From Oscillibacter sp. (GTDB lineage Bacteria; Bacillota; Clostridia; Oscillospirales; Oscillospiraceae): a stretch of DNA of 33,095 bases. Of the stretch, positions 1 to 33,095 are shown piece after piece. Within the stretch, counting starts at the first letter, position 1, and each line of letters begins with the position of its first letter. A program made the position numbers and the translations under genes. The stretch covers positions 1 to 33,095 of the forward strand of contig JAAVHC010000062.1 in the NCBI GenBank assembly GCA_014799925.1. The letters run 5' to 3'. The notes under the pieces are model-generated. The model saw nothing but the letters and a program-made list of their open reading frames with translations. It did no database searches and was not told the origin of the DNA.

Positions 1-150
<150 letters not shown>

Positions 151-217
151 GTTACTCCTCCTTCAATTGTTTACCGGTGTAAGTACTTGTGGAAATCGCG
201 ACAGGTATCCTAGTTGC

Positions 218-246
218 ATGGTACTAGAAACTGTGCAAAAAGTCAA
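218..246 (-). promoter_or_regulatory. Promoter of the lipoprotein gene
   Basis: On the minus strand TTGACT (246-241) and TACCAT (223-218) are separated by exactly 17 bases, giving a good sigma-A type promoter about 70 bases before the lipoprotein start at 150. The candidate RpiR operator at 255-269 lies just upstream of the -35 box. Confidence 0.7.
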
Positions 247-254
247 TACTTTTT

Positions 255-269
255 TGAAAAAAATTTTCA
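255..269. promoter_or_regulatory. Candidate RpiR operator, palindrome TGAAAA-N3-TTTTCA
   Basis: A perfect inverted repeat with 6-base arms and a 3-base centre lies 8 bases upstream of the -35 box of the lipoprotein promoter. A near copy with a 4-base centre sits on the epimerase promoter at 2683-2698. RpiR-family regulators of Firmicutes often bind AT-rich GAAA/TTTC dyads, so a shared regulator is plausible; this is inference. Confidence 0.5.
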
Positions 270-323
270 CAAAAAATGCGGTTTGATTGCTTCCTTCCAA
301 AACCGGACGTTCCGGCGGTCCGG

Positions 324-1181
324 CTACAGGTGCTTTTCGGCCAGCGCGTCGGCCACCTGCTGCCGTCGGGAGCGGCAGGCCTCCAGATCCCGGCGGCACA
401 CCTCGGAGAACAGGATGTCCAGCACGAAGATCATGGCGATGCGGGCGGCGGGGGAGCCCTGCTGCAGGGGACTCTCGTTGGAGCCGCACTGGAGCACCAC
501 GTCGGCCATGGCCGCGCCGGGGGACTTGGGGAAGCGGGTGACCAGGATGAATTTCGCCTGCCGCCGCCTGGCCAGACCGGCGATCTCCACCAGGTCGCGG
601 GTGGCCCCGGAATAGGAAAAGTATAAGATCACGTCCCGGGGGCCCAGCTGGGCGGTGGCAATGGTCTGGGTATGGGAGTCGCAGATGGAGAAGAAATTGC
701 TGAAAGCGGTGCTGAACAGGTGGGCGGCCTCCTGGGCCATGACCATGGAGCCGCCCTGGCCCATGCAGAGGACCTTGTCCGCGTCCGCCAGCAGGTCGCC
801 GGCGGCGGTGACCGCCTCCGGCCGGATCAGGCTCAGCGTCTGCTCCATGGCGTCCACGTCGGCGGCGAAAAGCTTCCGGCATATGTCGGGGACGCTGTCC
901 TCGGCCTGGACCTCCCCGGAGAGGGGGTTGCCGCCGCTGGTCCGTCCGGCGGTGGAGTTGGCCACCGCCAGCTTGAAGGCGTTATAGCCCTTATAGCCCA
1001 TCCGCTTGGCAAACCGGGAGATGGTTGCCTCCGCCACGCCGCAGGCGTCCGCCAGCTCGGAGATGGACATATACTGCGTATCCCGCTGGTGGATGATGAC
1101 GTAGTCGGCAACCTTCTTCTCGGCGGTGGTAAGAAAGTAGTAGGTATTGCTGATTTTCTCAAACGCGTCAATTTCCGGCAT
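324..1181 (-). CDS. RpiR/MurR-family transcriptional regulator with SIS domain
   Basis: A 285-residue regulator. Residues 1-75 form the RpiR-type helix-turn-helix domain (start MPEIDAFEKISNTYYFLT; recognition region ADACGVAEATISRFAKRMGY). Residues from about 120 form a SIS sugar-phosphate isomerase-like domain (GQGGSMVMAQEAA; YFSYSGATRDLVEIA), which in this family senses phosphorylated sugars. An upstream in-frame ATG exists at 1331, but the start at 1181 has the GGAAAGGAG ribosome site 6 bases away and matches the family N-terminus. It lies between the solute-binding lipoprotein and the N-acylglucosamine epimerase on the same strand, so it probably controls amino-sugar uptake and use, with GlcNAc-6-P or ManNAc-6-P as a possible effector. 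The ligand is not shown by sequence. Confidence 0.9.
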   Translation of the reverse strand: MPEIDAFEKISNTYYFLTTAEKKVADYVIIHQRDTQYMSISELADACGVAEATISRFAKRMGYKGYNAFKLAVANSTAGRTSGGNPLSGEVQAEDSVPDICRKLFAADVDAMEQTLSLIRPEAVTAAGDLLADADKVLCMGQGGSMVMAQEAAHLFSTAFSNFFSICDSHTQTIATAQLGPRDVILYFSYSGATRDLVEIAGLARRRQAKFILVTRFPKSPGAAMADVVLQCGSNESPLQQGSPAARIAMIFVLDILFSEVCRRDLEACRSRRQQVADALAEKHL

Positions 1182-1220
1182 AGGCCGCTCCTTTCCCGGC
1201 GCGGCTGCTCCGCGCGTTTT

Positions 1221-1281
1221 TATTGTTCCGGCAATCAAATAATCTGAAAATTTGCTGAGGTTCGGCATTGCCGGAGTAATA
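1221..1281. repeat. Palindromic element, 15-bp stem, 31-base loop
   Basis: Arms 1221-1235 and 1267-1281 pair over 15 positions with two G-U wobbles, around a core CGGCAAT/ATTGCCG. The left arm and the next bases (CGGCAATCAAATA) recur at 1348-1360 in the neighbouring hairpin, so both look like members of one repeat family. It sits in the space upstream of the RpiR gene and could form in its leader. Confidence 0.6.
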
Positions 1282-1340
1282 TTGCCATGTTTTGCGGTTG
1301 CCCCGCAAGGGGCGAGCCAAACGGCTTTCAATCAAATCGT

Positions 1341-1376
1341 AATACTTCGGCAATCAAATATAATTGCCGAAGTATT
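1341..1376 (-). terminator. Hairpin at the end of the epimerase gene
   Basis: A perfect 14-bp inverted repeat (1341-1354 with 1363-1376, 8-base loop) overlaps the stop codon of the epimerase. A stem here would end or slow transcription between the epimerase and the downstream RpiR gene. No clear T tract follows on the minus strand, so it could equally be a processing site or an operator-like dyad. Confidence 0.5.
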
Positions 1377-2580
1377 AGTCCGCCTCCAGAATCTGTCCCA
1401 GGACCTGCTCGGCGATGATGAGGGAGCGGGGGACATGGAAGGGGCCCTTGAAGGTAGAGCCCTTGGTGGAAGGCATCGTGGGCTTGCCGTCCCGGCGGAG
1501 GTAGCCGTACCACTCGCCGTATTTGCTGTCGCAGAAGTGCTCCCGGCAGTAGTCCTCGGTCTTCCAGAACCAGTCCAGGTACTTTTCATCCCCGGTGTCC
1601 CGGTAGAGCATGCTGGACGCGATCAGGATCTCGTTGTGGGGCCACCACAGCTTCATGTCGTGCTCATAGGCCTCCGGCGGCTTGCCCAGACAGTCGGTGA
1701 AGTACAGCAGTCCGCCGTACTCCTCGTCCCAGCCGGCGGCGATGGCCCAGTCAAAGATCTGGGCGGCCCTGCCCACCAGCTCTCTGTCCCCGGTGCGCTG
1801 GGCGTGCTCCAGCAGGAACCAGACGCCCTCGATATCGTGGCCGGGGTTGACGGTGCGGCCCTCGGTGTGATAAAGCCGGGGCGTGCCGTCGGGGTTTACG
1901 TTCTCCAGCACGCATTTCAGGTCCGGCTTTACGTGATAGCGGAAGATTTCGTCCACGCACTGCTGGGCCCGGTCCTCGTAAAGCGTCTTCCGCTCCGGGT
2001 CCACCCGCAGCAGCACGCCGGTGACGTTGAGGATGATCATGGGGCCGCCGAAGGAGCGGCCGGACCGGGTCTCGGGGATGGTCTTGGGTCCCAGGCCGGT
2101 GGGGTCCGCCATGCCGTGGTTGAGATTCCAGTACAGCTCATAAGCCTGCCGGGCACGCTCCAGGCGCTCCTTCTCCCCGGTGACGCCGTAATACTCGGCG
2201 TTGGCCAGGGCGTAAAACGCCTCGGAGAAGCAGTACCGCCGCTGGCGCAGGGGCCTGCCGTCCTCGGTAACGGTAAAATACATCCGATTGCCGTGGGCGC
2301 GGTTGATGCAGAACTTTTCCATGAAGTCCAGACAGCTCCTGCTGGCGTCCAGCCATTCCTGCTTCACGCCGTACACGTGGCACAGGTAGGCGAAGATCCA
2401 GCCGCAGCGGCCCTGCATCCAGACGCTTTTGTCGGTGGAATAAATCTCCCCCTTCCGGTCCAGGCAGGTGTATACGCCGCCGTGGACCGGATCCATGCCG
2501 TATTTGAGCCAGAACGACGCGCTGCGGTCCAGCTCCTCGCGCAGCCACTGGCGGCTGCGCTCCAGTTTTTCACGATTCAT
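1375..2580 (-). CDS. N-acylglucosamine 2-epimerase (renin-binding protein family)
   Basis: A 401-residue protein matching the usual length of the family. It interconverts GlcNAc and ManNAc (EC 5.1.3.8) on an (alpha/alpha)6-barrel. Signature segments are visible: MDPVHGGVYTCLDRKGE near residue 30, NPGHDIEGVWFLLEHA around 235-250, KLWWPHNEILIA around 310 and KGPFHVPRSL near the C-terminus; the histidines in the second and last correspond to the essential histidines of the family. WWPHNE and GPFHVPR fit N-acylglucosamine epimerases better than cellobiose 2-epimerases, which share the fold. A GAAAGG ribosome site precedes ATG. It is divergent from the ROK kinase gene and upstream of the RpiR regulator, fitting a sialic acid or amino-sugar route. 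Substrate assignment is from motifs only. Confidence 0.88.
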   Translation of the reverse strand: MNREKLERSRQWLREELDRSASFWLKYGMDPVHGGVYTCLDRKGEIYSTDKSVWMQGRCGWIFAYLCHVYGVKQEWLDASRSCLDFMEKFCINRAHGNRMYFTVTEDGRPLRQRRYCFSEAFYALANAEYYGVTGEKERLERARQAYELYWNLNHGMADPTGLGPKTIPETRSGRSFGGPMIILNVTGVLLRVDPERKTLYEDRAQQCVDEIFRYHVKPDLKCVLENVNPDGTPRLYHTEGRTVNPGHDIEGVWFLLEHAQRTGDRELVGRAAQIFDWAIAAGWDEEYGGLLYFTDCLGKPPEAYEHDMKLWWPHNEILIASSMLYRDTGDEKYLDWFWKTEDYCREHFCDSKYGEWYGYLRRDGKPTMPSTKGSTFKGPFHVPRSLIIAEQVLGQILEAD

Positions 2581-2670
2581 TGCGATCCAACCTTTCTCTT
2601 ATGAAAATTTCCATGAGGCTTCGCCCGGCGCAGGGCTTCCGTTTGGTTAAATTTCACAGTGTCCAGTTCC

Positions 2671-2699
2671 ATCCTATCACACTGAAAACAACTTTTCAA
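2671..2699 (-). promoter_or_regulatory. Promoter of the epimerase gene
   Basis: TTGAAA (2699-2694) and TAGGAT (2676-2671) are 17 bases apart on the minus strand, about 90 bases upstream of the epimerase start. The -35 box lies inside the TGAAAA/TTTTCA palindrome, so a bound regulator would block it. Confidence 0.6.
2683..2698. promoter_or_regulatory. Candidate RpiR operator, palindrome TGAAAA-N4-TTTTCA
   Basis: A perfect 6+4+6 inverted repeat overlapping the -35 region of the epimerase promoter. It repeats the arms of the palindrome at 255-269 before the solute-binding lipoprotein, which supports joint control of the two promoters by the RpiR protein encoded between them. Confidence 0.5.
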
Positions 2700-2742
2700 C
2701 AAAAAGTTTTTAGAAAATTTTTTTCTTTTTTGCGGAAAAGAC

Positions 2743-2771
2743 GTGACAGGCGGTCTGCGCCGTGGTACAAT
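2743..2771 (+). promoter_or_regulatory. Promoter of the ROK kinase operon
   Basis: GTGACA (2743-2748) and TACAAT (2766-2771) with a 17-base spacer, about 90 bases upstream of the ROK-type gene. The -35 is one base from consensus. Confidence 0.55.
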
Positions 2772-2861
2772 AGCCGCGAGATGGCTGCCGTGGGGAGACC
2801 GGCCGCGAGAGCCGCCGGCAGCTGGTATGAACGATGAAGGAGAAGATGGAGGTTTACTGTC

Positions 2862-4256
2862 ATGAATCGTTTTGGTGTGGAAGTATCTGTCAAGCACTCT
2901 CCCAAGCTGGACCCCGCGTATCTGCCCCTGCATAAATTCAACCAGGCGTTTTTGAAGGATGCCAGGCAGCCTCTCGGGCTTGCTGTGGAGCGGGCCGGCG
3001 GCGAGATGGCGGTGTGCGAGACGTTCATTCACGGCACGCCGGAGATGCGGGAGGCCGACCACTATTATGTCAACCGCGTTGTCAAAACCCTTCTGTGGAT
3101 GAAGGGCGGCTTCCGGATCTATGTCCGGGGCAGCGAGGATATCCGGGACTACCTGAACGAGGCGTATTCCGCGGGCGGCTGCCAGGCGTTCGACTGGGAC
3201 TATATGGCCAGCGTGTTTGAGCATCCCTTTGAGGTGGTGCTGTGCGACCGGCTGCCCCAGGCCAAGGACAGCCCCAAGGCCATTGGCCGCCATCTGGACG
3301 GATGCCGCATTGGCTTTGACGCCGGCGGCTCTGACCGGAAGGTATCCGCCGTCATCGACGGAGAGAGCGTTTTTGATCAGGAGGTGGTCTGGTTCCCCAA
3401 GACCAATTCCGACCCGGACTACCACTATAACGGTATTGTCTCCGCCCTGAAGGCCGCCGCGGAGCACATGCCCCGGGTGGACGCGGTGGGCGTCAGCTCC
3501 GCCGGCGTCTATATCAACAACCGGACCATGAACGCATCCCTGTTTCTTCAGGTGCCCAAGGACCTTTTTGACGCCAAGGTAAAGGATATTTATATCCGCG
3601 CCATTACCGATACCTTCGGCGACGTGCCCTACTCCGTGGCCAACGACGGCGACGTGTCCGCCCTGGCCGGCGCCATGAGCCTGGAGGAGGACAACGTGCT
3701 GGGCATCGCCATGGGCACCAGCGAGGCCGTGGGCTATGTGGATCCCCAGGGCCGGATCACCGGCTGGCTCAACGAGCTGGCCTTTGTCCCCGTGGACGCG
3801 GCCCCGGACGCCATGCGGGACGAGTGGAGCGGCGACATCGGCTGCGGCGTCAAGTATTTCTCCCAGGACGGCGTCATCAAGCTGGCTCCCAGGGCGGGAA
3901 TTGAGCTGGACGAGGCGCTGTCTCCCGCCGAGAAGCTGAAGGCGGTCCAGAAGCTGATGGCGGAGGACGATCCCCGGGCCGCCGACGTGTACGGCTCCAT
4001 CGGCGTGTACCTGGCCCACGCTCTGGCGTTTTATTTCGAGCTGTATCATTTCAAGCACGTGCTCCTTCTGGGCCGGGTCATGTCCGGCAAAGGGGGAGAC
4101 CTGATTCTCTCCATCTGCAAGGACGTGATGGCCGACGAGTACCCGGAGATATACGGACAGATCAACCCCACGCTGCCGGACGAGAAGTTCCGCCGGGTGG
4201 GTCAGTCCGCCGCCGCCGCGTCCCTGCCGGAGTCCTGCCGGACGGGCAATCCGTGA
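2862..4256 (+). CDS. ROK-type sugar kinase with an extra N-terminal domain
   Basis: A 464-residue protein, clearly longer than the roughly 300 residues of classic ROK kinases. From about residue 148 it shows the ASKHA sugar-kinase fold: phosphate-1 loop RIGFDAGGSDRK (150-160), GVSSAG (210-215), the region around the usual catalytic aspartate ANDGDVSALAG (260-270), GIAMGTSEAVGY (281-292) and the late glycine motif LLLGRVMSGKGGD. The ROK zinc motif CxCGxxGC is absent and the usual GTGxGG loop reads GTSEA, so it is divergent. Residues 1-145 match nothing I recognise. Start: ATG 10 bases after GGAGG. Being divergent from an N-acylglucosamine epimerase, it probably phosphorylates GlcNAc, ManNAc or a related sugar. 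Its last codons and stop (LPESCRTGNP) lie inside a 72-bp repeat, suggesting that repeat insertion replaced the original C-terminus. Confidence 0.75.
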   Translation: MNRFGVEVSVKHSPKLDPAYLPLHKFNQAFLKDARQPLGLAVERAGGEMAVCETFIHGTPEMREADHYYVNRVVKTLLWMKGGFRIYVRGSEDIRDYLNEAYSAGGCQAFDWDYMASVFEHPFEVVLCDRLPQAKDSPKAIGRHLDGCRIGFDAGGSDRKVSAVIDGESVFDQEVVWFPKTNSDPDYHYNGIVSALKAAAEHMPRVDAVGVSSAGVYINNRTMNASLFLQVPKDLFDAKVKDIYIRAITDTFGDVPYSVANDGDVSALAGAMSLEEDNVLGIAMGTSEAVGYVDPQGRITGWLNELAFVPVDAAPDAMRDEWSGDIGCGVKYFSQDGVIKLAPRAGIELDEALSPAEKLKAVQKLMAEDDPRAADVYGSIGVYLAHALAFYFELYHFKHVLLLGRVMSGKGGDLILSICKDVMADEYPEIYGQINPTLPDEKFRRVGQSAAAASLPESCRTGNP

Positions 4257-4399
4257 CCGTGCTGCGGCAATTGACCGGCTCTGCCGCCCGGTGACGAAAC
4301 TGCCTGTAAAACCAGGGATACCCCAAAAGTCCTGCCGGACGGGCAATCCGTGATTATGCTGCGGAAAAAGGCAAACTCCGCCGCCCGGTGACGAAACTG
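4231..4399. repeat. Tandem pair of 72-bp structured repeats
   Basis: Copy 1 (4231-4302) and copy 2 (4328-4399) have the same length and begin with the same 26 bases and end with the same 18 or so. Between these constant parts the sequence differs, but an internal stem is kept: GCGGCA/TGCCGC in copy 1 becomes GCGGA/TCCGC in copy 2. This compensatory change argues for selection on the folded form. The stop codon of the ROK-type kinase is inside copy 1 and copy 2 ends just before the SGNH hydrolase, so the pair fills the whole gap between two genes of one likely operon. Confidence 0.8.
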
Positions 4400-4421
4400 T
4401 ATGGAAAATCGAGGAAGAATC

Positions 4422-5099
4422 ATGAAAAAGCATATTATCTGCCTGGGCGATTCCAATACCCACGGCTACTGTGCCGACCCCGCCGACTGCGCCGACGGCG
4501 GCATCCGGTTCAACGAGGACGAGCGCTGGACCTGCCTGCTGCAAAAGGCCCTGGGGGAGGATTATGTGGTCTATGAGGAGGGCCTTTCCGGCCGGACCAC
4601 GGTGTTTTCCGATCCGCTGTATGAAGGACTGGACGCGCTGCACTACCTCTGGCCCTGTCTGAAAAGCCACGAGCCGGTGAGCCTGCTCATCATCATGCTG
4701 GGCACCAACGACAGCAAGGAGCGTTTCGGCATGAACGCCTTTGCCATCAGTCTGGGGATGCGCCGTCTGGTCCAGAAGGCCCAGACCACCGACTGCTGGG
4801 GCCCCGGCGGCAGGCCCAACATCCTCATTGTTGCGCCGCCCGTCATCGGCGAGGGCGTGCTGACCTCCCCGGTAGCGGACGAGATGGGGACCATGGGCCA
4901 TGGCTGCGTGGAAAAATCCCGGAAGCTCCCCGCCCACTACAGGCGGGTGGCGGAGGAGGTGGGATGCCGCTTCCTGGACGCCAACGCGTGCGGCGCGGAG
5001 TTCAATACGATCGACTTCATGCACCTGACCGGTCGGGGCCATGCCAATCTGGCGGCCGCTCTCGCGGAGCTGGTGCCCACGCTGCTGGAAAATGGGTAA
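4422..5099 (+). CDS. SGNH/GDSL-family hydrolase
   Basis: A 225-residue esterase-type enzyme without signal peptide, so probably cytoplasmic. The four SGNH blocks are seen: block I ICLGDSNTHGY with the nucleophile serine at residue 11, the glycine block around EEGLSGRTT, block III MLGTNDSKERF with the asparagine, and block V DFMHLTGRGH with the catalytic Asp-x-x-His. Members remove acyl groups such as acetyl from sugars. ATG at 4401 is also possible, but 4422 has GAGGAAG five bases upstream and starts directly at the conserved MKKHIICLGDS. In this island a sugar O-acetyl esterase role (for example acting on acetylated sialic acid or amino sugars) is a reasonable inference. Its stop overlaps the start of the next gene. 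Confidence 0.85.
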   Translation: MKKHIICLGDSNTHGYCADPADCADGGIRFNEDERWTCLLQKALGEDYVVYEEGLSGRTTVFSDPLYEGLDALHYLWPCLKSHEPVSLLIIMLGTNDSKERFGMNAFAISLGMRRLVQKAQTTDCWGPGGRPNILIVAPPVIGEGVLTSPVADEMGTMGHGCVEKSRKLPAHYRRVAEEVGCRFLDANACGAEFNTIDFMHLTGRGHANLAAALAELVPTLLENG

Positions 5100-5736
5100 T
5101 CTATTTAACCCGGACGCCTTTCTCTGGCGCTGGTGCAGCCGGATTCTGGACATCATGGTGCTGAGTCTTTTCTGGCTGCTCTGCAGTCTTCCGGTGGTGA
5201 CCGTGGGCGCGGCGTCCGCCGCGCTGTACGACGCCGCCGTCCACGGCATCCGGTGGGATGAGGCGGGGGCCTGCGCCCGCTTCTTCCGTACCTTCCGGCG
5301 GGAGCTGAAGACCGCCGTCCCGGCGGCTCTCCTGTGGGGGGCGGCGCTGGCCGTCCTGCTGTGGTGCGGACAGCAGATTGGCGTCGCCATTCAGGAGCCC
5401 GGTCCCGTGCTGGCGGCCACGGCGGCGCTGGCCGCACTGCTGCTGTTCGTTCTGGGGACGGTTTCCTGGCTGTTTCCGCTGCTGTCCCGGTTCACGTTTT
5501 CCTTCGGGGCGCTGAACCGGACCGCGGGGCAGTTCTTTATGGCGCATCTGCCCTCCAGCGTCCTGCTGGCCCTGCTGCTGGTGGTCAGTGTGCGGGCGTG
5601 CGCCCGGTTCTGGTTCCCTGTCTTCTTTGTTCCCTGTACGGAGGCGCTGCTGGCCTCCTTCCTGGTGGAGCGAGCGTTCCGGAAGCATATGCCGCCGGAG
5701 GAGAAGGAGGCGGGGGAGGACGCCCCGCCGCAATAG
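5092..5736 (+). CDS. DUF624 (YesL-type) membrane protein
   Basis: A 214-residue integral membrane protein starting MGNLFNPDAFLWRWCSRILDIMVLSLFWLLCSLPVVTVGAASAALYDA, the typical DUF624/YesL opening (a first helix with LLCSLPVxTxGAA). About five hydrophobic helices are visible, with a charged acidic C-terminal tail (EEKEAGEDAPP). The ATG at 5092 overlaps the SGNH gene's stop by 8 bases, so translation is probably coupled; a longer reading from 5041 would overlap more and lose the family start. YesL-type genes usually lie in carbohydrate-uptake operons of Firmicutes, but the molecular function is unknown. Context here is the amino-sugar island. Confidence 0.85.
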   Translation: MGNLFNPDAFLWRWCSRILDIMVLSLFWLLCSLPVVTVGAASAALYDAAVHGIRWDEAGACARFFRTFRRELKTAVPAALLWGAALAVLLWCGQQIGVAIQEPGPVLAATAALAALLLFVLGTVSWLFPLLSRFTFSFGALNRTAGQFFMAHLPSSVLLALLLVVSVRACARFWFPVFFVPCTEALLASFLVERAFRKHMPPEEKEAGEDAPPQ

Positions 5737-5746
5737 AGGTAAACAT

Positions 5747-5779
5747 GGAAAGCCACGGCGCGACGCGCCGTGGCTTTCC
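5747..5779. terminator. Bidirectional terminator-like hairpin
   Basis: A perfect 15-bp GC-rich stem (5747-5761 with 5765-5779) with a 3-base loop, between the convergent DUF624 and D,D-carboxypeptidase genes. There is only a weak T run on either side, but the position between converging genes supports a termination role. Confidence 0.75.
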
Positions 5780-5822
5780 GTGTTTCGGATGAAATGGGCC
5801 GGCGCCGCGCTGTGGCCCCGGG

Positions 5823-7253
5823 TTATCTCCGCCGTCCGCGATATCCGCTGCTGCCGCTTTTTTTTACCGCCTGCCGCCGGCTGGCGCGTTTGCGGCGGGC
5901 CTTCAGGATGGCGCGGAGGATGAGGATCAGGAAGACGAAGGAAACCACGCCGCCGAGAATGACCCAGAGTGTTGGCCGGTGGAGGAACTCGATCAGGTCC
6001 CGGCGAAAGACCAGAAGGCGCGAGACGGAGACGTCCTCGTCCGCCAGGAGGTCCACGGTGGCATAGACGGTGTCGGCGGTGCGGAGGGTGATCTGTCCCA
6101 TGACCTGTCCCTTCTCCACGGGGGCCTCCACGCTTTCGGCCGTGTATGTAACGACCCGGTCCACGTCGCGGATGGGGTCCATGTCTTTGGGCAGCAGGCG
6201 TTCCACCTCCTGCGCGGGGTGGACCTTCACCGTGTTCTGCTGCTGGGACAGCTCCACGTTGACCTCGCCCACCAGCTCGTCGGCGGTGAGGAGGATCTTG
6301 CGTTCAAATTCATCGAAGCCCAGATCGAGGAGCTTCGCGGTTTCGATGAAGCTGTAGGTCAGGGTGATCTCAGGGGACACGACCCGGTTCGCGCCCAGCA
6401 CCACCGTCAGCAGACTGCGGTCGCTCCGGGTGGCGGAGGCCACCAGACAGTAGCCTGCGGCCTCGGTGGAGCCGGTCTTGATGCCCTCGGCTCCCTTGTA
6501 GAGGTAATAGCTGGTCTTGTAGCTGGAAATAAGGTAGTTGGTGTTGTACAGCTGGCGGGCCTCGGCGAGATTGGTGGCGGGGACCTCGTGATAGGCGGTG
6601 CCCACAATGGGCATGAAGTCCGGGTAGGTCCGGGCCTCCCTGGTGATGAGCCAGAGATCCCAGGCGGTGGTGTAGTGGTTGGCGTCGGGAAGGCCGTTGG
6701 TGTTGCAGAAATGGGTGTCCTCGCAGCCCAGCTCCTGCGCCTTCTGGTTCATCCGCTCCACGAAGGCAGGGATGGAGCCGTCGATGGCCTCCGCCAGTAT
6801 GTTGCAGCCCTCGTTGGCGGAGGAGAGCATGATGCAGTAGAGCAGCTCCTCCACCGTCAGCTCCTCGCCGGGCTTGATGCCCACGTTGCTGCCGTCGGGG
6901 GGGACGGCGGAGATGGCGGTTTCGGAGGCGGTGAGGACCGTGTCCATGGACAGCTTTCCGTCTTCGATGGCCTCCAGCACCAGCAGGCAGGTCATGATTT
7001 TTGTCACGCTGGCCGGGTAGAGGGGCTCATGGGCGTTCTGCTCGTACAGAATTTCCTCGGTGTCCGGGTCGATGAGCAGCGCGGCCTTGGCGTCGACCCG
7101 GAAGCTCTCCGGGGCGGCAGGCTCCGAGGCTTCCGGTTCCGTCCCCTCCTCCGGCGGGCCGCCCGCGTCCTCCGCGGCGGCCAGAACGGGCAGGGAGAGG
7201 GAGAGGGCCAGGTACAGACTAAAAAAAAGAGCGCAAAAACGGCGAATTTTCAT
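5823..7253 (-). CDS. D-alanyl-D-alanine carboxypeptidase (PBP5/DacF type)
   Basis: A 476-residue low-molecular-weight penicillin-binding protein that trims the terminal D-Ala of peptidoglycan pentapeptides outside the membrane. It has a signal peptide (MKIRRFCALF then a hydrophobic core ending LAAAEDA), an acidic low-complexity linker to about residue 50, then the serine-peptidase S11 motifs: SVTK (S82-K85), SAN (145-147) and KTG (259-261). A beta-rich PBP5 C-terminal domain follows, and near the end a membrane helix (LWVILGGVVSFVFLILILRAIL) with a basic tail anchors it. Start at 7253 has a GGAGAG ribosome site; the longer in-frame opening to 7385 adds a non-signal sequence and crosses the promoter. 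It is divergent from a two-component system. Sporulation-specific versus general role cannot be decided. Confidence 0.92.
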   Translation of the reverse strand: MKIRRFCALFFSLYLALSLSLPVLAAAEDAGGPPEEGTEPEASEPAAPESFRVDAKAALLIDPDTEEILYEQNAHEPLYPASVTKIMTCLLVLEAIEDGKLSMDTVLTASETAISAVPPDGSNVGIKPGEELTVEELLYCIMLSSANEGCNILAEAIDGSIPAFVERMNQKAQELGCEDTHFCNTNGLPDANHYTTAWDLWLITREARTYPDFMPIVGTAYHEVPATNLAEARQLYNTNYLISSYKTSYYLYKGAEGIKTGSTEAAGYCLVASATRSDRSLLTVVLGANRVVSPEITLTYSFIETAKLLDLGFDEFERKILLTADELVGEVNVELSQQQNTVKVHPAQEVERLLPKDMDPIRDVDRVVTYTAESVEAPVEKGQVMGQITLRTADTVYATVDLLADEDVSVSRLLVFRRDLIEFLHRPTLWVILGGVVSFVFLILILRAILKARRKRASRRQAVKKSGSSGYRGRRR

Positions 7254-7318
7254 ATCATTCTCTCCAAGAATATGGTATACTGTTTCCTGTATGGCGATTC
7301 CTGATTTCTCAGCGGGGC

Positions 7319-7337
7319 GTCCGGCGGAGCGCCGGAC
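7319..7337 (-). other. Leader hairpin of the carboxypeptidase mRNA
   Basis: A perfect 8-bp GC stem (GTCCGGCG/CGCCGGAC, 3-base loop) lies just downstream of the predicted transcription start and about 65 bases before the ribosome site. It could stabilise the leader; no known riboswitch consensus was recognised. Confidence 0.4.
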
Positions 7338-7352
7338 GGGCCGTACTCTCTC

Positions 7353-7381
7353 AGTATAGCAAATATCCGGGGGAAGTTCAA
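7353..7381 (-). promoter_or_regulatory. Promoter of the D,D-carboxypeptidase gene
   Basis: TTGAAC (7381-7376) and TATACT (7358-7353) with a 17-base spacer on the minus strand; predicted start near 7346, giving a leader of about 93 bases. Confidence 0.75.
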
Positions 7382-7452
7382 CCAAAAAAGTGGGGATAAA
7401 ACCGGATAATTATGGGAGCCGGCCGGAAAGCGGGCGGCAAGGAGGATCACGC

Positions 7453-8127
7453 ATGAAAATATTGGTGGTGGACGACGAGCGGCTGCTGGTAAAGGGCATC
7501 AAGTTCAACCTGGAGAACGAGGGGTATCAGGTGGAGTGCGCCTATGACGGGGCGGCGGCGGTGGAGCTGGCGCGGAACGGGGGCTTTGATCTCATCATCC
7601 TGGATCTGATGATGCCGGAAATCGACGGGCTGGAGGCGTGTATGCGCATCCGGGAGTTTTCCAACGTGCCCATCATTATGCTGACCGCCCGAAGCGAGGA
7701 CACGGACAAGATCATCGGCTTTGAGTGCGGAGCGGACGACTATATTACCAAGCCCTTCAATATTCTGGAGCTGAAGGCCCGGATCCGCGCCATGCTCCGC
7801 CGGGCCTCGGCCGGCGCCCAGGGGAAGAGCCAGATCACGGTGGGCGGCCTGACGCTTGATACCGAGCAGCGGGTGGCCATCCGGGACGGCGAGGTGGTGG
7901 AGCTGACCGCCAAGGAGTATGACCTGATCGAACTGCTGATGAAGAATCCCAGGCGGGTATACAGCCGGGAGAATCTGATGAACGTGGTGTGGGGCTACAG
8001 CTACGCCGGGGACTACCGGACGGTGGACGTCCATATCCGCCGCCTGCGGGAGAAGCTGGAGCGGCAGCCGGCGGAGCCGGAATATATTCTGACCAAGTGG
8101 GGAGTTGGCTACTATTTTAAGGGGTAG
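7453..8127 (+). CDS. OmpR/PhoB-family response regulator
   Basis: A 224-residue regulator. The receiver domain occupies residues 1-120: acidic pair D8/D9-like VVDDER, phospho-acceptor aspartate in LIILDLMMPEIDG (about D51), the conserved threonine in MLTAR and lysine in YITKPF. The C-terminal winged-helix DNA-binding domain covers about 130-224 (LTAKEYDLIELLMKNP; VDVHIRRLREKLE; GVGYYF). A strong AGGAGG ribosome site precedes ATG 7453. The next gene is its membrane kinase, with overlapping reading frames, then a GerMN lipoprotein. The trio is divergent from the D,D-carboxypeptidase gene, which suggests but does not prove control of envelope genes. Confidence 0.93.
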   Translation: MKILVVDDERLLVKGIKFNLENEGYQVECAYDGAAAVELARNGGFDLIILDLMMPEIDGLEACMRIREFSNVPIIMLTARSEDTDKIIGFECGADDYITKPFNILELKARIRAMLRRASAGAQGKSQITVGGLTLDTEQRVAIRDGEVVELTAKEYDLIELLMKNPRRVYSRENLMNVVWGYSYAGDYRTVDVHIRRLREKLERQPAEPEYILTKWGVGYYFKG

Positions 8128-9532
8128 AATTTCCTTACAGCTGAAAATCAGCGCCGGTTACCTGGCCATCCTGCTGATTGTGATGGTGCTGATGAACACC
8201 TATCCGCTGGTGGTCAGCGAGGATCTGGTGTTTCAGGGCAAATGCAACAGCCTTCTCAGCTCCGCCGCGGCGCTGAACACCGCCGTATCCGGCCTGGATG
8301 AGCTGACGGAGGAGAACGTGGGGCAGGCTCTGGCGGGGGTGGATATCGCGGGCGTTTCCCGCTCCATCGTCGCCGACCCCTATGGGAAGGTCCTCTATGA
8401 CACCCGTGAGATTGGCAGCGCCGTCGGGCGGTACGTATTTTATAACGAGCTGGTGGAAGCCCTGCTGGGAAACAGCTGTGCCTACAGCGAGTATAAGGAG
8501 GGGGCGTTTCACTCCGCCGCCGCCCAGCCGGTGCTGTACCGAAACCAGATTATCGGCGGCATCTATGTCTATGAGTACGACGCCCAGCAGGCGTCTCTGC
8601 TGGAGAATCTGAGCAACACCCTTCTGAGCATCTCCATCGGCGTCGCGGCGCTGGTGGTGATGCTGAGCATGTTCTTCTCCCGGCAGCTGACCCGGCGGCT
8701 GGGGAGCCTTCAGGCCGCCATCCGGGGCGTGCGGGAGGGGGCCTATAACCAGCGGGCCATTCTCTCCGGCCATGACGAGTTTACGCAGATTGCCGGGGAG
8801 TTCAACGATCTGGTGGACCGGCTCCAGGAAACGGAGGGCGCCCGCCGGCAGTTCGTCTCCGACGCCTCCCATGAGCTGAAAACGCCGCTGGCGGCTATTC
8901 GTCTTCTGACGGATTCCATTCTGCAAACGGAGAACATGGACGGCGCCACCGCCCGCGAGTTTGTCAGCGACATCGGCCAGGAGGCGGAGCGGCTGAGCCG
9001 GATCACCGAGGATCTGCTGCGGCTGACCCGGCTGGACAGCGGCGTGATAGAGGCGGCGGGGCTGGTGGAGGTTGCCCCGGTGCTGGACCGGGTGGCGCGG
9101 ATGCTGCGGCCCGTCGCGGAGGAAAAGGGCGTGGAGCTGCTGATTGTCTGCATCACCGGCGCGGCGGTTGTGGCGACGGAGGGCGAGCTGCACCAGATCC
9201 TGTACAATCTTGCCGAGAACGCCATCAAATACAACCGCCGGGGCGGATATGTCCGGGTGACCGCCGAGCCCAAAGGGGAGACCACGGTGATTGTCGTGGA
9301 GGACGACGGCATCGGCATCCCCGCCGGGGAGCTGTCCAATGTCTTCAAGCGGTTCTATCGGGTGGACAAGGCCCGGTCCCGGGCCGCCGGCGGCACCGGA
9401 CTGGGCCTGAGCATCGTCAGCGACACGGTGAGCCGCCGGGGCGGCGCCATCCGGGCGGAAAATGTGGACGGCGGAGGCACGCGGTTCATTGTGACGCTGC
9501 CCGGTCTGGAGAGAGGGGAGGAGGAGCCATGA
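8105..9532 (+). CDS. Membrane sensor histidine kinase
   Basis: A kinase of about 470 residues, partner of the preceding regulator. Order: first membrane helix (about 15-38, GYLAILLIVMVLMNTYPLVV), an extracellular sensor of about 130 residues that looks like a small PAS/Cache-type fold (DPYGKVLYDT; IGGIYVYEYD), second helix (about 172-192), HAMP linker, HisKA with phospho-histidine H256 in SDASHELKTPLAAIR, and HATPase_c with the N box NLAENAIKYN, G1 DDGIGIP and G2 GTGLGLSIV. The start is uncertain: no ATG is available, and I list the TTG at 8105, which overlaps the regulator gene by 23 bases; a rare start just after its stop (AAGGGG at 8119-8124) is also possible. Its end overlaps the lipoprotein ATG by four bases. 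Confidence 0.9.
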   Translation: MATILRGRISLQLKISAGYLAILLIVMVLMNTYPLVVSEDLVFQGKCNSLLSSAAALNTAVSGLDELTEENVGQALAGVDIAGVSRSIVADPYGKVLYDTREIGSAVGRYVFYNELVEALLGNSCAYSEYKEGAFHSAAAQPVLYRNQIIGGIYVYEYDAQQASLLENLSNTLLSISIGVAALVVMLSMFFSRQLTRRLGSLQAAIRGVREGAYNQRAILSGHDEFTQIAGEFNDLVDRLQETEGARRQFVSDASHELKTPLAAIRLLTDSILQTENMDGATAREFVSDIGQEAERLSRITEDLLRLTRLDSGVIEAAGLVEVAPVLDRVARMLRPVAEEKGVELLIVCITGAAVVATEGELHQILYNLAENAIKYNRRGGYVRVTAEPKGETTVIVVEDDGIGIPAGELSNVFKRFYRVDKARSRAAGGTGLGLSIVSDTVSRRGGAIRAENVDGGGTRFIVTLPGLERGEEEP

Positions 9533-10437
9533 GGAAATGGATGCTGTGCCTGCCGGTGGTCCTGCTGCTGGCGGCCTGCGCCGCGCCCGCTGAATCGGAG
9601 CCGGGGGAGGAGGGCTATCTGCTCTACTTCCTGCTTCCGGAGGAGGCTGCCAGGGGCAGCAACCGCATCCGGTCCAAATGGGAACATCTGACCCTGCCGG
9701 ATGAGGCGAACGCCCTGGAGGAGGCGCGGACCGTCGTAGAGCGGCTGCTGGCGGGGCCGGAGGACGGCAGTATGGACAGCCCGCTGCCGGCGGGGGTGGA
9801 GCTGCTGGGCCTGGAGATCCGGGATCAGACGGCCTGTGTGGACCTGAGCGGCGGACTGCGGGAGCTGTCCGGAGTGGAGCTGACCCTGGCGGACTACTGT
9901 CTGACCCTGTCCCTGACGGAGCTGGACGGCATCCGGGCGGTGACCGTTACCGCCCAGGGGAGGCCGGTGGGGCAGCAGCCCAAGCAGGTGTTTTATGAGT
10001 GGGACGTGCTGCTCTCCGATATGGAAAACGTGATACAGACCATGGAGGTCCGGCTGTATTTCCTGAACGCGGAGGGGGCGCTTGCCGTGGAAGCGCGGAC
10101 GCTCTCCCTGTATGAGGGCCAGACCCTGGCGGAGACCCTGGTGGAGGAACTGCTGAAGGGGCCGGAGGACCGGGAGCTGTCGCGGGTGATTCCGGAGGAC
10201 TTCGCGGTCAACTACGTCCGGGTGGACAACGGGGTGTGCTATGTGAGCCTTCCGGCGCTGTCTCTGGAGACGCTCCCGGAGGAGGAGTGGGTCCAGCGGA
10301 TGATCCTCTGGTCGCTGGCGGATTCGCTTTATTCCATTGATTCCATTGAGGAAATCCGGCTGCTGGCGGACGGCGAGGAGCTGGAGCGGTTCGGACAGGT
10401 CCCGGTGGATATGATCGCGGCGCGGCCGCAGGGATGA
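9529..10437 (+). CDS. Lipoprotein with two GerMN domains
   Basis: A 302-residue lipoprotein: signal peptide MRKWMLCLPVVLLLAAC with C17 the lipid site, then two GerMN (sporulation/spore germination) domains of about 120 residues each. Domain 1 spans about 30-155 (YLLYFLLPEEA ... VVERLLAGPEDG ... VDLSGGLREL); domain 2 about 170-295 (VRLYFLNAEGALAVEARTLSL ... LVEELLKGPEDRELSRVIP ... CYVSLPALSL ... IEEIRLLADGE). The ATGA overlap with the kinase gene indicates translational coupling, so the lipoprotein is made with the two-component system. B. subtilis GerM acts in spore engulfment and germination; LpqB of actinobacteria, another GerMN lipoprotein, works with the MtrAB two-component system. By analogy, this may be an accessory sensor of the kinase. 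That role is inference. Confidence 0.85.
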   Translation: MRKWMLCLPVVLLLAACAAPAESEPGEEGYLLYFLLPEEAARGSNRIRSKWEHLTLPDEANALEEARTVVERLLAGPEDGSMDSPLPAGVELLGLEIRDQTACVDLSGGLRELSGVELTLADYCLTLSLTELDGIRAVTVTAQGRPVGQQPKQVFYEWDVLLSDMENVIQTMEVRLYFLNAEGALAVEARTLSLYEGQTLAETLVEELLKGPEDRELSRVIPEDFAVNYVRVDNGVCYVSLPALSLETLPEEEWVQRMILWSLADSLYSIDSIEEIRLLADGEELERFGQVPVDMIAARPQG

Positions 10438-10458
10438 GCGGCGGGCGGAACATGGCAA

Positions 10459-10492
10459 ATATTACTTCCGGATTTTGATCCGGAAGTAATAT
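10459..10492. repeat. Palindromic element, 15-bp perfect stem
   Basis: ATATTACTTCCGGAT (10459-10473) pairs perfectly with its complement at 10478-10492 around a 4-base loop, followed by GTTTT. Closely similar elements lie at 18533-18566 and 19978-20012, and the flank CATGGC before the left arm is shared with the last of these. It can end transcription of the kinase operon before the ClpP-fold gene. Confidence 0.75.
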
Positions 10493-10540
10493 GTTTTCCC
10501 CGTTTTCGCAAAGACTAGGAGCGAAAGCGAGGGATCGTCC

Positions 10541-11281
10541 ATGAATGAGGAAACCAGAACCACTTCTCCTGACGAAGAGAGAGAACGCCAGAATCAGTCG
10601 GAAGCCCGCCAGCGGATCGTAGATTTCGGCTCGGCCGTCAGCCGCAGCGCGCGGGGGAATATTTATACCCTGACCATCGTGGGGCAGGTGGAGGGCCATC
10701 AGGTGCTGCCGGAGACGGTGAAGAGCACGAAGTACGAGCACGTGATGCCTCTGCTGGCCGATTTGGAGCAGGACGATGAGATCGACGGCGTCCTGCTGCT
10801 GCTCAATACGGTGGGCGGGGATATTGAGGCGGGGCTGGGCATCGCGGAGCTCATTGCCGGGATGCGGAAGCCCACGGTCAGTCTGGTGCTGGGGGGCGGC
10901 CACTCCATTGGCGTGCCTCTGGCGGTGGCGCCGAAGGTGAGCATGATCGTTCCGTCCGCCTCCATGACCATCCATCCGGTGCGGATGAACGGAACGGTGA
11001 TCGCCGCGCCCCAGACGTTCCAGTACTTTGAACGCATTCAGGAAAGGATCGTCAGCTTCGTGTCGGGAAACAGCGGGATCAGCGAGAAAAAATTCCTGCA
11101 TCTTATGCTGAAGACCGGAGAAATGGCCGCCGACGTGGGCAGCGTGATTTACGGGGAGGAGGCGGTGAATCTGGGGCTGATCGATCGTATCGGAGGCCTG
11201 GGCGACGCGCTGGACTGCCTGTACGGGCAGATTGCCCAGGCCCGGCGGGACCGGGAGGAAGCGCTGGCGGCGGCAAGGTGA
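10541..11281 (+). CDS. ClpP-fold serine protease of the TepA/YlfI type
   Basis: A 246-residue member of the ClpP/crotonase superfamily resembling the translocation-enhancing protein TepA of Bacillus. An N-terminal charged stretch of about 35 residues is followed by the protease fold: LLLNTVGGDIEAG (89-98), nucleophile serine S122 in LGGGHSIGVPLA, catalytic histidine H145 in SMTIHPVRMNG, and the aspartate expected further on. GHSIG replaces the GxAxS of true ClpP, and no Clp-ATPase genes are nearby. No signal peptide or membrane helix is seen, so it is cytosolic. GAGGGA before ATG supports the start. It is followed by its own terminator. The substrate is unknown; TepA has been linked to secretion and breakdown of small peptides. 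Confidence 0.85.
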   Translation: MNEETRTTSPDEERERQNQSEARQRIVDFGSAVSRSARGNIYTLTIVGQVEGHQVLPETVKSTKYEHVMPLLADLEQDDEIDGVLLLLNTVGGDIEAGLGIAELIAGMRKPTVSLVLGGGHSIGVPLAVAPKVSMIVPSASMTIHPVRMNGTVIAAPQTFQYFERIQERIVSFVSGNSGISEKKFLHLMLKTGEMAADVGSVIYGEEAVNLGLIDRIGGLGDALDCLYGQIAQARRDREEALAAAR

Positions 11282-11320
11282 CGGAGCCTTCCGCCGGACC
11301 CGATCCGGTTTCCGGGGGAG

Positions 11321-11351
11321 GGGAGAGACGATGCTGTCTCTCCCTTTTTTT
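11321..11351 (+). terminator. Intrinsic terminator of the TepA-like gene
   Basis: A perfect 9-bp stem GGGAGAGAC/GTCTCTCCC with a 6-base loop, directly followed by seven T (11345-11351), 40 bases after the stop codon. Confidence 0.92.
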
Positions 11352-11373
11352 GCTTTGATACTGTTTCCCGATG

Positions 11374-11464
11374 ATAGGTATCAAGGGTTACCGTGCGGCG
11401 GACTAAGGCAGCCTGCGCGGAAAAGAGCGGGATTGGCCGTCCGCCCAGGACCTTTTTCTTTCAA
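11374..11464 (+). repeat. 91-bp dispersed repeat, copy A
   Basis: This unit begins ATAGGTATCAAGGG and ends TTTTTCTTTCAA. It is followed after two bases by copy B with only a few differences, and an inverted copy is present 8 kb away at 19720-19808. It contains no open frame common to all copies, so it is a noncoding repeat rather than a gene fragment. Confidence 0.85.
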
Positions 11465-11466
11465 TT

Positions 11467-11557
11467 ATAGGTATCAAGGGTTACCGTGCGGCAGACTAAG
11501 GCAGCCTGCGCAGAAAAGAGCGGGATTGGCCGTCCGCCCAGGACCTTTTTCTTTCAA
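11467..11557 (+). repeat. 91-bp dispersed repeat, copy B
   Basis: Second tandem copy, offset by 93 bases from copy A. Its end runs into the palindrome CTTTTTCTT/AAGAAAAAG, which is also kept at the far end of the inverted copy at 19.7 kb. The blaI promoter starts 14 bases downstream, so the repeat abuts a regulated promoter. Confidence 0.85.
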
Positions 11558-11570
11558 GAAAAAGTATCAC

Positions 11571-11599
11571 TTGACAATGTCATGTAACTGTGCTATCCT
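11571..11599 (+). promoter_or_regulatory. Promoter of the blaI-type operon
   Basis: Consensus TTGACA (11571-11576) and TATCCT (11594-11599) with a 17-base spacer, 38 bases before the BlaI-type start codon. A BlaI-like operator overlaps the -35 box and a second lies just after the -10. Confidence 0.85.
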
Positions 11600-11617
11600 C
11601 TCAGCATGACAATGTAA
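11572..11617. promoter_or_regulatory. Pair of BlaI-type operators
   Basis: TGACAATGTCA at 11572-11582 is a perfect 11-base dyad over the -35 box, and TGACAATGTAA at 11607-11617 repeats it at the transcription start. BlaI and MecI bind TACA/TGTA-type dyads, usually two per promoter, so this is a standard self-repression layout for the gene that follows. Confidence 0.75.
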
Positions 11618-11636
11618 TGCAAAAGGAGGACGGCGC

Positions 11637-12023
11637 ATGAAAGAGAAACAACTGCTGACCAACACGGAGTGGGAGGTCTGCGAGTGCCTGTGGGAGGCGT
11701 CCCCCCTGACCCTGACCCAGATCGCCAGCCGTCTGACCGAGCGTACCGGCTGGACCCGCAGCACCGGGGAGACGCTGGTGCGGCGGATGGCGGATAAGGG
11801 ATTGCTGCGCTGGGAACAGGGGGCGAAGGCGAAGCTGTACTCCCCCACCGTGGCGCGGGAGGACGCGGTTTTGCGGGAAACCAGGGGATTTTTGCGGAAG
11901 GTTTTCGGCGGCAGCGTGGGGCTGCTGGTGAACACCATGGCGGAAAACGAGGAACTGAGCCGGGAGGAGATCGACCAGCTCTATGAGGCTCTGCGCAAGC
12001 TGGAGGAAAAGGGCCATGATTGA
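11637..12023 (+). CDS. BlaI/MecI-family transcriptional repressor
   Basis: A 128-residue winged-helix repressor with the family pattern: LTNTEWEVCECLWEASPLTLTQIASRL opening, recognition helix WTRSTGETLVRRMADKGLLRWE, then the dimerisation helices. BlaI proteins are cut by their membrane partner BlaR1 when a signal is sensed; the cleavage region in known BlaI is an Asn-Phe bond in the C-terminal domain, and here a similarly placed hydrophobic stretch (RKVFGGSVGLLVNTM) is present. A strong AAGGAGG ribosome site precedes ATG. The stop overlaps the M56 peptidase start (ATGATTGA), so the pair is translationally coupled. It probably represses its own operon through the two dyads upstream. Confidence 0.92.
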   Translation: MKEKQLLTNTEWEVCECLWEASPLTLTQIASRLTERTGWTRSTGETLVRRMADKGLLRWEQGAKAKLYSPTVAREDAVLRETRGFLRKVFGGSVGLLVNTMAENEELSREEIDQLYEALRKLEEKGHD

Positions 12024-15000
12024 GTGGATCGTTACGTCTTCCGTCTTGATTTTGCTGGTTGCATTCCTGCGGGTCATCATAAAGGGCCGGGTCAATCCCC
12101 GGCTGCGGTACGCGCTGTGGGGACTGGTGCTGCTGCGGCTGCTGATTCCGGGGACCCTGTGGGAAAGCCGGGCCAGCGTCATGACGCCCGTGGCCGCCCG
12201 GCAGGAGTACCAGGCCATAGAAAACATCCCAAGCTATATCAAGACGCAGCCGGACGGATGGATTGAGATCGGAACCCACGGCGGCCAGAACTGGACATCC
12301 ATTCCGCCGGAGAGGCTCCAGCCCGGAAGCCCGGTCCACTACGACTGGCCGCCGGTGGAAGCCGAGCTGGAAACACTGCGGAAACAGGTCAGCATCCGGG
12401 ATGCTTTTCTGTGGGCCTGGCTGGCCGGCAGCGCCGTCGTGGGCGTGTTCCTGCTGGCGGTGAACCTGAAATTCAACCATAATCTGAAGAAAAACCGCCG
12501 GACGCTGGAACAGTACCGGGGCCGCTGGGTTTTTACCATGGATGGCCTGCCGACCCCCTGCCTCTTTGGTCTGTTCCGTCCTGCTGTCTATCTGACGCCG
12601 GATGTGGCGGCGGATGAGAGCGCAAAGGCGCACGTCCTGGCCCATGAATACGCGCACTTCCGCCAGGGGGACCACGTATGGTCCTTCCTGCGGGGCGTAT
12701 GCCTGGCCCTCCACTGGTACAACCCGCTGGTCTGGCTGGCGGCGTACCTGAGCCGCCGGGACTGCGAGCTGAGCTGCGACGAGGGCGCGGTGCGCCTTCT
12801 GGGCGAGGATTCCCGGGCGGACTATGGCCGGACGCTGGTGGAGCTGGTCGCACGGCGGACCACGCCGAAGGACCTGGTCTGCTGCGCCACCACCATGACC
12901 GGCGGCAAGTCCGCGCTGAAAGAGCGCATCGCTTTGCTGGTGAAGCGCCCCAGGACCACGGTCTGGATGGCCTGCGTCGTGGCGGCGGCGTGTATCGTGT
13001 TCGCGGTCTGCACCTTCACCGGCGCGGCGGCGGATGAGACGGAACCGGAGCCGGAAGCGGACGCCCCGGAGGAAGTTCTGCCCGCGAATGACGAGAACCT
13101 TCCGGACGTTGAGGACCTGCCTACCGCTGTGGATTGGGACGCGCCCATCTGGGTACTGGACCGGATATCGGGGCGGGCGCCGGGGGAGTATATTTTTATC
13201 TATCAGGACGCTGAGACCGGCGTGAACTACCTGCGCAAGGGGGACTATCTTCAGGAGCTGGAGACCCGGAACATGTACGACCGGCAGGGATACAACGACA
13301 TAGAGATGACCTGCCGGGACCTGGATGGCGACGACGCGGAGGAGATCGCCATCGTCTACCATATCACATCCGGGACCGGTGTGGAGAGCCGGGAGCTTCT
13401 TATCTGCGATTGGGACGGCCAGCGGTGGACGGAACGCCACCCGGAAGGGGTGGTCTCTTCGCTGGTCCGGGATTTCCAGGACAGCTACGAGATTTCCACA
13501 ATATGGTCAGACCCCGGCATGGGGGACACGCCTGGGCCGTCCATCCTGTCGGTGAACTGGGACAGGCTGTCGGTCGCGTTCGAGGTCAGCCCCTGGCTGC
13601 TCAAAACCGGCGGGACGCTGGAGTGTTCGCTGGACGAGTGGCAGTACACATACTATGTCGGACGGGACGGCGGCATCGAGCTTATGATTGCTGGCGAGGC
13701 CAGCTATGCGGATTCCCCGGTGGAGGACAGCAGGCAATTCTGGTACGCCTGCCCGGTGGCCTACCGGGCGGACGGGACCTTCGCCGTGGGACCGGGGGCG
13801 CTGAACACCAGGCCGCCGGAGGACCTGCCCACCGAACCGATGGACCTCAGCCGCCCCGCGGAGGAGCAGGGGCCATGGCTGCTGCTGGCGGAGACTCCGG
13901 GTTTTGACATCGCCCTTTACCGCAGCGCGTGGGACAACCAGCACGTCTATCTCCGCGTGACCAATGGGAGCTTCCAGGCTTTTAACCGGGACCTGAGCGG
14001 GATGGAGCTGCTGCCCGCTCTGGAGCTGGTGGAGGGAGACGCGGACCTGACGGTGCGGGCCCTGTACCGGCGTTACGAGGGGACTTACTTCAACGGCACG
14101 TCCTATGAGCCCGGCGTGGTGGCCGACCAGGCGCTCTATCTCTGGAGCGCGGCGGAAAAATACTGGCGGGAAGCTTATATCACCACCCAGCCCGCCCAGC
14201 TGACGGAGGACCTCCCGGTTATAGCGGAGCTGCCCGGAATCTTCGGGATATATGATTGGGACGCACCCATGTGGTGGGTCGGAACGGTGCGGGAGGAGGG
14301 CATCTCCCTCTACTGGGCGCAGTACGAGGAGCAGATGTACCTGCGGTACGGGGACCACATCCAGAGGATCGACGACGAGCTGGGGTGTGAGTGGCTGCCG
14401 GAGCTGTATTTCGAGGACCTGGACGATGACGGCGGCCGGGAGCTGCTGATCCACTATCACACCGGCCACGGCACCGGCGTACACACCGATTATATCGCGG
14501 TCCACGAGTGGGACGGCGAGAGCTGGCACGGGACCCAGCATACGCCGGACGAGACGATTGAGGTTTTCAACAACGACCTTGATCTTATCTTTGAATGTTA
14601 CGAGGACGGCACGGCCTTTATCAAGAACCGTTATTCGTCCATCCTGCTGGACCTCTCCCACCTCTGGGAGGCCGGTTACTGGGAGTCCTCGCCGAAAAAG
14701 TGCAGTCTGGTCCCATATTGGACCGAGTATGCCTATCAGAACGGGCAGATCACGCTGACCATTGCCGGCGGGCTGTGGGACGAAGAGGAACGCCTCTATG
14801 GTTACGCCTTCGAGTATGTCTGCCCTGTCGGATATATGGAATACGGTGATGAGGGTTACCTCGGAAGCGGGTCCGGCGTTCTGCAAAGCGAGTACGCGGC
14901 GGAGCGGTCGCTGCCGGAGCTCACGGACACCTGGCGGAAGGTGCTGGAGAAAATACTGACCGAGTGCGACCCGGATTATCCCGACGCCAACGTTTACGCC

Positions 15001-15507
15001 GTTCATGATGTGAACGGCGACGGCGAGGACGAGCTGATCGTAATCTGGTATTCCCCCCTTCCGCCTTCGGTGTACAGTCGGAACACGGAAGTCTACGACG
15101 CCAAGGGCAAGGGAATATTTGGAGCTCTTGGAGAGCTGACCTTCTACAGTAACGGCGCGATCTCCACACCCTGGAGCCACAACCAGGGCCCGGCCTGCGC
15201 CATGTGGCCCTACGACCTGTACGTGTGCGACGCCTACACCTATAACGGCAACCACAGCTTCCTCTATTCGGAGGTGGGCAGCGCGCGGGCCAGGAGCGAT
15301 GACGCGCCCGGTTTTGAGGACGTGGCTTACGCCGACCTGGACGGGGACGGGGTGGTCTACTATATCGACGGGGACGCCTTTCACGAAGAAAACCCGGTGG
15401 ACAACGCAGTCTATGAGGCATGGCTGGACCAGTATCTGGCCGGAGCGCAGGTCCTGCCGGTCCAGTACTTCCCCCTGACGGAGGATACCGTTTCATCAAT
15501 GCATTAA
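12016..15507 (+). CDS. BlaR1-like M56 membrane peptidase with a novel, very large ectodomain
   Basis: A protein of 1163 residues, about twice the length of BlaR1 or MecR1. Residues 1-310 are the M56 membrane metallopeptidase: helices at about 4-22 and 33-48, a helix at 133-152, the zinc motif HEYAH (210-214) and ELSCDEGAV (251-259). A last helix (315-337) leads to an exported region of about 820 residues. The penicillin-binding sensor of BlaR1 is absent: no STxK active site is found. Instead there are two related modules starting WDAP-W at 374 and 748, each with an acidic loop (DLDGDDAEE, DLDDDGGRE) followed by YH-x4-5-GTGV and WDG-x-W, a non-repeated block of about 120 residues between them, and a C-terminal module (about 978-1163; DVNGDGEDE, DLDGDGVVY) shared with the next lipoprotein. 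The acidic loops look like calcium-binding FG-GAP/EF-hand-type repeats. The signal sensed is unknown. Confidence 0.88.
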   Translation: MIEWIVTSSVLILLVAFLRVIIKGRVNPRLRYALWGLVLLRLLIPGTLWESRASVMTPVAARQEYQAIENIPSYIKTQPDGWIEIGTHGGQNWTSIPPERLQPGSPVHYDWPPVEAELETLRKQVSIRDAFLWAWLAGSAVVGVFLLAVNLKFNHNLKKNRRTLEQYRGRWVFTMDGLPTPCLFGLFRPAVYLTPDVAADESAKAHVLAHEYAHFRQGDHVWSFLRGVCLALHWYNPLVWLAAYLSRRDCELSCDEGAVRLLGEDSRADYGRTLVELVARRTTPKDLVCCATTMTGGKSALKERIALLVKRPRTTVWMACVVAAACIVFAVCTFTGAAADETEPEPEADAPEEVLPANDENLPDVEDLPTAVDWDAPIWVLDRISGRAPGEYIFIYQDAETGVNYLRKGDYLQELETRNMYDRQGYNDIEMTCRDLDGDDAEEIAIVYHITSGTGVESRELLICDWDGQRWTERHPEGVVSSLVRDFQDSYEISTIWSDPGMGDTPGPSILSVNWDRLSVAFEVSPWLLKTGGTLECSLDEWQYTYYVGRDGGIELMIAGEASYADSPVEDSRQFWYACPVAYRADGTFAVGPGALNTRPPEDLPTEPMDLSRPAEEQGPWLLLAETPGFDIALYRSAWDNQHVYLRVTNGSFQAFNRDLSGMELLPALELVEGDADLTVRALYRRYEGTYFNGTSYEPGVVADQALYLWSAAEKYWREAYITTQPAQLTEDLPVIAELPGIFGIYDWDAPMWWVGTVREEGISLYWAQYEEQMYLRYGDHIQRIDDELGCEWLPELYFEDLDDDGGRELLIHYHTGHGTGVHTDYIAVHEWDGESWHGTQHTPDETIEVFNNDLDLIFECYEDGTAFIKNRYSSILLDLSHLWEAGYWESSPKKCSLVPYWTEYAYQNGQITLTIAGGLWDEEERLYGYAFEYVCPVGYMEYGDEGYLGSGSGVLQSEYAAERSLPELTDTWRKVLEKILTECDPDYPDANVYAVHDVNGDGEDELIVIWYSPLPPSVYSRNTEVYDAKGKGIFGALGELTFYSNGAISTPWSHNQGPACAMWPYDLYVCDAYTYNGNHSFLYSEVGSARARSDDAPGFEDVAYADLDGDGVVYYIDGDAFHEENPVDNAVYEAWLDQYLAGAQVLPVQYFPLTEDTVSSMH

Positions 15508-15525
15508 AACACGGAGAGAAAAAAC

Positions 15526-16377
15526 ATGAAAAAGAAACTGATTCTGACAGCGGCGCTCTGCGTCCTGCTGTGCGCCCTGACCGCCTGCGGCGGAACGCGG
15601 AAGGAGACCGCATTACCGGAGGCCGGCACGCCTCCCCAGACCCGGACGGAACCGCCGGAGGCCCCGGAAGCCTCCGAGCCCTCGGATATCCAGCCTGTGG
15701 AGCCCTCTATTCCGGAGGAAACGCCGGAACCGGTGAAAAGCGAAGAGCCCGCCATCCATCAGACGGGCTGGTCCGGGATGCTGACGGCTTACCAGCAGCT
15801 TCTGGAGGAGCTGTACCAATCCTATGACGACCCGGAGCGGTTCCGGTATGAGGACGGTCCCAGCTTCGCGGTGTACGACGTGGACCGGGACGGGACGGAG
15901 GAGCTGCTTATACAGGACCCGGTGAGCGAGTTGGTACAAATTTACGGGTATAACAGCGCCGGGAAGGTTTACCTGGAGCTGGAGGAATACTCCAATCTGT
16001 ACTACTACGACAACGGCGTCATCGAGGTTGGCTGGAGCCACAGCCAGGGCGCGGCCGGCGACAAGCTGTGGCCCTACAATGTGTACCGGTACAACCCCGA
16101 CACGGGCGTATACGATTGGGTCGCCGCCGTGGACGGCTGGGACAGGGCGCTGCGGGAGATTTTTGGCGGCAAAGCTTTCCCGGCGGAGATCGATCTGGAC
16201 GGGGACGGGTTCATCTACTACGTCATCACCGAACCGGGCGGCTACGCGCCGGATTACGGCGAGGCCATGGATTACGCGGCCTATGAGGACTGGCGGCAGT
16301 CCTGGTTACAGGGCGCGGAGCCCAGCGGAATGCCGCTGCTGCCTCTGGTCCGGGAGAATATCGAGCAATTGACGTAA
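15526..16377 (+). CDS. Lipoprotein with an acidic-loop module shared with the M56 receptor
   Basis: A 283-residue lipoprotein: signal peptide with lipobox LTAC (C21), a Pro/Glu-rich spacer of about 60 residues that would cross the wall, then a folded module from about residue 80. The module aligns by eye with the last 185 residues of the preceding receptor: FAVYDVDRDGTEELLI against YAVHDVNGDGEDELIV, DNGVIEVGWSHSQG against SNGAISTPWSHNQG, LWPYNVYRYN against MWPYDLYVCD, and DLDGDGFIYYV against DLDGDGVVYYI. A GGAGAG ribosome site precedes ATG 18 bases after the receptor stop, and a terminator follows, so it is the third gene of the operon. It may be a ligand-binding partner, decoy or regulated target of the receptor. 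No enzymatic motif is seen. Confidence 0.82.
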   Translation: MKKKLILTAALCVLLCALTACGGTRKETALPEAGTPPQTRTEPPEAPEASEPSDIQPVEPSIPEETPEPVKSEEPAIHQTGWSGMLTAYQQLLEELYQSYDDPERFRYEDGPSFAVYDVDRDGTEELLIQDPVSELVQIYGYNSAGKVYLELEEYSNLYYYDNGVIEVGWSHSQGAAGDKLWPYNVYRYNPDTGVYDWVAAVDGWDRALREIFGGKAFPAEIDLDGDGFIYYVITEPGGYAPDYGEAMDYAAYEDWRQSWLQGAEPSGMPLLPLVRENIEQLT

Positions 16378-16398
16378 GAACAGCAGATTATGTAAGAA

Positions 16399-16439
16399 GC
16401 AAAGGATAGCGAAGGCCTTCAGCCTTCGCTATCCTTTGC
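16399..16439. terminator. Terminator hairpin of the blaI-type operon
   Basis: A perfect 18-bp stem (16399-16416 with 16422-16439) and 5-base loop, 22 bases after the lipoprotein stop. The following bases are only moderately T-rich (TTGTC). Confidence 0.85.
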
Positions 16440-16771
16440 TTGTCAAAATACTTGAAAAACGTGAGTGCGTTGGGGGAGCTCGAGGCGTTAGGCCGCCAGC
16501 GGCGGCCCCAGCTGTCGGGTCGCCGTTGGCGACCCACTAGGGGCGAAGCCCGCCTCGAATCGGATCTGCCGCCCCCGTGGGCTGGCTTGCGGCCAGCCTT
16601 AGCGCTAAAAGCGCCGCTTTGCGGCGCTTCACGGAACACCTGCAAAGCAGGTGTTCAGCGAGCAAAGTGAGGACTTTTGTGGAGGCATAGCCGGAACAAA
16701 AGTAACGGCGGCATTGGATTGTCAAAAAAGTCCGCTGGACTTTTTTGACAATCTGAGGACAGCGGGGGCTC
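16440..16771. other. Noncoding stretch packed with hairpins
   Basis: No credible gene lies between the operon terminator and the serine hydrolase. Instead at least eight inverted repeats follow each other. A closing stem CGAGGCG (16481-16487) with CGCCTCG (16551-16557) encloses three hairpins (16491-16507, 16517-16535, 16541-16551), making a multibranch fold. Further stems lie at 16580-16598, 16609-16629 (9 bp), 16634-16656 (10 bp), 16674-16702 and 16717-16753 (17 bp). The dense folding suggests a structured RNA or a composite repeat element. No known RNA family was recognised. Confidence 0.6.
16717..16753 (-). terminator. Terminator-like hairpin after the serine hydrolase gene
   Basis: A perfect 17-bp stem with a 3-base loop (16717-16733 with 16737-16753) contains runs of six A and six T. 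It lies 19 bases beyond the stop codon of the minus-strand hydrolase. A second imperfect stem (about 16755-16789) overlaps the last codons of that gene. Confidence 0.65.
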
Positions 16772-18496
16772 TCAGCCCTCGCTGTCCTCGCAAATGATTT
16801 CCGGCGCCAGTATCTGCCGCGTTTTGAAGAGGAGGAAGTCCTCCTCCGTTCCGCCGGCGGCAACCAGCAGCAGAGGCCGGTACAGCGGCGACTGCGCCGC
16901 CTGGCACAGCTTCCCGCCAACATAGGGAATCCCCGGCGTCTCCTCCTGCCGCAGGAGGAGGCGGCCGCCATCCCATATCAGCTTGATGATCCGGACGCAG
17001 GGCGTCTCAATAAAGTCCAGCCGGATGTAAAAGACGGGGCGCTCCTCCTCGTCATGGGTAAAGCGGCCCAGCGCCGCGGCCTGAAAGACATTCCCCCGGA
17101 AATCCAGCCGGGTCACCGCCGGACGGCCCAGGCCCACCGGCAGCCGGTACAGCGCGTCCGCCTCCCGGTAGATCAGCTCCGGCAGCTCTCCCTTGACGCT
17201 GACCGCCACGGAAACGACGCCGGCGGTGTAATTGTTATACAGCGCCTGAAGGGCCAGAGGCAGCAGCCCCACGGAAGCCGCCCGGTCGTCCCGGACCCGG
17301 AAGGACCGGTTCAGGAAGGGGTTCGCGCGGCTTTCCAGGCGCTCCGGCTCCCGGTGATAAAAGGAAAGCGCGCGGATCGTCTCCGCGAGGTCCGTCTGAG
17401 CGGCCTCATCCTCCGGCAGGAGGTCGGGAAAGGCCCCGCCGAAATAGCGGCTGACAATCTCAAAATACCGGCTCTCCTGGAAATCCGTGTCCGCCCCGGC
17501 GTGGGTCAGGACGATGATCCCGCTGTCCCGGAAGCCCAGCACATTCTGCCCCAGCATACCGTTGAAGAGGAAGGTGTTCTCATGACGGCCCACCCAGATC
17601 TGGTAGCCGTAGTCGAAGTCTCCCATCGTCTCCGGCGTTCGCGCGTGGGCGGTGGCCGCGGCGGCAATATACGATCGGGAGAGGAGCCGCCTGCCATGCC
17701 ACAGCCCGCCGTCCATCACCAGCTGGCCCAGCTTCGCCAGATCCTCCGGGCGGATGTAGAGGCCCCAGCCTCCCTTCTCGATCCCCTTGGGGCAGGTCTC
17801 CCAGTGGACGTCCGTGATCCCCATCGGGTCAAAGAGACGCTCCCGCAGAAATTCCGTCAGGCTCTTTCCGGCCTTCAGCCGGACAATGGCGGACAGCAGG
17901 TAGGTATTCAGGCTGTTATAGGCAAATTCCGTCCCCGGATCGTTTTTCGGCGCCGCGCCCAAAAACCGGCGGACCCAGTCCGCCTCCGTCAGGGCCTCCG
18001 CTTCCGTAAACAGCACGCCGGAGCGCATGGTCAGCAGGTCCTCCACCGTCATGCCCTTCAGCCGGCGGCGGAGATTCGTGGACCCGGCCTCGTCAAAAAT
18101 ATCCGCCACCGCATCCCGGACGGACAGCGCGCCGTCATCCACAAGCAGTCCAACCGCCAGGGAAACCACGCTCTTGCAGGCGGAAAAGGTGTATTTGACG
18201 GCGCGGAGATCCTGAGCGCCGTAAGACGCTTCGCAGACCACGTTTCCGCGGCGGAGAACCATCACGCTCTGCGTATACAGCTCCCTGCCCCGGCCCAGCT
18301 CCTCCAGGAACGCCTGGAGGAGGCGGGAGGAAATCCCCTGGCTCTCCGGCGTGGCGCGGGGGAAGGGCTGCTGCACGTCCCCCAGCTCTATGGCGGGCTT
18401 CTCCGCCGCGGCGGGGAGAAAAGGTTCGGTGGGCGTACGGGCGTCCAGAATGCGGGTAAGCAGCTGGAAGGTTCGGCTGGCAGTGGTAAGATTCAT
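16772..18496 (-). CDS. Class C beta-lactamase-type serine hydrolase with C-terminal extension
   Basis: A 574-residue protein. Residues about 45-400 form the beta-lactamase/AmpC/esterase fold: FSACKSVVSLA holds the SxxK pair S105-K108, FAYNSLN the YxN motif (Y193-N195), and the third motif region is near GIIVLTHAG. About 170 residues follow (from roughly 405) that resemble the C-terminal beta-barrel-like extension of some D-aminopeptidase or esterase relatives but were not identified. No signal peptide is visible, so it is probably cytoplasmic and not a classical resistance enzyme. Start: ATG 18496 with AGGGAG upstream. It converges on the blaI-type operon, which is notable given that family's link to beta-lactamases, but no BlaI-type operator was seen at its own promoter. 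Confidence 0.85.
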   Translation of the reverse strand: MNLTTASRTFQLLTRILDARTPTEPFLPAAAEKPAIELGDVQQPFPRATPESQGISSRLLQAFLEELGRGRELYTQSVMVLRRGNVVCEASYGAQDLRAVKYTFSACKSVVSLAVGLLVDDGALSVRDAVADIFDEAGSTNLRRRLKGMTVEDLLTMRSGVLFTEAEALTEADWVRRFLGAAPKNDPGTEFAYNSLNTYLLSAIVRLKAGKSLTEFLRERLFDPMGITDVHWETCPKGIEKGGWGLYIRPEDLAKLGQLVMDGGLWHGRRLLSRSYIAAAATAHARTPETMGDFDYGYQIWVGRHENTFLFNGMLGQNVLGFRDSGIIVLTHAGADTDFQESRYFEIVSRYFGGAFPDLLPEDEAAQTDLAETIRALSFYHREPERLESRANPFLNRSFRVRDDRAASVGLLPLALQALYNNYTAGVVSVAVSVKGELPELIYREADALYRLPVGLGRPAVTRLDFRGNVFQAAALGRFTHDEEERPVFYIRLDFIETPCVRIIKLIWDGGRLLLRQEETPGIPYVGGKLCQAAQSPLYRPLLLVAAGGTEEDFLLFKTRQILAPEIICEDSEG

Positions 18497-18532
18497 AGCA
18501 ACAACTCCCTGGCAGTAAAGAATGAACGGCAG

Positions 18533-18566
18533 ATATTATTTCCGGCCTTAAGGCTGGAAGTAATAT
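18533..18566. repeat. Palindromic element, 15-bp stem with two wobble pairs
   Basis: Arms 18533-18547 and 18552-18566 pair over 15 positions, two of them G-U, with a TTAA loop. It belongs with the elements at 10459-10492 and 19978-20012. It lies between the threonine aldolase stop and the serine hydrolase start, and its right arm supplies the -10 box of the hydrolase promoter. Confidence 0.75.
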
Positions 18567-18591
18567 ACCATAAAAATAAAAGTAAATTCAA
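18562..18591 (-). promoter_or_regulatory. Promoter of the serine hydrolase gene
   Basis: TTGAAT (18591-18586) and TATATT (18567-18562) with an 18-base spacer on the minus strand. The -10 box falls in the arm of the palindromic element, so the transcript would begin inside the palindrome. Confidence 0.55.
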
Positions 18592-18620
18592 CCGGATTTC
18601 GCGGCTCGCTCCAGAGCGGT

Positions 18621-19628
18621 TCACAGCAGCTCCAGAAGCGCGTCCACATCCGCGTCCGCGGTGTGCCAGGCGGTGACGAACCGGACGCAGGTGCGTCCCC
18701 CGTCCAGCTTCCTCTCCGCCTCAAAGGCCGCGCTTTCCCGCAGCGCGTCCACCGCCGCGTCCGGCAGGATGGGGAAAACCTGGTTGCTTTCCGCCGGAAC
18801 AAGCAGCGGGACGCCCCGCGCGGCCAGTCCCGCCGCCAGGCGTCTTGCCAGGCGGTTGGCGTGGGCAGCCAGCTCCAGATACAGCCCATCCCGCAAAACC
18901 GCCTCAAACTGCACGCCCAGCAGCCGGCCCTTGGCCAGCATGGCCCCCTGCTGTTTCATACAGTTGCGGAACCCCGGCCGCAGGGCCGGGTTGACAATCA
19001 CCAGGGCCTCCCCGAAAAGAAGTCCGTTTTTGGTGCCCCCAATGGTGAACGCGTCGCAGGTCCGCGCATAGTCCGCGAAGTCTGTCCCGCCCGCGTCCAT
19101 GGCGCTGCCCAGCCGGGCTCCGTCGCAGTACAGAAGCAGTCCCTGCTCATCGCAGGCCTCCCGCAGCGCGGACAGTTCCGCCGCCGTATAGACGGTTCCC
19201 AGCTCTGAGGTGTTGGAAATATAGACCAGACGGGGGACCACTTCGTGCTCAGTGACCGGTCCGCCCAGGTTGGAGCGCAGCATCGCCGGCGTCAGCTTCC
19301 CGTCGCGGGAGGGGATCGGGAGGATCTTATGGCCGCCCTGTTCAATGGCGCCGGCCTCATGAACGCAGATATGGCCGGCGGAGGCGGCCGCCGCCGCTTC
19401 CCAGGGACGCAGGAACGCGCCGATGGCCGTCTTGTTCACCTGGGTCCCTCCCACCAGGAAATGGACCTCCGCCTCCGGACTCCGGCACAGCTCCCGGATG
19501 GTCTCCGCCGCCGCGAGGCAGTGACGGTCCGCGCCATAGCCCGCCGTCAGCTCCCCATTGGTCCGGCACAGCGCCTCCAGCACCGCCGGATGGGCCCCCG
19601 CGCCATAGTCATTTCGGAAATACAGCAT
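18621..19628 (-). CDS. Low-specificity threonine aldolase
   Basis: A 335-residue PLP enzyme of fold type I in the beta-eliminating lyase family, which splits L-threonine or L-allo-threonine to glycine and acetaldehyde. Visible motifs: FRNDYGAGAHPAVLEAL at the start, GGTQVNKTAIGAF (60-72), YISNTSELGTVYT (136-148), DGARLGSAM (169-177) and the PLP lysine K200 in FTIGGTKNGLLFG. The open frame continues upstream to 19751, but that part is translated from a 91-bp noncoding repeat; ATG 19628 has GAGAGGGGG upstream and begins at the conserved motif. No linked glycine or threonine genes are present. It has its own promoter and is followed by a palindromic element, so it looks monocistronic. Confidence 0.9.
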   Translation of the reverse strand: MLYFRNDYGAGAHPAVLEALCRTNGELTAGYGADRHCLAAAETIRELCRSPEAEVHFLVGGTQVNKTAIGAFLRPWEAAAAASAGHICVHEAGAIEQGGHKILPIPSRDGKLTPAMLRSNLGGPVTEHEVVPRLVYISNTSELGTVYTAAELSALREACDEQGLLLYCDGARLGSAMDAGGTDFADYARTCDAFTIGGTKNGLLFGEALVIVNPALRPGFRNCMKQQGAMLAKGRLLGVQFEAVLRDGLYLELAAHANRLARRLAAGLAARGVPLLVPAESNQVFPILPDAAVDALRESAAFEAERKLDGGRTCVRFVTAWHTADADVDALLELL

Positions 19629-19677
19629 TTCGCGCCCCCTCTCATACCTTTCCCCGAAAAAAGCATCTGACAGTTCC

Positions 19678-19706
19678 AGTATACCAGAATCTGACACGCC
19701 GCACAA
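19678..19706 (-). promoter_or_regulatory. Promoter of the threonine aldolase gene
   Basis: TTGTGC (19706-19701) and consensus-like TATACT (19683-19678) with a 17-base spacer on the minus strand, about 50 bases before the start codon and immediately downstream of the inverted 91-bp repeat. Confidence 0.65.
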
Positions 19707-19719
19707 GTCATACTTTTTC

Positions 19720-19808
19720 TTGAAAGAAAAAGGTCCTGGGCGGACGGCCAAATCCGCTCTTTTCCGCGCAGGCTGCCTTAGTCCGCCGCACGGTAACCCT
19801 TGATACCT
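19720..19808 (-). repeat. 91-bp dispersed repeat, copy C (inverted)
   Basis: Reverse complement of the units at 11374-11464 and 11467-11557, with a handful of substitutions. Just beyond its far end (about 19811-19826) a further remnant of the repeat's tail, ATTGAAAGAAAAA, repeats the junction seen between copies A and B, so this was once also a tandem array. It lies right upstream of the threonine aldolase promoter, as copy B lies right upstream of the blaI promoter. Confidence 0.85.
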
Positions 19809-19826
19809 GTAATTGAAAGAAAAAAT

Positions 19827-20034
19827 ATCAAAAAGAACTTTTTTCGCTCCTCAACCCCGTGCTGTTCCAGGATTTCTGCACGGTGACGGTGCTGCGCTTT
19901 TAATTGAGGAATAGCATGATTTGATCCGAGCTGTTTTACCTGCCGCCGTAAACGGCGGCAGCCGTAAAACATGGCGCATATTACTTCCGTCCTTTCAGCT
20001 CGGAAGTAATATGAATCTCCCTGGAAGATTTTTC
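19827..20034. other. Intergenic stretch with nested palindromes
   Basis: No gene was found between the repeat and the L32 terminator. The stretch holds an extended hairpin at 19933-19970 (outer GTTTTAC/GTAAAAC, inner CTGCCGCCGT/ACGGCGGCAG) and, 7 bases on, the palindromic element at 19978-20012. The small minus-strand open frame here is made of repeat sequence and is not credible. Confidence 0.6.
19978..20012. repeat. Palindromic element, 12-bp perfect stem
   Basis: ATATTACTTCCG (19978-19989) and its complement (20001-20012) enclose an 11-base loop that differs from the other family members, while arms and the upstream CATGGC flank match the element at 10459-10492. Confidence 0.75.
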
Positions 20035-20080
20035 AGAGAAAAAGAGGGTTCCGCCCATGGGCGGAACCCTCTTTTTCTCT
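20035..20080 (-). terminator. Terminator of the YceD-L32 operon
   Basis: A perfect 22-bp stem (20035-20056 with 20059-20080) with a 2-base centre begins 4 bases after the L32 stop. The outer part of the stem contains an A run and matching T run, the usual look of a strong intrinsic terminator in both directions. Confidence 0.9.
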
Positions 20081-20084
20081 GAAA

Positions 20085-20273
20085 TCAGTCCTCGCTCGCG
20101 GCGCTCTTGACCTGACGGCCATTGTAGGTACCGCACTCGGGGCACATTCTGTGGGGCAGGCGCATCGCGCCGCACTTGGGACAAGGAGTAAGACCGGGAG
20201 CCTTGAGCTTCCAAACGGAAGAACGGCGCTTATCGCGTCTCGCCTTGGATACTTTACCCTTAGGGACTGCCAT
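20085..20273 (-). CDS. rpmF: Ribosomal protein L32
   Basis: A 62-residue protein with the L32 hallmark start [18 protein letters not shown] and a zinc ribbon of the four-cysteine type: CPKCG (31-35) and CPECG (44-48). L32 is a component of the large ribosomal subunit. The zinc-binding version is the usual one when zinc is sufficient. AGGAGG lies 8 bases before ATG. It is the second gene of the classical yceD-rpmF operon and ends at a strong terminator; the fatty-acid gene plsX that often follows is not here. Confidence 0.96.
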
Positions 20274-20300
20274 GATGACACCTCCTGTATATCTGAATTT

Positions 20301-20813
20301 TTAATTTGATTCCTTGCTGTCCTTTTCCAGAAGCCGGGCCAGCACCGCCAATCGGGGGTCCACCTGCTTCTGGCAGGTACAGCTCCCTTGGTTGAGATCG
20401 ACGCCGCAGCCGGGGCAGATGCCCTTGCAGTCCTCCGAACAAAGGGTCTTCGCGTCCATTTCCAGGATAAAGGCCGTCCGGGCCAGATCGCCCACGTCGA
20501 CGCAGCCGTCCTCCAGAACGACGATGTCGTCGTTCTCCTCGTTTTCCACCTCTTCCGCCAGCGCGTAGTGGCAGCGGACGGACTTGGGGTTGTCGAAGTG
20601 TTTCAGGCAGCGGTCGCAGACGGACTTGAGTACTGTGCCGGCCGTGAACTGCATCAGCAGCATCCCCGCCGTATTCCGCACATCGCCGGTTACCACCACC
20701 GGGTCCTGAGCGGGATACAGGCCGCCGAAGTCCACATCGGAAAGATCCAGCTCAAACTGGAAATCCATCCGTTCTCCGGGGGCGTTGATGATCCTCTGTA
20801 CATTCAAAAGCAT
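20301..20813 (-). CDS. yceD: YceD/DUF177-family protein
   Basis: A 170-residue protein of the YceD (DUF177) family, always found directly upstream of rpmF and thought to act in 23S rRNA or large-subunit maturation. Recognisable parts: FQFELDLSDVDFGG near the start, VLKSVCDRCLKHFDNP (about 62-77), the acidic NEENDDIVVLEDGCVDVGDLARTAFIL stretch, and the cysteine cluster CSEDCKGICPGCGVDLN near the end, which probably binds zinc. GAGGTG precedes ATG. It is 27 bases upstream of rpmF, from the shared promoter at 20841-20869. Confidence 0.92.
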   Translation of the reverse strand: MLLNVQRIINAPGERMDFQFELDLSDVDFGGLYPAQDPVVVTGDVRNTAGMLLMQFTAGTVLKSVCDRCLKHFDNPKSVRCHYALAEEVENEENDDIVVLEDGCVDVGDLARTAFILEMDAKTLCSEDCKGICPGCGVDLNQGSCTCQKQVDPRLAVLARLLEKDSKESN

Positions 20814-20840
20814 AGCACACCTCGCAAAGACACGACTAGT

Positions 20841-20869
20841 ATTATAGTAGACAGAAGGCGGAATGTCAA
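20841..20869 (-). promoter_or_regulatory. Strong consensus promoter of yceD-rpmF
   Basis: Perfect TTGACA (20869-20864) and perfect TATAAT (20846-20841) with a 17-base spacer, as expected for a ribosomal protein operon. Confidence 0.95.
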
Positions 20870-20908
20870 ATACTTTTTCCCGATTTTTCCACGAATTTTA
20901 CATTTTTC

Positions 20909-21367
20909 TCAATAGGCCAGCTTTTCCGCCGTCCAGTTCTGGATGATCCCGCTGTAATCGGCGCACTGCTTCCTGGCAAGGGAAACATCCAGATTGATAT
21001 AATTTCCGCACTCGACGGGGCTTTTTCCCGGCATTTCTCCCGAAAAGGCCGCCCCGGCGGCGAAGGTTTCCTTCACCAGCTCCACCGCGTCCGCCTCCGG
21101 GAGCCTGCGGCTGTCAAAAAGGAAGTAGAATCCGGTCTGACAGCCCATGGGGCCGAAATAGATGACCGCGTCCTTCGCCCGGCCGTTGCGGAGCAGGGTG
21201 GCGATGATATGCTCCACCGAGTGCATTTCCGCGTTGGACAGCAGGCTGCCGGTGTTGGGCTTTTTAAACCGAAGGTCGAAGGTGACAATGTCTCCGTCCC
21301 GGCGGGAGAGGTACATGCCGGGCTCCAGCCTGTTGTGGTCTACCTGAAAGCTTGCGATGCGCTCCAT
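20909..21367 (-). CDS. luxS: S-ribosylhomocysteine lyase, AI-2 synthase
   Basis: A 152-residue LuxS, the usual length. It cleaves S-ribosylhomocysteine to homocysteine and DPD, the precursor of autoinducer-2. All active-site residues are present: metal ligands H49 and H53 in MHSVEH with the general base E52, C120 in PVECGNY, and the catalytic cysteine C76 in FGPMGCQTGFY. An upstream in-frame start at 21484 would run into the helicase gene; ATG 21367 follows AGGAGG and matches the family start. It lies 58 bases downstream of the DEAD-box helicase on the same strand with no clear promoter between, so co-transcription is possible. The usual partner pfs is not in the window. Confidence 0.96.
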   Translation of the reverse strand: MERIASFQVDHNRLEPGMYLSRRDGDIVTFDLRFKKPNTGSLLSNAEMHSVEHIIATLLRNGRAKDAVIYFGPMGCQTGFYFLFDSRRLPEADAVELVKETFAAGAAFSGEMPGKSPVECGNYINLDVSLARKQCADYSGIIQNWTAEKLAY

Positions 21368-21425
21368 GCGTTCGTCCTCCTGATTTGATGTCTGATTGAT
21401 TTTTATTGAGCCGATGAGATAAGGA

Positions 21426-23009
21426 CTAGCCGCCCTTTCCACGATTTCTGCTCCGGCTGCCGTGCCTGCTGCGTCCGTCGGCAAAAGCGACCAGACGGCC
21501 CATCCGGGGCGGCTCGGAGGTGATGCGGCGCATCACCGTCCTGGTGGGCTCCGGCGGATAGACCGCCTTGGGCCGCTCCACCTTATAGATGACGGGTTCT
21601 TCCACGGGAACCTTCTCCGGAGCGGGGGAGGCCGGCTTCGGCGGTCTGGGCCTCGGGGCCGGCCTGGCCGCTTTCGGCTGAGGCTTTGGCGGCGGGGGCG
21701 GCGCGGAGGGCCTGACGATCACCGGCGGTTCCTGCTGTTTCTTCTGCGGGGCCTGGTCTTGCTGTTCCGCTCTGGGAGGCCGGGGGGCGTCATTCGCCCG
21801 CTGCGCGGCTGGATGACCGTCCCGGCGGCCTGCCGGCTGCCGGGCTTCCCGCTGTTTTTTCGGCGCCGCCTCAAAAATCTCCATGGGCCAGGGGTGGTCC
21901 TCCACCACGGGGACCTTCTTCCTGATGAGCTTTTCGATGTCCTTAAGGTAAGCCAGCTCGTCGAAGTTGCAGAAGCTGATGGCGACCCCGTCCCGGCCGG
22001 CCCGTCCGGTCCGGCCGATGCGGTGGACATAGGTTTCCGGCACATTGGGCAGCTCATAGTTCACCACCGCCGCCAGTTCGTTGACGTCGATGCCGCGGGC
22101 GGCGATATCCGTGGCGACCAGCACCCGGATGGCGCCGCTTTTGAAGCTGTCCAGGGCTCGGATGCGGGCGGTCTGGCCCTTGTTGCCGTGAATGGCCATG
22201 GCGGTGATCCCGGCGCGGCCCAGCTCCTTCACGACCCGGTCCGCGCCATGCTTGGTGTTGGTGAACACCAGGACGCTGTCCAGGCTCCGGTCCTCCAGGA
22301 CATGCTGGAGCAGGAGCTTCTTGTTGCCTTTGTCCACTTTATAGAGCCGCTGCTCAATGGCCTCCGCCGTGGAGGACTGGGGGGCCACCTCGACCCGGAT
22401 GGGATTTCGCAGAATTTTTCGGGACAGCTCGGCGATTTCCTGGGGCATGGTGGCGGAGAACAGCAGGGTCTGCCGTTTCTCCGGCAGCCGGGCGATCACC
22501 TTCCGCACATCATGGATAAACCCCATGTCCAGCATCCGGTCCGCCTCGTCCAGGACGAAAGCTTCGATGCCGGAGAGATCAATATATCCCTGATTGCACA
22601 GATCGTTGAGCCGTCCGGGGGTGGCAACCAGAATGTCCACGCCCTTTTCCAGGGCCTCCACCTGGGGAGCCTGGCCCACGCCGCCGAAAATGACGGTGTG
22701 CCGAAGCTCCAGGTATTTGCCATACTGGTCAAAGCTCTCTTTTATTTGCAAAGCAAGTTCCCTTGTCGGCGTCAGCACCAGGGCGCGGATAGGCGTATGA
22801 CGCTGGTTGACGCGGCCATGGAGGCGCTGGAGAATGGGGATGGCGAAGGCCGCGGTCTTACCGGTGCCGGTCTGGGCGCAGCCGATGAGGTCGCGGCCCT
22901 TCAGTACCGGCGGGATGGCCTGGGCCTGGATGGGGGACGGCTGGACGTATCCCAGCTCGTCGACCGCCCGAAGCAGCTGGGGCAATAAATGCAGTTCTTG
23001 AAATGTCAT
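21426..23009 (-). CDS. DEAD-box RNA helicase
   Basis: A 527-residue ATP-dependent RNA helicase of the CshA/RhlE type. Visible in order: Q motif GYVQPSPIQ (20-28), Walker A AQTGTGKT (45-52), PTREL, TPGR, the name motif DEAD, SAT, then in domain 2 [16 protein letters not shown] and [10 protein letters not shown]. From about residue 375 the tail is a low-complexity Pro/Ala/Lys/Arg/Gln region rich in [16 protein letters not shown]-type repeats ending [13 protein letters not shown], a basic RNA-binding tail. AAGGAAC precedes ATG 23009; the longer opening to 23081 crosses the promoter. Such helicases serve ribosome assembly, mRNA decay and cold response. Confidence 0.93.
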
Positions 23010-23052
23010 GACGTTCCTTTGTTGTTTGAATTTCTGTGGCTTGCGCTTTTTT

Positions 23053-23081
23053 ATTATATACGTTTTTTTCAGGAAAAGCAA
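23053..23081 (-). promoter_or_regulatory. Promoter of the helicase gene
   Basis: TTGCTT (23081-23076) and perfect TATAAT (23058-23053), 17 bases apart, 44 bases upstream of the start codon. Confidence 0.75.
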
Positions 23082-23084
23082 TCC

Positions 23085-23418
23085 CCCTCTGCGGACGGAA
23101 AAAGAGTTGTACTTGGAGCAGTTCCCGGAAATAATAAGAAAAAAGGAAGCGAGGGCGGGGAACGCAGGGCAAGGCGGAGGACACGGGCGGGCTGACGCCC
23201 GTCAAGGACGACAGCGCGGCCATGCGTTTTCTGGACCGCTGAACTTTCCTCAGTATTTTTGGGTGCTGCTCTAAATACCGACTATTTGGAGATTTACAAT
23301 TCCCCGGCGTTTTTGAGCACGGCGGGGTATTTTGCCGCGCCTTTCTCCGGGAGGCCTTCCGCAGCAAAGATAGCCGTCTCTGCGCTTTGAACGATTTCAG
23401 CAATAGGAAGAACCGGAA
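23085..23418. other. Gene-free stretch, possibly a worn gene remnant
   Basis: No gene can be supported between the helicase promoter and the ROK regulator. A short hairpin ACGGGCG/CGCCCGT lies at about 23184-23203. Plus-strand codons up to a stop at about 23242 read like a C-terminal tail ([15 protein letters not shown]), which may be the end of a deleted gene; this is too short to identify. Confidence 0.4.
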
Positions 23419-24540
23419 TCAAACAGAATCCAGGAAGGAACGGACAAAGGGGATCGCCGCTCCAGTAGCGATAATATCATCCTCCTGCACTCCCAGGCGC
23501 AGAAAACTTTCACTTTCTGGGAAGGCCGTCCTGGTCTGTACTGCCGCGAACAGCCTGTCTAAATCGTCCTGCGTCAAATAGGGCGCGATGTGCCCGCCCA
23601 ATACGATCGTACTGTCCAAAACCATATGGAGATTGTTCAACGCTATCGCCAGCCAATCAATATACTCCGCCCACCGCAGGCAGTGCTCCGCTGTCCCTTC
23701 CCGCAGCAGCCGGAAGAAGTCTGGCAGGGTTTCCCCGCTATGCAGCAAGGCGTCCGCCGAGCAGTAGCGCTCGACACAGCCCAGCTTTCCGCAATAGCAA
23801 TGCCGTCCATCTTTCTCCAGGGTCATGTGCTCGAATGTCCCTGTACGCCCGGTACGTCCCCGCTGGATTTTTCCGTTCGATATAATTGCGCCGCCCAAGT
23901 GTTCTCCCAGAGACAGATAGATAGCGTCCGTCAATTCCGGGTGCTTCCACAACTCCAGTTCGGCGGCGCACTCGGCATCGTGAACGAAGCGAACCGGATA
24001 GGGCAGCCGGTCTGCTGCCGGCGTTACTGTTAAACCGGTGCAGTCCAGAATCTTTCCATAAAGCATCTCATGTCCATTTTCCGACACAAGCCCCTGCATC
24101 CCAAGTCCTGCGCCCAATACATCTTCATTGGAAACGCCGGCATTACCCAGAACATCCTGAATCAAATCAGAAATATCTCTGAAATAAGCGTCCTCCTGAG
24201 AAAACGCCAGGGGACGCTCTTTTTTTGCGATCACCGCGCCATACAGATCAATGACCACGGCAGTCACGCGTTCCGGCAGCACCTCCACGCCTGCCGCCGC
24301 CCGCGCGGACACCCTCGGTGCGTAAGCCGCGGCTTTACGCCCGATGCCGGAGGCGAGCTGTCCCTGTTTTTCAATCAGCCCATCCTCCTCCAACACGGTC
24401 AAATGCTGGGTAACAGTAGGCAGGCTCATTTGAAGGACAGCGGCGATCTGCGATTTTGAGATGCGCCGCTCCTGGTAGATCAGACGGTAGACGTCGGAAT
24501 AATTCTTTTTACGGATATCGTTCATCGAGATTTTTTCCAT
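23419..24540 (-). CDS. ROK-family transcriptional repressor (NagC/XylR type)
   Basis: A 373-residue regulator: N-terminal winged helix (SDVYRLIYQERRISKSQIAAVLQMSLPTVTQHLTVLEEDGLIE, about 15-60) joined to a ROK sugar-binding domain. The ROK zinc motif is intact in HCYCGKLGCVERYC and the C-terminal glycine motif is seen in VLGGHIAPYL. Proteins of this plan bind DNA without sugar and release it when the inducer binds. An ATG at 24567 lies inside the operator and has no ribosome site; ATG 24540 follows GGGTGAG and is preferred. It is divergent from the dehydrogenase-transporter operon, and near-identical palindromes lie at both promoters, so it most likely controls that operon and itself. Inducer, probably a pentose, pentitol or ketose, is inferred from neighbours. 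Confidence 0.9.
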   Translation of the reverse strand: MEKISMNDIRKKNYSDVYRLIYQERRISKSQIAAVLQMSLPTVTQHLTVLEEDGLIEKQGQLASGIGRKAAAYAPRVSARAAAGVEVLPERVTAVVIDLYGAVIAKKERPLAFSQEDAYFRDISDLIQDVLGNAGVSNEDVLGAGLGMQGLVSENGHEMLYGKILDCTGLTVTPAADRLPYPVRFVHDAECAAELELWKHPELTDAIYLSLGEHLGGAIISNGKIQRGRTGRTGTFEHMTLEKDGRHCYCGKLGCVERYCSADALLHSGETLPDFFRLLREGTAEHCLRWAEYIDWLAIALNNLHMVLDSTIVLGGHIAPYLTQDDLDRLFAAVQTRTAFPESESFLRLGVQEDDIIATGAAIPFVRSFLDSV

Positions 24541-24563
24541 AGCGGGCTCACCCTTCCGGAAAT

Positions 24564-24579
24564 TCATTTTATAAAATGA
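24564..24579. promoter_or_regulatory. Operator of the ROK repressor, site 1
   Basis: TCATTTTATAAAATGA is a perfect 16-base palindrome at the predicted start site of the repressor's own promoter, just touching the -10 box. It differs in one base from site 2 at 24742-24757. Confidence 0.75.
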
Positions 24580-24607
24580 GTGTATCCTATTTGCCTGAAA
24601 AAAGCAA
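24579..24607 (-). promoter_or_regulatory. Promoter of the ROK repressor gene
   Basis: TTGCTT (24607-24602) and TACACT (24584-24579) with a 17-base spacer on the minus strand; the operator begins at the edge of the -10 box. Confidence 0.7.
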
Positions 24608-24693
24608 CCCTTCCTTGTGCATATTTACAGGAATGTACGAAAAATTGTGCGTTCTTCACAAGAAGCCACCCATTTATTCGGCTATTCTGCGAA

Positions 24694-24722
24694 TTGCAAA
24701 GGCAGCGCGGCGGTGTTATTAT
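24694..24722 (+). promoter_or_regulatory. Promoter of the dehydrogenase-transporter operon
   Basis: TTGCAA (24694-24699) and TATTAT (24717-24722) with a 17-base spacer; the expected start is near 24729, some 13 bases before operator site 2. Confidence 0.7.
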
Positions 24723-24741
24723 ATAAACACATTACAGAAAA

Positions 24742-24757
24742 TCATTTTATATAATGA
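24742..24757. promoter_or_regulatory. Operator of the ROK repressor, site 2
   Basis: TCATTTTATATAATGA, one base different from the perfect palindrome of site 1, lies between the predicted transcription start and the ribosome site of the dehydrogenase gene, a position suited to blocking elongation. Confidence 0.75.
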
Positions 24758-24783
24758 AATAATAAAATCAGGAGGAACACACT

Positions 24784-25560
24784 ATGGGAATCATCGAGAA
24801 AATGAGGCTGGACGGCAAGAGGGGCTTTGTGACCGGCGCGGCCAGGGGCATTGGTAAATGCACCGCCACCGCCTTCGCTGAGGCGGGCGCGGACGTCGCC
24901 ATCGTGGACATGGACCTGGAGACCGCCGAGGTCACCGCGCGGGAGATCGCCCAGGCCACCGGACGCAAGGTCATCGCTCTGAAGTGCGACGTAACCGACG
25001 AGGCGCAGGTACAGGCTATGGTGGACGCGGTGGTCGAGCGGCTGGGCGGCCTGGATTTCTGCCACGCCAACGCGGGCATCTGCATCAACGCGGCAGCGGA
25101 CGAGATGACCTACGCCCAGTGGAAGAAGAACATCGACGTGAACCTCAACAGCGTCTTCCTGACCGACACCATTGCGGGCCGGTACATGCTCGCCCACGGC
25201 GGCGGCTCCATCATCAACACCGCCTCCATGTCCGCCCACATCGTCAACGTGCCCCAGCCCCAGTGCGCCTACAACGCCTCCAAGGCCGGCGTCATCCAGC
25301 TGACCAAGTCTCTGGCTGTGGAGTGGGCCAAGCGGGGCGTCCGGGTCAACAGCATCAGCCCGGGATACATCGGCACCGATCTGACGCTGTCCTCCGAGAC
25401 CCTCAAGCCCCTGATCGCCCAGTGGAACGCCATGGCTCCCATGGGCCGTCTGGGCAAGCCCGAGGAGCTGGAGTCCATCTGCGTATACCTGGCGGGCGAC
25501 ACCAGCAGCTTTACTACCGGCGCGGACTTCGGACTGGACGGCGCGTTCACCTGCTTCTGA
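24784..25560 (+). CDS. Short-chain dehydrogenase/reductase, likely polyol or ketose type
   Basis: A 258-residue classical SDR. The NAD(P) motif TGAARGIG is at 17-24, with aspartate VDMD after strand 2 suggesting NAD preference, NAG at 96-98, catalytic serine in INTASMSAH (about 148), and Y163/K167 in YNASK, then SPGYIGTDLT. The MSAHIVNVPQPQCAYNASK stretch resembles sorbose reductases and arabinitol or xylitol dehydrogenases. AGGAGG precedes ATG. It is the first gene of an operon with a xylulokinase remnant and a GPH sugar symporter under a ROK repressor, which fits oxidation of a pentitol to xylulose or a related ketose. Exact substrate is not settled by sequence. Confidence 0.9.
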   Translation: MGIIEKMRLDGKRGFVTGAARGIGKCTATAFAEAGADVAIVDMDLETAEVTAREIAQATGRKVIALKCDVTDEAQVQAMVDAVVERLGGLDFCHANAGICINAAADEMTYAQWKKNIDVNLNSVFLTDTIAGRYMLAHGGGSIINTASMSAHIVNVPQPQCAYNASKAGVIQLTKSLAVEWAKRGVRVNSISPGYIGTDLTLSSETLKPLIAQWNAMAPMGRLGKPEELESICVYLAGDTSSFTTGADFGLDGAFTCF

Positions 25561-25576
25561 TAGAGGGGAGCGGACG

Positions 25577-26124
25577 GTGAATTATTTGCTTGGTACGGAT
25601 ATTGGCGCCGCGGGTACGAAAACGAGCTGGAGCTCCAGGCGGAGCGCGAGGGCGGTCCCAACGCCTGTGACGTACTCAACGAGCAGGCGGCCAGGCTCCC
25701 GGCGGGCAGCGAGGGACTGATCGTCCTGCCCTGCTTCATGGGCGGGCGCAGCCCCGTCTGGGATTCCGACGCAAAGGGCGCCATCGTCGGTCTCTCCCTG
25801 GCGCACACCAAAGCCCATCTGTACCGGGCCTTCCTGGAGGCGGCGGCCTGCTCTCTGCGGGACGCCATGAACGCCGCGGGAGAAAATCCGGGTCAATACA
25901 TCCTGCTGGCCGGAGGCGTGACAAAATCCAGGCTGTGGCGGCAGATCTTCGCGGACGTTACCGGCTATCCGGTCGTCTGCCCCAAGAGCGGCGTGGGGGC
26001 CAACATGGGCGACGTGATGCCGGACCCGGCCCGCCATGCCCGGTATGACCGCTGCTTCGCGGCCTGCAAGTCCATCTACCGGCACTTGAAAGACGATATG
26101 AAGGCGCTGAGCGCCATGAGCTAA
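25577..26124 (+). pseudogene. Xylulokinase (FGGY kinase) with large internal deletion
   Basis: A GTG start after GAGGGGAGCGGAC opens the typical FGGY kinase N-terminus NYLLGTDIGAAGTKT, but after 16 codons the frame no longer fits. The next phase (from about 25615 to the stop at 26124) encodes the C-terminal FGGY domain: NACDVLNEQAARLPAGSEG, LPCFMGGRSPVWD, GLSLAHTKAHLYRAFLEAAACSLRD, ILLAGGVTKSRLWRQIFADVTG. About 300 residues with the N-terminal domain and catalytic aspartate are missing, and a second gap removes the GDALLAGVGxG stretch after GVGANMGDV. Normal length is near 500 residues. The product cannot be an active kinase. Either a true deletion in this strain or a local assembly collapse would explain it. 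Confidence 0.88.
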
Positions 26125-26135
26125 GGGAGGTTTTT

Positions 26136-27515
26136 ATGAAAAGTAAATGGGGTAAGCGAATCGGCTACGGCATCGGCGACCTGGGCTGCAATCTGGTATT
26201 CAGCACCATGTCCTCCTACCTGCTGATTTTCTACACCGACGTCTTCGGCATTGCCGCGGCGGCGGCCGGCACCATGATGCTGGTCACCAAGCTGGTGGAC
26301 GCGGTCACCGACACCATCATGGGCATGATCGTGGACAAGACCCACACCAAATGGGGACAGGGACGGCCTTACTTCGTCGTCGGCGCGGTGCCCTTCGCGG
26401 TATTCACAGTGCTCACCTTTATCGTCCCCGATCTGAGCGAGGGCGGCAAGCTGGTGTATGCGTATATCACCTACTGCCTGCTGTGTACGGCCTACACCGT
26501 GGTCAACATCCCTCTGAACACTATCGTCCCCCGGCTGTCCGCCGACCCCAATGAGCGGAACATCCTGGTGACTACCCGTATGGTCTGCGCCCTGCTGGGT
26601 ACTGCCATCGTTATGTCCATCACCACTCCCTTTGTCAAGTTCGTGGCCGGCATCGTGGATCCTGGACTGAGTGATCCCTTCAAGAGCCCCAAAGCCTGGG
26701 TTATCGTCATGGGCGCGTACGGCATTGCCGCCATGCTGATTTTCTTCCTGACCTTCGCCAGCACGGAGGAGGTTGTTCCTCCTTCCGTGGAGAACTCTGA
26801 CGGCTCTCTGCTCAACAACATCAAGGCTATGACCGGTCAGGCCTGGATCGTGATGGGCCTGAACTTCATGTACTTTGCGCTGTACGTGGTGCGTTCCACC
26901 ACCGTTATCTACTTCTTCAAATATAACCTTCAGCGCGAAGATCTGGCTACGCTGGTGGGCTTCCTGGGTATCCTGTCCGGTCTGCCCATGCTGCTGTGTC
27001 TGCCCAGGCTGGAAGAGAAATTCGGCAAGCGCAACATCCTGTTCCTCTCCACCGGACTCTATCTGGCGGGCAGCGTGCTGATCCTGCTCTTCAAGACCTC
27101 TGTGGCGATCCAGCTTACCGCGCTGGTGATCACCGGTCTGGGTATTTATGGTATCTTCGGCACCATCTTTGCCATGCAGCCCGACGCCATCGACTACTCC
27201 GAGTGGAAGAAGAACCGCAGCATCTCCGGTACCATCGCCGCGTTCCAGGGCCTGTTCGTGAAGGCCGCCATGGGTCTGGCCAGCTGGATCATCGGCCTGT
27301 ACCTGGGCATGAAGAACTACGACGGCGCTGCCAGCACCCAGACCCTTGAGGCGCAGGGCGCGATCCAGGTCTGCTATATGTGGATTCCCATCATCCTGTG
27401 CGTACTGATTATCGTGCTGAACGCCTTCTACAAGCTGGACGGCTGCGCCGATGAGATGCGCGTGGAACTGGACGCCCGCCGCAAAAAAATGCAGAGACCG
27501 GCAGGCAGGCAGTAA
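26136..27515 (+). CDS. GPH-family sugar:cation symporter
   Basis: A 459-residue transporter of the glycoside-pentoside-hexuronide family (MFS_2), with about 12 membrane helices. Family features: the N-terminal GYGIGDLGCNLVFSTMSSYLLIFYTDVFGI, the loop DTIMGMIVDKTHTKWGQGRPYFVVGAVPF containing the conserved D-x-T-x-x-x-G-x-x-RP pattern, and PDAIDYSEWKKNRSISG in the second half. It imports a sugar or polyol with Na+ or H+. A GGGAGG ribosome site lies 11 bases after the kinase remnant's stop. With the dehydrogenase it would take up a polyol or pentose; since the kinase gene is broken, phosphorylation must come from elsewhere or the pathway is decaying. Confidence 0.92.
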   Translation: MKSKWGKRIGYGIGDLGCNLVFSTMSSYLLIFYTDVFGIAAAAAGTMMLVTKLVDAVTDTIMGMIVDKTHTKWGQGRPYFVVGAVPFAVFTVLTFIVPDLSEGGKLVYAYITYCLLCTAYTVVNIPLNTIVPRLSADPNERNILVTTRMVCALLGTAIVMSITTPFVKFVAGIVDPGLSDPFKSPKAWVIVMGAYGIAAMLIFFLTFASTEEVVPPSVENSDGSLLNNIKAMTGQAWIVMGLNFMYFALYVVRSTTVIYFFKYNLQREDLATLVGFLGILSGLPMLLCLPRLEEKFGKRNILFLSTGLYLAGSVLILLFKTSVAIQLTALVITGLGIYGIFGTIFAMQPDAIDYSEWKKNRSISGTIAAFQGLFVKAAMGLASWIIGLYLGMKNYDGAASTQTLEAQGAIQVCYMWIPIILCVLIIVLNAFYKLDGCADEMRVELDARRKKMQRPAGRQ

Positions 27516-27575
27516 CCTTTTGACTTCTGCCCGGCAAGTCAGGCGCTCTTTCTCAACCGCGTCGACTATACAAAT

Positions 27576-27634
27576 GCTCCCCATAGCGTAGTTTGCAGAG
27601 TTTTTATCCTCTGCTTGTCTACTCTACGGGGAGC
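27576..27634 (+). terminator. Terminator of the sugar operon
   Basis: A long imperfect stem (27576-27600 with 27609-27634; GCTCCCC/GGGGAGC at the base, TAG, GTAG and GCAGAG pairing higher) 60 bases after the transporter stop, followed by ATATCAAATTTTT. Confidence 0.75.
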
Positions 27635-27699
27635 ATATCAAATTTTTGCTGAACTCAAACCAGGGACCGAGGGGATCGCCGCCCCGGTCTTTCTGCTGT

Positions 27700-28113
27700 C
27701 TATTCAGAAAACGCCTTGCCCAACTCGATGAAACATCCGTTCAGGACGTGGACCTTTGCCGCATCCTCTTGCCCATAGTCTTCACAGGGCAGTAAAAGAC
27801 CATTTGTAAGCGTGAGAACCTGTAGCGGCTTACTGTCAGGATCAACAATCCGGTATTCCCGGACCCCGGTCCGCTGGTAAAGTTCCAGCTTTACAAGCCT
27901 GTCATGCCGCCGAGAAGGGGGGACAGGATTTCAATAACCAGATCTGGAGCGCCCCTGCGTCCGTGATTGTCCAGCTTGTTGCTATCACACACCACAGTGA
28001 TATCCGGTTCAACCATCGTGTCTGCATCCTCCTCGGAATCCCGCCGCTGGGAGGAGACAATTTCGTCTGTCAGGTCTGTGAAACGAAAGGCGCGTTCCTT
28101 CGGCGGGATATAC
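27700..28113 (-). pseudogene. Uma2-family (DUF820) endonuclease-like gene, frameshifted and N-truncated
   Basis: The minus strand encodes the core of a Uma2-type restriction-endonuclease-fold protein: DTMVEPDITVVCDSNKLD, GRRGAPDLVIEILSP, then after a frame change HDRLVKLELYQRTGVREYRIVDPDSKPLQVL and a stop at 27702. The phase change is located at a run of six C (about 27920); one more C would restore SPSRRHDRL, the usual SPSTxxHDR pattern of the family. The N-terminal third (normally LIDGxxYxM) is missing and a stop lies directly upstream. Uma2 genes are numerous in Firmicutes and of uncertain function. Its start abuts the polysaccharide deacetylase stop. Confidence 0.8.
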
Positions 28114-28124
28114 TGCGCAAAATT

Positions 28125-29564
28125 TTAGTTATTGACACCATGATGCGCCGTGGGGCTGTTCTCGTCCAGGGCCCTGAACGTATACCCATTCCGCAGCCCC
28201 CACTCGATAATCTGGGGGACGGCGTCAACACTGAAGCTCTTGATGTCATGCTGCAGGACAACGGACGCGCGCTTTCCGCTGCATCCATTGATCACATTGT
28301 CGACGACTACGCTTGTCTCTGTCGTTCCGCCGCCGTCCGTGCTGGACACGTTCCAGTCAAAATAATGGTAACCATCTTCCTCAAGAGATTCCGTCAGAAG
28401 AGACATGATCCCCTTGCAGTACTTCCTGCTGACCGTGTTGGAACTGCCCCCGGGGAAACGAAACAGGGTTGTCGCCTCCCCGGTCTGCTCCACAATGATC
28501 TCCTGCATCTTATTCAGATCGTCGTAATAGGCCTCCTTGCTCGCATAGACGTCGGAGTAGCTATGGGAGTAGGTGTGAATGGCAATCGTATGACCACGCC
28601 TGTAAGCCTCGCCGATCATATCCCTGTATTCCGGGTATCCGTTCGTGACAAAGAATGTCACTTTCACGTTATATTCATCCAGAATATTCAGCAGCTTCTC
28701 CGTATATGGGCCGGGGCCGTCGTCAAACGTCAGATAGATGACCTTATCGCCGCTGTTGTTCGACGGATTGTCGAGCGGGGACGCAACGGTCACGGTCCTC
28801 TTTGCCGCGGTCTGGTTTCCGCCGTGGTCCTCAACGGTATAAACGACCTCATACACCCCGGGCTTCTGGCTGTCAATCTGATGCTCCACAACGACCTGGC
28901 CAGTCAGGTCTCCGTCAACCTGATCCGCGGCCGTATAGCCCGGCTCGTTATAAGCCTCGCCGACCTTCAGCGTCATATGCTCCGACCCGATTAACGTGAT
29001 CACGGGAGGTTCCGTGTCCTTATAGCGGATGATCCGCTCCGCGGTCGCGGTATTGCCGGAGGAGTCTGTTACGGTATAGATCACCCTTCCATTCTCTTCC
29101 CTGCTCTCTACCTGATCCGCGACGTCCCCGTCGACATTATCCATCGCCCTGTACCCGCACTCCTGAAACGGCTCGCCGGGCAGAGTCAGCTCCGAGTCCT
29201 TCTGCTCCGCCAGCTCAATCACAGGCGGCTCCCGATCGACAACCACCACCGTTCTCTCCGCGGTCGCTTTTTGAAACAGGAAGCCGGCCTCGTAGACGAT
29301 CTGATAGGTTCCGACCTCATTCCTCACATCATTCTGGATGACGCTTGGACGGATGGAGAATAAATCCTGACCAAAGAGTTTCTCCGCCAGCTTGCCGGCT
29401 GCGCCCTCTTCCTCGTATGTCTCACCGTAGTTAATCTCCACCCGGTCGCTGCCGTTCAACGTGATAACCGGTTCCACATCGGCGAGAAACCATACGCAAA
29501 CCGCGGCGGCAAGCGCGGCGGACGCCAACAGTATGCCAATTCTTTTCTTTCGCAAAGTAAACAC
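28125..29564 (-). CDS. Membrane-anchored polysaccharide deacetylase with Ig-like (DUF5011) repeats
   Basis: A 479-residue exported enzyme. A short basic start (FTLRKKR) and one uncleaved-looking hydrophobic helix (about 8-27) anchor it. Then come three bacterial Ig-like DUF5011-type domains (EPVITLNGSDRVEINYGETY; PPVIELAEQKDSELTLPGEPF; PPVITLIGSEHMTLKVGEAYNEPGYTA), each ending in a VYTVxDxxGN-like strand. The NodB/carbohydrate esterase 4 domain fills about 275-479: LTFDDGPGPYT, the metal pair HTYSHSY, RFPGGSSN, DWNVSSTDGG and VVLQHDIK. It would remove acetyl groups from peptidoglycan or an exopolysaccharide outside the cell. Start: GTG 29564, six bases after GAGGTG; another GTG at 29573 lies within that ribosome site. 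Confidence 0.92.
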   Translation of the reverse strand: MFTLRKKRIGILLASAALAAAVCVWFLADVEPVITLNGSDRVEINYGETYEEEGAAGKLAEKLFGQDLFSIRPSVIQNDVRNEVGTYQIVYEAGFLFQKATAERTVVVVDREPPVIELAEQKDSELTLPGEPFQECGYRAMDNVDGDVADQVESREENGRVIYTVTDSSGNTATAERIIRYKDTEPPVITLIGSEHMTLKVGEAYNEPGYTAADQVDGDLTGQVVVEHQIDSQKPGVYEVVYTVEDHGGNQTAAKRTVTVASPLDNPSNNSGDKVIYLTFDDGPGPYTEKLLNILDEYNVKVTFFVTNGYPEYRDMIGEAYRRGHTIAIHTYSHSYSDVYASKEAYYDDLNKMQEIIVEQTGEATTLFRFPGGSSNTVSRKYCKGIMSLLTESLEEDGYHYFDWNVSSTDGGGTTETSVVVDNVINGCSGKRASVVLQHDIKSFSVDAVPQIIEWGLRNGYTFRALDENSPTAHHGVNN

Positions 29565-29608
29565 AATAAACACCTCAGCACAGTTTTCGCTTGAATAGAC
29601 TATTAAGC

Positions 29609-29637
29609 ATTATATCATATCCCCCGATTTCCCGCAA
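29609..29637 (-). promoter_or_regulatory. Promoter of the polysaccharide deacetylase gene
   Basis: TTGCGG (29637-29632) and perfect TATAAT (29614-29609), 17 bases apart on the minus strand, 45 bases before the GTG start. Confidence 0.7.
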
Positions 29638-29673
29638 TACGGTGTGTCGAATTTCGGGGTAACGGCATTTGAA

Positions 29674-29720
29674 CTTAGAACTTATCCCCGTTCATCGCTG
29701 ATTTGTGGATAAGCTCTAAG
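29674..29720. repeat. Imperfect inverted repeat at the edge of the mobile-element remnant
   Basis: CTTAGAACTTATCC (29674-29687) and GGATAAGCTCTAAG (29707-29720) pair at 13 of 14 positions around a 19-base loop. It marks the boundary between the deacetylase upstream region and the integrative-element remnant, and might be a deletion scar or a worn element end. Confidence 0.45.
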
Positions 29721-29918
29721 ATTACCTGTCAGCCGGTCCAGCCAAAGGAGCAGATGCCGGAGATGGTAAAGAATATGGCCAAAGCCGCCGTCGAGGAGCT
29801 TTTGGAAGGGAAGACTCTCGTACCTGTTGAGGAGCGGCCACAAGAAACACAGACAGGCCCAAGCGACCAGGACGTTGACGCGATGCTGGCCGGTCTCAAA
29901 CTTTTTGATCTTATATAA
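29703..29918 (+). CDS. Small helical protein or protein fragment of the mobile element
   Basis: An open frame of 72 codons from a TTG with no ribosome site. The latter part (QMPEMVKNMAKAAVEELLEGKTLVPVEERPQETQTGPSDQDVDAMLAGLKLFDLI) has a natural amino-acid mix with two amphipathic helices, and it ends just before the excisionase, so it is more likely the truncated C-terminal end of a larger protein of the integrative element than a complete gene. I do not recognise the family. Confidence 0.4.
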   Translation: MWISSKITCQPVQPKEQMPEMVKNMAKAAVEELLEGKTLVPVEERPQETQTGPSDQDVDAMLAGLKLFDLI

Positions 29919-29924
29919 CCGACT

Positions 29925-30131
29925 GTGAACGAAATAAGCCAAATCCCGTTTTGGGAGCGATATACATTGAGCATTGAAGAAGCTGTACAGTATTTCCGGA
30001 TTGGCGCGCGTAAACTCCGACAAGCCATTAGTGAGAATAAAGATGCGGATTTTGTGCTCTGGAACGGGAACCGAGTGCAAATCAAAAGGAAATTGTTTGA
30101 AAAATTCATTGATCAGAGCAACTGCATTTAA
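29925..30131 (+). CDS. xis: Tn916-type excisionase
   Basis: A 68-residue protein matching Tn916 Xis in length and pattern: [27 protein letters not shown], then [26 protein letters not shown]. This winged-helix protein bends the element ends and directs the integrase towards excision. The start is GTG, with no clear ribosome site, just after the preceding open frame; in Tn916 the same gene lies directly before int, as here. The frame is intact, but its partner integrase is broken, so excision by this element alone is unlikely. Confidence 0.85.
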
Positions 30132-30165
30132 TTTCAAAAGTAGCTGAAACCTTTTGGCTTGAAAC

Positions 30166-30194
30166 TTGCAAAAAGGAATCTGATGTGGTAAAAT
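30166..30194 (+). promoter_or_regulatory. Promoter between xis and the integrase remnant
   Basis: TTGCAA (30166-30171) and TAAAAT (30189-30194) with a 17-base spacer, 41 bases before the integrase start codon. A short AATCTGA/TCAGATT dyad spans the -10 region. Confidence 0.55.
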
Positions 30195-30235
30195 AAAATA
30201 CTATGTCAGATTTCTTTTCCAGAAAGGGAGTCGCT

Positions 30236-30630
30236 ATGTCAGAAAAACGCAGAGACAGTAAAGGTAGAGTTCTACGAAACGGAGAAAGCCAGCGTTCAGA
30301 CGGGAAGTATATGTTCCGCTACACTGAATAGTACCGGTGAAAGGCATACAGTGTACAGCTGGAAATTGGTGAGTAGCGACAAGCTGAAGGAGGGACAGCG
30401 TGACTCGCAGGCATTGCGGGATATGGAAAAACGCATACGGAAGGATTGCATCCGGGGTTAATCCGACAACCGCGCAGAAAGCGCATTCCATTATTTATCA
30501 GCTGTTTGAGAATGCTGTGATGGATAATATCATCCGTGTGAACCCTGCGTCAAATGCGTTCCGCAATTTCTGTAGGACCGCGGAATTGAGTCCTGCCTGC
30601 AGGGAGCCGTTGACTATCATGAGAGCATGC
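30236..30630 (+). pseudogene. Tn916-type tyrosine integrase, decayed
   Basis: ATG 30236 follows AAAGGGAG and opens MSEKRRDSKGRVLRNGESQRSDGKYMFRYTE, the N-terminal arm-binding domain of Tn916-family integrases, then hits TAG at about 30329. In the next phase the homology goes on: ERHTVYSWKLVSSDKLKEGQRDSQALRDMEKRIRKD. After about 30450 it jumps to a later part of the core-binding domain (TTAQKAHSIIYQLFENAVMDNIIRVNPASNAF). The catalytic domain with the Arg-His-Arg-Tyr residues is absent. The full protein would be about 400 residues. So this is a frameshifted and internally and C-terminally deleted remnant of an integrative conjugative element. Confidence 0.85.
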
Positions 30631-30894
30631 TGATGGTGTAGGGCATCCGGCATTATTTGGCATAGGTTCTCAAAAGTTCGCAGACCGCCCCGTTCAAAAC
30701 CGCGCAGCCCCACAGCCCCAACGGTTTCCGGGTTTTTGTGGTGTAAAAAGAAACGTCCCCCGGTTTTACACCAATTTTTACACCAATTCAATGAGAAATT
30801 ACGCCAGGATTTGAGAAGATATGAAAAATACGAAAACCGCGAAACCGTTTCGCTGCAACGCTTTGAGAAGATTTGAGAAGAAAGGGGTGGTTCT
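30631..30894. other. Repeat-rich stretch between integrase remnant and smc
   Basis: No gene is seen. TTTTACACCAATT occurs twice in tandem (30764-30776 and 30776-30788) and its core occurs inverted as TGGTGTAAAA at 30739-30748. TTTGAGAAGA occurs three times (30810-30819, 30862-30871, 30872-30881), the last two directly adjacent and ending at the smc ribosome site. A small dyad GCGAAA/TTTCGC lies at about 30838-30852. Such arrays next to an integrase gene are what arm-binding sites and attachment cores look like. Confidence 0.55.
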
Positions 30895-33095
30895 GTGTAC
30901 CTGAAAGCGCTGGAAATCCAGGGCTTCAAGTCCTTTCCCGATAAAACCGTTTTGAACTTCGGCGAGAGCATTACCGCCATTGTAGGTCCCAACGGATCAG
31001 GAAAGTCCAATATTTCCGATGCGATCTGCTGGGTCATGGGAGAGCAGTCCGCCCGAAGCCTCCGGGGGGACAAGATGGAGGATGTGATCTTCGGCGGTAC
31101 GGAGAAGCGGGGACCGGTCGGCTTTGCCCAGGTGACGCTGGTGCTGGACAACAGCGCCGGCATGTTCCCGTCCGTTGACAGTAGCGAGGTCATGGTTACC
31201 CGGCGATACTACCGCAGCGGGGACAGCGAATACTATATCAACAAGCAGTCGGTCCGCCTGCGGGACGTCAACGAGCTGTTTATGGACACCGGCCTGGGCC
31301 GGGAGGGATACGCCATCGTGGGTCAGGGGCGGATCGATGAAATCCTTTCGGTCCGCAGCGCCGACCGGCGGGAGATTTTTGAGGAAGCGGCGGGCATCTC
31401 GAAATTCCGCCACCGCAAGGAGGAATCCGAGCGACGCCTCCAGCGCACCCAGGAAAATCTGGTACGGATCAATGACAAGATCAGCGAGCTGGAATTGCAG
31501 GTGCATCCCCTGCGGGAACAGGCGGAGACCGCCCGGCGGTTCCTGCTGCTGCGGGATGAGCAGCGCACCCTGGAAATTTCCCTGTGGATGGAGCGGCTGG
31601 AGGAGATCAAGACCGCCAAAAACCGCCTGCAGGCGGAGTACGCCGCCGCGCAGGCGCGGCAGACGTCCGTTCAGGCGCAGCAGGACGCCCTTTATGAGGA
31701 AAATGATCGGTTTTCCCTGCGGATGCAGGAGAATGATACCGGACAGGAGAGGCTCCGGCAGGAGACGGACGATCTGACGGCTCAGGTTCGCGACCGGGAG
31801 TCCGCGGCAGAGCTGCTGCGGACCAACATCCGGCACCGGCTGGATTCCATCGCGGAGCTGGAGGCGGAGCTGGCGCGTCAGGACAGCCGCAGCCGGGACG
31901 CCCGGGCGGAGATGGATGCCCAGCGGCGGCGCCTGGATGAGCTGGACCGGCAGGTCTCCGGACTGGAAGAGGAGCTGGAGGCCCTTTTGGAAAAGGCCCG
32001 CGCTGCGGCCGAGACCGCCGGCGAGGCCGGGGACGAGATCAGCGCCCTCCAGGCCGGTGAGGCTCTGGCGGCCGACGCCGCCGCCAAGGGCCGGGAACGT
32101 CTGGCCGCTCTGGACGCGGCCCTGGAGCAGATGAAGGACCGGCAGGAAACCGTTCGCCGGGAGCTGGAAGCGGCGCAGGTCCAGCGGGAAGCCGCCGGCC
32201 GGGAGGCGAAAGCCGCCCGCCGCGCGCTGGAGGACGCGCAGGATGACGCCGCCGCTGCCGCCAACGTCATCCAGGGCCACACCCTCCGCATGGAGGGACG
32301 GGAAAAGCGGGAAAAGGATGCCGCCGATACCCACATGAAGCTGACCATGGAGCAGAACAACCTGGATTCCCGGATCCGGATGTTGGCGGAGATGGAGAAG
32401 GAATACGAGGGGTTCAGCAAAGCGGTCCGGCTGGTCATGCAGGCCGCGGAGCGCGGCGCTCTCCGGGGCGTTCACGGGCCGGTGGCAAATTTGATGAGGA
32501 CCGACGGCAAGTATGCCGTCGCGCTGGAAATCGCCCTGGGAGCCGGGATGCAGAACATCGTGGTAGACCGGGAGGAGGACGCCAAGGGCGCGATCCAATT
32601 CCTGAAGCAGAAGGATGGGGGCCGGGCCACCTTCCTGCCGCTCACGGCCCTCCGGGGCGAGGAGCTGCGGGAAAAGGGCGTAGAGAATGAGCCCGGATTT
32701 GTAGGCGTGGCCTCCCGGCTGGCGGCCTATGACGCGAAATACGACAATATATTCAGGAACCTGCTGGGCCGCACGGTGGTGATGGAGGACCTGGACAGCG
32801 GCATCGCTGCGGCAAGAAAATATCAGAATCGCTTCCGCATCGTCACCCTGGACGGCCAGCTCATCAACCGGGGCGGCTCCATGACCGGCGGCAGCGTGTC
32901 CAAAAGCGCGGGCGTGCTGTCCCGCGCCAACGAGTTGGAGGCCATGCGGAAGCGCCTGGCCGCCTTGACGGAGCGTCTGGCCGCCGCGCAGAAGGAAAAG
33001 GATGAGGCGGCGCGGGAGCTTTCCGCGGCCCGGTATGAGATGCAGGTGGCGGAGAGCCAGCGGCGCGCCGCGGAGGACGCGGTACTGAAGCGCCA
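30895..33095 (+). CDS. smc: Chromosome segregation protein SMC, N-terminal two thirds
   Basis: The frame is open from GTG 30895 (AAGGGG eight bases upstream) to the window end, 733 codons, with no stop. Residues 1-165 are the ABC-type ATPase head: YLKALEIQGFKSF at the start, Walker A GPNGSGKS (31-38), Q loop region WVMGEQSARSLRG. A long coiled coil rich in Glu, Arg, Ala and Leu covers about 170-500. The hinge lies at about 505-660 (GVHGPVANLMRTDGKYAVALEIALG; GGRATFLPL; FRIVTLDGQLINRGGSMTGGS). The return coil then begins and is cut at the window edge. With ScpA and ScpB it forms condensin. In many Firmicutes it follows rnc; here a mobile-element remnant is directly upstream. Confidence 0.96.
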   Translation, partial: MYLKALEIQGFKSFPDKTVLNFGESITAIVGPNGSGKSNISDAICWVMGEQSARSLRGDKMEDVIFGGTEKRGPVGFAQVTLVLDNSAGMFPSVDSSEVMVTRRYYRSGDSEYYINKQSVRLRDVNELFMDTGLGREGYAIVGQGRIDEILSVRSADRREIFEEAAGISKFRHRKEESERRLQRTQENLVRINDKISELELQVHPLREQAETARRFLLLRDEQRTLEISLWMERLEEIKTAKNRLQAEYAAAQARQTSVQAQQDALYEENDRFSLRMQENDTGQERLRQETDDLTAQVRDRESAAELLRTNIRHRLDSIAELEAELARQDSRSRDARAEMDAQRRRLDELDRQVSGLEEELEALLEKARAAAETAGEAGDEISALQAGEALAADAAAKGRERLAALDAALEQMKDRQETVRRELEAAQVQREAAGREAKAARRALEDAQDDAAAAANVIQGHTLRMEGREKREKDAADTHMKLTMEQNNLDSRIRMLAEMEKEYEGFSKAVRLVMQAAERGALRGVHGPVANLMRTDGKYAVALEIALGAGMQNIVVDREEDAKGAIQFLKQKDGGRATFLPLTALRGEELREKGVENEPGFVGVASRLAAYDAKYDNIFRNLLGRTVVMEDLDSGIAAARKYQNRFRIVTLDGQLINRGGSMTGGSVSKSAGVLSRANELEAMRKRLAALTERLAAAQKEKDEAARELSAARYEMQVAESQRRAAEDAVLKR

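Follow-up and report, generated by a model that had tools for sequence, protein, structure and literature searches.

BlaR1 and MecR1 are familiar as antibiotic sensors. The operon described here lies in a window of 33,095 nucleotides from Oscillibacter sp. (contig JAAVHC010000062.1), which is the whole stretch of DNA analysed. It shares with BlaI–BlaR1 and MecI–MecR1 (MEROPS M56) the encoding of a repressor and an M56 protease in one operon, the active-site set of HExxH, Glu, Asp, Tyr and Arg, and autocleavage and repressor bonds that can be aligned. It differs from them in lacking a detectable penicillin sensor, in the place of which there is a multi-module ectodomain of ~820 residues, in having Met rather than Phe at the predicted P1′ position, and in having a lipoprotein gene where the known operons encode a beta-lactamase or PBP2a.

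Relatives with other arrangements have been described. The BlaR1 homologue of Mycobacterium tuberculosis is presented, in the available part of PMC9834060, as an M56 protease without an equivalent sensor domain; the window receptor differs from it in carrying a large and different ectodomain. The PetR/PetP pair of cyanobacteria is of the BlaI/BlaR1 type, answers copper and switches petE and petJ, according to the available parts of PMC7896320 and PMC13421787. We set it beside the window by description, as a BlaI-type regulator and a BlaR1-type protease with a non-beta-lactam input. Since PetR/PetP is published (PMC7896320, available part), such an input is not new in principle. The preliminary description had seen here a candidate for an undescribed signalling system. 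The chassis is known, as are a copper-answering pair and a sensor-less homologue. In the open-licence literature we found no description of the multi-module ectodomain, of the mirror lipoprotein or of an expanded Clostridia family.

Operon Organization

Three plus-strand genes encode, in this order, a BlaI/MecI-type repressor, an M56 protease and a lipoprotein (Table 1). The BlaI and M56 frames share 8 nt, and the lipoprotein start, preceded by GGAGA, comes 18 nt after the M56 stop. A perfect inverted repeat begins 19 nt 3′ of the lipoprotein stop. It has no T run and is absent from the results of a terminator search of the window. Profile matches, active-site residues and a lipobox together bear out the operon of BlaI, M56 protease and lipoprotein that had been claimed from the first reading.

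Table 1. Coordinates of the operon and its predicted features in the window.
Feature	Position	Strand	Remarks
Operator 1, CTTGACAATGTCATG	11570..11584	.	covers −35 hexamer 11571–11576; kept in G006, G008, G009
Operator 2, CATGACAATGTAATG	11605..11619	.	just 3′ of −10-like hexamer 11594–11599
BlaI/MecI-type repressor, 128 aa	11637..12023	+	T100/M101 codons 11934–11939
M56 receptor protease, 1163 aa	12016..15507	+	
Zinc motif HEYAH, residues 210–214	12643..12657	+	
T293/M294, putative autocleavage bond	12892..12897	+	by alignment with BlaR1 Ser283–Phe284
Last hydrophobic segment, residues 316–334, ahead of ectodomain	12961..13017	+	hydropathy
Ectodomain module A, duplicate of C	13126..13812	+	
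Ectodomain module B	13891..14265	+	
Ectodomain module C, duplicate of A	14254..14901	+	
Ectodomain module D, lipoprotein homologue	14938..15504	+	
Lipoprotein, 283 aa	15526..16377	+	lipobox Cys21; its module D is 15781–16374
Perfect 20-bp inverted repeat, possible transcript end	16397..16441	.	

The Protease and the Repressor

Over residues 3–308 the receptor matches Peptidase_M56 (PF05569) at 2.7e-42, with 145.4 bits against a cut-off of 31. In an alignment of 54 M56 proteins of the genus, H210, E211, H214, E251, C254, D255, Y270 and R304 are among 12 invariant columns and D219 is nearly invariant; the same active-site columns are invariant in 40 of 40 M56 proteins of the class. H210, E211 and H214 of the zinc motif, said in the preliminary description to be intact, fall in these invariant columns, and judging from its residues the protease as a whole looks intact. 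E251 is the counterpart of Glu242 of BlaR1, which we take to be the third zinc ligand. Like it, H210, E211, H214, D219, D255, Y270 and R304 were read as counterparts from an alignment with PDB 8exp and from their position. The active-site residues of BlaR1 given in the available part of PMC9834060 are His201, Glu202, His205, Asp210, Asp246, Tyr261 and Arg294. The autocleavage bond of BlaR1 is Ser283–Phe284 (PMC9834060, same part), and T293/M294 of the receptor aligns with it.

The repressor matches Penicillinase_R (PF03965) at 3.4e-26 (92.3 bits, cut-off 22.6) and also solved penicillinase repressor and MecI chains. Its T100/M101 aligns with the cleavage bond of BlaI, Asn101–Phe102, at which Phe is near-invariant at P1′ in the account available from PMC9834060. 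The window repressor has Met101 there. In 55 repressor–protease pairs of the genus (one of them counted twice, through the broken L098 gene), the P1′ residue of BlaI is most often Leu (33), then Met (17), with Phe in 5. These counts are for the BlaI column only, as the automatic column for the M56 loop misplaces loops with a two-residue deletion.

Promoter and Operators

Upstream of the repressor are two candidate operators, 35 bp apart, each with one mismatch to the palindrome CATGACANTGTCATG. Between them lies the −10-like hexamer belonging to a promoter-like match, TTGACA-17-TATCCT (11571–11599), which agrees at 10 of 12 positions and whose −35 is covered by the first site. BlaI and MecI are characterized by palindromic self-operators, and here two such sites are predicted at the repressor's own promoter. 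Within the window alone, the promoter-like match is not above chance by count (2 found, 1.4 in shuffles), and at least two operator matches at ≤3 mismatches turned up in 20 of 100 shuffles. The case for the operators is made instead by rarity in the whole genome and by conservation. Nowhere else in the 2.97 Mb genome does a site come within one mismatch of CATGACANTGTCATG; a third place has two mismatches, and a control in which the pattern was read backwards gave three places. The pair recurs 5′ of the orthologous operon in three relatives. Its spacing is 35 bp in G008 and G009, where every site has a single mismatch, and 36 bp in G006, whose first site has one mismatch and whose second has two. 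On the strength of this uniqueness and recurrence, the two self-operators of the preliminary description can be retained as candidates.

Other BlaI families in the genus have different repeated motifs at their promoters, judged by eye. One of these, TTGACAAACGTCTACC, has two exact copies in the same genome as the window, against 1 and 1 for the control, and they precede a BlaI–M56 pair (C47) and an M56 gene without a nearby BlaI frame (C38).

The Ectodomain and the Lipoprotein

The ectodomain is 18.8% Asp+Glu, with a pI of 4.06. It had been described as built of acidic-loop modules, and the acidity holds, but the description leaves out that A and C duplicate each other, that B is unlike either, and that D is a homologue of the lipoprotein. 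Modules B–D are predicted to be beta-rich in a structure model. A structural match to a CarG-like fold (PDB 4o7j) is tentative at best. Asp-rich D-x-D-G-D-G loops in beta-rich modules are the feature in common with repeats of the FG-GAP/VCBS type, but scores in the window fall under the Pfam cut-offs. The profiles PF13517 and PF01839 gave 20.2 against 26.9 and 19.4 against 22.1 bits (P0001, P0002), and the best score in ectodomain stretches was 26.1 against a cut-off of 26.9.

A profile scan of the window receptor gave no match to the transpeptidase domain PF00905, and the same scan found that domain at 1.7e-18 in the positive control, a BlaR1-like protein from the order that is truncated. The motifs SxxK, [SY]xN and K[TS]G were not found in order in the ectodomain, and with the BlaR1 model NF000326 the receptor reaches 85.7 bits where the cut-off is 400. 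A hidden transpeptidase fold, for which a check of the structure had been suggested, was not found in the modelled part, modules B–D. Profile and motif order thus bear out the earlier statement that the penicillin-binding domain is missing, with the fold model covering B–D.

The lipoprotein has a hydrophobic signal segment that ends LTAC, with the Cys at residue 21. It was said to match the receptor, and it is indeed homologous to the receptor's last domain: module D and the lipoprotein share about 32–33% identity (phmmer, about 1e-18). The two D modules of the window are of different subtypes, with the receptor's 59% identical to that of G009 and the lipoprotein's 71% to that of G008, and for this reason an identical ligand for both is disfavoured. 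In the order, a search at E 1e-10 detected module D in 5 of 295 genomes.

We compared 65 M56 frames with their neighbours in the same stretches for other cases of such mirroring. A lipoprotein with a matching domain was found in the window, L068, L073 and L093, and one further match was between two tandem M56 genes; many stretches are short, so the count is a lower bound. L093 (with L154) is the C84 locus of G009, where the gene order is BlaI, lipoprotein, M56. There, the lipoprotein matches the membrane-proximal module of the receptor at 65% over 176 aa, and the domain is not D. This is a second, unrelated mirrored domain.

Orthologous Loci

A search gave ten loci in draft genomes assigned to Oscillibacter, Oscillospiraceae or uncultured Clostridia; they are the same contigs as those of the genus genomes and so not an independent set. 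The receptor or its tail is present at eight loci, counting the window, while in G021 and G024 the modules make up proteins that have a signal peptide and no M56 part. BlaI lies upstream in all five receptor loci that have upstream DNA (the window, G008, G009, G006 and G002), the other three running off the contig on that side. The lipoprotein follows the receptor in four of the eight (the window, G008, G023 and G020), and is missing from at least 2.4 kb of downstream DNA in G009, G006, G005 and G002. A search for the same triplet in relatives had been proposed, and it succeeded: the triplet is complete in L068/G008, while L073/G023 has receptor and lipoprotein and L074/G020 the receptor tail and lipoprotein. 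Because the arrangement recurs in relatives, it is not a chance fusion.

The outer part varies. A second A/C copy occurs only in the window among the eight receptor loci; the membrane-proximal stretch is a different one in G009, G006, G005 and G002 and is lacking in G008; G002 has no module C; and in the G006 draft, module D is split across two frames. Identity among the relatives is 77–90% for BlaI and 32–52% for modules B–C–D. By these sequence comparisons the chassis is conserved and the outer part fast-changing.

M56 and BlaI Genes in the Genus and Class

In the window's genome, 9 M56 genes score over the cut-off and a tenth match falls under it; BlaI genes number 8. All 25 genus genomes examined have M56 matches, 3–13 each. 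Nine of them gave 72 matches; from those listed, 61 frames were read (two being parts of the one broken gene L098) and 54 were scanned for domains, leaving out both L098 frames, L083, L112, L067 and L122 at contig ends, and the partial L097. Of the 61, 55 have a same-strand BlaI frame no more than 1.2 kb upstream. The transpeptidase profile matched none of the 54, nor the L067 frame, which was scanned separately. The domains that were found include Big_2 (3), BNR_2 (3), M23 (2), FG-GAP_3 (2), LytR_CpsA_Psr (1), DUF3298 (1) and a few others.

The class gives a similar picture. M56 matches over the cut-off were present in 105 of 196 genomes, and we sampled the first 40 genomes with a matching frame of at least 450 aa, taking one match each. 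None of these 40 proteins matched the transpeptidase profile; DUF4825 (3), Cu_amine_oxidN1 (3), M23 (2), SpoIIP (1) and others were found, and a BlaI frame is present in 38 of the 40 stretches. In the order, among the candidates scored (up to four among the matches considered, making the count a lower bound), the BlaR1 model is matched at E 1e-100 in at least 1 of 295 genomes, and its own cut-off is reached in none of the 295. The penicillin sensor is therefore the exception among sampled M56 proteins, and with 0 of 54 in the genus and 0 of 40 in the class carrying one, the reading of the preliminary description that the operon stands out by its non-penicillin sensor is not supported.

Discussion

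We favour, at a probability of roughly 0.55, a one-step transmembrane switch of the BlaI–BlaR1 design with another, extracellular input and feedback by the lipoprotein. BlaI would keep the operon off by binding both palindromes at its promoter. For topology, autoinhibition and repressor cleavage we follow BlaR1 by analogy: the receptor would sit in the membrane with both termini outside, its protease side in the cytosol and its acidic ectodomain outside the cell, and a loop at T293/M294 would block the active site, as in BlaR1. A ligand at the ectodomain would free the protease to cut BlaI at T100/M101, whereupon the operon would yield more receptor and more of the lipoprotein with its relative of the receptor's terminal domain. 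Probably the lipoprotein would bind or handle a related ligand and so complete a feedback circuit of the kind that beta-lactamase completes in the bla system. With no second target at ≤1 mismatch, the lipoprotein is the only non-regulatory product seen, and we propose it as the output. The sensor of BlaR1 resembles beta-lactamases, and the relation of the lipoprotein to the receptor domain may be likened to that. The class of ligand could be a surface or wall glycan, a guess on weak hints, the modules having calcium-type Asp loops.

Several observations count for this switch, among them the family matches, the invariant active-site residues, the two aligned cleavage sites, the operator pair, BlaI ahead of the receptor, the kinship of module D with the lipoprotein and the failure to find a transpeptidase domain. 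BlaI and M56 distances are correlated at r 0.90 over the 55 pairs (0 of 2000 permutations), although common descent alone can explain that. Module D also terminates SLH surface proteins in another family, and the C84 locus of G009 repeats the mirroring with a different domain. Counting against it are the different subtypes of the window's two D modules, the four loci without a lipoprotein downstream, the small number of mirror lipoproteins among the 65 M56 frames, and the membrane segments, since three of the four expected helices exceed a simple hydropathy threshold and the fourth comes from the BlaR1 alignment alone.

The lipoprotein might instead be a co-receptor or a brake, presenting the ligand or competing with the ectodomain and silencing it, with the real output elsewhere. 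It is encoded together with the receptor and has a domain in common with it, the C84 locus places its lipoprotein between BlaI and M56, and G006 carries an extra one-mismatch operator site at C16 that could mark such an output. We consider this unlikely, though worth keeping in mind, as half of the receptor loci do without the lipoprotein, which makes it dispensable for sensing, and the window's own genome has no second site at ≤1 mismatch. An indirect response to beta-lactams or wall damage, with some wall fragment or partner protein as the intermediary, seems less probable still. A gene of the PF00144 beta-lactamase family lies convergent at 16772–18496, and M56 relatives carry the wall-related domains M23, SpoIIP or LytR_CpsA_Psr. 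PF00144 is, however, a broad family, its gene here has no operator (the window has just two sites at ≤3 mismatches), and no penicillin domain was detected in the receptor. The sensor-less M. tuberculosis homologue is nonetheless beta-lactamase-linked in the available part of PMC9834060, which is the precedent for this route. That the ectodomain is a drifting, mostly functionless tail on a BlaI–M56 pair would fit the variable module make-up, with the second A/C copy confined to the window, C absent from G002 and D split in G006. An open frame of 1163 codons and the retention of modules B–C–D at 32–52% with invariant residues in other genomes make it very hard to believe.

The switch with extracellular input may belong to something wider. 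Tentatively, and with slightly less conviction than for the operon itself, we suggest that BlaI–M56 is a general signalling class of the Clostridia, several to a genome, in which a constant chassis bears exchangeable ectodomains under family-specific operators and the sensor can be mirrored by a co-encoded lipoprotein for the same type of surface ligand; beta-lactam sensing by BlaR1 would then be one specialization. If the chassis does bear many other ectodomains in Clostridia, it would be a little-noticed way of reading the surroundings, and one should not automatically read M56/BlaI genes as resistance genes. The mirroring of receptor by lipoprotein also renders the question of the ligand testable, as whatever the soluble lipoprotein domain binds would be a candidate for the inducer.

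Surroundings of the Operon and Related Promoter Motifs

The features located around the operon in the window and upstream of M56 genes elsewhere in the same genome (G000) are listed below. An operator-like site was searched for in the window, and none was found near the PF00144 gene.

Features near the window operon and near two other M56 genes of the same genome
Feature	Location	Strand	Remarks
Tandem duplication, 93 nt	window 11371-11556		97% identical; ends 13 nt before operator 1
PF00144 beta-lactamase family gene	window 16772-18496	-	convergent; 105 bits
16-bp promoter motif, copy 1	G000:C38:43005-43020		5' of M56 gene in L022
16-bp promoter motif, copy 2	G000:C47:9309-9324		L009

Domains of Other M56 Proteins

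In the class sample of M56 proteins (L157-L196), SpoIIP, M23, Cu_amine_oxidN1, DUF4825 and other domains occur where BlaR1 has its penicillin sensor. An M23 peptidase domain (101.7 bits) also forms the C-terminus of an M56 protein of the window's own genome (L024 4790-7378, plus strand). The M56 ectodomain encoded at L067 2-2827 (minus strand) contains DUF3298 over the cut-off and a weak match to PdaC; RsiV, a lysozyme receptor, carries this domain pair.

Module D, the last ectodomain module of the window receptor, is also C-terminal in proteins encoded at L149 5719-8477 (minus strand), L150, L151 and L152. Both L149 proteins have SLH domains by Pfam, the other three loci encode N-terminal starts resembling the L149 SLH pair, and the genes are in tandem pairs in L149 and L151. 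Three M56 genes lie within 14 kb in genome G014 (L066 27-14127, plus strand); BlaI is immediately 5' of two of the three, and two of the three have module D.

Lipoproteins, Secreted Neighbors and a Possible Shared Repressor

L154 3-2645 (minus strand) and L093 make up one operon in the order BlaI, lipoprotein, M56. The membrane-proximal module of its receptor is 65% identical to the lipoprotein over 176 aa.

A His/Cys-rich secreted protein with three repeats is encoded 3' of the C47 M56 gene (L009 after 7539, plus strand), and a His cluster also occurs within the C47 M56 ectodomain. The two proteins could constitute a metal system. The 16-bp motif is identical before the BlaI-M56 pair of C47 and the BlaI-less M56 gene of C38, and the two M56 ectodomains are related (phmmer ~1e-23). 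A single repressor may serve both receptors.
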